Origin: Peribacillus frigoritolerans
Lineage (GTDB): Bacteria > Bacillota > Bacilli > Bacillales > DSM-1321
Length of the DNA: 64,000 nt
Reading direction: 5' to 3'
NCBI GenBank assembly: GCA_030562215.1
Contig: JAUPFL010000001.1
Coordinates: 434,001-498,000 of the forward strand
Shown: positions 1 to 64,000 of the stretch, piece after piece
Layout: each line of letters begins with the position of its first letter
How positions within the stretch are numbered: the first letter of the stretch is position 1
Translations under genes and position numbers: made by a program
Notes under the pieces: generated by a model
Told to the model about the DNA's origin: nothing
What the model saw: only the letters and a program-made list of their open reading frames with translations
Database searches by the model: none

Positions 1-236
1 CAAGGAAATTCTCCAATAACGGCAAACCCTAATGTGACCGCCGGGTTTAAATGCGCCCCGCTTATGGACCCCACTGCAAAAACACCCATGGTAACAGCCA
101 ATCCCCACGCAATCGTGATAACGATCCAGCCGGCATCTTTTGCATAGGAGCCCTTTAAGGATGAACCAGCACCAATACCTGCCCCGAATAAAACCAATAT
201 CATCGTACCTAATACTTCTCCCCAAAATGGAGTCAT
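1..236 (-). CDS. glpF: Glycerol uptake facilitator, 5' part only
   Basis: Aquaglyceroporin of the MIP family that lets glycerol cross the cytoplasmic membrane. The visible N-terminal 78 residues begin MTPFWGEVLG, contain a glycine-rich first membrane helix (FGAGIGAGSSLKG) and the first pore motif AHLNPAVTLG, whose NPA box is diagnostic. The rest lies outside the window. The start ATG at 236 follows a GGGAGG site. Upstream are a promoter with a cre box, a long terminator hairpin and glpP on the same strand, the order known from B. subtilis glpP-glpFK. Confidence 0.95.
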   Translation of the reverse strand, partial: MTPFWGEVLGTMILVLFGAGIGAGSSLKGSYAKDAGWIVITIAWGLAVTMGVFAVGSISGAHLNPAVTLGFAVIGEFP

Positions 237-284
237 GATAAAACGCCTCCCTGATAAATTTTTAAACCTTACCAACAAATAAAA

Positions 285-345
285 GGAGATCCGCAGCAGA
301 ACTATCTTCATAAAAAAATTATGAATAGATCTGTTGTGAATCTCC
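285..345 (-). terminator. glpF leader terminator, probable GlpP antitermination target
   Basis: In the untranslated leader of glpF the minus strand forms a long imperfect hairpin (GGAGAT at one base, ATCTCC at the other, about 25 bp per arm) followed by a T-rich stretch. In Bacillus such an inverted repeat in glp leaders is the site where glycerol-3-phosphate-loaded GlpP prevents termination; the neighbouring glpP supports that role here. Confidence 0.75.
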
Positions 346-379
346 TAGTCTCCGTCACATTTATTAACTTGTACTGTAA

Positions 380-408
380 AATATACTAGGTTATGAAAAC
401 GCTGTCAA
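380..408 (-). promoter_or_regulatory. glpF promoter with overlapping cre box
   Basis: On the minus strand TTGACA (403-408) and TATATT (380-385) are separated by exactly 17 bases, a near-consensus SigA promoter. Read on the plus strand, ATGAAAACGCTGTCA (393-407) matches the degenerate cre consensus WTGNAANCGNWNNCW at every fixed position and covers the -35 box, so CcpA binding should repress glycerol uptake when glucose is present. Confidence 0.8.
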
Positions 409-463
409 TATTTTGTGAAAAAAATTAATCTATTTTTCTGTAATTTTTTTCAATTTCCCCCTA

Positions 464-1005
464 TTAGACGATATCCCATAATTCAGTTTTTGAAGTGGTG
501 ATTGACGACGCCCCGGCATCAAGGGCATTCAGGACTTCATCCGAAGTACGTATGAGGCCACCTGCAAAAATCGGTGTCTGCAATCGTTCCTTCACTTCTT
601 TTATCATCCATGGCATAGCGCCCGGCAGTACTTCGATATAATCCGGCTTGGTTTTCTGCACCAGCTTATAACTTTTCTCAAGCGCATGTGAGTCTATTAA
701 AAGATTCGCTGGATGGCAATGACCCCCTTTTGCTTCGCCTTCAATATAACGTTTGATTTGGTAGAAATCAGCCCATAGGGATTATATTCCTGACAAATGA
801 ATTCTGTCGCGTACTCATCGCTTCTTATGCCATGGATCAAATCGACATGATAGATCATTTTCTTATTATGCTGCTTTGCCATCATGCTTACATTTTTCAA
901 TTGTGATATATGCAAATCAAGAAACACACCTATTTCATAGGAACTTTCTAGAAATCTTTCAAAATCCTTCATGCTTGCCGAAGCAGGCAAAATCTTCTGA
1001 TCCAT
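464..1005 (-). pseudogene. glpP: Glycerol uptake operon antiterminator GlpP, one frameshift
   Basis: GlpP binds glycerol-3-phosphate and the leader RNA of glp genes to allow read-through. The N-terminal part (MDQKILPASASMKDF) and the C-terminal part (IFAGGLIRTSDEVLNALDAGA, a TIM-barrel phosphate-binding region) are in different frames. Adding one T to the four-base run at 699-702 joins them as ...QRIFLIDSHALEKSYK... into one protein of about 180 residues, the family length. ATG 1005 is chosen because GAGGAGG lies just upstream. The gene precedes glpF on the same strand. Probably a sequence error, not a dead gene. Confidence 0.9.
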
Positions 1006-1177
1006 TATTATCCTCCTCATTCCCAGAAAAACTCAAAACTTCAAGTCATTTAGTATATTTTAAAGAGCTTGATTTATCAAACACATTTTTTCATGAACAA
1101 TGTCATCTTAACACTAACATAACTGGCACACTCTTTATAGATTGCAGCTAAGGATGTATGTAAAATATCCCCTTAAA

Positions 1178-1597
1178 TCATAAAGAAAGTTTCATTTTCA
1201 AAGCACCTTCGACGAGTTCATACGATTTAATTGTGCCAATGGGAATTTTTCTCACGATGCTCCACGCATTAGCATTCATTTTGATCGCTCTTTTTTCATA
1301 TTCAAAAAATGGCGGTCTGTTAAATATCCTTTGGTTGATGAAATTACTGTCAATTGGTTCCATTCCCACTAATTCAAACGTAATCGTTCTTCCTTCCACA
1401 TGAACCGGTTTTAATGTAATCCGGAAAGCTACGTCTTTCTTAAACATCATTTTCTTCACTTCCATCGTTCCGGAAAGCACAATATGCTTTGGTGTAATCT
1501 CGACTTTAATTTCCTGGCCAGATGATTTCATTTTTATGATTCTCTCTATCATGGCTTCAGTTACCGTTATCGGTATGCCACTTTTGAATGGACTCAT
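1178..1597 (-). CDS. Conserved hypothetical protein, 139 aa
   Basis: I do not recognise this protein firmly. It has no signal peptide or membrane helix, is rich in beta-type alternation (KVEITPKHIVLSGTMEV, RITLKPVHVEGRTITFELVG) and ends with the basic segment YELVEGALKMKLSL. The alternation resembles lipid-binding beta-sandwich families such as DUF2993, but that is only an impression. A GGGGG-containing ribosome site precedes ATG 1597. It is monocistronic, on the strand opposite to the S-box gene that follows. Confidence 0.6.
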   Translation of the reverse strand: MSPFKSGIPITVTEAMIERIIKMKSSGQEIKVEITPKHIVLSGTMEVKKMMFKKDVAFRITLKPVHVEGRTITFELVGMEPIDSNFINQRIFNRPPFFEYEKRAIKMNANAWSIVRKIPIGTIKSYELVEGALKMKLSL

Positions 1598-1700
1598 CCT
1601 TGCATTCCCCCACTCAAAGCATATGCCGGATTCCCTGATGCGGTTAATATTTCAGCCCGAATCAATAAACGGTATATTCTAAATATTCCAGCTCCAGCCC

Positions 1701-1729
1701 TTGACCTTCATAAAAACTACCTGTATAGT
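1701..1729 (+). promoter_or_regulatory. Promoter of the S-box transcript
   Basis: TTGACC at 1701-1706 and TATAGT at 1724-1729 are 17 bases apart and lie about 20 bases before the SAM riboswitch, so this is the likely SigA promoter of the yxjG leader. Confidence 0.65.
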
Positions 1730-1749
1730 CATAGTTAATTTAATAGACA

Positions 1750-1855
1750 ACTCTTATCCAGAGAGGTGGAGGGACTGGCCCTTTGATGCCTCAGCAACAG
1801 ACTGATCTTGTACTGTGCTAATTCCAGAAGTGTAAAAGCTTGAAGATAAGAAGAG
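1750..1855 (+). promoter_or_regulatory. SAM-I (S-box) riboswitch aptamer
   Basis: The closing helix CTCTTATC (from 1751) pairs with GATAAGAAGAG (1845-1855). Inside are the hallmark S-box pieces: AGAGAGGTGGAGGGACTGGC, CCTTTGATGCCTCAGCAAC and TGTGCTAATTCCAG. These are the conserved SAM-binding core and kink-turn. It is followed by a terminator that shares sequence with the closing helix, so SAM binding should turn off the downstream methionine-related gene. Confidence 0.96.
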
Positions 1856-1876
1856 TATATAGCTTTGTTGCCAACA

Positions 1877-1907
1877 CCTCTTCTTATTTTTAAGAAGAGG
1901 TTTTTTA
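1877..1907 (+). terminator. S-box expression platform terminator
   Basis: CCTCTTCTTA (1877-1886) pairs with TAAGAAGAGG (1891-1900), followed by TTTTTT. The left arm can instead pair with AAGAAGAG of the aptamer closing helix, giving the antiterminator expected of an S-box. Confidence 0.93.
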
Positions 1908-1934
1908 TTTTAAAAAGGAAAGAAGGAATGCAAC

Positions 1935-3038
1935 ATGTCCATCACATTAACGAAAGCACCATTCAGGGCGGACCACGTCGGAAGTTTATTAAGACCAGAA
2001 CGTTTACATATTGCCAGGAAACAATTTAGGGATGGTACCCTTTCGGCAGAGCAGCTTCGTGAAGTTGAAACCGAAGAAATCGAACGGATTGTCGATAAAC
2101 AAATTGAAGTTGGGTTAGAGGCCGTTACGGACGGTGAGTTCAGGCGAACATGGTGGCACTTTGACTTCCTCGAACATTTAAATGGCATCGAGGGATATGT
2201 TACTGAAAAAGGCCTCACATTCGATGGTGTGGAAACAGAGAGATATAATGTCCGCAATACCGGGAAGGTTTCATTCAACCCTGAACATCCCTTCATTCGT
2301 GATTTCATTGAATTGGACCAAATCGTGAACGGACGTGCAGTTGCCAAGCAAACCATTCCCAGTCCGAATCAATTATTTGCTGCAGGCATTCATAATGCAG
2401 ACATCTACCCTGATATTGAAGAATATGCAAAAGATATCATCAAAGCCTATCAGCACGCTTTGAAAGCCTTTTATGAAGCAGGTGTGCGTTATCTTCAATT
2501 GGATGATGTATATATTGCCAGACTTTCAGCTCCAGATTTCCAGTTCAAAGATGGAAAATATACGAGGGAACAGTTAATTGATCTTGCACTTCGTGTCATT
2601 AATGGAGCATTGGAAGGCAAACCAGAAGACCTTGTCGTCACTACCCACCTATGTCGCGGAAACTACCAGTCGACATGGGCGTTTGAAGGAAGCTATGCCC
2701 GTATCGCCCCAACTTTATTGGCAAAAGAAAAAGTGGATGGATTCTTCTTGGAATATGATGATCAACGCTCAGGGGATTTCAAACCATTGGAATACATTCC
2801 AAATGGCGGAGCACGTGTCGTCCTGGGAGTCGTCACTTCAAAAAATGGAGAAATCGAAGACAAGGAAGCTGTTAAGGCACGCATCAAAGAAGCCTCGGAA
2901 TTCGTTCCGCTCGAACAATTATGCTTAAGCCCTCAATGCGGCTTCGCCTCCACCCATCACGGCAACAAGCTAACCGAAGATCAGCAATGGGAAAAGCTGA
3001 AATTCGTCGTTGAAGCAGCAAAAGAAGTATGGGAATGA
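1935..3038 (+). CDS. yxjG: MetE-like cobalamin-independent methionine synthase family protein (YxjG/YxjH type)
   Basis: A 367-residue protein of the UROD/MetE_C-like superfamily, equivalent to the C-terminal catalytic half of MetE. Likely zinc ligands are visible: H238 and C240 in TTHLCRGN and C335 in SPQCGF. The N-terminal FRADHVGSLLRP is typical of the YxjG/YxjH branch, which in B. subtilis is also S-box controlled. The family transfers a methyl group to homocysteine; the actual methyl donor is not established from sequence. GAAGGA precedes ATG 1935, and an S-box riboswitch controls the gene. Confidence 0.9.
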   Translation: MSITLTKAPFRADHVGSLLRPERLHIARKQFRDGTLSAEQLREVETEEIERIVDKQIEVGLEAVTDGEFRRTWWHFDFLEHLNGIEGYVTEKGLTFDGVETERYNVRNTGKVSFNPEHPFIRDFIELDQIVNGRAVAKQTIPSPNQLFAAGIHNADIYPDIEEYAKDIIKAYQHALKAFYEAGVRYLQLDDVYIARLSAPDFQFKDGKYTREQLIDLALRVINGALEGKPEDLVVTTHLCRGNYQSTWAFEGSYARIAPTLLAKEKVDGFFLEYDDQRSGDFKPLEYIPNGGARVVLGVVTSKNGEIEDKEAVKARIKEASEFVPLEQLCLSPQCGFASTHHGNKLTEDQQWEKLKFVVEAAKEVWE

Positions 3039-3082
3039 TTATTTTCCGTAGGGTTTGAAACTTATTTACAGGATTCATACAA

Positions 3083-3114
3083 CCTAATCGGCTTTAAGCG
3101 TGCCGATTAGGTTT
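3083..3114 (+). terminator. Terminator after yxjG
   Basis: CCTAATCGGC (3083-3092) and GCCGATTAGG (3102-3111) form a perfect 10-bp stem; the T tract is short. Confidence 0.6.
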
Positions 3115-3167
3115 ACACTTAAAATCCGAAAGCAAACAAAAAAGAACGGCCACCTGCACGTCCCTTT

Positions 3168-3693
3168 TTACTTGCAGCTATCATCATCATCATCCATTTT
3201 CTTCACAAATATATCATCCGTCACCCTATCTTCCAGCTTGTTCCTCAAGGCCAATTCCGCAGCCTTCCCATCACTAGGCGATCCGTCCGAGAAATACATA
3301 GGAAACAAGGAGAAAAACATAATATAGAATGAAAAATAGATAAATTGATACCAGATTACCGAGCTGTCCAGGATATTCTGATACACTAAGCTATATATGA
3401 TCAGCATGCTGATCAAATTAAAGATAGCCCCCTAAATAGATCAGCGTATTCGTCAATCGATTATCATGTTTCAATCCCTTGAACTCGCAAGTCCCATTCC
3501 AAAAATAATATTTCCTCACTTCTATGTTCCGAAAGGCGAAAAGCTTATTACCACAACCGATCAAGATTTTCTTTTCTGATCCCCCAAAGATCGTAACAAA
3601 GAAAATATGCCCGCTCAAATGTATCAGTGTAACGATCGGCATGATCAAAAAAAAGGAAAATAGAAATTTAATGATATCAGAGAGACCAAACAT
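3168..3693 (-). pseudogene. M50-like membrane protein with degenerate active site, one frameshift
   Basis: About 175 residues with four or so hydrophobic segments. The first helix carries TLIHLSGHIFFV, which sits where site-2 proteases have HExxH, but the catalytic Glu is replaced (HLSGH). The second part has FPMYFSDGSPSDGKAAE, resembling the M50 motif around the third metal ligand. One missing G in the run at 3428-3432 (minus strand) breaks the frame; restoring it gives LGGAIFNLISM, a typical M50 segment. AGGAGGGG lies 11 bases before the start. Inferred: a membrane protein of M50 fold that has probably lost protease activity. Confidence 0.6.
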
Positions 3694-3899
3694 ATATAAC
3701 TACCCCTCCTCACCAGAGCCATTTCTTTACCAGGATGCTACTCTGATACCCTGCCCACACTAGTTATAACTAGTAAATTTTCACAGTGGTAATATGTTGC
3801 TTTCCACAAGTGATAAGAGGATAATCGTACTCCTTCTGCTTAATTTGGACTGTTTCCAACATATCGAACCCGGAAAAGTGATAGCCTTTACATCTTTAT

Positions 3900-5000
3900 T
3901 TAGCGATTGGGGGTGCGAAGAATTTCTGCGTTGTTTTGTCCTGGCCTCAAGCCTGCATGTTTATATTCAGGGGTGAAAACCGATGTTTTGATCGGGCAGG
4001 CGATTTGCTTTTGGACATTTCCTTTTCCGTCAGGTACCTCGACGATCATTCCCCTCGCCTTCAATTGGGGGTGCTCGGCCGCTTCGGTGAAGGTCAGCAC
4101 TGGTTCTGCACAGGCCTCGAAATCAGCGAATATCTTCTGCCATTCATGAAAATCCCTTTCGAGGAAAGCCAGTCGGACGGCCGTTTTAAACCTGATTCCG
4201 CTTTCTTCATCGCTTTTCATGCTCAATTCATATAATTCGGGTGCACCGATGGCTTCACATAATGCTTTTCGAAAAGGGGGCTCAAGGCTTCCTACCGAAA
4301 AATAGCGTCCGTCTTTCGTTTCGTAAAAGTCATAAAAGGACCCTCCGTTCAACATCAGTTTTTCTGGTTCAAGCTCAAGGCCCCCTTGCAGATTCAAAGG
4401 TGCAGATATGGCATTCAAGGCAAAACTGCAGTCGGTCATGCTTATGTCGATGGCTTGGCCGAATCCTGTTCTTTCCCTGTGAATGACTGCAGATAATATA
4501 CCGATGACAGCATGCAGCGAGCCTCCGGCAAGATCTGCTATTTGGGTTCCGTTTTTTGCCGGGCCGGCCTTTTTCGTACCGGAATAGCCTGATAGGCCTG
4601 CAATCGAAATATAATTGATATCATGTCCCGGTCGGTCTTTATAGGGACCAGTCTGGCCGAAGCCCGTGATAGAACAGTAAATCAGCTTTGGATTGATCGA
4701 TTTTAATGCCCCATACCCCAGTCCGAGGCGTTCCATGACACCTGGACGGAATTGTTCAATGACGATATCGTATTCCGTCACTAGGTTTTTTACGGATTCG
4801 ATTGACTCGGATTGTTTTAAATCCAGTGTGATCGACTGCTTCGATCTGTTAAGATATTGGTTCACACCCCATGAATCCTTTGCTCCCGGCCTCTCCACCT
4901 TCAAAACATCCGCTCCTAAATCCGCTAGCATCAAAGTGGCAAATGGGCCGGGCAGTAACGTTGAAAAGTCCAATACTTTTAAATGAGTCAATAAGGTCAT
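3900..5000 (-). CDS. CaiB/BaiF family protein, alpha-methylacyl-CoA racemase type
   Basis: Type III CoA-transferase family, 366 residues, cytoplasmic. Counting from ATG 5000, His126 lies in GHDINY and Asp156 in QIADLAGG, the same positions as the acid-base pair of mycobacterial alpha-methylacyl-CoA racemase, so racemisation of 2-methylacyl-CoA is more likely than CoA transfer. N-terminal FSTLLPGPFATLMLADLGAD is the family CoA-binding signature. ATG 5000 is preferred over the more upstream codon because GGGAAGG precedes it. It stands alone behind two hairpins that end the permease transcript. Confidence 0.85.
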   Translation of the reverse strand: MTLLTHLKVLDFSTLLPGPFATLMLADLGADVLKVERPGAKDSWGVNQYLNRSKQSITLDLKQSESIESVKNLVTEYDIVIEQFRPGVMERLGLGYGALKSINPKLIYCSITGFGQTGPYKDRPGHDINYISIAGLSGYSGTKKAGPAKNGTQIADLAGGSLHAVIGILSAVIHRERTGFGQAIDISMTDCSFALNAISAPLNLQGGLELEPEKLMLNGGSFYDFYETKDGRYFSVGSLEPPFRKALCEAIGAPELYELSMKSDEESGIRFKTAVRLAFLERDFHEWQKIFADFEACAEPVLTFTEAAEHPQLKARGMIVEVPDGKGNVQKQIACPIKTSVFTPEYKHAGLRPGQNNAEILRTPNR

Positions 5001-5132
5001 CAGCCGTGCACCTTCCCTTTCCCTTGGAAATATTAAAAGCTTTCCCGCCGTTCTGTACATGCAATTTAGCAGAGTTTACGATTATCATATAACACCTCAC
5101 TCAAGATTTGTATAAATTTCCATTCGACAAAA

Positions 5133-5168
5133 AATCAAAGGCTAGGAATCAGATTCCTAGCCTTTGAT
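5133..5168. terminator. Hairpin between permease and racemase genes
   Basis: ATCAAAGGCTAGGAATC (5133-5149) and its exact complement (5152-5168) form a 17-bp stem with a two-base loop. It lacks a long T run on either strand, so it may act as a processing hairpin rather than a strong terminator. Confidence 0.6.
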
Positions 5169-5193
5169 AATGAGCTTATACAAAACAAGTAAA

Positions 5194-5225
5194 AGCCGGA
5201 CAATTTAAAACTGAATTGTCCGGCT
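5194..5225 (-). terminator. Terminator after the amino acid permease
   Basis: AGCCGGACAATT and AATTGTCCGGCT form a 12-bp stem just after the permease stop codon; the minus strand continues with TTTT. Confidence 0.75.
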
Positions 5226-5243
5226 GCTTTACTTTAAGCTTGT

Positions 5244-6725
5244 TCATTCATATTTTTTGTCAAAGTCAAATTCGACTTCATCAAGTTTAACGAATTTGGT
5301 CTTTCTTACCAGTTTATAACCAAACCATAGACCAAGGAAAAGCGGGATTCCCAGGTATGCAGCTATTACACTGCCCCAATCGATATGGTCTGAGAAAAAG
5401 GCCTGGATATTTTGGGACAGGATGACGATCATGCCAATTAAAATGGCAAAGATCGGTCCAATCGGGAACCATAATGCCTTATATGGCAGCTTCTCCAATG
5501 AATGGCCTTGAGCGATGAATGCTTTCCGGAAACGGTAATGGCTGATGGAAATGCCCAGCCAAAAGATGAATCCTGTAATTCCAATGGCATTCATTAACCA
5601 AATATACACTTTACCATCACCGAATATGGAAGCTAAAAAGGCCAGCATGCCGATGGAACATGTCAAAATCATGCCTGCAACCGGTACTCCGCGTTTATTA
5701 AGTTTTGCAAACAAACGAGGTGCTTGCCCATCCTTTGCCATTGAATATAACATACGCGTAGATGCATATAGACTAGAGTTACCTGCAGATAAGACCGCTG
5801 TTAAAATGACGGCATTCATAAGCGAAGCAGCAAAGGCCACTCCAGCTTTTTCAAAGATGAGCGTGAATGGGCTTACCATGACGTTATCACCTTGTAAACT
5901 TGGGTTCGTATAAGGGATAAGCAGTCCTATTACGAAGATTGCCAATACGTAAAAGAGCAAGATCCTCCAGAAGACACTTTTAATCGCCTTCGGTATATTC
6001 CGTGCAGGATCTTCACTTTCCCCGGCAGCCACACCGACAATTTCGGTACCTTGAAAAGAAAAGCCAGCGGCTATGAAAACGATGAAGACACCCATGAACC
6101 CACCCGGGAAAGGAGCGTCATCGACGGTGAAGTTTTTAAATCCAACTGCTTCGCCACCCATAATGCCGACGATCATTAGCAGTCCGACGATTATAAAAAT
6201 AACGATTGCTGTTACTTTTATGAAGGAAAACCAGTATTCCCCTTCACCATATCCTTTAACGGATAAATAGTTCAATAGGAAGATGAGAACCAAGAATGAT
6301 GAACTCCATAACAATGATGGACTATTCGGAAACCAGAATTTCATGATCATTGTCGAGGCTGCCAACTCTGCGGCTATCGTCATCGACCAATTGAACCAAT
6401 ATGTCCATCCCAAGGCAAAACCAAATGCCGGATCGACGAATTTAGATCCATAGGTACTGAAGGATCCGCTTGTCGGCATAAAGGCTGCCAGTTCCCCTAA
6501 GCTCGTCATCACAAAGTACACCATTGCCCCAACTAAGGCATAAGCAAGTAGCGCGCCGCCTGGCCCAGCTGTATGGATGGCTGCCCCGCTGCTTAGGAAC
6601 AGCCCGGTGCCAATAGCGCCGCCAATGGAAATCATCGTTAAATGGCGGGATTTTAAACCGCGCTTTAATTCTTGTTCTTCTTGCTGTGGAGGTTGCAAGA
6701 TGTCATTTTCTTGTTTTGGTATCAT
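5244..6725 (-). CDS. APC-family amino acid permease, LysP-like
   Basis: A 493-residue amino acid:proton symporter of the AAT subfamily with about 12 membrane helices. The first helix carries GGAIGTGLFLSSG, the unwound substrate-binding motif; PTSGSFSTYGSKFVDPAFGF and EIVGVAAGESEDP are typical of LysP-type permeases. The terminal tails are charged and cytoplasmic. Lysine is the best guess for substrate, but relatives move other amino acids. The frame is intact. The upstream region has a cre-like box, suggesting catabolite control. Confidence 0.85.
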   Translation of the reverse strand: MIPKQENDILQPPQQEEQELKRGLKSRHLTMISIGGAIGTGLFLSSGAAIHTAGPGGALLAYALVGAMVYFVMTSLGELAAFMPTSGSFSTYGSKFVDPAFGFALGWTYWFNWSMTIAAELAASTMIMKFWFPNSPSLLWSSSFLVLIFLLNYLSVKGYGEGEYWFSFIKVTAIVIFIIVGLLMIVGIMGGEAVGFKNFTVDDAPFPGGFMGVFIVFIAAGFSFQGTEIVGVAAGESEDPARNIPKAIKSVFWRILLFYVLAIFVIGLLIPYTNPSLQGDNVMVSPFTLIFEKAGVAFAASLMNAVILTAVLSAGNSSLYASTRMLYSMAKDGQAPRLFAKLNKRGVPVAGMILTCSIGMLAFLASIFGDGKVYIWLMNAIGITGFIFWLGISISHYRFRKAFIAQGHSLEKLPYKALWFPIGPIFAILIGMIVILSQNIQAFFSDHIDWGSVIAAYLGIPLFLGLWFGYKLVRKTKFVKLDEVEFDFDKKYE

Positions 6726-6744
6726 AATTTTTCATCCCTTTCTA

Positions 6745-6760
6745 TATAAGCGCTTTCATA
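6745..6760 (-). promoter_or_regulatory. cre-like box upstream of permease
   Basis: On the minus strand ATGAAAGCGCTTATA matches WTGNAANCGNWNNCW except at the last C. It lies 20 bases before the permease start codon, a position where CcpA would block transcription or initiation. Confidence 0.4.
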
Positions 6761-6920
6761 TATGGGGAAATCCATTTAATAAATTTTCCTATTTCATAAA
6801 CTTTCAAATAGATCTAATTTACAATTCGAATTCCTTTTCTGAATATATGCAATTTTCATGCCAGATTTACAAAACGCAATATTCCACAAATTATTTTAAA
6901 AAATACCTTCAATAGACAAA

Positions 6921-6986
6921 TTTTTTTGCACTTTACGCCACGTTTTTTTGCACATTATGCCATGTTTTTTTGCACTTTTATTCATT
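6921..6986 (+). repeat. Three 22-bp tandem repeats with a T7GCAC core
   Basis: TTTTTTTGCAC occurs at 6921, 6943 and 6965, an exact 22-bp period. The first two units share the pattern T7GCAC-TTA-GCCA-G (with small differences); the third keeps the core and then diverges. The array lies between the divergent permease and protease genes, in very AT-rich DNA. Confidence 0.85.
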
Positions 6987-7140
6987 TGGATTAATTTAAA
7001 TACATTCCAAATATTACTAAAAGAATATATTCAAAGAATATTTCTATTAAAATCCATTTTTCTCCATTTTATTCCTTTAAATGTCATATTTTTTGCGAGT
7101 TTTCTCCATTTGATAATAATATGAAACGATGTAAAAATGA

Positions 7141-8793
<1,653 letters not shown>

Positions 8794-8811
8794 GAGATTT
8801 ACCTATATATC

Positions 8812-8850
8812 AAACACCTCCCTAGCTTCACTTCTAGCGGAGGTGTTTTT
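8812..8850 (+). terminator. Terminator after the neutral protease gene
   Basis: AAACACCTCC-CTAG pairs with CTAG-CGGAGGTGTTT and is followed by a T run. Confidence 0.9.
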
Positions 8851-9081
8851 CTTATATATTGTAATGACTTCAACCTTCCGAGGATCATTTCGGCCGTTCG
8901 TTACCATTTTTCGTCCTTCATGTGAAGAATTCCGTCCTACGGCACAGATAGAGCCTCAATAAAAACAATCTGGGCCGTTTGCTAAAAATGATTAATTCCG
9001 TAAAATAGTTGCTTTTCTCCTTATTAACTGTCAAGCTTAGATGATCTGGACTATATTGAATAGAACAAGTAGGTGACGAAC

Positions 9082-9483
9082 ATGATTGAAGTTAAAACTT
9101 CCACACTCAGTGATGGTGAGTTCAATAGAGGCGTATTCGCAACACGAGATATTAAAAAAGGTGAGCTTTTGCATGAGGCACCTGTCATTGCATATCCGAA
9201 CGAGGAGCATGTTTTCATAGAGAAAACATTGCTGGCTGATTATGCGTTTGAATATGGAATTAACCATACTGCCATGCTTTTAGGCTATGGCATGCTGTTT
9301 AATCATTCTTATACACCCAACGCTACGTATGACATAAACTTCAAGAATCATACGTTTGATTTCTTTGCTTACACCGACATAAAGGCAGGAGAAGAAATCC
9401 TGATCAATTATAATGGTGAAGTCGATAATGAGGATCCGCTTTGGTTCAATAAAGAAAATGACGGCGAAGATGAAGCTGAATGA
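9082..9483 (+). CDS. Small SET-domain protein
   Basis: A 133-residue protein consisting almost entirely of a SET domain, the fold of protein lysine methyltransferases. Visible motifs: RGVFATRDIKKGELL at the start, LFNHSYTPNATY (the NHS motif that binds S-adenosylmethionine) and EEILINYNGE (catalytic Tyr region). No Cys-rich post-SET region. Substrate unknown; small bacterial SET proteins of this kind are poorly studied. ATG 9082 is preferred since AGTAGGTGA lies just upstream. The acidic C-terminus (NDGEDEAE) is a tail. Confidence 0.88.
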   Translation: MIEVKTSTLSDGEFNRGVFATRDIKKGELLHEAPVIAYPNEEHVFIEKTLLADYAFEYGINHTAMLLGYGMLFNHSYTPNATYDINFKNHTFDFFAYTDIKAGEEILINYNGEVDNEDPLWFNKENDGEDEAE

Positions 9484-9621
9484 TCATTGATCCTTCATGA
9501 AAGCACTTGTACTTTTGAATACCTTTCCAAGGTCTTCGAAAGAAACGGGTGCTTTTCCTTTTACGGCATGAATTCACTGGGATTTTAATCGTTAATGGTT
9601 TACTAAGAGAAAAGCAATGAA

Positions 9622-9656
9622 AAAAGCCCCATTAAGAATAACTTAATGGGGCTTTT
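9622..9656. terminator. Bidirectional-looking terminator
   Basis: AAAAGCCCCATTAAG (9622-9636) and CTTAATGGGGCTTTT (9642-9656) form a perfect 15-bp stem; it ends the SET gene transcript. Confidence 0.85.
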
Positions 9657-9693
9657 TGAATCGGAATGCTCGCATCCCGAACCATGATTTATT

Positions 9694-9790
9694 ACACTCT
9701 CTAGATTGGAGAAATTCGCATCACTCCTGCCAACCGAGACTCCATTTGAGCCAGGAGGCTTGGCAAACAGTCGACGGAAATTAATGGTTC
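9694..9790 (+). repeat. Degenerate copy of intergenic repeat family B
   Basis: Shares with the better copies at 34.9-35.3 kb and 63.1 kb the blocks GGAGAAATT, CACTCCTGCC, CCGAGAC, CTTGGCAAACAGTCG and CGGAAA in the same order, with deletions between. It is in the gap before a small minus-strand gene. Confidence 0.6.
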
Positions 9791-9802
9791 TTCTATTTCA
9801 CC

Positions 9803-9991
9803 TTAACGTACGGATGGGTTACTTGATTTAGTTTTGGTTATTGATTGGAATTGGCTCTTAACCTTATCAATGGTTTCTGGGGTGGCTAGGGATCTTATTT
9901 GACTCATGGTTTTTTCACGGGTTTTCTTATTGCGCATTAAAAATGCAGCTGCTCCTATCAGGACGGTTCCAAGCATTTTGTTTGATGGCAT
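9803..9991 (-). CDS. Small hypothetical protein, 62 aa
   Basis: Starts at ATG 9991 behind a strong AAGGAGG. A short hydrophobic stretch (LGTVLIGAAAFLM) is followed by a basic region and a polar tail, so it could be a small membrane-associated protein. Function not recognised. Confidence 0.65.
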   Translation of the reverse strand: MPSNKMLGTVLIGAAAFLMRNKKTREKTMSQIRSLATPETIDKVKSQFQSITKTKSSNPSVR

Positions 9992-10082
9992 GTTAGTTTC
10001 CTCCTTCAAGTTAGTCATATATAGTATTCCCTCTATCAGCTGATTTAAACAAAAGCATCCTTTTGAAAGAGCGGTCCCGCTT

Positions 10083-11315
10083 TTATTCATCCTCGCTCAG
10101 GCTTTCGATAAACTTTATGCTTTCAGGATTTTTCACCACTTTTTCCGCTTGATCCGGATCAGCTTTCGTTTGCTTCATGTTGTTAAGTTTATATGTCAGC
10201 ACTCTTTTCACTGACTCGTTAATTCTATCCATTGGAACTTCCCTGCTTTTACTGCTTGCAGTAATCCGTCATATACCTCAAGCTCATGGGAATATTCATG
10301 ACAGACAAGTAATAAGTCAGCTCCTGCAAGGATTGCCTGCTTCCCCATCTCTTCATAGGAGAAATACTTGTTCACAGCTCCCATTTCCAAATCGTCGGTA
10401 ACGACAAGTCCTTCATATTTGAGTTTCCCCGAAGCAGGTCTTCTATGATGATTTTAGAAAGGCTTGCAGGTTTTTCTTTATCATAGGCTGGATATTTAAT
10501 GTGGGTCACCATTACGAAAAACTTTTGGTTATCCATTTCACTTATGATTTGCTTGAAAGGATAGATATCCGAATTTTCCAGATCTAGTTGGTTTGCCTCC
10601 ACGGAAGATGTTTCGACATGCGGATCGATTTCGCTGCGTCCGTTTCCCGGAAAGTGCTTCAATGCACCAGTTATCGAAACATCATTCAAGCCTTGAATGG
10701 CTTTCCTTCCGTATTGATAGACCATTTCCGGATCTTGCCCCAATGAACGCTTATCCGTTTTCGATAGATCAAGTACAGGGGCAAAATTAATGTTAATCCC
10801 CATGGAGCCCAGTTCTGTCCCATTCAATTTGGCCACCTTGTACATGTCTTCAATAGAGGCATTTTTCCCAAGATCCTGTTGAGCAGGGAGGGGCGATACC
10901 CTTTCCTTCATCCTCATGATGTCCCCGCCTTCCTGATCGATGGCCACCATCAATGGAAGCGAATGTGTACTTTGATCGGCCGTTTGCTGAAGCGAATTGG
11001 ATAACCTGGCCACTTGTTTAGGTGATTTCATATTACGGTCAAAATAAATGACGCCTCCTATATGTTTTTGTTCGATGAGCTCCGTAATTTCATCGCTCTT
11101 TTCAGTTCCCTTGAAACCGACCATCATAAGCTGTCCGATTTTTTCTTCAAGCGTCATTTTTTCAGCAATTTCTCTATTTTCTCATGACTATCCGCATCGG
11201 CGTCCTTCGCTTTTTCCGCCCTGGAATTCACATCCATATTCAACTGAATGAACACTGCTGAAAAAGCGAGGATTGCGATGAAAAGCAGGCCCATATATAT
11301 TTTTTTATTCTTCAT
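10083..11315 (-). pseudogene. nagZ: Beta-N-acetylhexosaminidase NagZ-like (GH3), three frameshifts
   Basis: A membrane-anchored glycoside hydrolase family 3 enzyme that removes GlcNAc from muropeptides. A helix at residues 7-27 anchors it; the TIM barrel begins LEEKIGQLMMVGF. Visible motifs: MVAIDQEGGDIMR, the NagZ acid-base loop KHFPGNGRSEIDPH, and the nucleophile Asp in DDLEMGA. Three single missing bases (about 11157-11162, 10424-10430, 10234-10235) split it. The repaired C-terminus ends SLSEDE at 10083; about 411 residues, shorter than B. subtilis NagZ (642), so it lacks the C-terminal domain. ATG 11315 has GAAGGT upstream. Confidence 0.85.
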
Positions 11316-11497
11316 GCTTTGACCTTCATTGACATTTTCTCTGTCCTTTCTTGATTGCCCTTTTATTGATTTCGTTGCACACTTCTTAATCATGTTCATA
11401 AAGTGACAATTCTATATCATCATTGCGGATTTTTTTGCATAAAGCATTAGCCGAGTACCATACTACATACATAGCCTAATTCAAAGGAGATGCCCCC

Positions 11498-11848
11498 ATG
11501 AATGTCTTGAAGAATATTGCCGTCACCTTCAGCCATGCAGTCGATTATGCAAAAGAAAAAATAACAGCCATAACGGGAACAACTTCAGTTACGATAGCGG
11601 AATTGAGTGAACACATCATCAATCAGCCCGAAACAAAACTAATCAGGAAAAACCTTTTAGGGATCCCTTTTTCTTTTTATCATTTACAAAAAGAAGACGT
11701 CACGTACTATTTGGAAATGAAAAGCTCACAGATTCTCCAGTTGGATGTTCAAGCGCATAATCATACGATTGTGTCTTACAGGTCTTATCGAGATAAATCC
11801 AGCTTGCCCACGGCCATTAGATTTCCTAAAACCCTTTTATCCGAATGA
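11498..11848 (+). CDS. Hypothetical protein, 116 aa
   Basis: Not recognised. AAGGAGA precedes ATG 11498, so it is likely translated. The protein is soluble, without signal peptide or helix; the second half alternates beta-like segments (FSFYHLQKEDVTYYLEM, LDVQAHNHTIVSYRSYRD). It ends at a terminator shared with the convergent trmB-like gene. Confidence 0.6.
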   Translation: MNVLKNIAVTFSHAVDYAKEKITAITGTTSVTIAELSEHIINQPETKLIRKNLLGIPFSFYHLQKEDVTYYLEMKSSQILQLDVQAHNHTIVSYRSYRDKSSLPTAIRFPKTLLSE

Positions 11849-11864
11849 CTCTGGTACAAAAACC

Positions 11865-11906
11865 AAAAAGCCGATATCCCCTGCATATGGGGTTATCAGC
11901 TTTTTT
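11865..11906. terminator. Bidirectional terminator between convergent genes
   Basis: AAAAAGCCGATATCCCC pairs with GGGGTTATCAGCTTTTTT, with A and T tracts on both sides, serving both the 116-aa gene and the TrmB-like gene. Confidence 0.85.
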
Positions 11907-11910
11907 CATC

Positions 11911-12691
11911 TTATAGGGAGAAAAAACGGTCTCTTTCACTTGAAATCCATTTCTCGGCACCTTCCTCATCCTTTTTAACCAAGCGGTTAACGAGGATATC
12001 ATGCCAAATGTAGTTTTCGAGAAAATTGATATGAATGGGATCATCTGTGTAGAACGCCGTTTCTCTCGTTTCGGGGAAGGGCCGTAAATCGTCTCCTTGC
12101 CATCAATGGATAAGATGAACCATTTGTTTTCTCCGATATTTTCCACATAGCTTGTTTTGCGATGTATATCTATACCTGATAATGGGTTTTCAACCTGAAA
12201 TGCAATCCCCTTGAGCGTGCAATGCGCGGCGACCCCTTTTAGCTCTTGTTCAAGTTTTCCATACATCTCGTCCCATAAGGAAACCACCACCCTTTTCTCG
12301 GCTTTGTGAATCAAAGTACGGCAGAAGGATAGGATGTGCCCTTCACCTTTAAGTGTCATTACACGATTGTCGGACATCGGTTCGATTTTCTCGAATTGTT
12401 TTAGTGTATGGCTGATGGATTGATAGGTATTGTTCCATTTTGATTGAACCGATTCCAAAAAACATCGACTGGAAGCGGCGAATATTTTATCGAGTCATTG
12501 ATTTCCTCTTTTAAGACAATTCCTTCTTCTTGCAGTCCATTTAATATTTCATAGATTCGGGCCCTTGGAATTCCTGATTCCTTGCTTACTTGATAGGCAC
12601 TGGTTGGGCCTTGGCGAACCAAAGAAACATAAGCCTTTGCTTCATATTGACTAAACCCGAGAGACTGTAGTTTTTGAATGATATCTTGCAT
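11911..12691 (-). pseudogene. TrmB-family transcriptional regulator, two frameshifts
   Basis: The N-terminal 90 residues are a winged helix of TrmB type (LGFSQYEAKAYVSLVRQGPTSAYQVSKESGIPRARIYEIL). The C-terminal part has the PLD-like effector segment typical of Bacillus TrmB proteins (IHKAEKRVVVSLWDEMYGKLEQEL). Missing bases in the A run near 12456-12461 and in the G run near 12072-12076 break the frame; the repaired tail reads FLENYIWHDILVNRLVKKDE and stops at 11911. AGGAGGT lies before ATG 12691. It is divergent from a TSUP permease gene, which it may regulate. In low-GC Gram-positives these proteins often sense sugars; the ligand here is unknown. Confidence 0.8.
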
Positions 12692-12903
12692 AGTACCTCC
12701 TAGTGCTTTTAGTAAGTTATATGCCTATCATACCAAATCTCTTATCGAAATCTATTCGATTTCAAACGGTATGACTCGAATATTCTTATTTACAGGACAG
12801 TTCATATTAGTTACTATCTAAATAGTGACTAATTGAAAACTTGGGTTATGGCTTCAGCAACAAGCATTTCAGCCATAATGCCATTGATAAGGAGGCTTCT
12901 TGG

Positions 12904-13674
12904 ATGGAAGATATACATATTTCAACACTTTTGCTGCTGATGATTTTCGGGTTTTTGGCAGCATTCATCGATTCCGTGGTCGGCGGCGGTGGCCTGATCT
13001 CGATACCCGCTTTATTATTTACAGGACTTTCCCCGTCAGCAGCGATCGCGACGAATAAGTTAGCAAGTTCCATGGGGTCTTTAACAAGTACCATTGCCTT
13101 CATTCGCTCAGGTAAGGTTAATTTCAAATTGGTTTCCAAACTTTTCCCATTAATTTTCATAGGTTCCCTGGTAGGAGCTTGGGTTGTCAATTTCGTCTCT
13201 CCTGAATTATTAAAGCCAATGATCTTGGTCCTATTAATAGCTATTGCCATTTATACCTTTTTTAAAAAGGACTGGGGCCAGAAATCGAATTACCATAAAC
13301 TCACATGGAAAAAGGCTGCACTATTTGCGTTCGCTATATTTGCCATTGGTTTTTATGATGGGTTTTTGGGCGCTGGAACGGGATCTTTCATTTTGTTTGC
13401 CTTTTTAATGATCGGCTTTGATTTTTTGCACTCTGCAGGAAATGCAAAATTTTTGAACTTCGGAAGTAATTTGGCAGCACTCATGATGTTCATATTCCTT
13501 GATACCGTTAACTTTTCCTATGGAATTCCAATGGGGATCTCCATGATAGCAGGAGCGTTGGCCGGTTCTAAATTTGCCATTAAGAAAGGAGTGGCATATG
13601 TAAGAGTATTATTTATCATCGTAACCGTCATTCTGATCATGAAAAATATAATGGATTACTTAATGGACGGCTAA
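12904..13674 (+). CDS. TSUP/TauE-SafE family membrane permease (YfcA-like)
   Basis: A 256-residue integral membrane protein with about eight helices. The N-terminal FLAAFIDSVVGGGGLISIPALLFTGLSP and the repeated IGFYDGFLGAGTGSFILF are the duplicated glycine-rich signatures of the family, whose members export sulfite, sulfoacetate or related organic anions. ATG 12904 is selected by AAGGAGG about eight bases upstream. Divergent from the TrmB-like regulator, suggesting paired control. Substrate not assignable. Confidence 0.88.
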   Translation: MEDIHISTLLLLMIFGFLAAFIDSVVGGGGLISIPALLFTGLSPSAAIATNKLASSMGSLTSTIAFIRSGKVNFKLVSKLFPLIFIGSLVGAWVVNFVSPELLKPMILVLLIAIAIYTFFKKDWGQKSNYHKLTWKKAALFAFAIFAIGFYDGFLGAGTGSFILFAFLMIGFDFLHSAGNAKFLNFGSNLAALMMFIFLDTVNFSYGIPMGISMIAGALAGSKFAIKKGVAYVRVLFIIVTVILIMKNIMDYLMDG

Positions 13675-13783
13675 TCTTTTAAAAAAATAGACTACAGCAC
13701 ATTGTGTTCTCCACACAGAATGTGACATATGGGGATTATTTGGGTATATGATAGATATAGACTGTGTGGAAAGGTGTGATTGG

Positions 13784-14722
13784 ATGATTGAAAAGTGGAA
13801 TGGCGAAGAAATGGCAGATGTATCGGGGCAAACCATTGTGATTACTGGTGCCAATAGTGGGCTTGGCTTCGAAACGGCTTTTGCACTGGCCGGTAAGGGG
13901 GCAGAAATCATCCTTGCGGTCCGGAATGCTTCAAAGGGTGAAAAGGCGGTCGATAGAATCTTATCGGTCCATCCTAAGGCAAATGTACGTGTGATGCAGC
14001 TGGATTTAAGTGATTTAAGCAGCATTCGGCAATTTGCCGATTCTTTTCAGGAAAACTATGAATCTCTCTCCGTCCTCATCAATAACGCAGGTGTGATGAT
14101 TCCGCCCTACAGTAAGACGAAGGATGGCTTCGAGCTGCAATTCGGCAGCAATCACCTCGGTCATTTTGCTTTGACAGGCCTCCTTCTTCCGCGTATCCTT
14201 TCTACGCCAAAATCGCGTGTGGTCACATTGAGCAGCTTGGCCGCCATCAATGGATATATAGACTTCGACAATCTAAATGGTGAAAACGGTTATAAACCAA
14301 TGAAATACTATGGGCAAAGCAAGCTGGCCAATCTACTCTTCGCCCGCGAATTACAGAATAAATTCAACCAGCATGGCGCAACCCCGATCAGTGTTGCCTG
14401 TCATCCGGGCCTTTCCCATACTAATCTCATGTCACGCGGTTCTGGCAAACCCATAAATAGATTCGTGCACTTTCTTTCCAAAACCATCACCCAGCCGGCA
14501 AGTATGGGGGCATTGCCCACCCTTTATGCCGCAACGGAACCTGCATTGACAGGCGGGGAGTATATCGGACCCGATGGAAAGAAGAGCAGAAGAGGCTTTC
14601 CCAGAAAAGACGAGATCATCGATACCTTATATAATGAAGAAACTTCGAAAAGATTATGGGATCTTTCAGAAACCTTGACAGAGGTCAAATATCGTTTCAC
14701 TGAAAGCATTACGCCAAAATGA
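13784..14722 (+). CDS. Short-chain dehydrogenase/reductase, retinol-dehydrogenase-like
   Basis: A 312-residue SDR. Cofactor motif TGANSGLG at residues 21-28, NNAGVM, the catalytic SSLAA...YYGQSK (Ser-Tyr-Lys) and the downstream HPGLSHTNL loop are all present. An Arg shortly after the glycine motif (VRNASKGEKA) suggests NADP(H). The class with NHLGHFALTGLLLP is usually called retinol or protochlorophyllide reductase-like, but bacterial substrates are unknown. ATG 13784 has GGAAAGGTG upstream. Intact. Confidence 0.87.
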   Translation: MIEKWNGEEMADVSGQTIVITGANSGLGFETAFALAGKGAEIILAVRNASKGEKAVDRILSVHPKANVRVMQLDLSDLSSIRQFADSFQENYESLSVLINNAGVMIPPYSKTKDGFELQFGSNHLGHFALTGLLLPRILSTPKSRVVTLSSLAAINGYIDFDNLNGENGYKPMKYYGQSKLANLLFARELQNKFNQHGATPISVACHPGLSHTNLMSRGSGKPINRFVHFLSKTITQPASMGALPTLYAATEPALTGGEYIGPDGKKSRRGFPRKDEIIDTLYNEETSKRLWDLSETLTEVKYRFTESITPK

Positions 14723-14762
14723 CTTTATATTTCCCCTGTCTTCGCTCATGAAGTGCAAAAAG

Positions 14763-14790
14763 AAAGAGGGAGCATAATGCCCCCTCTTTT
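14763..14790. terminator. Terminator between SDR gene and ppiB
   Basis: AAAGAGGG and CCCCTCTTTT flank a short loop; the hairpin lies between the ends of two convergent genes. Confidence 0.75.
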
Positions 14791-14798
14791 CGCTTCCA

Positions 14799-15238
14799 TC
14801 ATTCAGCGTCAAAAACTTCGACTTTTTCCATTTTGTCGCCATTTTTCATGGCTTTGGCTGTTTCAAGTCCAGATGTCACTTTACCGAATACTGTGTGAAC
14901 ACCGTTAAGATGCGGTTGTGGTTCATGCACGATGAAGAATTGGCTTGAGCCTGTGTCTTTTCCAGCATGTGCCATAGATAGGCTTCCTGCCTCATGTTTA
15001 TGAGGGTTTCCTTCTGTTTCACATTTGATTTGCTTGCCGCTTCCGCCTGCGCCTGTACCTGTTGGATCTCCGCCTTGGCTTACGAAACCAGGGATTACAC
15101 GGTGAAAGACTACGCCATTATAAAATCCTGTGTTTGCCAAGTTTTCGAAGTTAGCCACTGTGTTCGGTGCTTCGTTCGGGAAAAGGTCGAATTCGATTTT
15201 TTCTCCATTTTCCATAAGTATGTATCCTTTTTAGCCAT
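14799..15238 (-). pseudogene. ppiB: Peptidyl-prolyl cis-trans isomerase B (cyclophilin), one frameshift
   Basis: Cytoplasmic cyclophilin that catalyses proline isomerisation. [28 protein letters not shown] and [22 protein letters not shown] hold the active-site Arg, Gln, Phe and His. The expected start [14 protein letters not shown] needs one extra G at 15226-15227; AAGGAGA lies seven bases before ATG 15238, so that upstream start is the real one and the frame is broken by a one-base loss. Without the repair translation could only begin at ATG 15215. About 146 residues, normal for PpiB. Confidence 0.93.
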
Positions 15239-15400
15239 GTTAAACATCTCCTTCAATATAAACTTAATCAAATCTAATAGTACCATTTTTATACGCAGAA
15301 AGAAAAGCAAGCGCTACTTATTTCGAATTGTATCATTATACATTCCAATATTTTTTCTTTTATAATGGGGTAGATTCATTATTATAAGGGGGAACGAACC

Positions 15401-16392
15401 ATGATACAGCAATTCGATGCGTTAGTCGTGAACAAGCAAGATGATCAATTCACCGTTAACATTCAGAAACTATCACTTGATGATCTACCTCAAGGCGAAG
15501 TGCTCATCCGTGTTCATTATTCCGGTGTGAACTATAAAGATAGCCTTGCAGCAACTCCAAATGGAAACATTGTCAGCAGCTATCCGATCGTTCCGGGAAT
15601 TGATATGGCTGGTGTTGTCGTTTCATCTGAGGATTCCCGCTTTAAAGAAGGGGACGAAGTCATTGCGACCTCCTACGGGATTGGCGTTTCCCAATCAGGG
15701 GCTATAGTCAATTTGCCCGTGTTCCTGCAGATTGGATCGTCCCGCTTCCCGATGGCCTTACAATGAAAGAGGCGATGATCATCGGAACGGCCGGTTTCAC
15801 TGCAGCACTATCGGTACTGCGACTGGAAGAAAATAACCTCACACCTGGGCAAGGGAGCGTTCTCGTCACTGGTGCAACTGGCGGGGTCGGCAGTTTTGCC
15901 GTCTCGATCCTTTCCAAACTTGGCTATTCCGTTGAGGCGAGTACAGGAAAAGAATCGGAACATGGATACTTGAAGGAAATCGGCGCGGCGACCATTGTAT
16001 CGCGTGAAGATGTATATGATGGCAAGCTGCGGGCTCTGGGCAAACAGAAGTGGAGCGGGGCGGTAGATCCAGTCGGCGGTGAACCGTTAGCTTCGGTCCT
16101 TAGCCAAATCAAGTATGGCGGAGCTGTGGCGGTCAGTGGATTGACAGCTGGGACAAGCCTTCCTGCCACCGTCTTTCCATTCATCTTAAGAGGTGTTAAT
16201 TTACTTGGGATCGATTCGGTCAATTGCCCGATGGATACAAGATTGAAAGTTTGGCACCGCCTTGCCACCGACTTTAAACTAGAGCACTTGGAACAGCTCG
16301 TTCAACAGGAAATTACAATTGAAGAATTGCCTGACGTCCTTCCTACCCTATTAAAAGGGGAAGCTAGAGGCAGGACGATCGTTAAGCTATAA
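15401..16392 (+). pseudogene. YhdH/YhfP-family quinone oxidoreductase (acrylyl-CoA reductase-like), one frameshift
   Basis: Zinc-free medium-chain reductase of about 330 residues. The N-terminal GroES-like domain has HYSGVNYKDSLA and VPGIDMAGVV; the Rossmann domain has VTGATGGVGSFAV and the family tail GEARGRTIVKL. A G is missing in the run at 15698-15701; restoring it joins the halves through GGYSQFARVPADWIVPLPDG. YhdH/YhfP (AcuI) relatives reduce acryloyl-CoA with NADPH; the substrate here is inferred only. Monocistronic, ended by a strong terminator. Confidence 0.88.
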
Positions 16393-16395
16393 CCC

Positions 16396-16430
16396 AAAAA
16401 GTGACGAGAGCAAGGCTTCTCGTCACTTTT
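16396..16430. terminator. Bidirectional terminator
   Basis: AAAAAGTGACGAGA and TCTCGTCACTTTT form a long stem between the convergent reductase and kinase genes. Confidence 0.85.
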
Positions 16431-17899
16431 CATTGTGAACTTTCATTGATAGGAAGACTGATATCCACAATCGTCCCTTCTCCCACTTCGCTGCTGAAAT
16501 GAATTTCCCCATTATGCTCATGGATGATTTTAGTGCTGACCATGAGCCCAAACCCTGTTCCTTTTTCAGATGTGCTATAAAAAGGCTGCCCTAGATGCTT
16601 CATGCGTTCATTTGAGATTCCGCAGCCTTGATCAATGAACCGAATCATCACAGAGTCACCTTCATGGTTTAGCTGTATATGAAGTTTGCCGCCATTCGGC
16701 ATGGCTTCTATCGCATTATTGACGACATTCGTGAATACTTGTTTTAACTGATTCGGTTCGCCAAAGACAGATGCCGAACCCGTATTATATTCCTTGATGA
16801 TTTCGACATCATTCAATATCGCTTGAAACTCGGCTAACGTAATCACACTATCCAATAAATCGTTAAGCTGAATGAATTCACAAACCTTCGCTTCAGGCTC
16901 TGCTAAACTTAAAAACTCATTGGCCAGGATTTCGATTTTTTCAATTTCACTGACAATCATTTCAAGATAGTCCTTTTGCTCAGGGTCTTCCCTTAATAAT
17001 TGCAAAAAGCCTTTGACCGTAGTTAATGGATTTCTTATTTCATGTGCGATGCCTGCAGCCATCTGTCCTACCGCCGATAACATATTGGATTTACAGAGCA
17101 GCTCTTCGGTCTTTTTACGCTCCGTAATATCCCTACAGAATACCTGTATGGCTGGTTGACCTTTATAAATAATCGGAAGACCGAGTGTTTCTCCATAGAA
17201 TGCTTGTCCGTCAAGCCGAATGAACTTTTGTTCCAGTAAACCAACCGCCTGGTGATCGTCCCTCATAATTTCGATTCTTTTTTGTACACTTTCCCGGGAC
17301 TCCAGGTGAACGAACTGGAAAACCGATTTACCGATAATATCTTCCACACTATCCATCCCAAGCATTTTTGCCCCCATGGGATTCATATACTCAATGATCC
17401 CATTGCGATGTACAAAAATCGCTTCAGGTGACACCTCCACTAAACTGCGATACCTTTGCTCGCTTTCCTTCAAGGCGGCTTCAGCAAGTTTTTGTTTCGT
17501 AATATCACGATAAACGAAAACCAATGCACACGGCTCATTTTCATTATCGCGGATATTAAACAGGGAGATGCTTACATCGATTAACTGGCCATCCTTCCTT
17601 AACCTGACCGTTTCAAAGCCTTTCTTTTGTACCCCTGCCTTAATTTGGTCATGCAATTCATTGACTGACTCCTTCAAGAAATCAGGAATAATTGGAAACG
17701 GCATGCCAATGAGCTCATCATTCGTCCATCCGAATAACTCTTCAAAAGCTGCATTCACCTGAAGGGTCTTTCCTTCCAGATCAACAATGGAAATGGCGTC
17801 CGGGTTGTTCTCCATGAAAGACTTGAATTTCTCGGTACTATCCTCCGGCTGCTGTTCTCCCATTTGCCCTTGTCCATAATTAATAAGCCTCTTACTCAT
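16430..17899 (-). CDS. Cytosolic PAS-domain sensor histidine kinase (sporulation-kinase type)
   Basis: A 489-residue soluble kinase with two PAS domains (about residues 30-140 and 150-265), HisKA with the phospho-acceptor His286 in GIAHEIRNPLTTVKGF, and an ATPase domain with VFTNVVNNAIEAMPNGG, FIDQGCGI and GTGFGLMVS. The HEIRNPLTTVKGF box is the form found in KinA, KinB and KinE, which phosphorylate Spo0F, and no cognate response regulator is adjacent. Inferred role: entry into sporulation or biofilm. AAGGAA precedes TTG 17902 and ATG 17899; either may be used. Intact. Confidence 0.88.
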   Translation of the reverse strand: MSKRLINYGQGQMGEQQPEDSTEKFKSFMENNPDAISIVDLEGKTLQVNAAFEELFGWTNDELIGMPFPIIPDFLKESVNELHDQIKAGVQKKGFETVRLRKDGQLIDVSISLFNIRDNENEPCALVFVYRDITKQKLAEAALKESEQRYRSLVEVSPEAIFVHRNGIIEYMNPMGAKMLGMDSVEDIIGKSVFQFVHLESRESVQKRIEIMRDDHQAVGLLEQKFIRLDGQAFYGETLGLPIIYKGQPAIQVFCRDITERKKTEELLCKSNMLSAVGQMAAGIAHEIRNPLTTVKGFLQLLREDPEQKDYLEMIVSEIEKIEILANEFLSLAEPEAKVCEFIQLNDLLDSVITLAEFQAILNDVEIIKEYNTGSASVFGEPNQLKQVFTNVVNNAIEAMPNGGKLHIQLNHEGDSVMIRFIDQGCGISNERMKHLGQPFYSTSEKGTGFGLMVSTKIIHEHNGEIHFSSEVGEGTIVDISLPINESSQ

Positions 17900-18044
17900 C
17901 AATTTTTATTCCTTTCTTATCCGGAAATTTACAGTCTCAATATTACAGTATCAGTAAATCATTTGCCAGTTTTATCATATGTTTTTTCCAAGTTAAGGAT
18001 TGATGCACAAAGAGGCCAAACCTCCATAAGGTTCAACCTGTTCC

Positions 18045-18410
18045 TTAAAATGTATTATAAATATTCGGGCATTCTGTACCTGTTGGTTCATAAAAGCAAT
18101 GGAGCTTGAAACCCCCAACCAGGGGCTGATTATACCAGGTTGCCGGACAATCTCCCGGTGGCCTGAAGTACCATAGGCTAAATTTCGAAGGCCGCGCAAG
18201 CCTCTTTTCCCTGTCCCTTGCCCGCTGATAAATGATAAATCATGTCTGGAATCGTCCTCAACCCTTTGAAATCGGAACAATTCGACCTAATCCGATTGAC
18301 CCCTACATTACCGATCATCAGCATGCCTTGATCACCTTCACCCTCGCCTTCCGCCCTAAGCAATCTTGCCAATAAGGCATATCGGCATCAGTGTGCTTTA
18401 CAACGGCCAT
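18045..18410 (-). pseudogene. cwlJ: Spore cell wall hydrolase CwlJ-like, frameshifted and with an internal deletion
   Basis: CwlJ degrades spore cortex during germination. Joined pieces read MAVVKHTDAD, LLRAEGEGEGDQGMLMIGNVGVNR, FKGLRTIPDM, KRLARPSKFSLWYFRPPGD and FYEPTGTECPNIYNTF, an almost complete CwlJ. One base is missing near 18378. A second lesion near 18235 removes about 20 codons (the FEATQKGYFY-type segment) at a repeated TTTATCA, so this is a true deletion as well as a shift. GGAGGTGA precedes ATG 18410. About 122 codons remain of the usual 142. Confidence 0.85.
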
Positions 18411-18526
18411 CCCATCACCTCCACTTTTTTATCCTATGTCTCGGATATGGAAAAATACTCCGTTTATTAACAAAATCTTCATATGGAGTACACGTCCTAT
18501 CAATAATACAGCCCTATACTTAAGTA

Positions 18527-18626
18527 AGGCTGGATAGCACGCGTGGCTATCATGGTATTTGGCGAAGGCGGGGCCAATACTTTCCTTATACATATAAAAA
18601 AGGCGGCACACATTGTGCCGTCTTTT
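18527..18626 (+). ncRNA. Candidate small RNA, copy A of a two-hairpin element
   Basis: A TATACT box at 18515-18520 is followed seven bases later by a two-hairpin element (18528-18581). Helix 1 pairs GATAGC (18533-18538) with GCTATC (18546-18551); helix 2 pairs GTATTTGGC (18555-18563) with GCCAATAC (18573-18580) leaving one bulged T. A terminator at 18597-18626 closes a transcript of about 100 nt. A second copy at 29.8 kb has the same layout with compensatory stem changes. No good -35 box is seen for this copy. Family unknown to me. Confidence 0.5.
18597..18626. terminator. Bidirectional terminator (candidate RNA and DUF1292 gene)
   Basis: AAGGCGGCAC (18600-18609) pairs with GTGCCGTCTT (18615-18624) with A and T tracts on both sides. 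Confidence 0.85.
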
Positions 18627-18632
18627 ATCTTG

Positions 18633-18901
18633 TCATTCTTTCGCTTCAAATGCCGCTTCAAACGCCAATGATACCTTCTCGAATTCTTCATCCGATTCGA
18701 TATCGAGCAGTTCACCTTCGCCTTCGACCCTAAAAAGAAAATATCGATATCTTCATCTGTATCCTCTTCAATATCTTCAAGCAAACCTACTGCAACATAT
18801 TCCGTTCCTTCTACATCCAATGATCCTAAAACCTCAACCTCATGGCCTTCATCACTGTCATCAGTAAGGGTGAAAACTTCACCTTCACGAATTTTTCCCA
18901 T
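18633..18901 (-). pseudogene. DUF1292 family protein (YrzB-like), one frameshift
   Basis: Small, very acidic protein of about 89 residues: the opening GEVFTLTDDSDEGHEVEVLG and YVAVGLLEDIEEDTDEDIDIFF match the DUF1292 pattern. After about codon 55 the frame changes near 18730-18735; the alternative frame gives RVEGEGELLDIESDEEFEKV and stops at 18633 just before the terminator, the normal end of this family. If not repaired, translation runs on to 18500 through the terminator. AGGAGAGGT precedes ATG 18901. Function unknown. Confidence 0.8.
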
Positions 18902-19222
18902 ACTACCTCTCCTCTCATATCCATTAATAATGGAGTTGTTTCCATAGTATATCGACTATTCCATTTAGAAACAAATTTTTGCCCTGAAAAATGATGAATA
19001 CCTTTCTTTCCAAGAAAAGAATCTATCAAGAAATATTATGGAAGAAAAGTATTAACCCATAAGCCATTTGTTATTTTTCATTATTCACCAATACTTCCCC
19101 TTTATTAACATCATTTAAAAAATTATCTAAAACGGCTATAAAAAAGTAATTTAATTCCGAATAATCTTATATATACTAATATTAGCGAATTGCACCTGGA
19201 TATAATGAAGGAGGAAGATTTA

Positions 19223-19609
19223 TTGGCTGTGAAAAGGGTCGACCACATTGGCGTTGTTGTAAAAGATCTTGAAACATCCATCGCCTTTTATCAAGATGTA
19301 CTGGATTTAAAATTAAAAGCACGCATGACTCATACTAACGGGGTGATCGAACTGGCATTCCTCGGTTACGAAGAGTCGGACGAAACAGAAATAGAATTGA
19401 TTCAGGGATATAGCGACACACTGCCATCCGAAGCAACGATCCACCATTTCGCCATTACCGTGGATGATATCGAAGAAGAATATGCCCGGATCAAAAGCTT
19501 GGATAACACCGAGCTGATTGATGAAGAGATCGTCACCCTTCCAAATGGTTATCGCTATTTCTACGTATATGGACCGGAAAAAGAGTGGATTGAATTTTTC
19601 CAAAGGTAA
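19223..19609 (+). CDS. VOC-family protein, methylmalonyl-CoA epimerase-like
   Basis: A 128-residue vicinal-oxygen-chelate protein. Two beta-alpha-beta-beta-beta modules are seen: RVDHIGVVVKDLETSIAFYQDVLDL and HHFAITVDDIEEEYARI, ending YGPEKEWIEFFQR. Metal ligands would be His in DHIG, Glu or Gln in the first module (IELIQ), His in HHFA and Glu in WIEF, as in glyoxalase I and methylmalonyl-CoA epimerase. TTG 19223 is the start: AAGGAGGAA sits six bases upstream while upstream ATGs lack such a site. Substrate not certain. Intact; terminator follows. Confidence 0.83.
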   Translation: MAVKRVDHIGVVVKDLETSIAFYQDVLDLKLKARMTHTNGVIELAFLGYEESDETEIELIQGYSDTLPSEATIHHFAITVDDIEEEYARIKSLDNTELIDEEIVTLPNGYRYFYVYGPEKEWIEFFQR

Positions 19610-19621
19610 AAAGCATACTAA

Positions 19622-19653
19622 AAAGGCAGAGTCTTAGAGACTTCTGCTTTTTT
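19622..19653 (+). terminator. Terminator after the VOC gene
   Basis: AAAGGCAGA and TCTGCTTT flank a loop and are followed by T residues. Confidence 0.8.
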
Positions 19654-19793
19654 AACGTTCACTTTGCAAGCCGCTTATTCAAGCTTAACAAAATTTACAG
19701 ATAAAAATCTTTTCTTTACTTAAATGAAGGAATTTCTTAATATACTACATTTATCCTAAGATGTAATAATTATATTTTTTGGAGGTATGCATT

Positions 19794-21444
19794 TTGGGGA
19801 AAATGAGCAAAAAGGTAGCAGGAATTACGTTAGCAGGCGCAGTGGCCATATCATCACTGGGTATTTCAACAATGAAGGAAGATGTTCAGGCAAAAGACAA
19901 GAAAAAAGAACCAACAAACGTCATCATGATGGTGATGGATGGAACAAGCACAGGAGCCACAACCCTTTCAAGGTGGTATAAAGGCGATAATCTAGCCATG
20001 GACGAAATGCTGACTGGCGGCATGCGTACATACTCAGCTGAATCGGCCATTACGGACTCAGCTCCTGCAGCAACAGCCCTTGCGACAGGAAATAAATCAA
20101 ATGATAAATTTGTCGGTGTCCTGCCATCCATCGTTAATTCTCCAGGGCTCGATCCGGTTAATCCGAAAAATGCACAAAAACCAGTCGCTAACGTTTTGGA
20201 GGGTGCGAAACAAGCCGGAAAGGCTACTGGCATCATTTCTACATCTGAAATCCAGCATGCTACACCCGCAGGCTTCTCCGCTCACGTGACACACCGAAGC
20301 AATTATGGTGATATTGCGGAACAGCAGGTTTATCAGGGGATTGACGTCGTTTTGGGAGGGGGCAAAGAATCCCTTTACCAGGTAAAACAAAAAATGCAAG
20401 AATTGATGGTGAAAACCTTTTGAAAGTGCTCGAGAAAGACAAATATGATTTTGTTGAAACCCGTGACGAGCTGTTAAACTCTAAATCGAATAAAATTTGG
20501 GGAAGCTTTGCACCAAGTGCCCTGGCATATGATTTAGATCGTAAAACAACAAAGCCAAGTGAACCCACTTTAGCTGAAATGACCAATAAAGCCCTTAAAA
20601 CCTTGAAAAAAGATAAAGATGGTTTCTTCTTATTTGTCGAAGGAAGCAAGATTGACTGGGCTGCTCACGGAAACGACACGATCGGAATGATTAGTGATAC
20701 TTTATCTTTTGATGATGCCGTGAACGAAGCCCTTAAGTTTGCAAAAAATGACGGAAACACGATGGTCATTGCAGTGACGGACCATGGGAACAGCGGAATT
20801 ACAATGGGTAACGTAAACACGAACTCCTCCTACCCAGAAACACCCGTTTCAGCCTATATCGATCCATTAAAGAAAGCGAAGATGACTGTCGAAGGAGCTT
20901 TAAGTAAGTTGAAACCAGATCATTCCAATCTAAAAGAAGTTGCAGCACTATATGGACTTGATGATCTGACTTCTGAAGAATCAGCAAAACTTACCTCTTC
21001 CAAAAACATAGGTGCTGAAATGACAAAGATGCTTGCTAACCGTGCCAACATTGGCTTTACAACTGGCGGTCATACAGGGAAGACGTTTTCCTATACTCTT
21101 ATGGCCCTTCAAAACCGACTGGATTAGTGGAGAATACAGATCTCCCTAAAAAAATGGCCGAATTCATGGGCTTTGATTTACAAAAATTATCGAATAAACT
21201 ATACATGAATGCTAAAGATTCCTTTGAGAAAAAAGGATATTCTACCCGTATTGATGTGACAGACCCGAATAACCCAGTTTTCGTAGCGAAAAAGGGGCAG
21301 CAAAAAGTAGAGTTGCCTGCAAATAAGAATATCGTTATCAGCAAGACTCCTAAATCCACTAAACAAAAGGAAATAAATGCCATAACCATTTACAACGGAA
21401 AAGACTTCTATATATCTGAACAAGCATTAAAGGCAGTCAAGTAA
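19794..21444 (+). pseudogene. Secreted alkaline phosphatase, two frameshifts
   Basis: Phosphate-scavenging enzyme of about 550 residues, exported by a signal peptide (AGITLAGAVAISSLGIST). Visible active-site parts: Asp49 in MVMDG, nucleophile Ser89 in AITDSAPAATA, EGSKIDWAAHGND, AVTDHGNSG and GGHTGE. Missing G residues near 20391 and in the run 21077-21079 break the frame; repairs give SLYQGKTKNARIDGENLL and GGHTGEDVFLYSYGPSKPTG. TTG 19794 follows GGAGGT by seven bases. Longer than PhoA/PhoB of B. subtilis (about 460), with an extra 100-residue C-terminus. Control by PhoPR is plausible but no Pho box was confirmed. Confidence 0.92.
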
Positions 21445-21468
21445 GCATCACATCTTTATAATGATGAA

Positions 21469-21495
21469 GGAGCCCTTGTTTTTAACAAGGGCTCC
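21469..21495 (+). terminator. Terminator after alkaline phosphatase gene (first of two near-identical hairpins)
   Basis: GGAGCCCTTGTT pairs with AACAAGGGCTCC. Almost the same hairpin recurs at 22054-22080. Confidence 0.8.
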
Positions 21496-21585
21496 GACCG
21501 TTTATCAACTCCTTATCCTCCCTACGGTCCGGTAACGTTGACAGACACCATAAGTTAGCTTTCTACATGAAGAAAGGATTTTTTT

Positions 21586-21774
21586 ATGAGAAGAATTTAT
21601 GAATATCTATTGATGAGAAAAAGAAGTAGTTTAAAAATTAAAAGAGATCTCAAAAAATTAGAACAGGAAATAAACCAAAATAAAAATTCCTTTTCGAGTT
21701 TTGTACGTGAAATCTTATATAGTACACGTGATATATGGAATTTAGAAATTGAAGAAGAAATTAAAGATAATTAA
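21586..21774 (+). CDS. Small charged hypothetical protein, 62 aa
   Basis: AAGGA precedes ATG 21586. The sequence is basic then acidic, probably helical (RDLKKLEQEINQNKNSFSS) with no membrane segment. Not recognised. It has its own terminator at 21784-21815 and is more AT-rich than its neighbours, and it lies between duplicated terminator hairpins, so it may be a late arrival. Confidence 0.5.
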   Translation: MRRIYEYLLMRKRSSLKIKRDLKKLEQEINQNKNSFSSFVREILYSTRDIWNLEIEEEIKDN

Positions 21775-21783
21775 GCATATAAA

Positions 21784-21815
21784 AAGGTTCTTATCTAAAA
21801 TTAGATAAGAACCTT
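21784..21815 (+). terminator. Terminator after the 62-aa gene
   Basis: AAGGTTCTTATCT (21784-21796) and AGATAAGAACCTT (21803-21815) form a perfect 13-bp stem. Confidence 0.8.
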
Positions 21816-21816
21816 C

Positions 21817-22053
21817 AGACTGTAGACAAACTCGAAGAAAAGCGGGTTTGCCCGCAGTTTTTTTATGGTTTGTACAATGAACGTTGATTTCCTCTCCAGG
21901 CACTCGCTTTCCGCGGGCGGTCCGGGAGTCTCCTCGGCGCCTTTGCGCCTGCGGGGTCTCCCTGGGACTCGCTATTCTAAGCAGGAGCCTCGCACATCCG
22001 CTCCAATCAACTTTGTTTAAAAATTCCGATGGAATCCCTTTGTCTACAAACTC
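21817..22053 (+). repeat. Intergenic repeat family A, copy 1
   Basis: Begins with AGACTGTAGACAAACTCG directly after a terminator stem and ends TTTGTCTACAAACTCAGG directly before another. The GC-rich core (21883-22011) starts GTTGATTT, ends AATCAAC, and contains CTCGCTTTCCGCGGGCGG and CGGGGTCTCCCTGGGACTC. Copies 2 and 3 are at 28.1 and 40.2 kb in the opposite orientation. Confidence 0.9.
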
Positions 22054-22084
22054 AGGAGCCCTTGTTTAACAAGGGCTCCTTTTC
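22054..22084 (+). terminator. Second copy of the GGAGCCCTTG hairpin
   Basis: AGGAGCCCTTGTT pairs with AACAAGGGCTCCT and is followed by TTTT. It is nearly identical to the hairpin at 21469-21495. Confidence 0.8.
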
Positions 22085-22110
22085 TTATCAATGATTTAGA
22101 ACTCCCCGGT

Positions 22111-22379
22111 TCACCAGCTTGACTTTTTGACACCCGGCAGCTGCCCTTTATGAGCAAGTTCCCTAAAAACGATACGCGACATGTTGAATTTGCGCATATA
22201 TCCACGTGGCCTCCCCGTTACTCCACAACGATTATGGACCCTTGTCGGCGAGGAATCACGAGGGAGTTTGGCCAATGCGGCATAATCCCCTTCTCTTTCA
22301 ATTCCTTTCTAAGTTCTGCATACTTTTCGACCATTGCCAACTGTTTTTCCGCTTTTATCACCTTGGACTTTTTCGCCAT
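22111..22379 (-). pseudogene. rpsN: Ribosomal protein S14, zinc-free paralogue, one frameshift
   Basis: Long-form S14 of 89 residues: MAKKSKVIKAEKQLAMVEKY, then [19 protein letters not shown] and [18 protein letters not shown]. The CxxC pairs of zinc-binding S14 are absent (one Cys), which marks the paralogue that replaces the zinc form when zinc is scarce. One G is missing in the run at 22287-22290. AAGGAGAA precedes ATG 22379. It lies in a Zur-box cluster with the zinc-free L33, fitting the known zinc-sparing response. Confidence 0.93.
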
Positions 22380-22415
22380 TTTAATTCTCCTTTTTTAAAG
22401 ATCTTGATTTTATAT

Positions 22416-23583
22416 CTATAAACTATTCACAATTCGTTCCGCTGCCTGTCTTGCTCCCGATATATTCCTGGATATCGGTCCCATTTCAAGTTCAGCCAAT
22501 GCTCCCGTGACATATAAACCAGGTCCCCACTGCAACGACTGCGATACGATTGGATAACCACATTCCGCGCAGCGTAAATCATGCGACCGGATGACTGGCA
22601 TCAGCCAATCCTTCCCTGGCATTGATGACTTAAAGCCGGTCGCTAAAAGGATCGTCCCCGTTTGTTGAATGACCTTTTCGTTTTTATCCCTAAGGCTGAT
22701 ATGCCCATCCCTCCACACAGCGTTTATCACTTCATCATCCATGACACGCAATAATCCCTGTTTAACCTGATTCATCAGCGCTTTATGTAAGTCAGGTGGG
22801 ATGGATCCCTTATTACGGGCCTGGATAATGGTCTCGCGTCTTTTTGAAAGCTGGATATAGCACGGAAAGGTCGCTGTTTTTTCGGCCCCAACCAACCAGG
22901 ATCACTGTCGAAATCATGAATTCTAAAATGATGCCGCTTCAGAACCGTTACATCATGGGGATAGATTTTACTCAGCTTTAAAGCGAGATGGACAGAAGAT
23001 ATGCCGCCCCCAATGATCGTGATGGGTCCTTGTAATTGTGTCAGGTCCGGAATATTTTCATCAAATATGTGGTAAATCGGACCCCCATGCTCTTGTTTGA
23101 ATTGCCGTGCCCATTCAGGCCAATAAGGCTGTTCGCCAATACCAATTGAAATCACAAGTTTTTGTCCCTCAAGCCGTCGCTTGTTTTGCAATTGGATTTC
23201 CCAGCCCTGTCCCGTTTTGCAGGCAGAGATGACTTCCCTTGCACCCATGCCTGCTTAATGGATAAATCATCAGCCAAGTGAATACAATGTTCATTGAAGG
23301 ATTTTAGGGATGGCCGCTTATATTGGCCGTAAAAGTTATTTTTCCAGTCTGCCTTCTCCACATACTTCTGCAGGCTGAAGGGATTCACATCCAGATGGTG
23401 TACGGATGGAGAACGTAAATATGGCATTGAAATGACTTCCGTACAATGCTTCCATCTTGCTAATGGTTCTTCATTTCTATCCACAATCGCCAGCTGGTCC
23501 ACCGTCGTTTTTCCTGACTTAAGTAAAAATGCAGCCATCGTCATACCTTGAATGCCTCCGCCAATAATGATCCATTCCAACAT
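22416..23583 (-). pseudogene. FAD/NAD(P)-binding oxidoreductase of unknown role in Zur cluster, two frameshifts
   Basis: A flavoprotein of about 390 residues with two dinucleotide-binding motifs, IIIGGGIQGM at the N-terminus and ITIIGGGISSVHLAL in the middle, and the FAD closing motif ILLATGFKSSMPG. Its layout recalls SidA/IucD-like amine hydroxylases and related monooxygenases, but the exact family is not clear. A CAECGYPIV segment adds a CxxC near the end. One G is missing near 23250 and one A in the run 22877-22882; both repairs give continuous protein. A Zur box (23616-23638) lies just before its start, so it is expected to be made under zinc limitation. Confidence 0.75.
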
Positions 23584-23615
23584 GAACTTCCCCCTTTTAC
23601 ATCCATTCTCCCTTA

Positions 23616-23638
23616 TAAATCATAATCTTTACGATTTA
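23616..23638. promoter_or_regulatory. Zur box upstream of the flavoprotein gene
   Basis: Begins TAAATCATAAT and ends TTTACGATTTA, a near-palindrome matching the Bacillus Zur consensus TAAATCGTAAT-N-ATTACGATTTA. It lies between rpmG and the flavoprotein start, 33 bases before ATG 23583. Confidence 0.85.
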
Positions 23639-23648
23639 AATCTTAAAA

Positions 23649-23798
23649 TTACTTCGTTTCACGGTGAAGCGTGTGTTTCTTCAATCGCGGGCAGTACTTT
23701 TTCAATTCGATCCTGTCCGGATTATTCCGCTTGTTTTTCGTCGTGATATAATTTCTGTCCCCTGATTCTGTGCATGCTAACGTAATGTTTACTCTCAT
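23649..23798 (-). CDS. rpmG: Ribosomal protein L33, zinc-free paralogue
   Basis: A 49-residue L33 ([37 protein letters not shown]). Of the four Cys of the zinc form only two remain, one in ACTESG and one in KYCPR, so both CxxC pairs are broken. Such forms take over in zinc starvation. AGGAGG precedes ATG 23798. The gene is 21 bases after yciC and ahead of a Zur box, and is probably co-transcribed with yciC. Confidence 0.93.
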
Positions 23799-23819
23799 TT
23801 TATTTCCTCCTAAAGTTTT

Positions 23820-25013
23820 TTAATGAACGATTTCAGTAAATGCAGGCAATCGATCTTCATACAGAGACCAATCCTGCTGCATCTCAATTTCCGTCAATAA
23901 GCATTGATCTAATTCATTTTCGATTTCCTGTTGATTCATTTGAATGCCGATCATCACCAGCTCCGTCATCCTGTCACCGTATACCTCATTCCACCGTTCC
24001 AATAATTCAGGTGCTTCCTTTAAAATTTGGCGCTGTTCTTCCTCAGGGTAAGCTGCGATCCATTTACCGGCTGCTTGTAAAGTTAATGACGGTCCCGCTT
24101 GCGATAGCAGGCCTGCCGTATCATTTCTCGACGCCAGCCAAAGGAAGCCCTTCGCCCTCACCACTTGTACGGGCCAGTTTTCTAACCACTCCATCAGCCG
24201 TTCGGGGTGAAACGGTATCTTCCTCCTGTAAACGAAAGAAGAAATCCCATACTCCAAGGTCTCCGGGATATGCTCTTCATTCAATTCCTTTATCCAGCCC
24301 GCTCCTTGGCTTGCCTCTTCAAAGTCAAATAAATGTGTATTCAATACTTCCTTTAGCGGCACCTTGGAATGGTTTGTTTCAATGATCCTCGCATCCGCAT
24401 TCATTTTATGAAGAACCGCTTTCAATTCCTCAACGGCGTCAGCATCCATAAGATCGATTTTATTTAACAGGATGACATTGGCGAACTCTATCTGATCTAT
24501 TAATAGATCGACCACTTCCCTGCCATCCCCAGCATCAGTTGCCTGCATCCTGTCAATGAGTGTTTCTCCGGAAGTGAAGTCTCGCCAAAAATTATACCCA
24601 TCAACAACGGTAACCATCGTATCAAGCCTGCAATATTCCGATAAATCAATTCCCATGCTTTCATCAACATAGGAGAAGGTTTGGGCTACAGGTACCGGTT
24701 CGCTTATCCCAGTCGATTCAATCACGATGTAATCAATGTCCCGTTGTTTCGCCAATTTTTCCACTTCAATCATCAAATCCTCACGAAGCGTACAACAAAT
24801 GCAGCCATTCTGCATTTCCACCAGTTTTTCATCCGTCCGGGTAAACCCTCCCTGTTTGACCAGCGAAGCATCAATATTGATTTCACTCATATCATTAACG
24901 ATGACGGCAACCTTCAGATCATCCCTATTTTCAAGAATATGATTCAAAAGCGTCGTCTTTCCCGCACCAAGGTATCCACTCAATACCGTAACCGGAATTT
25001 TCTTCATCTCCAT
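23820..25013 (-). CDS. yciC: COG0523 GTPase, YciC/ZagA-type zinc metallochaperone
   Basis: A 397-residue G3E GTPase. Walker A GYLGAGKT at 13-20, the metal-binding CxCC at 71-74 ([10 protein letters not shown]), and NKIDL for guanine recognition are all seen, with the COG0523 C-terminal domain ([21 protein letters not shown]). In B. subtilis the homologue is Zur-controlled and delivers zinc to FolE and FtsH-linked targets. Here two Zur boxes lie upstream (25051-25073, 25117-25137). AAAGGAG precedes ATG 25013. Intact. It heads the zinc-sparing gene set. Confidence 0.93.
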
Positions 25014-25050
25014 CCATTACCACTCCTTTACCTGATTTCTTTGCTGCGCG

Positions 25051-25073
25051 TAAATCAAAATCATTACGATTTA
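25051..25073. promoter_or_regulatory. Zur box upstream of yciC, proximal
   Basis: Starts TAAATCAAAAT and ends CATTACGATTTA; only one arm deviates from the 23-bp consensus palindrome. It is 38 bases before the yciC start. Confidence 0.88.
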
Positions 25074-25116
25074 AATGTCGAAGTCATCTCCCATGTAAAA
25101 ACACTCTTTAATAATA

Positions 25117-25137
25117 AAACGTAATCATTACTATTTG
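25117..25137. promoter_or_regulatory. Zur box upstream of yciC, distal
   Basis: AAAACGTAATCATTACTATT keeps the central CGTAATCATTACTA palindrome core of Zur sites, 44 bases upstream of the proximal box. Two boxes suggest cooperative or graded repression of yciC. Confidence 0.7.
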
Positions 25138-25400
25138 CAAGTTTTTTCAAAATTGCCTGCGAATACTTCTCCTGAACCAACGTAATCACGCTTGATCCGA
25201 CACACGGATAAATGAAAGGTGCTGACATAAAACTTAAATCAACAAAATTTAAATGGAAGCCCAATCACACATCACATCATGTGTATGGAACTTCCATTGC
25301 AGGTTTATCATTTAATGTACTTCTATATTTACAAGCAGCTGATCATCATCCAATACATTTTTCTTTTTCTTTGTTGCAAATAGAGAAAAAAATTATTGGC
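25138..25400. other. Gap without recognised gene
   Basis: AT-rich stretch between the yciC control region and the next small gene. No ribosome site followed by a convincing frame, no strong hairpin and no repeat were seen. Confidence 0.5.
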
Positions 25401-25571
25401 TTATTCCGCCATTTCCCACCCTGAAGATGTTACTGTCTTTTGTTCAAAAGTTTCAATCTCTCTCTGTTTCGCCAGTTTAGAAGCTTGTGATACGGACCAC
25501 GTTAAATTCCCAAAGGCAATCACTGTCCCGATCGAGATAACTAACACCTTTTTACAAAGTATTTTCTTCAA
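25401..25571 (-). CDS. Small secreted or membrane-anchored peptide, 56 aa
   Basis: TTG 25571 lies six bases after a perfect AGGAGG. The peptide starts MKKILCKKVLVISIGTVIAF, a basic N-terminus and hydrophobic core typical of a signal sequence or single helix, followed by a short polar tail (QASKLAKQREIETFEQK). Function unknown. Confidence 0.55.
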   Translation of the reverse strand: MKKILCKKVLVISIGTVIAFGNLTWSVSQASKLAKQREIETFEQKTVTSSGWEMAE

Positions 25572-25722
25572 TAGCTTCCTCCTGAGAATGTATTGGAATA
25601 CTCTAAATATAAACCAACATTGTTAACCTAACATGTAGCTTCTGTAAATGTACGAAATTATTTTTATACATATGTAAACACAAAAAGCTGAGTGCATATG
25701 CAGTCAGCTTTTAAGGTGTTTC

Positions 25723-26097
25723 TTATTTATAAAACACTTTGTCGACGTTGTATTTAGCATGAAGTTTATTGATCATGTACGTTTCATAGATTTCACGTTC
25801 CATAGCATCTTCAACTAAAAGAATGTCAATTTTCTTGACTTCATTACGATGCTCTTTAATCGGAGATACATTATCCTCGAAATGCTTCTTGACCCTTGGT
25901 CTTAATTTACGGGCTTTACCGACAAAAATCAGCTCATCGTTTTCATTGTAAAACAAGATGATGCCGCCTTTATCACGGGGAATCAAATGAAAATCGATAA
26001 ACCCGTAAATTTCAGGAATGACAGGTTCGTCTCCTTCTATAACTTGCTTTCTTTGTTTGATGCTTATATCCGCTTCAGGGATTTCAATTTTGATCAT
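25723..26097 (-). CDS. GIY-YIG domain protein (UvrC N-domain-like)
   Basis: A 124-residue protein with a GIY-YIG-type core: GGIILFYNENDELIFVGKA, KLRPRVKKHFED, KIDILLVEDAMEREIYETYMI. The order and the late Glu resemble the UvrC/Cho nuclease fold, but the first motif reads GIILFY and the second LIFVGKA, so it is a divergent member close to B. subtilis YurQ-type proteins. Catalysis is uncertain. Intact, monocistronic. Confidence 0.75.
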   Translation of the reverse strand: MIKIEIPEADISIKQRKQVIEGDEPVIPEIYGFIDFHLIPRDKGGIILFYNENDELIFVGKARKLRPRVKKHFEDNVSPIKEHRNEVKKIDILLVEDAMEREIYETYMINKLHAKYNVDKVFYK

Positions 26098-26306
26098 TAC
26101 AATTCACGTCCTCTATTTGTATAAGGTGAAACTTTCAATCGGAATCAAAATACCGGTTTCACGCCAAGCCAATCACTATAATCTTAAAGGTAAATGGTAT
26201 CATAATTATGAGTGAAAAGCCATGTATGCCTTGATTGGTTTAAGATTGATTCTAAATATAAAGAAGAAGACTCGCTGGGAGCCTCCTTCTTTATCGGAAA
26301 TATCCG

Positions 26307-26459
26307 TTACCACCTGTGAGCCTTTGCATTGCTTCTTAGTATAATGTTTGTTTGCGATTCTTGCGTATGCCCATTAACTTGAGATTTTGAACGCTTAGGT
26401 CTTGTCCAATTATGGTGAAACTTTTGAGAATGTGGATCTAATTGATCTTTATAGCTCAT
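26307..26459 (-). CDS. YpzG-like small protein, 50 aa
   Basis: Begins MSYKDQLDPHSQKFHHNWTR and ends RSNAKAHRW. The HHNWTRPKRSKSQVNG core matches my memory of the YpzG family, small conserved Bacillus proteins of unknown role. GAGGTGA is eight bases before ATG 26459. Confidence 0.65.
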   Translation of the reverse strand: MSYKDQLDPHSQKFHHNWTRPKRSKSQVNGHTQESQTNIILRSNAKAHRW

Positions 26460-26524
26460 TCTGTGTCACCTCATCATTAGGATTTGGATATTCCGTTCAG
26501 TGATAGTAATCCCCATCACTTGTT

Positions 26525-27207
26525 CTAGTATTTTATTTTTCCAAGGCATTTATACATATCCTTTAAAAGCGATTCGGCTGGCTTGCCTTTTGCAAGCACT
26601 TCCCTGATTCATCCACCGCATCACTTGTCATGACGGATATGCCTTTTATGTTTCCATCATTTAGAATGAAACCAATGTTTCCGCTTTTTGAACCGTTTCC
26701 TTCTATTTCACCAGTAAGTTCTTCCAAGTAAATCTCATCTTCCCATGTCAGATGTTCCCCTCTGTCCGTTTCAAGGAAAGCAACTGGCGAAAACTTAACT
26801 TTTTTATCCGTATTATTTTTAATTTCCACGTTCACTTTTACGATATCGAAATTTTCATCATGCGTATAGCCGTGGAAGAAATCGATCATGCTGTAATCCG
26901 GAGTGGCATGCATCACTTTCATTTCTTTGACCTTAACCTCGATCGGACCAACATTCAACGTTCCATTCACCTTTTTATAGGCCTTCAAAGTTAATTCGCC
27001 TTTGGCATCGGAAACGTTCTGTCCAATCTGGTTCAAGTTTATATCATCAGGAAGCTGTGGATTCGGAACATAGACATCCTTTTTTTCCAGTGGTCGTGCA
27101 ATTTCCTCTGTTTTTTCTTTAGCTGTCGTTTCTTCTTTGTAAGCTGGTTGGGTATTAAGTGCACCAAATGCCGTTAATAACAGGGCACCAATCATCAGTC
27201 TGTTCAT
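26525..27207 (-). CDS. Exported protein with DUF4352-like domain, C-terminal frameshift
   Basis: Signal peptide MNRLMIGALLLTAFGALNTQ, then a low-complexity linker rich in Lys and Glu and a beta-sandwich region (VGPIEVKVKEMKVMHATPDY, VKVNVEIKNNTDKKVKFSP, AFLETDRGEHLTWED) that looks like DUF4352 or related Ig-like accessory domains. As given the frame stops at 26563; a one-base repair near 26597 gives SGKVLAKGKPAESLLKDMYK ending at 26525. AGGGAGGG precedes ATG 27207. It directly follows an alkaline phosphatase remnant. Confidence 0.7.
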
Positions 27208-27227
27208 TGAATCCCTCCCTGAAGTCA

Positions 27228-27632
27228 TTATTTCTTTAATAGATCAAAAATGATTTTGGCTTGATCCGTGTTATCGACAGAAGGCGTTTCACTTGGGCGG
27301 TCAATCATTTTCGGCAGTCCTTCAGAAGCGAATAAACCAAGGACCTGTTCATTTTTGTCCTTAAGCATTTTATTTTTATCAGTCACATAACTGTAACCGT
27401 CTTATTCGAAGGCTTTCGCCAAATTGACATCAGGCCGGACAAAATTGGACTTCCCACCGCCCAATAGGACGTCAATTTTATGTTTGCCCTTGATTAAGTC
27501 GTTATAATGATCGTCTGCGATTTGGGTTACCCTTTGCCGAAACACGATCCGCACCGGACCATGATAAACTTCCAAATGCTAATGCAGAAACGAGCGTGAT
27601 GGGTAAAACCTTTTACCCCATGTGCGATTCAA
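27228..27632 (-). pseudogene. Alkaline phosphatase remnant with large internal deletion
   Basis: The start (TTG 27632 after GGGAGGT) encodes a signal peptide: after a one-base repair, RVLPITLVSALAFGSLSWSG. The sequence then jumps to a mid-enzyme segment VTQIADDHYNDLIKGKHKID, VLLGGGKSNFVRPDVNLAKAFE and YVTDKNKMLKDKNEQVLGLF, as in Bacillus alkaline phosphatases. The nucleophile Ser and all downstream metal ligands are missing, there is an in-frame TAA after AKAFE, and it stops at 27228. Unlike most broken genes here, this is a true decay product of a second alkaline phosphatase gene. Confidence 0.85.
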
Positions 27633-27868
27633 ATGACTGACCTCCCGTTAATGTTTTCTATTTAATTTAACTATAGGTGAAGAAAATGAACTCAATGTCA
27701 AGGCTATGTAAAAGTGCGACAGGATAATTGTTAAGACAAGGTAAGGCAGCATGTGGAATTATTGGTTATTCAGGAAAATCTCAGCAAAGGGGGCATGTTA
27801 CAGGCCACTCAACGCCTTCAAACCGGGTGATTTGTTCGGAGTTTGAAAGTGTTTTAAATAAAAAAACA

Positions 27869-27889
27869 AAGCATCCAATCAGGATGCTT
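27869..27889. terminator. Small hairpin before the repeat block
   Basis: AAGCATCC and GGATGCTT separated by five bases, directly followed by the CAGACTG-type repeat boundary. Confidence 0.6.
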
Positions 27890-27890
27890 C

Positions 27891-28085
27891 AGGGCAGACT
27901 GCAGACAAATTCGATACCTACAGTTTTCTTTGAAAAACGTTATATTTTTTCGGAAATCCGCCTTTTTTCGCCGACTGACTGTCAAGCCTCCTGCCACAAG
28001 CATCTAGCGGAGTCTCTGCTAGCCAGTTATTCTGCAGGAAAAATCATGAAGTATATACTATTCTTAAACCGTTCGGGATGAGACC
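27891..28085 (-). repeat. Intergenic repeat family B, diverged copy
   Basis: Carries GCAGACTGCAGACAAA at its left end and the B blocks GAAATCCGCC, GCCGACTGACTGTCAAGCC, CTAGCCAGTTATTCTGCAGG in the order seen at 63.1 kb. Confidence 0.7.
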
Positions 28086-28116
28086 AGCCTACAGTTTCAG
28101 TTTAAAAACCATTCCA

Positions 28117-28250
28117 GTTGATTGGAACGGAAGGTACGAGACTCCTGCGGGAAAAACGTGTCCAAGGGAGAGATCCCACAGGCGCAATGGCGCCGCGGGC
28201 GGACCGCCCGCGGAAAGCGAGTACCTGGTGGAGATCATGTTCCAGTTGAT
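28117..28250 (-). repeat. Intergenic repeat family A, copy 2
   Basis: GTTGATTGGAACGGAAGGTA, GAGACTCCTGCGGG, CCACAGGCGCAA, CGGACCGCCCGCGGAAAGCG match copy 3 at 40.2 kb base for base over long parts. It abuts a family B copy, so two repeat types share one insertion spot. Confidence 0.88.
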
Positions 28251-28292
28251 TTAAGAAACCCGCTCACTTTCCCCCTTTTCGCCGACAAACTG

Positions 28293-28320
28293 AAGCGCCC
28301 CATTCAAAGAGCGCTTTTTT
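28293..28320. terminator. Hairpin between repeat block and purT
   Basis: AAGCGC and GCGCTT stem with TTTTTT on the plus strand, at the 3' end of purT. It marks the right edge of the repeat block, after GCCGACAAACTG. Confidence 0.6.
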
Positions 28321-28322
28321 CA

Positions 28323-29483
28323 CTATTCTTTCTCTACAACTAAACATTCCAAGGCACGGGCCGCATTCACTCTCGCCACCTCGATTGAATCGGCAGACGA
28401 CAGGGCGACCGCAACCCTTCTACCTGCCTTTGTAACAGGTTTTCCGAAAAGGCGCACTTGTGTATTAGGTAAAGCCAAGGCCTGTTCAACACCGACTATT
28501 GAATATTCCGATAACTCATCTTGCGCTTTTAATGGACGGCTGGCACCCGGGCTGATCAGCTTGATTTCCGGGATGGGGAACCCTAGAATCGCCCTGATAT
28601 GAAGGGCAAACTCGGACAAATTCTGTGTCACCAATGTCACTAACCCCGTATCATGCGGACGTGGGGAAACTTCACTGAAATAGACTTTATCCCCTGAGAG
28701 GAAAAGCTCTACCCCGAATAATCCATACCCGCCAAGTTCACCCGTAATGGCATGTGCAATTCTTTTCGCTTCCATTATTTGCGCTTCTGTCATTTTATGC
28801 GGCTGCCAGGATTCAATATAATCCCCGCCCTGCTGAATGTGACCGATGGGGGCACAAAACATGGTACCATTTACGGTCCGGACAGTAAGCAGCGTGATTT
28901 CCGAATCAAAACGGATAAATTCTTCAATGATCACCCGTCCATTTTGAACCCGGCCTCCTTCCATCGCGATTTTCCAGCAATCCTCCAGGTCATCTTCCGT
29001 CCGGCACACACTTTGCCCTTTACCGGAAGAACTCATCAGCGGTTTGACTACATTGGGAAAACCAACTTCCTTGGCAGCTTGGACAAATTCTTCATAAGTA
29101 TTTGCGAATTTGTAGGCTGCTGTCGGAATCTCCAGAGTTTCAGAAGCCAACCTCCTGATTCCTTCACGATCCATAGTCAATTTAGCCGCTCTTGCCGTAG
29201 GAATGACATGAAAGCCTTCCTCTTCCAACTTGACTAATTCGGATGTGGCGATGGCTTCGATTTCCGGTACAATCAAATCGGGTCGTTCTTTCTCTACAAC
29301 TCCCCTTAGTTGTTCCGCATCAAGCATATCGATCACATAACTGCGATGAGCGACTTGCATGGCAGGGGCATGTTCATAGCGGTCTACAGCAACGGTCTCC
29401 ACTCCAAGTCGCTGAGCTTCAAGTATGACCTCTTTCCCCAATTCACCCGAGCCCAATAATAAAATCTTTTTCGATTTATACAT
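28323..29483 (-). CDS. purT: Formate-dependent phosphoribosylglycinamide formyltransferase
   Basis: ATP-grasp enzyme of 386 residues that makes formyl-GAR from GAR, formate and ATP in purine synthesis. N-terminal [17 protein letters not shown]-grasp segments [16 protein letters not shown] and [31 protein letters not shown] and the metal-binding [16 protein letters not shown] are intact. Unfused to other purine genes and monocistronic. An inverted repeat at 29532-29557 lies in its promoter region and may be a PurR-type site. Confidence 0.95.
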
Positions 29484-29531
29484 TCAGTCTCTCCTCCTTA
29501 ATACTTCAAAATCATTATATACGAACTATAA

Positions 29532-29557
29532 ACGAATAAACATAAATATTTATTCGT
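29532..29557. promoter_or_regulatory. Inverted repeat upstream of purT
   Basis: ACGAATAAA (29532-29540) and TTTATTCGT (29549-29557) are perfect arms with an eight-base spacer, 49 bases before the purT start. The CGAA cores resemble PurR half-sites (PurBox), but spacing is shorter than the usual PurR arrangement. Confidence 0.45.
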
Positions 29558-29768
29558 ATTTGCACTTATAATTATATCGATATATATAAATAAACCTATC
29601 CATTTAAGTTTTTTCACAAGCCATCTCGTAAGAGACCAGTTCACTGTAGCCTCCCATTCAGCATTTATGACGGAGGAAATACATCTTGCAAAGAATCGAT
29701 AATCCCCATTACCTTCTGCTGAAAAGGAGAGCATGAAGCGAATGTCGAAATTTGCATTACGATTATTT

Positions 29769-29797
29769 TTGAAAATGTAAGCGCTTTCTATTATAAT
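29769..29797 (+). promoter_or_regulatory. SigA promoter with perfect cre box
   Basis: TTGAAA (29769-29774), 17-base spacer, TATAAT (29792-29797). The spacer holds ATGTAAGCGCTTTCT (29775-29789), matching WTGNAANCGNWNNCW at every fixed position, so CcpA should repress the downstream RNA when glucose is present. Confidence 0.75.
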
Positions 29798-29803
29798 GGA
29801 ATT

Positions 29804-30016
29804 AGGTTGGATGGCATGCGTGGCCGTCACAGTATCTGGCGTAGGTGGGGCCGATACTAGCGCTAAAGAAGTTAAACTTCTTTACCGTAAAACTATTAGA
29901 ATTCCTTTTGGTAGGGGCTGCAATATCACTGGGACATGGAAAATGTCCGTTAATTTCAGGCTAAAAAGCGAGTTTATCATGCAATCGATAAGTAAAGCAT
30001 AACTTTACTTATTTTT
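29804..30016 (+). ncRNA. Candidate CcpA-controlled small RNA, copy B of the two-hairpin element
   Basis: Transcription from the promoter above would begin at about 29804. The element follows at once (29805-29858): helix 1 GATGGC (29810-29815) with GCCGTC (29823-29828); helix 2 GTATCTGGC (29832-29840) with GCCGATAC (29850-29857). Compared with copy A at 18.5 kb, an A-T pair becomes G-C and two A-U pairs become G-U, so pairing is kept. A terminator at 29988-30016 would end a transcript near 210 nt. No start codon with a ribosome site was found inside. Function unknown. Confidence 0.6.
29988..30016 (+). terminator. Terminator of the candidate small RNA
   Basis: ATAAGTAAAG (29988-29997) and CTTTACTTAT (30003-30012) with TTTT after it; no protein gene on this strand ends here. 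Confidence 0.85.
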
Positions 30017-30058
30017 GCAGCAGCCCTCATCGTTTCAAGTCTAATAGTTTAAAAGCCT

Positions 30059-30096
30059 AAAAAGCTCTACCCCATGGAAACGGAGTTGAGCTTTTT
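30059..30096. terminator. Terminator after the M14 peptidase gene
   Basis: AAAAAGCTC and GAGCTTTTT flank the loop; A and T tracts on both sides. Confidence 0.7.
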
Positions 30097-30110
30097 CATT
30101 TGGTCAAATT

Positions 30111-31302
30111 TCACATATATAACCCTGCCAAGAAAATCCCAAGTGACTTCTCATATATCTCATCGAATTGTGATATCGGGAGGGGATTCGTCCCTTTGCC
30201 CAGCTCCACTGTAAACCCCGGCCTGCGCCAATCCTGAATGTACCAATCCTTATAACCTGCGTAACTACCGGCGGATTTGACAGGCTCATATCCACTGACC
30301 CTCGCAAACTCATTGACTATCGTTTCCGACTCGGGTGGTTCCAAACCTTCAAACCCCCAATAAATGACCTCCCTTGGGTGTGGAACGCAAGGACTTTGCC
30401 AAAATCACTCCTTTTTGTCAACTCTGACATTGCAATAGCCTCTGGCTGTGTAAGCGGCCCTTCCCCTGGATAATTTGCCGGACCTGGCTCCGTTACATTA
30501 TTGCGGGCTTGTTCCAATTCCCATTTGGCGGGAAATTGATCATTTAGATCCACCCCATTAATATTGGCTTTCCAGCCAGAGAAGTCTTCGCTGCCATTAT
30601 TCCATTCGATGAGCCGTCCTCTCAATGACTCATCTGCAGGCGGGCCTTTCAGAACCAACTCCACTCCGTCCGGATTCACCATTGGGACGATCGACAGCAT
30701 CGACTGTTGATAAAAAGGAAACATAGCCAGACCGCGGATGTCAGCCTGATTCGTGATTGCGAGTAAATAATCATTTAAAAAGGTCATGATCACAGGCGTC
30801 GTTATCCACTCATTCGCATGAAAGGAACCATTATAGTGAACTCGTTTGTTGCCATTTCCAATCAGAACCTCGGGAATATCCCTTTCAAGCACCGAGTCCC
30901 CGATGGGGAGGTTTTTATAAATGGATAGATTGTTTTCAAACGTCTAACATCGGTCATCATCGTCTCATAATCATATTCCCGATTTCCTTGAATTAGCCTC
31001 CACGTAATCCTTAATGGCACAGAAATTATCTGACCAACTTGCAGGGCATTCGGGTTGAGATTGGGATTAACTAAAAATAGTGCATCCAATGAAAGATTGC
31101 GTGACCTGGCAATTGCCCATAACGAATCACCTTGCTTAATACTATAGCCGGTCGTCGTAAAGCCAGGAATTTTGATTTGTTGGCCAATCATAAGTGCAAG
31201 TGGATCAATCCCACTATTGGAATCAATGATAAGTTGGTAATTCACCTTGAATAATTGGCTATAATACCACAAGGAATCATTTTGCCGCACAAAAACGTCC
31301 AT
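30111..31302 (-). pseudogene. LysM-M14 peptidase (gamma-D-glutamyl-diamino acid endopeptidase type), two frameshifts
   Basis: About 397 residues. Two N-terminal LysM repeats (RQNDSLWYYSQLFKV, KQGDSLWAIARSRNLSLDAL) bind peptidoglycan; then a zinc carboxypeptidase domain with SFHANEWITTPV (His and Glu ligands), GVDLNDQFPAKW, LAFHTQGR and catalytic Glu in FTVELGKGTNP. This layout is that of endopeptidase I/YqgT, which cuts D-Glu to diaminopimelate bonds in cell wall peptides, especially in spore formers. Frames change near 30885 and 30345. ATG 31302 follows GAGGAGGT. There is no signal peptide. Confidence 0.88.
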
Positions 31303-31362
31303 ACTGCACCTCCTCTTAACCAAATGTATGCTGATTCGATTTAATTATTGCCAACGCAAAGG

Positions 31363-31703
31363 TCACTCCTCAAAACGAACCAAATTGGGGGCATCATCCA
31401 GAATGCTTAGATATTGCTCAGTACTTCCATACGTACCATCAGGGTCTAATTCCCGATATCTTTTGAATTTCGCCATCCGATCTTCCTTTTTGACCCAGCC
31501 CAGATGCTTCAAGCGTATGTCGGATAACTTGTGAGGCAATTCAAAGACATTTTCTGCAAATCTACCGCAATGCTGCGGAAGAGATAGGCAAGTTCCTTAC
31601 CCTCCGCATCCAACCGTTTGAGTGAAAGCAGGAACTTTTGTAAAATATGTGGTTTTTGGTAAATTGGACTGCCCACTAACACCCGAACCTTTTTACTAGT
31701 CAT
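31363..31703 (-). pseudogene. Glycosyltransferase-like remnant with internal deletion
   Basis: The N-terminus KKVRVLVGSPIYQKPHILQ, FLLSLKRL and ELAYLF resembles the start of family 2-type glycosyltransferases; another frame gives FAENVFELPHKLSDIRLKHLG, RYRELDPDGTYGSTEQYLSI and ends DDAPNLVRFEE at 31363. About 113 codons remain, far short of the usual 250-300, and the centre with the DxD motif is missing. No clear ribosome site. Likely a decayed gene. Confidence 0.55.
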
Positions 31704-31832
31704 TAATACCAGCGTTAATCTTAACTGGTCCCCATTTAATCTGACTGCAAAACTTTCCCTGAAAACATTTATAACTATATATTCTTACCGAACTTGTCGG
31801 GTGTCATTTAAAAACGGCGCCCTGCATAAACA

Positions 31833-31866
31833 AAACAGGCATCCATTCATGAATGGATGCCTGTTT
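31833..31866. terminator. Terminator after katA
   Basis: AAACAGGCATCCATTC pairs with GAATGGATGCCTGTTT, a 16-bp stem. Confidence 0.9.
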
Positions 31867-31894
31867 GCATTTACTAGATCGGGAGTACCATATT

Positions 31895-33348
31895 TTACAC
31901 TTCTTGCGGTACAGATAAGCCTAAACCTTCGGCTATGCGCGTTCCGTATTCCGGATCGGCTTTGTAGAAATGACCGATTTGACGAAGCTTGATTTCCTCT
32001 AATTCCACAGGTTTCATTGCGCCCACGATCGTGTCAACAAGGCGAGTTTTCTCTTCGGCACTTAATAGACGGTATAAGTCACCTGCTTGAGTGTAGTGGT
32101 CATCACTATTATGACCAACTTGTGCAGCTTGCCCAGTCACCTCGAAAGGAGTGACTTTATTTTCCGTTGATTCGGCAGGGCCGCCAAAACTATTCGGCTC
32201 ATAATAAACAGATCCCTTGCCATTGTCATCTGCACGCATGAATCCATCACGCTGATAGTTGTTCGCTTCCACTTTCGGACGGTTAACCGGAAGCTGGTTA
32301 TGATTCGAGCCCACACGGTAACGGTGTGCATCTCCGTATGCGAATAGACGTCCTTGTAGCATCTTGTCCGGGGAAGCCTCAATTCCCGGTACGAATGTTC
32401 CAGGTGAGAATGTGGCTTGCTCTACTTCAGCAAAGTAGTTTTCAGGATTTCTGTTCAATACCATACGGCCAAGCTCAATCAGCGGATAATCTTTTTGAGA
32501 CCATACCTTCGTCACATCGAATGGATCGAAACGGTATGTATCCGCATCTTCCAGAGGCATGATCTGAACATATAATTTCCATGCAGGGAAGTCCCCTTTT
32601 TCAATGGCATTGAAAAGATCTTCCGTATGGTAATCAGGATTTTCACCTGCTAGTTTTGCAGCTAGATCCACATCAAGGTTTTTGATGCCCTGTTCTGTTT
32701 TGAAGTGGTATTTCACCCAAACGCCTTTTCCTTCAGCATTCACCCATTTAAATGTGTGGCTTCCGAAACCATGTGTATGACGAAGTGTGGCAGGAATGCC
32801 CCGGTCGGACATCAGGATCGTCACTTGGTGCAGAGATTCCGGTGAATGTGACCAGAAATCCCAAACAGCCGTAGGGTTTTTCAAATGCGTTTTAGGATCT
32901 CTTTTTGTGTATGGATGAAGTCGGGGAATTTAATCGCATCGCGAATAAAGAATACAGGCGTATTATTACCGACGATATCATAGTTTCCTTCTTCCGTGTA
33001 GAATTTAACAGCAAATCCACGCGGGTCACGGACTGTATCTGCAGAACCCAATTCACCTGCAACAGTGGAGAAACGGATAAACAGATCTGTCTTCTTGCCC
33101 ACGCCATTGAAAAGTTTAGCTTTCGTGTACTGAGAAAGGTCGTTCGTTACTTCGAAAGTACCGTATGCACCGGCACCCTTCGCATGAACCACACGTTCAG
33201 GCACACGTTCACGGTTGAAGTGGGCTAGCTTTTCCAATAAGTGTACATCTTGAATGAGCACAGGGCCGCGTTCGCCGGCAGTGATCGAGTTTTGATTATC
33301 TCCAACTGGTGCTCCCCAGCTTGTTGTAAGGTTTTTCTTATTCGACAT
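31895..33348 (-). pseudogene. katA: Vegetative catalase, one frameshift
   Basis: Clade 3 heme catalase of about 484 residues. Catalytic His in [12 protein letters not shown], Asn in GNNTPVFF, heme-ligand Tyr in [12 protein letters not shown], and the NADPH region are all present. One A is missing in the run at 32902-32906; repair gives [20 protein letters not shown]. Monocistronic, with a PerR box upstream (33420-33434), which fits peroxide induction as in B. subtilis katA. Almost surely functional in the organism. Confidence 0.95.
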
Positions 33349-33419
33349 AATTGAACCACCTTTTCATTATTATTTATATATATAATGATAAAGCTTCTCA
33401 GAAAAAAATCAATACTTAT

Positions 33420-33434
33420 TTATAATAATTTTAA
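33420..33434. promoter_or_regulatory. PerR box upstream of katA
   Basis: TTATAATAATTTTAA differs from the consensus TTATAATNATTATAA at one base. It is 72 bases before the katA start. A second AT palindrome at about 33368-33391 may add a weaker site. Confidence 0.75.
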
Positions 33435-33962
33435 TATAATAATCAATTCATTATTGATCTGTTTATGATAGAACTTCACAAACACCCAAAATATGGATAA
33501 TACGAAAGAAATAAACGCTGACGGGACAAAATATTTACATAAATGAATTCCTAATAATGGTATACGACCCTTATAGGCGATTTTCCTTCATGACGAGTGA
33601 TTTTATCATTTCTCCTACCAATGGGATAGCAATCGAGAATGAGCACGAATATTCATAGATACTTTGTGCTACTTCAATTCTTTCCTTCTATTCATCTTAT
33701 AACAATCCGAAGTGTTTTCCTGTGACTTTGTTCACTTCGTCAGCCTTTATTCACATGACGAATAGCAGGATGCATGGGAACTTACTTTTCATTGCTTTTG
33801 TGACCCCCATCTTTAACAGAACTCCATCCTGAATTGGCTGAAACAAAAGGCCTTCACCCTTATTTTGCTAGAGAAATTGTAAACATACTGGTTTGTGTTC
33901 GTATAGAAAATAAGATACTATTACGTTAAAATGACCGTCCAATAAGGGTAAGGGTGATATAT
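33435..33962. other. Gap between katA control region and tetR gene
   Basis: About 500 bases with no frame longer than a few dozen codons and no ribosome-site-supported start other than the TetR gene. No repeat of families A or B and no strong terminator seen. Confidence 0.5.
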
Positions 33963-34852
33963 ATGAATGAGCGCAAACAAATGGTAGTTAAATATGCGCA
34001 CCAATTATTTATTGAAAAGGGTTATCAAGCAACTTCCATTCAGGATATTTTAGATTATAGCGGCATTTCAAAAGGAACATTTTATAACTATTTTTCTTCT
34101 AAGAGCGAATTGCTTAAGGCAGTCTTCCTAACTTCGCAAGAAAAATTGGAAAAAGAGCGGAATGAATTGCTGATTGGGCAAAACCTTGCAGATATTGAAA
34201 TATTCATCAAACAATCAGAATTACAAATGCACTCAAACAAAAACAACAAAATCTTTTTCTTATATGAAGAAGTAATGATTTCAAATGATACCGAACTTAA
34301 GAATTTCATAACACACGCTAAATTCCGGCATATCCATTGGTTATCCAAACGGTTTCTGGACATTTTCGGTGCTGATAAAAAGCCTTATATTTTGGACTGT
34401 GCCATTATTTACTCGGGGATGATGCATCAAACGATTCATTTTAATGCCTTGGCTAAAGAGCCTGATTTCAACCCTACTGAAATTATCCGTTATTGTGTCG
34501 ATAGGATTAAATCGATTTTCGAAGATGTCAGCAAGTCAAATGCACAGCTTTTGGAACCCGATGTCATCAAGCAATGGCTGCCTGAGTGCTTCCATACCCA
34601 GCAGGATTTTCATACAGCACTCCTGCACTCTGCAAATGACCTAAAAAGATGATCTTGAGGCTTTGTCAAGATGATGAAGCGGAACGGGTCAAAAACTTAA
34701 AATTGATTCACTTTATCCAAGAGGAATTATTACAAAACGTTGAACCGCGAACCTTTCTCATTGAAAGTGCCCTGCTTTCCTTAAACACCAATCCCAAATT
34801 GAAAAACACATTGGAATTAAGTGAATTCGAAAAGATCATTGCCAACAACTAA
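33963..34852 (+). pseudogene. TetR/AcrR-family regulator, one frameshift
   Basis: DNA-binding repressor of about 296 residues. The N-terminal HTH is clear: ARxLF-type AHQLFIEKGYQATSIQDIL, YSGISKGTFYNYFSSKSELL. The effector domain is mostly helical. One A is missing in the run at 34643-34647; repair gives NDLKKMILRLCQDDEAERVK, extending the protein to 34852. AAGGGTGA precedes ATG 33963. No adjacent transporter is present, so its target is unknown. The length is greater than the usual 190-220 residues because of an extended C-terminus. Confidence 0.83.
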
Positions 34853-34897
34853 AGAGAACCTAATGAATCCCATTTTGTAGACAAATGGGGTTCTTTC
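34853..34897 (+). terminator. Terminator after the TetR gene
   Basis: AGAGAACC and GGTTCTTT with inner CCATTT/AAATGG pairing; the loop contains TGTAGACA, a sequence also found at repeat boundaries. Confidence 0.6.
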
Positions 34898-34907
34898 AGC
34901 TGGAATG

Positions 34908-35119
34908 GAGCGGACTTCTGAAATCACGGAGTTTTTAAATGAAAAGACTGCAGCCAAACGTGTTTTTAAAACAAGATCTGCTTTCATGGTTTACTTTTTA
35001 TATTGGATGAAACCTATATGGGATTGAAGAAATTTGCGACACTCCTGCCGAATAACTGGCTAGCCGAGACCCCACAGGCGTTTGCTTTGATGCGGCTTGG
35101 CAGACAGTCGGCGGAAAGG
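34908..35119 (+). repeat. Family B intergenic repeat, tandem unit 1 (212 bp)
   Basis: Starts GAGCGGACTTCTGAAATCA and includes GACTGCAGCCAAACG, AAACAAGATCTGCTTTCA, GAAGAAATTTGCGACACTCC, GGCTAGCCGAGACCCCACAG and GGCAGACAGTCGGCGG. The second unit begins exactly 212 bases later. Confidence 0.92.
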
Positions 35120-35331
35120 GAGCGGATTTATGAAATCAACGGACTTTTTAAATGAAAAGACTGCAGCCAAACGTGTTTTTAAAACAAGATCTGCTTTCAG
35201 GTTTACTTTTTAAATTGGATGAAACCTATATGGGATGGAAGAAATTTGCGACACTCCTGCCGAATAACTGGCTAGCCGAGACCCCACAGGCGTTTGCTTT
35301 GATGCGGCTTGGCAGACAGTCGGCGGAAAGG
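35120..35331 (+). repeat. Family B intergenic repeat, tandem unit 2 (212 bp)
   Basis: Nearly identical to unit 1 with a handful of substitutions and small indels, followed at 35332 by the first 20 or so bases of a third unit. A chance frame inside (35152-35442) is not a gene. Confidence 0.92.
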
Positions 35332-35484
35332 GAGCGGATTTATGAAATCACGGGGTCCTTTCCATTCTGGGGGAATACATATCGTATTCCTCTTTTTTGT
35401 GACAATTCTGCAAACATATCACTGAAATTCATGAAATTTTAGTATAATTGACTTTTAGTAAAGTGCCTTCAGGAGGAGTTATTC

Positions 35485-35832
35485 ATGAACATAATAATGC
35501 GTTTTCTTATCAACGGGCTGGCATTGCTCGTCATTGACTGGCTTCTCGACTCCATCACGATTAAATCTTACGGAACAGCCTTGCTGGCGGTTTTTATATT
35601 ATCGATCATGAACTTGCTCGTTAGGCCCATTCTCCAGCTCATCACATTGCCGATCACCATCCTGACGTTCGGGCTGTTTTCTTTCATTATCAATGCCTTC
35701 ACATTCCAAATCACCTCCTATATCGTCAGTGGCTTTGTAATAGATTCTTTTTGGGGAGCTTTAATCGGTTCATTGTTATTGAGTTTCATTCAAAGTCTTC
35801 TTATAAAACAGAGTAAAAAAAACCGTCAGTAG
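35485..35832 (+). CDS. YvlD-like/phage holin IV family membrane protein
   Basis: A 115-residue protein with four hydrophobic helices. NGLALLVIDWLLDSI, LSIMNLLVRPILQLITLPIT and GLFSFIINAFTFQITSYIV match the DUF360/YvlD family, conserved small membrane proteins sometimes linked to envelope stress; not evidence of a phage. AGGAGGAG precedes ATG 35485. The stop codon is inside a terminator stem. Confidence 0.85.
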   Translation: MNIIMRFLINGLALLVIDWLLDSITIKSYGTALLAVFILSIMNLLVRPILQLITLPITILTFGLFSFIINAFTFQITSYIVSGFVIDSFWGALIGSLLLSFIQSLLIKQSKKNRQ

Positions 35833-35848
35833 CTACTGACGGTTTTTC
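35817..35848 (+). terminator. Terminator overlapping the end of the YvlD-like gene
   Basis: AAAACCGTCAGTAGC and GCTACTGACGGTTTTT form a stem that includes the last codons and stop. Confidence 0.9.
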
Positions 35849-36037
35849 GTATCATTTTCATTTCCTTGACAGCCTTCGATATTTCCCGGGCTATTTCCCT
35901 AAATTCCGCTAAGCATCACTAGCTGTTTTCTCTCATTTTTGACAATCCAGAAGGAGAAAGCGGCTAATATCCATAACTTTACATATACATGCCAATTTCT
36001 CTGGAAACGGGTATGAATCGATTAATGGAGGAATCAC

Positions 36038-37193
36038 ATGTTCACAAAACAGGAACCAAGATTTTCCCTGTCCATTTTACTCGTGCTCGCTTTCTTTATT
36101 CCCGCTCTTTTCATTACCCCATCACTAGCCGCAGCTGGCGATGGCAGTTCGTCATCTCCTTACTCCGTTTCCCAAGCCATTGCGAATCAAGACAGCACGA
36201 TTAAAACGGTCAGTGGATATGTGGTAGGACAGCCCACGTCAGCCAATAGCGTCGTCACGAGCAGCTATCCGAATGATTATGCCATAGCATTGGCAGACAG
36301 CTCATCGGAAATGAACATTGCCAATATGGTTTATGTTCAGATTCCATCCTCCTTCCGCTCTGAATTTGGATTAAAAACAAATCCTGCATTAAAAGGAAAA
36401 AAGTCACCGTCACCGGTACACTTAGTGCCTATTTCACCCATCCTGGCTTAAAAGATGTATCTGCCCTGATTTCAGGGACTGATCAACCGGAACCGGAGAC
36501 ACCGGGGTTGGCTCATACTATGATTCAGCCATCGGAAAATCAGGGTCGTCGTTAAAGAATGCCCTCCATGAAATCATCGATGACCATACGGAAATATCGT
36601 ATTCAAATGTCTGGGAAGCTTTACGGATAACCGACGAGGACCCCCATAACGCCAATAATGTCATTCTACTTTATACAGGGCGTTCTCAAGGAAAAACGAT
36701 GAACGGATCAGGTGTTAATGATTGGAATCGTGAGCATGTATGGGCAAAATCACATGGTGATTTCGGCACCACTTTAGGACCCGGCACCGACCTGCATCAT
36801 CTTCGGCCTACTGATGCCTCCGTCAACAGTACAAGAAACAACCTGGACTTTGATAATGGAGGTTCAGAACATACCGAAGCGATAGGAAACTACTATGATT
36901 CTGATTCGTGGGAACCCCGCGATAGCGTCAAAGGTGATGTCGCCCGGATGCTGTTTTATATGGCGGTTCGTTACGAGGGTGATGCAGGGGAAGTCGATTT
37001 GGAGCTAAATAATCAAGTGAACAATGGTACCGCCCCTTATCATGGTAAATTGGCTGTCTTACTGGAGTGGAATGAACAGGATCCTGTAGATGCCTTCGAG
37101 CGTAATAGAAATGAGATCATTTATAATCAATATCAGCATAATCGCAACCCTTTCATTGATCATCCTGAATGGGCCTCCGCCATCTGGCAATGA
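36038..37193 (+). pseudogene. Secreted endonuclease I-family nuclease (Bsn-like), two frameshifts
   Basis: Extracellular nuclease of about 385 residues: signal peptide (LSILLVLAFFIPALFITPSLA), an N-terminal OB-like domain (VSGYVVGQPTSANSVV, DYAIALADS) and an Endonuclease I domain with NDWNREHVWAKSHGDFG and GTDLHHLRPTDASVNSTRNN, which carry the catalytic His and the Mg-binding Asn. Missing bases in runs 36397-36402 (A) and 36504-36507 (G) split the gene; repairs give KKVTVTGTLSAYFTHPG and PGVGSYYDSAIGKSG. GGAGG precedes ATG 36038. Role: degrading RNA/DNA outside the cell for nutrients. Confidence 0.9.
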
Positions 37194-37203
37194 TAAAACG
37201 AAC

Positions 37204-37234
37204 AAGCTGTTCCTTATTTTTGGGACAGCTTTTT
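37204..37234 (+). terminator. Terminator after the nuclease gene
   Basis: AAGCTGT-TCC and GGG-ACAGCTT flank a T-rich loop, followed by TTTT. Confidence 0.8.
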
Positions 37235-37353
37235 CACTTGGAAATATCTAAATTTTTAGAAAAATCACATAATTACATTTTGGTTAAATAGCATTCCAAT
37301 TAGTTTTTGAAGGTTTGTTATACGATGATAACAGAGAGAATCACTAACTTACA

Positions 37354-37368
37354 TAGTAAGCGTTTTCA
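37354..37368 (+). promoter_or_regulatory. cre-like box upstream of second permease
   Basis: TAGTAAGCGTTTTCA agrees with the cre consensus except at the second position. It is 150 bases upstream of the permease start, in otherwise featureless AT-rich DNA. Confidence 0.45.
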
Positions 37369-37514
37369 TATTTTTCTTTACATTCTAACTATTAAAATAT
37401 ATTATTTAATTGTAATATTATGTGAAAAATCAATAAATAATATGTATTCACCTCTACTAGTGATAAAATGCTAGATAGAGAAAATTAAACTCCAACATAG
37501 AAAAGGGGAAAATT

Positions 37515-38881
37515 ATGCAAAACTCCAAAGAATCTCAACTGCATAGAGGTTTGGAAGAAAGACATATCGCATTAATGTCTCTTGGCGCAGCCATTGGAGT
37601 CGGTCTATTTCTCGGCTCGGCATCTGCGATAAAATTAGCCGGTCCAGCCATCATCATTTCTTATGCAATTGGCGGGCTTATGATTTATCTAATCATGCGG
37701 GCACTTGGGGAAATGGCGATAAAAAATCCTGTCGCAGGCTCTTTCAGTCGCTATGCAAGCGAATTTGTCGGTCCTCTTGCCGGATATATAACCGGATGGA
37801 ATTACTGGTTCGTTTGGATTGCCACCTGTATGGCTGAAATTACGGCAGTCGGAATCTATATGCAATTTTGGTTCCCAGATACTCCGCAATGGGCTTGGGC
37901 GTTAGCCGCACTTGCCATCATGACAACGATTAACTTTCTTGCTGTAAAAGCTTACGGTGAATTGGAGTTTTGGTTCGCCTTAATTAAAATCATTACGATC
38001 ATCCTTATGATCGTCCTTGGGTTCGGAATGATCATCTTTGGTCTGGGGAACGGCGGAATCGCGGTCGGTTTCGGTAACCTTGTTGAAAATGGAGGATTTT
38101 TCCCTAATGGGATTTCTGGTGTCATCCTCTCGTTCCAAATGGTCATGTTCGCCTATTTGGGAATTGAAATGCTCGGTGTAACCGCAGGTGAAGTTAAAAA
38201 TCCTGAAAAATCTTTAAAAAGAGCCATCGATACCGTTTTTACCGGATCTTACTTTTTTACGTTTTAGCTCTGACAGTCATTCTATCGATCACCCCATGGG
38301 ATGAAATGAATGGAGAAAACAGCCCATTCGTTATGATGTTTGATAAAATCGGTATACCAGGCGCAGCAGGAATCATTCAATTTGTCGTACTGACAGCAGC
38401 CCTTTCATCTTGTAACAGCGGGATCTTCAGTACAGGAAGAATGTTATTCAACCTAGCGCAGCAAGGTGAATCACCAAAAAGTTTCGAACGTACAACAAAG
38501 TCAGGCGTTCCTGGCGTTGCCATTATCGTTTCGGCTGTCGTGCTTCTTTTCGGTGTTTACCTTAACTACATGGAAGCCGATAAAGTTTTCACTTACGTCA
38601 CAAGTGTCGCTACATTCGGTGCCCTCTGGACATGGGGAACGATACTTGTCACACAGATTATGTCTAGACGGAAAATGAGTCAGGGAGAAAAACAAGGCTT
38701 ATCTTACAAGATGCCTCTTTTCCCATTCACTTCTTATTTCACTTTAGCCTTTTTAGTATTCGTAATGGTGGTACTCGGTTTTTCAGCAGATACAAGAATC
38801 GCTCTAATCGTTGGTCCGATTTGGATCTTACTGTTGGTAGCCCTGTATTATATGACCGGCTTGCATAAACGGAAAAGATAA
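37515..38881 (+). pseudogene. APC amino acid permease, ProY-like, one frameshift
   Basis: About 456 residues and 12 helices. LGAAIGVGLFLGSASAIKLAG, NPVAGSFSRYASEFVGPLAG, LEFWFALIKI and MVMFAYLGIEMLGVTAGEVK follow the ProY/HutT-type permeases of enteric and Bacillus species, suggesting proline, histidine or another neutral amino acid. One T is missing in the run at 38236-38240; the repaired sequence runs VFYRILLFYVLALTVILSI. AAGGGG precedes the ATG. Monocistronic with a terminator; a cre-like box lies upstream. Confidence 0.87.
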
Positions 38882-38886
38882 ATGCC

Positions 38887-38916
38887 AGAGGGTGCCCAAT
38901 CTAATTGGCACCCTCT
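38887..38916. terminator. Terminator between permease and DUF4349 genes
   Basis: AGAGGGTGCC-CAAT and ATTGGCACCCTCT form a long stem between convergent genes. Confidence 0.85.
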
Positions 38917-38927
38917 ATTTCTTGCCT

Positions 38928-39791
38928 TCACCTTTTACCCCTTCTTTTGATCACCCAATGGACCACCGCACCAGCTCCGCCTAAAATAATGAGGAGAGGC
39001 AAGTTTCCTATTATAAAAACAATGATTCCTGAACCCGCTTTAAGTAATAGATTCGCACTCGTTGCAAGTTGTTTCTTCGTCCTCTCCCATGTATTCAATT
39101 CCTTATTATCAATGCCCGGCACAACTATCCGGTCCTGTGATAACGTGATGGTAACCGTCGAATAGGAGGTCTGGTTTTCAAGATACTTCATTTGCCCGGT
39201 CAGCTGCTCTATTTCTTCTTGCACCACGGCAAGATCGGATGATATTTTCAGTAAATCTTCCGTCTTCTCAGCATCCTTCATGAATGCAAGCAACCTTTCC
39301 TCCACTACCCGCTTTGACTTCAACCTTGCTTTTAAATCCACATATTGCTCCGTTACATCCTGTCCTGTCACATTCCTTCCGACCACTTCTGAAGCTTCGC
39401 CCTCGCTATCGCTTAGAAAATCCTGAAAATGGGCTTCAGGGACCCGAACGGTGATCGTTCCTTCCACCAGTTCTTCATCTTCCCTGTATACATTGGACTC
39501 GACAACATATCCGCCATATTCAGCCACCTTATTCTCAATCTTCATTTGTGCCTTTTCAAGATTCTTCACCTTCAACTCAAGCTGGGCCTGATGGATGACC
39601 TTTCTTTCATCCGTCATCCCTTCCTTTTCCGCTGCTTCTTCCTGCACCTTATTCCCGGAAATGGAAGCGTCCATTTTACTTTCCGCCTTTTCATCCTGTG
39701 CTTCCGATGCTGAATCATCTTTTTCGTTACTGCTGCATCCAGCAAGCAAAAGGAACAAACTGAACATGAGCATCATTGTTTTACGGTTCAT
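38928..39791 (-). CDS. DUF4349 lipoprotein
   Basis: A 287-residue lipoprotein. The signal sequence MNRKTMMLMFSLFLLLAGCS has a lipobox LLAGC. The mature part has a charged linker, the DUF4349 core (HQAQLELKVKNLEKAQMKIE, YGGYVVESNVYRE, GTITVRVPEAHFQDFL), a long coiled coil (LLKISSDLAVVQEEIEQLTG) and a C-terminal membrane helix with a basic end. So it is held to the membrane at both ends. Function of DUF4349 is unknown. AAGGGGGAA precedes ATG 39791. Intact. Confidence 0.85.
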   Translation of the reverse strand: MNRKTMMLMFSLFLLLAGCSSNEKDDSASEAQDEKAESKMDASISGNKVQEEAAEKEGMTDERKVIHQAQLELKVKNLEKAQMKIENKVAEYGGYVVESNVYREDEELVEGTITVRVPEAHFQDFLSDSEGEASEVVGRNVTGQDVTEQYVDLKARLKSKRVVEERLLAFMKDAEKTEDLLKISSDLAVVQEEIEQLTGQMKYLENQTSYSTVTITLSQDRIVVPGIDNKELNTWERTKKQLATSANLLLKAGSGIIVFIIGNLPLLIILGGAGAVVHWVIKRRGKR

Positions 39792-39933
39792 CGGTATTCC
39801 CCCTTTTCTTACTAGTACCGACGTAAAGTTTGGAAGAAAGTTACACTTCCAGATTAAAGGGGATGTTTTATTTTCAGGTGGGAGGTAAAGGTATAAGAAC
39901 ATCCCAATAATGAAGAAAGAAGAGGATTGCATT

Positions 39934-40106
39934 GTGAACTACGGAAAATTGGCTAAAAGTGTATTGGTACCTGTGGTCGGAGGTTCACTTGTGGGGGGAT
40001 ATTCGCCACAAGGAATTCAAAAGAGATTTATGACAAGCTCAAAGTGTTCATCGTAAACATAGTCATGTTTGCGAAAGAATCCCCGGCACCAGTTGATCTA
40101 AAGTAA
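39934..40106 (+). pseudogene. Small membrane protein, about 57 aa, one frameshift
   Basis: GTG 39934 follows AGAGGA. The first part MNYGKLAKSVLVPVVGGSLV is hydrophobic; adding one G to the six-base run at 39993-39998 leads to GIFATRNSKEIYDKLKVFIV and NIVMFAKESPAPVDLK, ending at 40106. Without repair it would stop at 40056. The fold is one or two helices with a conserved-looking tail. Not recognised. Confidence 0.5.
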
Positions 40107-40170
40107 TTATTTCAAGTTGATCTCGCTGATTAGAATTATGTTTCGAAAGCATCCTCATCACCTCAAGTTT

Positions 40171-40440
40171 TAATAGTTCTATTTTAAAACAAAAAAGACT
40201 GTAGGCAAAAAGGAGTTCTATCTGAAATTTTAAACTTTAAACATAGTTGATTGGAACGGAAGGTGCGAGACTCCTGCGGGAATAGCGAGTCCAAGGGAGA
40301 CCCCACAGGCGCAAGTGCGCCGAGGAGGCTCCCGGACCGCCCGCGGAAAGCGAGTGCCTGAAGTGGAAATCAACGTCAAAATTTGTACAAGCCCAAAAAA
40401 ACTGTAGACAAACTCGATTTTCATCGAGTTTGTCTACAGT
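40171..40440 (-). repeat. Intergenic repeat family A, copy 3, with palindromic end
   Basis: Core 40245-40374 begins GTTGATTGGAACGGAAGGTG and ends GAAATCAAC. Left boundary AAGACTGTAGGCAAA; right boundary is a perfect 18-bp palindrome, ACTGTAGACAAACTCGAT (40401-40418) with its complement at 40423-40440. The GACTGTAGACAAA motif is the same as at the edge of copy 1. Confidence 0.9.
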
Positions 40441-40442
40441 CT

Positions 40443-40475
40443 GAGCGCCCCTTATATTAAGGAGCGCTCTCTTTT
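40443..40475. terminator. Terminator at the edge of repeat copy 3
   Basis: GAGCGCCCCTTA and TAAGGAGCGCTC form a stem with TCTTTT following. Confidence 0.7.
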
Positions 40476-40482
40476 AGAGTTT

Positions 40483-40576
40483 CACGAGTAAATGTTCTAT
40501 TTTCACGAGTAAACCCGCTAAACTCACGAGTAAATGCCCAATTTCCACGAGTAAACCCGCTAAACTCACGAGTAAA
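40483..40576 (+). repeat. Five CACGAGTAAA repeats at an exact 21-bp period
   Basis: CACGAGTAAA starts at 40483, 40504, 40525, 40546 and 40567. The spacers alternate between two forms: CCCGCTAAACT (twice) and a less conserved ATG-containing form. The array ends seven bases before the stop codon of the large nucleotidase gene on the minus strand. Confidence 0.95.
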
Positions 40577-40582
40577 CCTCAA

Positions 40583-43500
40583 TTAATTATTGATATTCGT
40601 AATTCTGCCTTCAATTTCTGCCGTGATCTTTCCGCCTTTAAAGGTTTCTTTCACATAGTTGACGAATGCTTCCAGGTCAGCATGTCCAAACACACGCTCT
40701 TTTCCTTTCAGGACGGTATAGTTATCACCGCCGCTTGCCATGAAATCATTGACGGCCACCGTGTATGTCTCGGTATCCTTGATCGGTGTTCCGTCCGCTT
40801 TCTTCAATAAGGTGACACGCTCCGTAACAGGCTTACTAAAGTCGGCTGTATAGCTCAGTCCCGAAATTTGCAAAGTTTTCGGAGATCCTTCAACGATCCA
40901 TTGCTGTTGAAGCAGCGTTTTCACTTCCGCTCCAGTCAATTCCAGCTTAACCAATACGTTCCCGAACGGCTGGATTTTCGCTAAATCGGAAAAAGTGACT
41001 TCCCCCTTTGGAATATCTGCCCGAATTCCGCCTGGATTCATGAAGGCAAAATCGGAGTTCAAATCGGCCTTCATTGAATCGGCAATTAAATTTCCAAGAC
41101 CCGTTTCCTGCGTATAGGCATTGGTTCTTAAAATTTTCTCATCCGTTGTCCCAAGCGGGGCTTTCAGCTCGGGGAACATGTCCAGGTAGTCATTAATTAA
41201 TTTCGTCGTCCCGGCATCCGGTGTGATGCCATCTTGTGTAACCGTAACAATCTCAGCTGACTTTTTGACAATATCCTTTGTGCTTGGATCGATTTCCAAA
41301 TCCACATCTTCAAAAGCCGTTCCATAAGAGTAAGCTTGTACGATCAATTTATTATCGACATAGTTATTGACCTTTGCATGATTATCTCCGGCTAAAATCA
41401 CATCCACTTCATCATCCACGGCATTAGCAAGATCAGCCACTTCGCCTGTGATAACCCCTTCCTTTTCAGTGCCTGGGTCATGTGAGATGATCACGATCGA
41501 TTTGACGCCTTTACCTTTCAACTCATTAACCGCCTTATTTACGGCAGGTGCCTGTTCTATGAATTCCACATTCTTAATGCCATCCGGACTTACTTTTTGA
41601 GGTGTGGCATTCGTGACTACACCTATGAACCCAATATCAACCCCGCCGACCTTTTTTATGACGTAAGGGTCCAAAATCGGTTTTTTCGTGTCTTTATATA
41701 CGACATTGGCCACTACATATGGAAAGTTCAATTTATCGAATACCACATCGGATGTTGGCGACTTTCCGCCATTGATCTGAGCCATCAAGGTTTCTACCCC
41801 TTTGTCGAACTCATGGTTCCCGACAGTTCCGACATCGAATTTCATATTATTCAAAAACTGAAGCGTCGGTTTATCCTGGATTAAAGAAGAAACGGGTGCA
41901 CTTGCCCCAACAGCATCCCCTGCCGAAAGTAAAAGTGTATTTTCAGGGTTTTCAGCTTTTCGCTGCTTCAAGTGAGCGGCTAAATAATCGGCACGCCCTT
42001 GTTTGATGCCGCCAAAATCGGAGGTGGTATCAAGCTGGCCGTGAAGATCATTGATCCCGAGCAGTTGCACCTTAACGTTTTCTTTCCCCAAATTGTATTT
42101 GTAAATGCCAAAGCCTTTATCATCCTTTTTGCCTGTATAGGAAATCGGGCTGCCTTCATTTAAATATTCCGCACCTTTTGGTGATGAGGTGAAAGTTACG
42201 TTCACCTTGCCTGAAATCGGGGCAATCGACCAGTTATTATCAGCGGTTGGATTGATCTCACCCTCTTGTGTGATGTAATCCATCAAGATCTGGCGATTTT
42301 CATCCGCAGAGTCAACTACATATTCGCTGCCCTTGACTCCCGGGAAGTTCCCCCGCCCGAAGCACGGTAATTATTCGTCACGACGATGAAATCTTGATTC
42401 GGGTCCACTGGTTCACCATTATATTTCAAATCTGCAATCCTGCTTGAATCCGACACTTTTATCCCTTTTTCATCATAGCGCGGAGCCTTGGTGACATCGA
42501 TTTCGTACGTAACACCGTCAATCACATCAAAATTATAGACGGCAAACTTTCCATTAAGCAGCTCCTGTTCCTCAGACTTGGCAGGATCGATTGTATTATA
42601 TTTCCCGGCAGACATCTCAAGCCACTCTTTAACCACGGACCCTTTGATCTTGATTGCCTTCAAGGTATTATCGTATAAATATAAATCACCGGCGCTGCGA
42701 ATGGTCAGTCCGCCTTCCTTGATTTCCGTGAATTCCTCGACTCCATTGCGACCCGCTTTGAAAGGGGCTCCTACAGAGAGGATGGGCAAGTCTTTGTATT
42801 CAGGGCGGTTGCTTTGGATGTATTTTTCTACATACCATTTCTGTGCGCTCGTCACGACCTGTACGGAAGGATCATCTTGAACAAGGGCGAAATAACTATG
42901 AATTGGAGCTGTAGTCGTTCCGATTGGCGTGTTAACATACTTGATCGTTCCTTCGTGATCCTTCTTTACGGCTTTGACGATAGATGCATCTTCATCCGCT
43001 TTTTTCCTGTTATTTTGTCGTTGATTGCCCGTGTTGATGAATCGGAATTGACGACTTTCCATTTTCCCTTGATATTTTGGATATCAAGATCGATGATCCC
43101 GAGATTACTGCCGCCATAACCTGCTTGAACGGCTGGGATACCATTGATGGTCCCCTTTTCATTATCCACTCCTTTTAGGACTTTTCCTTGGCTATCTTTG
43201 AATAGGCTGTCCAAAGAAGCCTCATCTTGTGCCGGGAAGACTTTATGCGTGTGGGAAAACGTGATGGCATCGATGCCGGATACCTTGCTTAATGAATAGA
43301 TGACATCCTCGGTATTCTTGGTATCGCCATTAAAACCGGAATGTGTGAGCGCCACGATGACATCCGCACCCTTTTTCTTCATTTCAGGTACATATTTGTT
43401 TGCAGTCGTGACGATTTCCTTTGCAATGACCTTACCGTTTAGATTCGCTTTATCCCAATCCATGATTTGCGGAGGGCAAATCCAATGTATCCTATTTTTA

Positions 43501-44396
43501 CTGCTTTTTCTTTTCCATTGATGTCCTTTACTTTCTTCGTAACGATTTTATAAGGAGTATATTTATTTTTATCATTCTTTGGATTATTGTCTTTATCCTT
43601 TTTATAAACATTGGCATTGACATAAGGGAAGTTCGCATCGTTGATGGCCTCGTCCAAATATGATAAACCATAATTGAATTCATGATTGCCGAATGTGGCC
43701 ACATCATAGTCAAGCAAGTTCATCGCTTTATAGACGGGATGGACTTCACCCTTTTTCAGTGGCGCTATTTTCGCTTTGTACGTACCTAGGGGGTCCCTTG
43801 AATAAGGTCGCCGTTATCCACTAAAACGCTATTTTTCACTTCTTTTCTTGCCTGTTTGATTAAAGATGCCGTGCGGGAAAGACCGACTGAGTCCGATACG
43901 GCATCCTTATAATAATCATAGCTTACCAGATTAGTGTGTATATCAGTCGTTTCCATGATCCTTAGTTCAAATGGTGCATCCGAAACGGAGGCTGCCAGGC
44001 TTTTGCCGAAGTTACTCGTATTGCCGTTATACTTGGAGACAACCGATACTTTAACCCAATAACCCGATTTGTACGAGTTGAAGTACGCCGAGAACTTTTG
44101 GGCCGATTTAATATCCGCCTCAACGGCTGATTGTGAAATGACCTTCGTCCCATTCATTAATTGGAAGACAACGGTTTCATTTCCTTTGTTCCCTTTTTTC
44201 GGCGTTACCGTTACAGTCGCTTTGGTTCCTTTTGTGTAATGAACAGTAGGAGCTGTAATGATAAATGGTTCAGTCGTGGCCGGTTTCTTATTAGGCTCTT
44301 TGGCGGATGTCTCCCCGGTACGGTAAATGGGGCTGTAATCAAACTCACAGCAAGAATCGGGGCGAGCCACTTTTTAACATGCATCTTGTACGACAT
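40583..44396 (-). pseudogene. yfkN: YfkN-type nucleotide phosphoesterase with two catalytic modules, five frameshifts
   Basis: About 1270 residues. A signal peptide ([19 protein letters not shown]) and a short beta domain precede two tandem modules, each a calcineurin-like phosphoesterase plus a 5'-nucleotidase C domain. Module 1: [43 protein letters not shown]. Module 2: LLGINDLHGQLD, GDAVGASAP, VGNHEFDKG, HDPGTE, AGDNHAKV, FMNPGGIRADIP, FMASGGDNYTV. In B. subtilis YfkN has 2',3'-cyclic nucleotide, 3'- and 5'-nucleotidase activity. Missing bases near 44313, 43789, 43474, 43000 and 42350. It ends RITNINN without an LPxTG anchor, so it is probably secreted. Confidence 0.92.
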
Positions 44397-44755
44397 ACTT
44401 CACAACCCTTCTATTTTTTGTAAAATGCTAGAATAATATATCATGATTTTGTCGAATTATCGCCAAATTTTACTGTAATATTACGAATTTTGAATAAATG
44501 GTACTCTTTACCCATTTCCATTCAGAGCCCCTAGCTCGATATACCTTCAATTATGTATATAATCATCATCGAATCACTAGGGAGAAAGTTACTTTTTTTG
44601 GAGTACATAATAAAAGTAGGGAAACCACTCTTGCGGTTTCCCTACTTTATCAAGCGGTACCTGCCCTATCCAGGCCTGCGGCTTTCCATATGTTTTGCAT
44701 ATTTATCTAGAGGCGATGTGAGAAGCGCACTAGATTGATAGATAGATTTAACCGA
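44397..44755. other. Gap between yfkN and OPT transporter genes
   Basis: Holds the yfkN upstream region and a strong bidirectional terminator (44613-44648). No coding frame with a ribosome site was found. Confidence 0.5.
44613..44648. terminator. Bidirectional terminator
   Basis: AAAGTAGGGAAACC (44613-44626) and GGTTTCCCTACTTT (44635-44648), a perfect 14-bp stem. Confidence 0.85.
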
Positions 44756-46340
44756 TCATTTTCCAGCTTTAAAAATGGAGTTGCAGAAACTGTATATTGC
44801 ATCACCGGCAATGATACCTGCAGCCATTATCGTCATTTGTTGTTCATATTTACCGTTACTTCTTCTCATAATGATGATTCGTAAGACAATACCTGTCAAA
44901 ACGGCCCATCCCGCAATTGGAGTCAATAAAAGTAGACCAGTAGCAAATAAAATTCCCATTTGCCTTTTTGAACCACCGATCAATTGAAGAATGGCGCCGG
45001 GGATAGCCCAAATCATTAATTCTCTAGCAATACCATTCGAAATTCCAGATTCAATGGTAGTTGCATACACAAGGTCAACCGGTGGAATCAGCCCTTGGGA
45101 GAAATAGGATTCAAATGAGAACACTACGACAATTGCCGCTACGAAAAAACCAACCAACCCGGCATACAATTGATTCCGACGCCCTTTTCTTTCAAACTCC
45201 ATATCTTCGCCATTTCCCCGAAGGATATAACCCGTCTTCAAATCATATCCCAAATCAGCAAATGCAACACCGGTACATGCACTGAATCCGACCAATAATG
45301 CCAATGCTTCTGCCGGAAATCCAATTAATATCCCAATAATCAATGTAATGAGCGCTACAGCAAAAGCAGGGAACCAACCTGCGTGCATGGCTGCGATACC
45401 AACAATCAATTCATGGGCAAATGCCGCTACCATTGTAAAAGGACGAAGCCGACTAGCATGCCAACTGACATTTGCGTGTATATTCCGCCTAAAACTGCCA
45501 GCAGGATTGATATGGCTGTATACGCAATGAAACCATATCCAAACGCTTGACCCAACTCTTTGGTAGGTTTAGAGAATTCCTCATCTTGCACAGCCACTTC
45601 TTTCTTTTTATTGAAAATCAAAACGATCACCTGAATGAGTGCAACAATACCCGCCCCGATCATAAATCCATGAGGGATATACAATTCATTGATATCTATT
45701 CCAAACAGCGGAACCGAGTAACCTCTCAATAATAGTCCTATGCCGAACATCGTTAGCGCCCATATATTCCCTATGAATGCAACACCGAACGCCGACATGG
45801 GAATTTTCAAAATTGCTCCGATTATTCCGATTCCAACTCCGGTTAGTAAATACTTTGCCCGGTTACCGCCTTCATCTCCAGCTTTAATTGCTTCCGCGGT
45901 TGCAATCCCCGGTGGCCAGGCTTGTTTTGCGGGGAATACTTTCGTGTCGAACATTTTATAAAGCAGAAGAGCATCTACAATCATGGCAAGAGTCACACCG
46001 ATGAACAATGGCATAATTAAATGGTGCATCCCAAGGACATAAGGTATCCCAATTGGTAACATCAAACTGCTGGCAGCTCCGAAAGTTGCTGATGAGATAG
46101 AAGTCTGCACCAGATTCTGGCTATGGATTGACTTGAATTTCAATAAAAATTTCAGGGGAATCCGAGCCAGAATCATGGCGAATACAGCTCCAACGATTGA
46201 AGTATTTGCGGAAATGCCTAAAGAAGTAATAAGTTGGACACCTATCATAGCTCCAATGACAGCCATTAATACAATTACAAAAAGATCGCAGGATTAAATA
46301 TCGTCGGATGGTTTTTCTCTGTTTGATTTTTATTCACCAT
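44756..46340 (-). pseudogene. OPT-family oligopeptide transporter, two frameshifts
   Basis: Membrane transporter of about 528 residues with 14 or so helices. VIGAMIGVQLITSLGISANT, FPAKQAWPPGIATAEAIKAG (the OPT motif around WPPG), GIDINELYIPHGFMIGAGI and FVAAIVVVFSFESYF match bacterial OPT proteins, which import peptides or metal chelates. Missing T residues near 45437-45440 and 46279-46283 split it; the true start is MVNKNQTEKNHPTIFNPAIF at 46340 behind GGGAGA. Last gene of the hyuA-hyuB-iclR-OPT set, 27 bases after iclR. Likely brings in the substrate degraded by the neighbouring enzymes. Confidence 0.88.
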
Positions 46341-46367
46341 TTGAATCTCCCTAATTGCGTATTTATA

Positions 46368-47131
46368 TTAATTGTATAAGTTTCCAAACTTATTAAAATA
46401 TTGCTGGATGATATCCGTTTTCTTTCTTAGGATTTCCAAAGTCTCGGCAAACCTCTCTTCCGGCATCCTGTAGGAAGGTCCCGCTATCGTCAGTGATCCA
46501 ATTACTTTGCCTGAGCCATTGAATAGCGGTGTGCCCATCCCAAAGACAGCATCCGAGAACTCTCCTTTCGTAAAACTCCAACCTTTTTCCTTGATGACTT
46601 TTAAATCTTCCAACAATTCCCGTTTGTCTGTCATCGTTTTTTCGGTAAAGACTTTCATATCTTTCTTCATTATTTTCAATTGTTCTTCCTCTGGCAGAAA
46701 GGCCATTATTGTTTTACAAGAAGCCCCCACATAAAGGGGGGTGCGTGTGCCCACCATTACATTAAATTTGATTTGCTGCTCATATTCCGCAATTTCGACA
46801 GTAACCCCGTCATCTCCATCTTTTAGCGTTAGAAAGACCGTTTCATTCACAACGTCTGCCAATTCCTTCATGACAGGCTGGATAAATTCCGAGAGTTTCA
46901 TCTTTTGTTTAATCACACTGGAAAACTCTAAAAACTTCAAACCCAACTCATAGTTTTTGTACTATCGTTTTGAATGAGGTACCCTTTTTCTTCATATGTC
47001 TTCAGTATCCTGTGTAAGACGGTATGATTCATCTCCATTTTACGGGCTAAATCCCTTAATCCCCATTCCGGTGTTTCCGCAGTGAAATAAGACAGCACAT
47101 CAAGTGCATTTTCCAATGTTTTTAAAGTCAT
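46368..47131 (-). pseudogene. IclR-family transcriptional regulator, one frameshift
   Basis: About 254 residues. N-terminal winged helix TLENALDVLSYFTAETPEWG, LRDLARKMEMNHTVLHRILK and effector domain VVNETVFLTLKDGDDGVTVE, GASCKTIMAFLPEEE, TPLFNGSGKVIGSLTIAGPS typical of IclR. One A is missing in the run 46954-46958; repair gives NYELGLKFLEFSS. The gene sits inside the operon, 16 bases after hyuB, so it probably controls its own operon through the inverted repeats upstream of hyuA. Confidence 0.9.
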
Positions 47132-47147
47132 GTCCCCATCCCCCTGG

Positions 47148-48875
47148 CTACTGGCGTAATTCTGTATAGCCGATTATGCTATCGCATTGATCATTTACTA
47201 TGACCCCGAATTTTTCTTTTGCTTGTTCAACAGTGATGTAACCGTTTTTGACATCTCTTAACACAGCCTGTTCATGCCTTTTAGCAGGATCTCCATATCC
47301 TCCGCCAGTGGCAGTGACCAGATGGATTGTATCTCCTTTATCCAATTTCAATCTTGATGTGACACCAAAGGGCCCGATGACCTCACCGTTTTCTTTTTGG
47401 ATTTTTATATAGCTGGAGGACCCGTTTTCTCCTTTATTCATTCCCCAAGGCTGAAATTGATGCCTTCCAAAACTAACCGTCAGTTCTTGGCCATCACTTA
47501 AAGTTTTATACGAACGTATTACTCCTGAACCGCCGATATGCTGCCCCGCTCCTTCTCCATCACATCTAAGTCCATAGTTTTCAACTCTCACTCCATACCT
47601 GGCTTCCGCGATTTCAATCGGCATATTGTATGTTTCACCGTTACCCATGCAAAATTGGCCTCTTTGACCATCTTGGCCTTCACCTGCTCCCCAGCCGCCT
47701 AAAGTAGGTTCAACAATAAGGAACGGCTCTTTTGTCTCAGGATGTTTTCCCGACAATAAAACGGAGCAGACAGATAAAAGATGACCGGAAGTTAAGCGGT
47801 CGGGAAGCAATGGGGCTAATGCTTTCCATATGAGTTCTGCACCGCCGATCCGCGCTTCGAAGTTCATCGATACTGGCGATGGCCTTGTTGCTGAAACAAT
47901 TGAATGATCATCAGTGATGATTCTCAGGGGTTTGAATAGGCCTTCATTCACATTGAACTTCGGTCTGATGATTGCCAAGAACATGACCCTGACACTTGAT
48001 AACAAGCCATAATAAGAACAATTTACTGGGTTCATCACTTGTTGATGGGAGCCTCTGAAATCACAGATGAATTCATCGTCCGTAATCGTAACTTTCACTT
48101 TTATAGGATATGGCCCTCCTTTTGAAGGATCACCCTCGATGAAATCCTGGGCTTCAAAAGTTCCTTTCGGAAGTTCCCCCAGCTCCTTCAATGAATATTT
48201 TTCCGCCTGTTCAATCAGGTTATCCATCGTGGAGGACACGGTACTTTTTCCATATTTCGTGCAAAGTTCTTTCATTCTTTTTTTCACCAGTTCTAAGCGC
48301 AGCTACTTGCGCCCACATATCCCCAAGAGATAGTTGAGGCAACCTTACATTTGTAGCAATCATTTCTACAATGCCTTCATTCACTTTTCCCGCTTCAAAG
48401 AGTTTGATTCCAGGCATTTGCAAGCCTTCTTGATAAATCTCAGTTGAATTATTGGTAAAGGAACCGGGATCTTTTCCTCCCACCTCTGTCCAATGTCCTT
48501 TATTGGCTGAGAACGCAACAAGCTCGCCTTCGAAATAAATCGGCATCACAAGACCAACATCCGACAAATGCGATCCCCCGCCTACATATGGATCGTTTAT
48601 GATGATGATGTCACCTTCAGTCAATTTGTTTCCATCATCATATTTATCAGTATGTGCTGAACCATCGGACTTAGCATGCCGATAAAACTGGTGACACCAT
48701 TTCCTTGGCTGATTAAGTTTCCTTTTGCATCAGTCAAGCCACACGCATAATCCAAAACCTCGTAAAACATCGGACTCATCGAAGTTCTTGCCAAAGCGAT
48801 GAACATCTCTTCACCGATAGACAGCAGCGAATCTTTGATCACTTCTAAAGCAAACGGATTGGCAGTTTTCATCAT
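47148..48875 (-). pseudogene. Hydantoinase/oxoprolinase subunit B, two frameshifts
   Basis: About 575 residues, HyuB family. NPFALEVIKDSLLSIGEEMF, YDDGNKLTEGDIIIINDPYV, GGGSHLSDVGLVMPIYF, FDFRGSH-type CDFRGSHQQVMNPVNCSYYG, EPTLGGWGAGEGQDGQ, GDTIHLVTATGGGYGDP are the family signatures. Missing bases near 48650 and in an A run near 48285 break it. ATG 48875 overlaps the hyuA stop (TAATG), so the two subunits are translationally coupled. With HyuA it would open a five-membered cyclic amide (hydantoin, N-methylhydantoin or 5-oxoproline) using ATP. Confidence 0.9.
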
Positions 48876-50917
48876 TATTTCACCCCAGTTTCAATGATTA
48901 AATTTCCATAAGCATCAACAGATAATTTTTGTCCTTCCATAATGACAGTGGAAGCGGATTGCTCCTCGACAATTGCCGGACCGCTCAGTTCATGTCCTCT
49001 GGCCAGTTTTGTCCGTTCGTATACAGGGGTCCGGCACCATCCGATTTGATTGAAAAACACATTTCGTTCTTCAATTTTTGCATCCTCCACGGCTGATTCA
49101 CTTTCTTTCATTTCAGAAATGACTGGTTTGTCCACTATACCGAAACTGGTGAGATGCAAATTAACAATTTCAATTGCACTTTCCGGTAAGTTGAACGAAT
49201 ATACTTGTTCATGCATTTGATGGAATTGGCTGATGATGTCCGCTATAACCTGATCATTCCATTCTCCATTCGGGACAGGAACTTTCACCGTATGCTCTTG
49301 ACCGATATACCGTAAATCTGCGAATCGGCTGAATACAATCTTCCGTCATCCACATTCTCTTTAGCAAATTGTCTTTTGGAATTAAACTCCATGTCCTCCC
49401 ATTTCAGATTCATTTCCATTAAATCCAATGTATTCAGCAATTTTATATAGGTATGGATATAATCATGCCGTAAATCTGTCATCAACATGCCCCAAGCTGA
49501 GAAAACCGAGGAAGCCAATGGGATCACCACTTTTTCACTCCAAGGTCCCTAGCAAGTTCTGCCGCATGCATTGGGCCTCCTCCGCCGAATGCCAACAATG
49601 TAAAATCTTGTGGATCATATCCTTTTCTCACTGAAATAAGCTTTAACGCGTTAAGCATATTTGAATTCGCGATGTCGATGATTCCGAGAGCCCCTTCTTC
49701 AGTGGATGTTTGAAATGGCTTAGCGACATTTTCATCAATTGCCGCTTTTACTCTTTCCATGTCCACTTCGTAATCGAAGTTTTTCCCTGAAAGCCTCCCA
49801 ACAAACAAATTTGCATCAGTCGTAGTCGGCAGTGTCCCGCCTTGTCCGTATGCCACAGGGCCTGGTAATGAGCCTGCCGATTGGGGCCCCACTTTCAAAG
49901 AGCCGATCTCATCAATCCAAGCGATGGAACCGCCGCCATTTCCAATTTCAACAATATCGACGACTGGCACTTTTATCGGATATCCTGCTGTTTTTTCCGA
50001 CTTTTCAATATAATAGTTCGTGGACACTTTCACTTCGCCGTCACTAATTAATGAACACTTTGCAGTTGTTCCGCCTATATCAAAAGCGATGATATTCTCT
50101 TCACCGATCATTTTCCCTAAAATGGCGGCTCCGAAAATTCCAGCAACCGGTCCTGACTCAACCATGTTGATTGGAATGTTTTTCGCATTTTCGAATGTCG
50201 TGACCCCTCCATTGGATTGCATGATGTACCGGTTCTCTTTGATGTTAAAATCACTTAACTTATTAGAAAGGTTGTCAATGTATGAATTGGCAGTCGGTTT
50301 AACGTATGCATTCAGGACTGTCGTATTCGTCCTTTCATACTCACGCCATTCTTTAGTGATATCACTGGAAACGCTGACAGATACTTCAGGCCACAAATCC
50401 CCCACAATTTTAAGCGCTTTCAATTCATGCTCAGGATTCAGGTAAGAATGCAAAAAGCAAATGGCAATTGCTTCAACCTGTTCTTCTTTAAAATACTCTA
50501 TCGCTTTTTCAATATCTTCTCGAACTAACGAAGTAACGACCTTTCCTTTGTAATCCAAACGTTCTGTCACTTCTAAACGCAAATGCCTTTCCACAAAGGC
50601 TTCTGGTTTTTTATATTTAAAATTATATAAATCAGGACGGTTTCCCCGAGCAATTTCAAGACATCTTTAGTTCCTTTTGTCGTAAGTAATCCTACTTTTA
50701 CACCTTTTCTTTCGGTTAATGCATTAATCACAACGGTAGATCCATGAATGAACATGTCGATACCATCTACGCTGACCCCACTTTGTTTAATTACGTCAAT
50801 TACTCCATTCTCAAACTGGGGCGGAGTTGTGTGTGATTTGGCATAACCAAATTTCCCATTGTCATCCACATATACTAAATCAGTGAAAGTTCCACCGATA
50901 TCTGTTGCTATCCTCAT
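48875..50917 (-). pseudogene. Hydantoinase/oxoprolinase subunit A, three frameshifts
   Basis: About 680 residues, HyuA family, the ATP-binding subunit. ATPase motif ATDIGGTFTDLVYVD at the start, VVINALTERKGVKVGLLTTK, the second ATP motif IAFDIGGTTAKCSLI, GNGGGSIAWID, FGGGGPMHAAELARDLG. Frame changes near 50665, 49530 and 49340 are each repaired by one base, for example LEIARGNRPDLYNF. ATG 50917 follows AAGGAGG. First gene of the operon, directly behind the triple half-site operator. Acetone carboxylase beta subunits are relatives, but no gamma subunit is present, favouring the hydantoinase/oxoprolinase role. Confidence 0.9.
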
Positions 50918-50936
50918 GCAATCTTCCTCCTTTTTT

Positions 50937-50962
50937 GGTTCTATAATAGAACCACTGGTTCT
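50937..50962. promoter_or_regulatory. Overlapping inverted repeats upstream of hyuA, candidate IclR operator
   Basis: GGTTCTATAATAGAACC (50937-50953) is a perfect palindrome with a 3-base centre; AGAACCACTGGTTCT (50948-50962) is a second perfect palindrome sharing one arm. Together they give three GGTTCT/AGAACC half-sites within 26 bp, 20 bases before the hyuA start. Confidence 0.65.
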
Positions 50963-51317
50963 TAACTAGAAGTATATTAATTTAACAAATTAGAATTGTC
51001 AAACTATTTTTAATTCATCCGTTGAAGCTATTAGAAATTCGCTTGTATCTTTGGAAATACCTACCAATACATCAACTCCCCTGCCCCTGGCTGTGGAAAA
51101 ACTGAACTAAAACCCGGACACTAAAAAAGGACTTTATTCAATTAAGAATGAGCTTATTCCCCGCAATTAAAGTTAGGTTGAGGAAAATTGGCAAGACAGG
51201 GGGATAAGAGAGCTATAGCCTATCAATTTGTAACAAATAAGGGCTGATAATATGGAACTGTGGTCTGGGCACACGGGGAGTTTTGCTGCAAAAGGGGAGA
51301 ACTGATTTTAGAAAAAT
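50963..51317. other. Gap between hyuA promoter and class V aminotransferase gene
   Basis: No gene found. The minus strand carries the hyuA promoter region at one side. No repeat of the dispersed families was seen. Confidence 0.5.
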
Positions 51318-51359
51318 TCGGCTGCCTGACACCAAAGAATTTGGGGACATGGCAGCCGA
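51318..51359 (-). terminator. Terminator after the class V aminotransferase gene
   Basis: TCGGCTGCC and GGCAGCCGA stem with inner CACC/GGGG pairing; the minus strand then reads ATTTTT. Confidence 0.8.
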
Positions 51360-51382
51360 ATGATGGTATTTTTATTTCTATT

Positions 51383-52597
51383 TCAATCATTACGGCAGTC
51401 TATCTTTCCTTCTTCCTTTTGTAAAGATTTAATATGTGAAACGGCCAAACCTATTTCCTCTTCAGTGTTAAAATAGTGAGGGGACAGCCTGGCCATTTTA
51501 TCAATACCATATTGTTGAAGCAGCGTATTCGCCATGAAGGTGCCGGATTCAATAATGATCTTTTTCTCTTCTAAATACTCTGTTATTCTATCCGGATGAA
51601 GTCCCTTTACATTGAACGGAATGATGCCAAGCCGATTTTTGATATCCTGTGGTCCGTAGATGGAGATTCCCTCTATAGTGGATAATTGATTAACTGCATA
51701 CTCCGTTAATGCTACCACTTTTTTAAATATATTTTCCCGACCTACATTTTGAGCATAATCAACAGCTGCACCCATCCCTAGTATGGAAGGAACGATCGGG
51801 CATCCTGCCTCAACTCTTTTGGCAGTTGCTGAATAGTTATATTCATTGGTTTCAAAATCCCAAGTGGTTCCTCCCCAGCCAACTGAAGTAGGTTCAATGG
51901 AATCCACCAATGATTCTCTAATATACAATATTCCTGATCCTTCGGGACCTCGCAGCCATTTCCGTCCACAAGCTGTCAGAAAGTCACAATCAAGCTCTTT
52001 AACATCAATAGGAACCAATCCTAGAGTTTGAGATGCATTGATCAGAGTTAACACATCATTTTCTTTTGCAAGTTTACATATTTTTTCTACTTCCTGCAGA
52101 GCCCCGGAAGCATTAGGTAAATGGGAAACGGTTATAAGTTTGGTCCGTTTTGTAATTTGCTTTGCTATTAAATTCACATCAATAACACCTGATTCATCCG
52201 TCTCGATAATCTTTAAGCTGACCTTTCTTTTATCTCTTAATTTCAGCCAAGGTGTATAGTTACTATGAAATTCAATGTCAGCCAGTATTATTTCATCGCC
52301 TTCTTCCCATGGAAGTCCATTGGCAACAAAATTAATGCCTTCAGTCCCATTTTTCACAAAAGCAATTTCCGTTTCCTTAGCTCCAATAAAACTTCCTGCA
52401 TTTACTCTTATTTCATCTATCTTTTGATAAACCTCTTTTCTAAATGCAGGCAAGTATGGACCTACACTAGCTGTTTTTTGTAAATAATCCATGATCGCAT
52501 TAACTACTTGTCGAGGCGGGGCAGATGCTGCAGCTGTATTAATATATATATAATTCTCATGAAAAGGATTATCCTTTTGAATTTGTTCGATATCCAT
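51383..52597 (-). CDS. Class V aminotransferase-fold PLP enzyme (cysteine desulfurase-like)
   Basis: A 404-residue fold-type I PLP enzyme of the NifS/SufS/EpeF group. INTAAASAPPRQV, KNGTEGINFVANGL, ADIEFHSNYTPW, SHLPNASGALQEVEKI, INASQTLGLVPID and the PLP lysine in CGRKWLRGPEGSG are seen. The usual conserved Cys loop of cysteine desulfurases is not evident, so isopenicillin-epimerase-like or other lyase activity is also possible. ATG 52597 is chosen because GAGGGG lies nine bases upstream; the first ATG touches the site. It follows the M24 peptidase gene by 16 bases and is intact. Confidence 0.83.
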   Translation of the reverse strand: MDIEQIQKDNPFHENYIYINTAAASAPPRQVVNAIMDYLQKTASVGPYLPAFRKEVYQKIDEIRVNAGSFIGAKETEIAFVKNGTEGINFVANGLPWEEGDEIILADIEFHSNYTPWLKLRDKRKVSLKIIETDESGVIDVNLIAKQITKRTKLITVSHLPNASGALQEVEKICKLAKENDVLTLINASQTLGLVPIDVKELDCDFLTACGRKWLRGPEGSGILYIRESLVDSIEPTSVGWGGTTWDFETNEYNYSATAKRVEAGCPIVPSILGMGAAVDYAQNVGRENIFKKVVALTEYAVNQLSTIEGISIYGPQDIKNRLGIIPFNVKGLHPDRITEYLEEKKIIIESGTFMANTLLQQYGIDKMARLSPHYFNTEEEIGLAVSHIKSLQKEEGKIDCRND

Positions 52598-52613
52598 ACT
52601 CAGCATCCCCTCT

Positions 52614-53699
52614 CTATACAGTGATAAGATCTTTTTGAAGTGACATCAAATTGATAAAGCCATCTTCTGTCATGATAATATTATCCTCTATCCGCACTCC
52701 TCCTTTACCAGGCACATAAATCCCTGGTTCAACCGTAAAAGCCATTCCGGGCTGTAACCTTAGATCACTATTCTTCATGATATATGGCTCTTCATGGGAA
52801 TTCAGTCCTAATCCATGTCCAGTACGATGGGTAAAATACTCCCCATAACCTTTGCTTTGTATAACGGCGCGTGCAACTTCATCCACTTCATGTGCTGTCA
52901 CACCCGGTTTAATAATGTCAATTGCCGCCTGCTGTGCTTCCTTGACAGTTTCATAGATTTCCTTTAATTCATGAGAAACGTCGCCTACCGCCACAGTACG
53001 GCAAATATCCCCTACGTACCCGTTGATTATGGATCCGAAATCAATCACAACGAGTTCCCCTGATTCTATTTTCTTGCTACCAGCACGTCCATGTGGACTG
53101 GCTCCTCTATATCCAGAGGCAACGACTGTTCCAAACGGCGTTCCTTCAGAACCTCTTTTTCTCATTTCATACTCCAGCTGTGCTGCAACTTCCACTTCCG
53201 TTACTCCAGGCTTAATATATGGGATTGTAGCCTCGAAACTTTCTTCAAGTACTTTCACAGCACGTTGCATTTGTTCAATTTCTTGTTTATCTTTATAAAT
53301 TCTCACAGTATCAATTACATCGCTTATATCTTCAGCTGCTGTTGACAGGGTCTCTGCTCCTTTTAGCTCCATGATTCTCATCAGGTTGTATTCGACCCCG
53401 ATTTTCGTAAGAGCACCTGCTGCGTTTTTCAATTCAACTAAAGCCTCGCTTGGCCCCTGTTCATCTGTATACCAAAACACATTTTCAGCCGTTATTTCCT
53501 TGACTTTACTCAACTCCACCTGTGGTGAAATAAAAGACATCTTTGATTCATGGGTAATTACAGCAAGTGTCAGCCGTTCACTTTGTTTAAGCTTCAGTCC
53601 GGTAAAATAATACATATTCGATCCTGGTACAAGAACAGCCGCATCTATATTATTTTCCTTTAATAATCGAATAAGTTTTTTCCTCCGTTGTTCAAACAT
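52614..53699 (-). CDS. M24-family aminopeptidase, Xaa-Pro dipeptidase type
   Basis: A 361-residue creatinase/prolidase-fold enzyme. N-terminal domain RRKKLIRLLKENNIDAAVLV and NMYYFTGL; catalytic domain with metal ligands Asp in VIDFGSIINGYVGDICRT (two Asp), His in HRTGHGLGLNSHE, Glu in TVEPGIYVPG and Glu in RIEDN. Such enzymes cut dipeptides with proline or N-terminal residues next to proline. No signal peptide. It forms a two-gene operon with the class V enzyme. Intact. Confidence 0.9.
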   Translation of the reverse strand: MFEQRRKKLIRLLKENNIDAAVLVPGSNMYYFTGLKLKQSERLTLAVITHESKMSFISPQVELSKVKEITAENVFWYTDEQGPSEALVELKNAAGALTKIGVEYNLMRIMELKGAETLSTAAEDISDVIDTVRIYKDKQEIEQMQRAVKVLEESFEATIPYIKPGVTEVEVAAQLEYEMRKRGSEGTPFGTVVASGYRGASPHGRAGSKKIESGELVVIDFGSIINGYVGDICRTVAVGDVSHELKEIYETVKEAQQAAIDIIKPGVTAHEVDEVARAVIQSKGYGEYFTHRTGHGLGLNSHEEPYIMKNSDLRLQPGMAFTVEPGIYVPGKGGVRIEDNIIMTEDGFINLMSLQKDLITV

Positions 53700-53863
53700 C
53701 CGAATAATGCCCCCTTATGAATATTTCGATTTTTCAATGTTTTCATTCTATAGCATGTCAACACTAAGTCAAATTAAATTTATCGATCGGCTAAAATCAC
53801 CCCCTGCTTGTCCTCCTCCATAATCCCCCTTTTTTTTAAAACTGCCGAATTCCTTGCAAAATA

Positions 53864-53898
53864 AAAACTGGCAAAGCAAGCTGCATTACCAGTTTTAA
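53864..53898 (-). terminator. Terminator after the DinB gene
   Basis: AAAACTGG and CCAGTTTT stem flanked by A and T tracts. Confidence 0.75.
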
Positions 53899-53908
53899 AA
53901 GTTAAAGC

Positions 53909-54367
53909 CTATAAATCGCGATCTATTAAACTGGCGGATACCGGTTCGATGCCCATCTCCCTCGACCAGATGGACAGCTGGCCTATATGGTGAATTTCGT
54001 GCGCTATAAGATGGCGCAGTATCCTGCCTTTTTCGTATGTCCCCTCCATCCAAGATGGCTGAATCATTCCATTCTCTTCTTCAATTGCATGCGAGTTCAA
54101 ATAGTCCATGACCTCTGAGTGATAATGGTTAGATAAATCCTCCACTTTTTCGATCGTATCATAAGCGTCCAAATCGACCGCGACATCAGGCTTCCCTTGT
54201 ATGGCCCTGATCCAGCTGCATTCGACATCGATAATATGGGCAAGTGTCCTCAATATATTGCCCATCCCTCCCTTTCGCTGCCGTTTCAGCTCCTCAATCG
54301 ATAAAGATCGGCACCACTTGAACCACTCACTTCTCACCTGCCAGTTATAATTGAATAATGCCAACAT
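53909..54367 (-). CDS. DinB-family four-helix protein
   Basis: A 152-residue metal-binding four-helix protein of the DinB/YfiT superfamily. LFNYNWQVRSEWFKWC, ILRTLAHIIDVECSWI and ILRHLIAHEIHHIGQLSIW place three His at the typical Ni/Zn site. Functions range from thiol-S-transferase to unknown stress roles. ATG 54367 with AGGGGG upstream is preferred to longer frames. It ends the preceding GNAT gene transcription unit: 40 bases separate them and they may be co-transcribed. Confidence 0.82.
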   Translation of the reverse strand: MLALFNYNWQVRSEWFKWCRSLSIEELKRQRKGGMGNILRTLAHIIDVECSWIRAIQGKPDVAVDLDAYDTIEKVEDLSNHYHSEVMDYLNSHAIEEENGMIQPSWMEGTYEKGRILRHLIAHEIHHIGQLSIWSREMGIEPVSASLIDRDL

Positions 54368-54407
54368 CCATCCCGGCCCCCTAACACTTTTTGTCGTCAA
54401 ATGCCCT

Positions 54408-55226
54408 TCAGCGTTTGTATTGATAATAATCCTGTCTTTGAATCGTTTTGAAGCCACAAGATTCATAGAGTCTTAAAGCATGCTCATTAGTCGCCTCGAC
54501 CTCGAGAAAAATATCATATCCCAGCTGGCATTGTTCGGCTACAACCTTTTTCAATGCCTTTCTTCCAAGTCCTTTTCCCTGGTATTTTGGCAAAATGGAA
54601 AATCCATAAATCCACGCTTCCCGTCCTGAGTGATCAACACGGATCTTACCGACTGCAAGGCCACCCTTTTCAATCATCATGGTTTTCAAAGTATCCTCAT
54701 ATAGGATGCGCTGATAATAATCCTTCGCCTCCCGTTTCGTAAATTGGAAACATTGAATATCCAGCTGAATTTCCGTTTCCTCATCATCTCTCCGTGAAGG
54801 GCGAACGACTGCATCATCATAATCATCAAGCTCCGTTTCGGACCATTTCATTTGAAACTCAGAAAAAGCAAACTCACATGGGAGCTGTTTCAAAAATTCT
54901 GTCCCTGAGTGCGATTGAGCAGGTGAGTTCAAGAGTATCAACTTATAGTTGCGCTCCACGGCACTTCTTATCGCCTCTTCCAGCAGCTTTGTAAAAATGC
55001 CTTGCCTCCGGTAATCAGGATGCACCATCCCGCACATCTCCGCTTTGTTTCCAAAATCGTAAAGACCAAGAAAACCAACAAGTTTCAATCCATCATAGTG
55101 AAGAAAATCATTCTTATGCACACCATTTCGACTGCGAAGCGTTTCCCAATTCAACTTTAAAGTAAAACCTTCCCGTTCACATTCTTGTTGCAGGATCCTA
55201 ATATCTTCCAGCTGTTCATCCTTCAA
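54408..55226 (-). CDS. Tandem GNAT acetyltransferase
   Basis: A 272-residue protein with two GNAT domains. The N-terminal one has CGMVHPDYRRQGIFTKLLEE, the C-terminal one FSILPKYQGKGLGRKALKKV, ATNEHALRLYESCGF. Both keep the Q/RxxGxG/A acetyl-CoA loop, at least in part; the first has RRQGIF. Substrate unknown. Start TTG 55226 is favoured since AAGGGGTGG is six bases upstream; GTG 55235 would overlap it. Intact. Confidence 0.85.
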   Translation of the reverse strand: MKDEQLEDIRILQQECEREGFTLKLNWETLRSRNGVHKNDFLHYDGLKLVGFLGLYDFGNKAEMCGMVHPDYRRQGIFTKLLEEAIRSAVERNYKLILLNSPAQSHSGTEFLKQLPCEFAFSEFQMKWSETELDDYDDAVVRPSRRDDEETEIQLDIQCFQFTKREAKDYYQRILYEDTLKTMMIEKGGLAVGKIRVDHSGREAWIYGFSILPKYQGKGLGRKALKKVVAEQCQLGYDIFLEVEATNEHALRLYESCGFKTIQRQDYYQYKR

Positions 55227-55640
55227 ATTCGCCACCCCTTTTCCATATTATCAGTTTATTACCAAAAAATAAGAAAAGCAGCACCCTTTTACACAGGATG
55301 CCGCATACTATTCATAAGTTTATTGATTAATGTTGTTTTTTTAAAAGTATTTCCACTTTATTCCATAAAGCTAAAATCGTACGAGGGGAGGATTTCCTAT
55401 CTAATTCCATTGACGGATGAATTATAGCAGTAAAATGATTCCAAATGACGATTATTTTTTACCTATTTTGTGCTATATTCCAAATAATGGTTTATTATTA
55501 TTTTATTTTTAGCTTAAGGGAGGGATTTACAAAGTCTTGATTTTAAGATAGTACCCATTTCTTTATACCCGAATTCCGGACCCTTTTTAGAATAGAACCC
55601 GAAATTCGGTGTTTACCATCCGGCACTTTACGTCCTGAGG
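55227..55640. other. Gap between GNAT gene and yvrJ
   Basis: About 400 AT-rich bases. Two near-copies of ACCCGAATTCCGG / ACCCGAAATTCGG lie at about 55566 and 55600. No frame with a convincing ribosome site was found. Confidence 0.5.
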
Positions 55641-55805
55641 TTATCGTCTTTTCGTTTTATGAGCGGACTTTTTTAAGTTCTCTACGTCCGTTGTCAGTTC
55701 TTTTAACTGTTTATCGAAGCGGAAGAGCAAAAACATAGAAACGACGAATGGATAGCCAAATTCGCTAACTAATGAAACCCACATAGTAGCATCCTCAATC
55801 ATCAT
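55641..55805 (-). CDS. yvrJ: YvrJ-family small membrane protein, 54 aa
   Basis: Short protein with one helix: WVSLVSEFGYPFVVSMFLLF, then RFDKQLKELTTDVENLKKS and a basic tail. This is the YvrJ family pattern. GGGGTGA lies upstream of ATG 55805 (a second ATG follows directly). In B. subtilis yvrJ is next to the SigO (YvrI) and RsoA genes and belongs to the SigO regulon; here it is divergent from them. Function unknown, perhaps linked to acid or envelope signalling. Confidence 0.8.
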   Translation of the reverse strand: MMIEDATMWVSLVSEFGYPFVVSMFLLFRFDKQLKELTTDVENLKKSAHKTKRR

Positions 55806-55963
55806 CCTCTTCACCCCTTTTCTTGTATCTAATATCTAAAGTGAAACTTGTTTAAAAAAATCAATCTAGCACTATTGATTTATGGTAAAAGGAACGAATG
55901 TTCTTATATAATTGATTTATTCCCCTTGTCTATCACTTTATTAAAATTAAAGGAGGGATAACA

Positions 55964-56586
55964 ATGAACCAATTAACTTCTCATTTTTTTTCTCATTCAT
56001 TGGAGTTTCTGCAGCAACAGTACTCATCTTTCTTTGAACAACCGATCATTCAAGTATTTTTACAGAACCCAGAGCATTTAAGGATTTTCACTGAAACTCT
56101 TGATTCCCCTTCTTCCCACAACATTTGTCATCTCAACGAGACTTTCAAAATTTTTATTACCGGGCTAAAGTATACAAATACATGTGCTCCTTAATTTACT
56201 TTTTCTCTGTTGACTTTGATAAAAGGGCACGGAAGCAGCGGGAACGCTATCGGATGGTACTTGATGCGACACCAAGGGATACTGGCGGATTGATCGATCG
56301 AATCGGATCTTTGGACGTTCAACTTGAAAAGATGGGGGAAACGAATGACCTCGCTTCACACATAAGTGATGAAGAGATGATAAAAGCCTTGAAGAAGTTA
56401 ACAGCCAAACAAAACCTGGTGCTGACCATGATCTTTTCCTACGGCCTATCCAACAAGGAAATTGCTGCCTATTTCCATGAGTCGCCACAGAATATCTCAA
56501 GCATCCGTAAACAAGCTCTAAAAAAACTTCGAAAGCACTATATGGATGAGGTATATGTTAGAAAGGAGAAAAGCCATTGTGGATAA
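55964..56586 (+). pseudogene. sigO: RNA polymerase sigma factor SigO (YvrI)-like, one frameshift
   Basis: About 206 residues. The C-terminal half has a sigma region-4 helix-turn-helix: LKKLTAKQNLVLTMIFSYGL, SNKEIAAYFHESPQNISSIR, KQALKKLRKHY. The N-terminal half (LEFLQQQYSSFFEQPIIQVF, LQNPEHLRIF) is unlike ordinary sigma region 2, as in YvrI. One T missing near 56147 breaks the frame; repair gives ETFQNFYYRAKVYKYM. AGGAGGGA precedes ATG 55964. It overlaps the rsoA start, matching the two-subunit sigma SigO-RsoA of B. subtilis, in which RsoA supplies region 2. Confidence 0.78.
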
Positions 56587-56797
56587 AAAACTGTCAAAAG
56601 AAGAATTGATGGATCTACTCGACTCTTTGAATCCTAAAATAAAAAAATCGTTAAAAAACACGAACTATCAAGACCGGAATGATCTGGAGCAAGAAATTAA
56701 ACTCAAGATCATTGAATCATATGAAAAAATCGCAGCAATCGAGGCCCCTAATTTTGAGGAGTTCCTTGCAGAATTCTTGACTAAGCAAAAACAATGA
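56579..56797 (+). CDS. rsoA: RsoA-like sigma-O co-factor, 72 aa
   Basis: Small helical protein: KKLSKEELMDLLDSLNPKIK, KSLKNTNYQDRNDLEQEIKL, KIIESYEKIAAIEAPNFEEF. The QDRNDLEQEIKLKIIE part resembles the region-2 segment of SigO co-factor RsoA (79 aa in B. subtilis). GTG 56579 is used, since AAGGAG is nine bases upstream; it overlaps the sigO stop by eight bases, indicating coupled translation so that both halves of the split sigma are made together. Confidence 0.78.
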   Translation: MDKKLSKEELMDLLDSLNPKIKKSLKNTNYQDRNDLEQEIKLKIIESYEKIAAIEAPNFEEFLAEFLTKQKQ

Positions 56798-56842
56798 AAA
56801 CGTACCAAGTCCAGGGAAAGATGCTGGACTTGGTGCGTTTTT
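56798..56842. terminator. Terminator between rsoA and penicillin acylase genes
   Basis: ACGTACCAAGTCCAG and CTGGACTTGGTGCGT form a long stem with T tracts on both strands. Confidence 0.9.
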
Positions 56843-56849
56843 CTGAATC

Positions 56850-59218
56850 TCAGTAAGATGGTTTCAATGTCAGCTTATCACCTTTTGGATCGTCCATTGT
56901 GGTTTTGTGATAAGTACCTTCTGCCCAATCATCAAGCTGATCGCGGTACCACTCACTTTTAACGTTACCTGATTGCCCCGGTCCAACGAGGTGATATCCT
57001 TGATTCATGTCGGCAAGATCGATGACGAATCGCCAGGAGCCACCGTGATTAACGGTTCCATCATCTAAAAATGCCGCCGCCTGTACGGTGACACTGCTGC
57101 CGCCTACCGGAATGCCGCCGCCGCTGTTAAATAAATAATTTAACGGGGTGACACTCGATAGCGGGTGGTTAAACCTGACCTGATGATAGTCTCCCCATTC
57201 CCAATCGGTTATATCGTCACCTTGTGATTCTTCCAGTTCCGTTAACGTCTCCTGTAACGACTTGGCAAGCACCTGCTCAAGTCCGCCAGCATCTTCAATC
57301 CAAGGGCCCGGCTTACCATCCAATGCCCGCCTCAGTAATTCATCAACGGCTGAACGCCTTCCATTAAAGAGGTTGAGGGTTTCCTCCGGTATTTCTTCTT
57401 TAAGCAGTTCATCCCCTATATTTCGCATCCAGACATTAAAAATCATCGGTGCCGCTTCATCAGCGGAATCGATATGATTCCATTTCCTCAGAATCGTCAG
57501 TGCCTGGTCTTCCTGTTTCCCTGATGGACCTTTCAATACCTCCACGAATTGAGGAACAAACTCCTTAGCTTGCAAATTCACTTTATCCATCTGCAGGCTT
57601 TGCATATCCTCGGCCGTAAGCTTTTTATTAGCCTTTAAATACTCCTGTATCCTCATCTGACGATACGGCTGTGCCCAGTTATTGCTGATATGGTAAGGGT
57701 AATCATCCGAGATGACTTTATTATTCGCTGTTGAAATGAATCCCTCTTTGGGATTCACCGTTTTTGGAAGTTCATCAAAGGGGATATAGCCGTTCCATTC
57801 AAATTCATCCGTCCAGCCAGGTACAGGCAGCATACTATCGCCTTTTTTCCGGATTGGGATTTTCCCATTCGCCTTATAGGCAATGGTCCCATCGGCTGAG
57901 GCAAAGACGAAATTCTGTGCCGGCGTTTCGAATTTCAAGAGGGCCTTTTCGAATTCTTTCCAGCTTTTCGCTTTATTCATATTCAATACCGCTTCAAGCT
58001 CGGCAGATGGATCAAGTGCCGTCCACCTTAAGGCAAGCACGGTATCTTTTCCGCTTTTCCCGGCAAATTCGGAGACAACAGGTCCATGCCGGGTAACCGT
58101 CACTTGATAGTCAAGTGTTTTACCATCCTTCACCTTAATCGGTTCGTCCAAGATTTCAGCTTTTTCCCATTTACCCTTGTAGGAGAATTCTGTCTCGTTT
58201 TCCGGGTTCCTCCTCTCAATATACAGATCCTGAACATCCGGACCGGTATTGGTCACACCCAAGCGACCTTTTCGTTATGACCTAGTATGATTCCCGGAAT
58301 CCCCCGCAAAAAATAACACCGCTCACATTGACTGACGGGGCCTCCAAATGCATTTGATACCAAACCGACGGTGTAGCCAATCCCAGATGGGGATCATCCG
58401 CCAATAACGGCTGACCGGATTGCGTTTTCTTGCCTGAAACGACCCAGTTATTGCTGCCGTTGAATTCATAGGGAATAACGGCCCCGGCAAAACTTTTTCA
58501 ATATCCAGTTCTTCCTTGCTGATGATATATGGAGCGTTCTTTGGATAATCAGGAAATAAATCATATGCTTTTTCCTTTGGGAACGTTTGCAGCAAATACT
58601 GCCTAAACGCCTGATCTTCCCAGTTCCCCCCTAAATCAAAGGCCATATATTTACCGATGGTCAGCGAATCGACGGGTGTCCAAGGCTCTGGTTCGTATCC
58701 AAGCAGAATGAACTCCGCCGGCCATTTCCCATTCTTCTTCAATTCATCGATATAAAGATTCACCCCTCGGCAAACACATCCAAGGCTTCTTTTCCGTCAC
58801 TTGAATATGCTGCATATGAGGCTTCGGCCGCCCGCCTCAATCCGAGTGTGCGGAAATACTTATCATTTTTGACGGTTTTCTCACCAATCACTTCACTCAA
58901 TCTACCTGACGCCTGACGCCTGCTTAAATCCATTTGAAATAAACGGTCCTGTGCTTGGATATACCCCTGGGCTAAATACAAATCATGTTCATTCGCTGCG
59001 TTGATATGCGGGACCCCACTTGAATCCCTCACCACCGTAACCGGTTTCAAAAGACCTGGAAGCGATATTTCCCCCTTTGTTTCCGGCAAGGATCTTGAAA
59101 GAAATACATTTACAGCAATCAAGACAGACAGCAAAAGTATGATCAGGATTCCAAAACTCCATAGCGCCCGCTTTCTCCACTTCCGTTTTGGCTTTTGCTG
59201 AGGTACGGCAACTTCCAT
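56850..59218 (-). pseudogene. Penicillin acylase-family Ntn hydrolase, several frameshifts
   Basis: About 789 residues, membrane-tethered by an N-terminal helix (ALWSFGILIILLLSVLIAV). Alpha-chain parts YLAQGYIQAQDRLFQMDLSR and RRQASGRLSEVIG; the processing site YEFNGSNNWVVSG gives the new N-terminal nucleophile Ser, found in a third frame near 58460. Beta-chain parts TNTGPDVQDLYIERRNPENE, FVFASADGTIAYKANGKIP, DYPYHISNNWAQPYRQMRIQ, VGPGQSGN. At least three lesions. Members cleave penicillins, acyl-homoserine lactones or other amides; substrate not predictable. Ends at the shared terminator with rsoA. Confidence 0.9.
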
Positions 59219-59459
59219 CGATTCATCTTCCTCTCCCCTTAAAACTCTCTTTCTATCTATTTAAGATATTCCGCATTCATCTCCATCTTTCCTACCGCCC
59301 TCCTCACATTCTCTCTTTTTATTTTGAGAGCGAAGAAAGGTGCAAAGTCGAAATTTTACCGCGAAATTGCTCCGATTAAACATTAAAACAAATGCAAAAA
59401 CACCGATACAAAGTATCGATGTGGCAGGGAATGCTAGCTATTTGCAATAATGTATTCAA

Positions 59460-59870
59460 TCACTTTATCTGCATCGTCTGTATAAAGAGAGCTTTATCAA
59501 AGTCATGAGCCGCCTTCGTCTCGGCTTCCATGTATTCAATCAGGGAGAGGAGACCAAAGATCCTCTTCCATTTATGAGTTTTCTCCAGAAGTTTTCTTTC
59601 CTTTTTTATATCCTCTGGTATGAATTCATTAATGATAAAACATGGGTCGGAAAATGAAGGGTCCCCAAAACGTTCATTCAAGGCTCGCAATTTATCCCGA
59701 TCCCATTCCACCCTTACCAAGTCCGATATGACCGAGACATTTTGGACCGAGTCGAGGATGCGTTTGGACAAAACATCATATTCTTCATCCTCCAGCCCAT
59801 CATCCGTCATGATTCCTACACAATACCATTTTTCGTTATGTTGAGATTCTTCATTTTTCTTGAAAAACAC
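59460..59870 (-). CDS. Hypothetical protein, about 144 aa, end altered by frameshift
   Basis: Not recognised. Begins MFFKKNEESQHNEKWYCVGI, alternates short beta and helical stretches (ILDSVQNVSVISDLVRVEWD, KLRALNERFGDPSF), with no signal or membrane helix. As written it stops at 59460 after FIQTMQIK; adding one T near 59489 gives ALFYTDDADKVIEYIIANS ending at 59434, a more natural end. The protein has a thioredoxin-like feel but no CxxC. Confidence 0.55.
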   Translation of the reverse strand: MFFKKNEESQHNEKWYCVGIMTDDGLEDEEYDVLSKRILDSVQNVSVISDLVRVEWDRDKLRALNERFGDPSFSDPCFIINEFIPEDIKKERKLLEKTHKWKRIFGLLSLIEYMEAETKAAHDFDKALFIQTMQIK

Positions 59871-60017
59871 TCTTCAACCACCTCCCTTACACGGTTTACA
59901 TGTCCTATTCAATTTAAATCAAAATCAACATGTCCGCCCACGTCACTTCACTATAACATGGAGAAATACCAATGGGCGATAATATATGGGAGCTGCAGGA
60001 ATGTTAGCCTGGCATAG

Positions 60018-60044
60018 AAAAAAGATACCCTGAAAAAGGATATC
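60018..60044 (-). terminator. Terminator of the STAS gene
   Basis: On the minus strand GATATCC, loop, GGGTATC, TTTTTT, lying directly after the repaired stop codon at 60045. Confidence 0.85.
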
Positions 60045-60907
60045 TCATACTGGCTGAAGAGCCAGCCCCTTTGATTAAACAGATATTCCAAGGCCTGCCT
60101 GAACGATAGAAAGGCTTTTACCTGATTTGCGAAATCAAGTTTGACGATCTCTTTCACGACATCAGGGGTGAAACCGACAAACATCGTTTCCGTTCCCATC
60201 AATGCCAGTGCCCCCACTAATTGATCCAGCAGGGAGAGCATATTGCTTTCCTTCGTAAAGGTAATTCCCGAGAAATCCATGATCAACACTTCCACATGCA
60301 GATCTGCACATTTTTGCAGCACCGTTGATTGCATCGACTCCATTCTCCAATCATCAATGCGTCCGATCAACGGTAAGAGCAGCACATCCTTTAATACGGT
60401 CTGAACAATCGGGGTGGACAATTCTTCCATGACTTCTTGGTTTTCTTTTATCTTCTGCAAAGAATCATTTGCCATTTTCGCCATTTCTTTATAATGATTC
60501 ACGTAACTGATACTCACACAGTGTATGAACTGGTCCAGGATTGCATCAATTATCGAGCTTGCCTTTAACAGAATTTCAATGGAGTAATAGCGATTGCTCA
60601 CCTCTTCTTCAATGAAACTCCAGAAAAGGTTACGCACAAGCTGTGCTTCCTCAATATTCTTATCTAAAGGAATGCCCATATCCACGATGCGCTTGCCTAT
60701 TTCCATACCCGTTATTTTCATGCTTTCCATCGCTTGTGCCTTTCCATGAATCAAGGCATCTGCATGAATTTGAATAAGTTTTGACCGTACCTCTTTACTG
60801 GTTTCTAAATCATAGAGCGGTTCCTCTTCTTCAAACAACTCGATATGCTCCACTAAGATATATTTAAATTTTTCAATTTTTTCGCCGATCATTCTTAATT
60901 CTTCCAT
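60045..60907 (-). CDS. RsbR-type STAS protein, frame altered near its end
   Basis: About 288 residues: an N-terminal globin-like helical region (LVRNLFWSFIEEEVSNRYYS) and a C-terminal STAS domain (STPIVQTVLKDVLLLPLIGR, VEVLIMDFSGITFTKESNML, ETMFVGFTPDVVKEIVKL). This is the layout of RsbR paralogues of the stressosome, which act in the SigB stress pathway. At the site where RsbR has the second phospho-Thr (Thr205), the sequence has Glu. As written the frame runs to 59951 through a terminator; one G near 60063 restores the end NQRGLALQPV at 60045. ATG 60907 follows GGGAGGT. Confidence 0.85.
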
Positions 60908-61052
60908 ATGGACCTCCCATACAGGGCTTTTATCACATTTTAGCAAATAATCAATGGTTAAGGATATAAAATCCTTCTATTACCAATATGATAATGGACG
61001 TTTACCCTTTTCTGCATAAGGGTATTATGATATATGACTTGGAGGGATAACC

Positions 61053-61195
61053 ATGAAAAAGATCAACAAGACTTCGAATCTGAAAACATGAGCGATTTAG
61101 TCGAACTCATAAACAGTAAAAATAACAGCCGCAGAATCTTGGATGTACTTCGGCGTAATAAAAAGGATAAAAGTAAAAACAAAGATAAAAAATGA
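61053..61195 (+). pseudogene. Small charged hypothetical protein, 48 aa, one frameshift
   Basis: GGAGGG precedes ATG 61053. With one A added to the five-base run after ATG the frame is MKKDQQDFESENMSDLVELI, NSKNNSRRILDVLRRNKKDK, ending at 61195 just at a terminator. Without it only 12 codons are read. Function unknown. Confidence 0.5.
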
Positions 61196-61227
61196 AAAAG
61201 CCCAGTCCAAAATGGCCTGGGTTTTTT
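61196..61227 (+). terminator. Terminator after the 48-aa gene
   Basis: AAAGCCCAG and CTGGGTTTTTT stem with a T run. Confidence 0.85.
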
Positions 61228-61240
61228 GAATGGATAAAAT

Positions 61241-61281
61241 AAAAGAGCTGGGTTTGTTTATTAAGCAAACCCCGCTCTTTC
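61241..61281 (-). terminator. Terminator of the 109-aa gene
   Basis: AAAGAGCTGGGTTTG and CAAACCCCGCTCTTT form a 15-bp stem with one mismatch. Confidence 0.8.
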
Positions 61282-61304
61282 ATCATTAAAAAATCGATAA
61301 GCCA

Positions 61305-61634
61305 CTACCTTTTTCTCCGGATTTCCTTCACATGGTTCCCTTCAATAGTAATATAGACTGTTTCATCAATTTTGTATGTTAAATAACGGTCACAATCAAT
61401 TTCCAACGTTTTCCCATTGTCGAACTTCATTGCGCAATTGGATCCCTCTTCGGTTTCCGTCACATCAATGACTTCGTTCGTCTTAAAACCGACTGCCTTG
61501 CCATCGGAGAAATGCGGATAGTATTTTTCAACAATCTGCACCTTTTGCAATCTGCCCGGACTTGTTAAGTATACAACGAATAATATAATTAAAACGGCTA
61601 TTAACCCAATGAGAATTACTGCTTTTCGTTTCAC
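61305..61634 (-). CDS. Membrane-anchored hypothetical protein, 109 aa
   Basis: An N-terminal helix (AVILIGLIAVLIILFVVYLT) anchors an extracellular domain of about 75 residues (VQIVEKYYPHFSDGKAVGFK, NGKTLEIDCDRYLTYKID) with two Cys. GTG 61634 follows GAGGGT. Not recognised. Confidence 0.6.
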   Translation of the reverse strand: MKRKAVILIGLIAVLIILFVVYLTSPGRLQKVQIVEKYYPHFSDGKAVGFKTNEVIDVTETEEGSNCAMKFDNGKTLEIDCDRYLTYKIDETVYITIEGNHVKEIRRKR

Positions 61635-61733
61635 TCTATCTATTACCCTCTTCTCTTATCAATCTATTATTCAATATCCATTTTCACTAGATTATATTCA
61701 GGATTCCGGAAAAACATGATAGAAAAGATCATT

Positions 61734-62925
61734 TTATTTAACGATTTTCACTTTTTCAACCATCATCGCACAAGCGGCAGCAAGGAGGATCAGAATGGAT
61801 ACAGCCGAGATGACCCCTCCCCAGCCGAACTTCATCAGGAATAAACCGCCGGATGCCCCCACTACACTTGATCCCGCATAGTAAAACAGGAGATATAATG
61901 CAGATGCTTGTGCCTTTTCACTTCTATCGGCCAAACTGCCGACCCAGCTGCTTGCAATTGAATGAGCTCCAAAAAAGCCAAATGTAAACAAGGCAAGCCC
62001 CATTATTTTCAGCAAGAGCGGATCCAGTAAGGTTAAAGGGCGCCCATCAGCATGATTGCGATTCCGATAAGAAGCACAAGCCTCCGACTATATTGATCGG
62101 CAAGCTTCCCCATCCATGTTGAACTAAATGTCCCCACAAGATAGATTATGAATATGAAGCCAATCAATGTCTGTGATAAATGATATGGCGGTCCCATTAA
62201 AGGTATACCCACAAAGTTATAAACGGTAACGAACGAGCCCATTAATAGGAAGGCCATGCCGAATAAGAGTACTAGTCTGTTATTCCTTAAGTTATTGATA
62301 AGGGAGGTTTTGATTCTCGACAATGAGACCCGTACACGGACAGCATGCTGCGAAGGCGGAAGCATCCACCAAAAAGCCAGACTGATGATCAAACTTAAAG
62401 CCCCAAGACTTCCAATCGCTATGTTCCATGAGAAATGGTCTGTCAGGACCCCGACAATCAGCCTGCCAGCCAATCCGCCGATACTCGAACCGCTTACATA
62501 GATCCCCATCACATAGCCAAGGCTTTTCGGATGAAACTCTTCATTGATATAGGCCATCGCAATTGCCGGGAAACCCGCAAGCACCGCTCCTTGAATCGCC
62601 CGTATTGCAATTAGTATGTATAGATCATCCTGGATGAAGCTGACACATATGGATAACAATGCAGACAGAGTGAGCGCCGTCCCCATTATTTTTTTCTATC
62701 GATATTTTCTGAGAAAAATGAAACAAGCAATAAACAGAGTGCAAGCGTTCCAGTTGCGAAAGATAATGTAAGACTTGCCATTGCAGGAGAGACTCCGAAT
62801 TGCTTTGCGAAAACCGGAATGACCGGTTGGGTACTATACAGATCCGCAAACGTTACAAAGCTACCAAGAAATAAAGCCAAGATTGTTTTCCTGAATGATT
62901 TACCAGCAGGCTCGATATAATTCAC
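61734..62925 (-). pseudogene. MFS transporter, YnfM-like, two frameshifts
   Basis: About 397 residues and 12 helices. ALFLGSFVTFADLYSTQPVI, the MFS loop after helix 2 (FSENIDRKKIMGTALTL), RAIQGAVLAGFPAIAMAYIN, SSIGGLAGRLIVGVLTDHFS and LADRSEKAQASALYLLFYY match the YnfM/inner-membrane transport group; substrates include drugs and arabinose-like sugars in relatives, not known here. Frames change near 62686 and 62020; both are repaired by single bases. GTG 62925 is the likely start, with a weak ribosome site. Confidence 0.85.
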
Positions 62926-63043
62926 TTTTGTTCAGACCCTTCGCTATTTAACTTTCCCCCTATGTTAATACGAACTTCCCGAGTTGTCTATTTCGTCACT
63001 TTTGTCCAAAGGGAAAGTTTTGTTCCAGCCATTCACAAAAAAA

Positions 63044-63065
63044 CCTTCACTGCTTGTAGTGAAAG
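63044..63065. terminator. Hairpin at left edge of family B repeat
   Basis: CCTTCACT and AGTGAAAGG around GCTTGT; its arms recur in the hairpin at 63341-63374. Confidence 0.65.
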
Positions 63066-63340
63066 GATTTCAGACTGTTGACAAATTGAAGAAAAGCAAA
63101 GCCTGCAGTTTTTCTAAAAAAACATTCCAGTTGATTTCAGAAATCCGCTCCCATTCCGCCGACTGTCTGTCAAGCCGAATCAAAGCAAGCGCCTGTGGGG
63201 TTTCGGCAAGCCAGTTATTCGGCAGGAGTGTCGCAAATTTCTTCAATCCAATAAGGGTTACAGGAAAAAACCATTAAGGATAACCTAATCGTAAACATGG
63301 TTTGAGATGAGACCTTTCCGTCCCCCTTTTCTGGACAAAC
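63066..63340 (-). repeat. Family B intergenic repeat, copy 4
   Basis: Boundary CAGACTGTTGACAAATTG, then AATCCGCTCCCATTCCGCC, GACTGTCTGTCAAGCCG, AAGCGCCTGTGGGGTTTCGG, GCAGGAGTGTCGCAAATTTC, end TGGACAAACTCAAA. It is the reverse complement of the 35 kb units over about 120 bp. Confidence 0.88.
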
Positions 63341-63374
63341 TCAAACCCTTCACTGTACTCAGTGAAGGGTTTGA
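63341..63374 (-). terminator. Terminator of the partial APC permease gene
   Basis: TCAAACCCTTCACT (63341-63354) and AGTGAAGGGTTTGA (63361-63374), a perfect 14-bp stem just after the stop codon. Confidence 0.85.
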
Positions 63375-63375
63375 G

Positions 63376-64000
63376 TTAATATGAACGTTTACCATCCTGC
63401 TCACTTTTTTTAAGGAGCCAGTACACTGGCATACCGATAATGAGGATGATCACCGAGTACAGGGCATTTAAAGGTGTTTGGATTAATGTGCTTAAAACAA
63501 TGTATATTGCACCAGCAATCGCCACGATGGGGATGATTGGGTAAAACGGCACTTTATAAGTTTTCGCATCCGGATCTTTTCTGCGCAATATGAAGACCGC
63601 ATAGAAGGCTAATCCATAAAAACAGAAGACAGAGAATACAGCCATATTGGTAAGTTTGTCAGGGTCTGTTGCAACCATCATGATGATTGCAATGATCACT
63701 TGCAATACCGTCGCATTTATAGGCGTTTTGAACTTGGGCGATATCTTTCCGATTTGTTTATGGCCTGGCATCATTTTATCAGTCGCCATCGCCAAGGTAA
63801 TGCGCGGAAAGGTCAAAAGCTTTCCGTTCAAGCAACCGAAGATTGAAATCGCAATTCCGATTGATATCAATTTCCCGCCCAATTCACCGAATAGCATCGT
63901 TGCTGCAACATTCGCTGCATTCGTACCATGGGCTATGATTCCCTCCGCCCCCAATACATGAAGCATGGCAAGATTCACAGCCAAGTAAGCGACCATGACC
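63376..64000 (-). CDS. APC-family amino acid permease, C-terminal part
   Basis: The last 206 residues of an amino acid-polyamine-organocation transporter; its 5' end is beyond the window. GTNAANVAATMLFGELGGKL, ISIFGCLNGKLLTFPRITLA, MATDKMMPG and FYGLAFYAVFILRRKDPDAK fit the LAT/SteT branch, exchangers of serine, threonine or aromatic amino acids. Five or so helices are visible. The stop is directly before a terminator stem. Confidence 0.85.
   Translation of the reverse strand, partial: VMVAYLAVNLAMLHVLGAEGIIAHGTNAANVAATMLFGELGGKLISIGIAISIFGCLNGKLLTFPRITLAMATDKMMPGHKQIGKISPKFKTPINATVLQVIIAIIMMVATDPDKLTNMAVFSVFCFYGLAFYAVFILRRKDPDAKTYKVPFYPIIPIVAIAGAIYIVLSTLIQTPLNALYSVIILIIGMPVYWLLKKSEQDGKRSY

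Follow-up and report, generated by a model that had tools for sequence, protein, structure and literature searches.

The locus described here as copy B probably represents a new family of starvation-controlled, trans-acting small RNAs (sRNAs) that bind a conserved partner through their G-rich loops. It lies in a 64,000-nt stretch of Peribacillus frigoritolerans DNA, referred to below as the window. The promoter, operator sites, structure, terminators and spread of the family are observed in the DNA; that the locus is transcribed, that CcpA, PhoP and Spo0A regulate the family and that a partner is titrated are inferences, there being no expression data and no partner found. The features of copy B are:

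29743-29749, + strand: Spo0A-box-like heptamer TGTCGAA, 67 nt 5' of stem 1, as in 42/89 of the cre-class promoters described below
29769-29774, + strand: -35 box TTGAAA, from the promoter scan
29776-29789, + strand: cre box (predicted CcpA operator) in the promoter spacer, by consensus match and kept in the family
29792-29797, + strand: -10 box TATAAT, from the promoter scan and the family -10 tallies
29810-29828, + strand: hairpin 1, loop AUGCGUG (family mostly ANNNGUG), covarying structure
29832-29857, + strand: hairpin 2, loop region GCGUAGGUGGGG (family form GCGWAGGNGGRG), covarying structure
29860-29887, + strand: hairpin 3, present in Peribacillus copy B orthologues, not in copies A, C and D of this genome
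29890-29922, + strand: left arm of a conserved inverted repeat (partner 30016-30050)
29987-30016, + strand: A+T-rich terminator-like hairpin with T5 (-9.1 kcal/mol), the terminator of the preliminary description
30016-30050, + strand: right arm of the conserved inverted repeat, past the first terminator
30059-30096, + strand: second, stronger terminator-like hairpin (-13.1 kcal/mol), preceded by an A run and followed by a T run

The promoter (TTGAAA-17-TATAAT, 29769-29797) agrees with the sigma-A consensus at 11/12 positions and ranks first among the 31 promoter-like sites found between 24000 and 36000, a 12-kb scan that yielded no more sites in total than its shuffles. Its spacer carries TGTAAGCGCTTTCT at 29776-29789, a 14/14 match to TGWAARCGYTWWCW, assumed for scoring to be the cre consensus. 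A preliminary description of the window had claimed both a consensus promoter and a cre box in its spacer, and both were recovered, the latter conserved in relatives. With at most one mismatch, the whole window contains 11 cre matches at six sites (both strands counted) against 1.1 expected, and only 29776-29789 and 37355-37368 match without mismatch; the other cre-like sites are 6745-6758, 37355-37368, 50409-50422, 394-407 and 3879-3892. The features of copy B can be taken as more than chance because relatives carry the same unit. With a cre box at a repressing position that is kept in relatives, copy B would qualify as a putative member of the CcpA regulon. Transcription is predicted to start at about 29804. 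The unit is flanked on one side by purT (28323-29483, minus strand, ATP-grasp and PurT_C domains) and on the other by a minus-strand region encoding LysM and peptidase M14 domains. Several genes of the window are split over two or three frames, at 22416-23583, 30111-31323 and 31895-33348 (what looks like an FAD-dependent enzyme, an M14 peptidase carrying LysM, and what looks like a catalase), which, together with the 87% completeness of the assembly, suggests indel errors. A tandem repeat of ~212 nt at 35003-35442 repeats a short coding-like stretch (DETYMG...).

The two-hairpin element claimed near +1 was found at the hairpin 1 and 2 positions listed above, and the fold of 29803-30016 is more stable than expected (z = -3.8). 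The 3' end is less certain. The terminator proposed earlier is a real hairpin followed by T5, yet it is weak and A+T-rich and is absent from the terminator-prediction list. Since a stronger hairpin follows downstream and the inverted repeat spans the first terminator, the end is placed at either ~30016 or ~30097, and the predicted RNA may measure ~213 or ~294 nt. The T5 of copy B is a T6 in 13/15 aligned orthologues. The downstream hairpin may also serve the convergent gene; a minus-strand entry of the terminator list falls inside 30059-30096. Between the hairpins and the terminator, no convincing plus-strand gene was found in the list of open reading frames (ORFs). A 68-aa ORF (29796-30002) starts inside the -10 box, later start codons in the transcript have SD matches of 4/6 at most, and in 16 aligned sequences (the window plus 15 orthologues) the spacing of conserved anchors does not keep a frame. 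The view that the unit contains no protein gene is therefore upheld.

Copy B had been regarded as a single unit; the unit itself is supported, but it belongs to a large family present in multiple copies. This Peribacillus genome holds four copies of the element. Copy A was detected as a 55-base match of 80% identity at 18527-18581, and two further copies are located at C1:84024-84086 and C1:2838667-2838728. The features of copy A are:

18467-18505, + strand: four PhoP-type half-sites with 11-nt spacing (TTAACA, TTCATA, TACACG, TCAATA)
18515-18520, + strand: -10 box TATACT; a good -35 box was not seen
18533-18580, + strand: two-hairpin element (18533-18551 and 18555-18580)
18596-18626, + strand: strong terminator directly after the element (-18.2 kcal/mol)

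The half-sites TACACG and TCAATA are imperfect, and all four are in phase. A sigma F/G-like promoter was considered for copy A and dropped, the 11-nt repeats being the better explanation. Within ~500 nt downstream, none of the four copies is followed by a convincing co-directional gene; the sole frame in this range (84 aa, 18613-18867) follows copy A and is antisense to a minus-strand frame.

A covariance model (R1) built from these four copies matched 35/43 genomes of the same family at an E-value of 0.01, with up to eight copies each. Within Peribacillus, 32/36 genomes matched at this threshold, one of them only at E 0.008, and the remaining four had no copy at E 0.01; one genome of the same family outside Peribacillus matched only at E 0.0096. 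At E 0.001, R1 matched 47/299 genomes (19/116 genera) in a draw from the order, and a second model (R2) matched 31/398 genomes (19/146 genera) in a draw from the class. Both counts are lower bounds because the search filters were strict. A pattern scan of named genomes returned at least 118 stretches, and all 80 titled stretches among the matches listed bear Bacilli names. The genera among these matches include Peribacillus, Neobacillus, Mesobacillus, Cytobacillus, Niallia, Priestia, Lederbergia, Fredinandcohnia, Metabacillus, Domibacillus, Alkalihalobacillus, Shouchella, Lysinibacillus, Paenibacillus, Alicyclobacillus and other Bacillus. In addition, 55 plasmid records carry the element (45 Priestia, eight Peribacillus, one Niallia and one named Arthrobacter citreus); the last, the only non-Bacilli name among them, is perhaps mislabelled. 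Phage records gave no match, and viral contigs one. In eight further genomes, five of them recognised as B. subtilis group by FsrA and RoxS over the cut-off, R2 found no convincing member: with E allowed up to 10, 7/8 had merely weak matches, and the best score, in one genome, was 20 bits (E 0.04). Two family members stand in tandem ~160 nt apart at locus L130 (273-333 and 496-555), the first with an unusual hairpin 1.

The structure was evaluated in an alignment of the window and 96 of ~240 loci, chosen to reduce redundancy, which gave 99 matches (97 distinct). Base pairing is kept in 97.7% of cells, and 12/14 base pairs show double-sided changes (181 cells). None of 500 shuffles reached any of five covariation measures, and structures slid along the alignment attained at most 52.1% paired and 28 double-sided cells, although at a slide of +3 ten pairs still showed some double-sided change (48% paired). 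The alignment was fitted to the scored structure, which favours that structure; an earlier alignment fitted to another helix-2 register gave 96.9% paired. A hairpin 2 register shifted by one was rejected, with only 38% of helix-2 cells paired. The loops barely vary in the family, being GUG in loop 1 and GCGWAGGNGGRG in loop 2: loop 1 ends in GUG in 99/99 aligned rows, and loop 2 reads G-W-A-GG-N-GG-R, with C for W in two. This invariance is partly built in, as many instances were fetched by a pattern fixing those letters. Among the 52 rows that came from model-found loci or the window itself, GUG was present in 52/52 and loop 2 had the same form with two exceptions.

Upstream regions were compared in 156 distinct instances with enough flank; these sequences are related and do not represent independent events, and the pattern used for fetching them spans the element only, not the promoter. 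A cre box of 13-14/14 occurs within 60 nt upstream in 89/156 instances, whereas none of the 156 control stretches (the next 60 nt upstream) reaches 13/14. Among the matches listed, it is nearly always positioned at -33 to -35 from stem 1, in the spacer between a -35 box at about -41 and a -10 box at about -18. Among the tallies listed for this class, the best -10 box falls at -17 to -19 in 83/89 and the best -35 box at -40 to -42 in 77/89. Where cre is lacking, 38/67 instances display three half-sites of the form TTHAYA (presumably the PhoP consensus) with 11-nt spacing (≥15/18), an arrangement found in 2.9% of mononucleotide shuffles and 1/89 of the cre class. In this PhoP-repeat class the -10 box lies near -19 and a good -35 box is missing; PhoP-activated promoters typically lack one. 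The direct repeats upstream of the -10 box would make the copy A class putative members of the PhoP regulon. Among the variants listed, the loop variant GGAG characterizes 24/38 of the PhoP-repeat class and 1/89 of the cre class. The Spo0A box TGTCGAA is present in 42/89 cre-class promoters (1.3% when shuffled), where 42/44 of the matches are located at -66 to -68, in 0/38 of the PhoP-repeat class and in 5/29 of the promoters that belong to neither class (29/156). Control by CcpA and PhoP is supported by these motifs and control by Spo0A is probable, regulation itself being an inference. Taken together, covariation across orders and conserved operators indicate selection on the RNA as well as on its control.

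The end of the unit is similarly marked. A terminator-like hairpin was identified within ~300 nt downstream in 94/156 instances against 54/468 shuffled sequences, 87/94 of them within 190 nt of the hairpin 2 start; for 62/156 no terminator was found. In some members (e.g. L061) a T run directly follows hairpin 2. For the plasmid copies, 64 records were matched by a 461-base Priestia plasmid query; as this query starts at the cre box, it does not extend to the upstream boundary. Among the 40 matches listed, 18 end at query base 116 or 117, 19 span at least 80% and run through a 62-codon ORF, and three end elsewhere. Since the T run of the terminator in the query ends at base 117, conservation stops where the RNA should stop. 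With the cre counts and the covariation, this lends support, on sequence evidence, to the preliminary proposal of a stand-alone CcpA-controlled small RNA. The 62-codon ORF, conserved after the Priestia plasmid unit (L240:2567-2755 and L242:2714-2902), encodes a small hydrophobic protein. Short hydrophobic frames also lie close downstream of the element in the Alicyclobacillus-like loci L084 and L088, and a link with small membrane peptides is possible.

The suggestion that copy B is an undescribed regulator is in keeping with Rfam 15, in which no family matches copy B or six further loci; RsaOG (RsaI) is presumably included in that library. At E up to 10, copy B hits only four eukaryotic families, below the cut-off and on the minus strand. 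At gathering scores, the only matches in the window are a SAM riboswitch (RF00162, 82 bits, 1751-1852, + strand) and a Bacillus-plasmid RNA (RF01691, 36 bits, 21492-21545, - strand), both away from copy B. The latter, between copies A and B on a contig of 3.7 Mb, carries a loop rich in G and is followed by a terminator-like hairpin. The family is perhaps missing from Rfam because the most-studied B. subtilis group has no convincing match. Literature on RosA/RsaI, CcpA with PhoP or Spo0A, Peribacillus and B. megaterium sRNAs yielded no description among the matches listed, as far as titles and abstract openings reveal, and a search with the loop sequence found nothing.

Multi-copy sRNA families such as Qrr and LhrC have several paralogues with one conserved payload per genome; the paralogues of the new family differ in that they appear wired to different starvation regulators. 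By analogy, RosA and RsaI are closer functional counterparts of copy B than SR1, although it is not recognisably either. RosA (S345) of B. subtilis is described as a CcpA-repressed RNA sponge of RoxS and FsrA, a stand-alone sRNA of ~225 nt with a sigma-A promoter, a cre and G-rich regions (PMC8216469). Its cre occupies -1 to +12, whereas that of copy B lies in the promoter spacer. The new family also differs in having several paralogues with different operators and in lacking convincing members in B. subtilis-group genomes; the RosA sequence was not compared directly, and a cre scan of 40 kb at its estimated place in a B. subtilis-group genome did not locate it. RsaI (RsaOG) of S. aureus is likewise a CcpA-controlled stand-alone sRNA with G-rich regions, but it is described as conserved in Staphylococcus and not in Bacilli (PMC8216469); it also has a C-rich mRNA-binding region, and no Rfam family matched copy B. 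SR1 of B. subtilis comprises 205 nt, is sugar-repressed by CcpN and less by CcpA, has its cre ~260 bp upstream and encodes SR1P (PMC8464778), and copy B shows neither of these last two features. The absence of an SD-led frame and the differently placed cre rule out identity with SR1 (SR1P was not compared), as stated in the preliminary description. RoxS/RsaE, FsrA and CsfG are likewise small RNAs of Firmicutes with links to metabolism or sporulation, but they carry C-rich regions and thus have the opposite polarity to the G-rich new family.

These C-rich RNAs were examined as partners. This genome encodes three RoxS/RsaE-like RNAs, one over the cut-off (83 bits) and two below it (62 and 34 bits); the 62- and 83-bit genes are in tandem (G000:C1:2337381-2337911) and the third lies at C1:2260178. 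FsrA did not exceed its cut-off. CsfG corresponds to the strand opposite the ylbH family (PMC3574147), which has a 103-bit match here. Loop base pairing, put forward earlier as a route to targets, gave no partner among the RoxS-like RNAs, CsfG and the 16S 3' end of this genome: neither the loops (25 tests) nor the whole RNA (15 tests) paired with them better than shuffled sequences. The lowest result (5/400, for pairing of the 5' leader to the third RoxS-like RNA) is expectable from 25 tests. CsfG and the 16S 3' end were discarded as partners on these grounds.

A RoxS sponge of the RosA/RsaI kind is accordingly improbable. CcpA-type control, a stand-alone gene and G-rich unpaired regions are shared with those RNAs as described in PMC8216469, and RoxS-like RNAs are present in this genome. 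Nevertheless, nothing resembles the 15 consecutive bases through which RosA pairs with RoxS (PMC8464778), and no long complementarity to RoxS was found in the new family. Co-occurrence points the same way: in searches that both used strict filters, RsaE was matched in 7/31 element-bearing genomes of the class draw, where ~9 are expected from 113/398 overall, so the family is not enriched with RoxS/RsaE. Ordinary base pairing, with the loops repressing or activating mRNAs, is the commonest action of such RNAs, and the loops are exposed in a covarying structure. This reading is unlikely but has to be kept in mind: loops that are near-invariant across orders would be unusual for targets drifting in step, and they are G-rich, not C-rich like RoxS, FsrA and CsfG, although no transcriptome-wide target search was performed.

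The remaining alternatives question whether the unit is a trans-acting RNA at all. A compact, aptamer-like two-hairpin element at +1 could act in cis on a downstream gene, as a leader or riboswitch, and the match continues through the 62-codon ORF in at least 19/64 plasmid records. A leader is nonetheless very improbable, given that no convincing co-directional gene lies within ~500 nt of any of the four copies of this genome, the terminators found mostly follow closely after hairpin 2, and other plasmids carry the sRNA unit without the 62-codon ORF. A small-peptide-coding role comparable to SR1/SR1P or the RosA sORF is scarcely credible: a frame of 60-63 codons does run through the copy B transcript, but SD matches are poor, anchor spacing shifts by non-multiples of three, and start codons directly behind loop 2 are less frequent than in a control window (28/156 vs 54/156). 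Several copies per genome and the 55 plasmid records would also be compatible with ends or cargo of a mobile element, conserved merely through recent spread. Covariation in both helices over different orders and conserved operators leave this with next to no plausibility, and neither a transposase nor a shared terminal repeat was noticed at the four loci of this genome, without a systematic test.

The favoured reading, a starvation-controlled RNA acting in trans on one conserved partner, can be put as follows. When sugar is plentiful, CcpA bound to the spacer cre would block RNA polymerase at copy B; when carbon is low, the promoter would open, possibly aided by Spo0A at the upstream box. Paralogues like copy A would produce the same payload in phosphate starvation, an expectation resting on PhoP-type repeats in place of cre. 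The two-hairpin element at the 5' end would form the payload; its G-rich loops, which hardly vary, may capture either an RNA rich in C or an RNA-binding protein and so leave this partner less active when cells starve. Capture of a single conserved partner is inferred to be most likely because near-identical loops occur in several copies and are held across orders, a pattern easier to reconcile with one conserved RNA or protein than with base pairing to a multitude of mRNAs.

Among Firmicutes, few trans-acting sRNAs with a wide distribution are known, and RsaE has been described as the sole example other than 6S RNA shared by S. aureus and B. subtilis (PMC4409812). The new family covers many genera, and its near-invariant loops provide a precise bait for finding the partner. 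The promoter motifs suggest one RNA as a meeting point of carbon, phosphate and sporulation control. It is conceivable, with confidence just short of even, that the family constitutes an ancient starvation module of spore-forming Bacilli, in which a fixed two-hairpin payload, multiplied within genomes and onto plasmids and directed at one deeply conserved partner, has been wired, copy by copy, to CcpA, PhoP and Spo0A.
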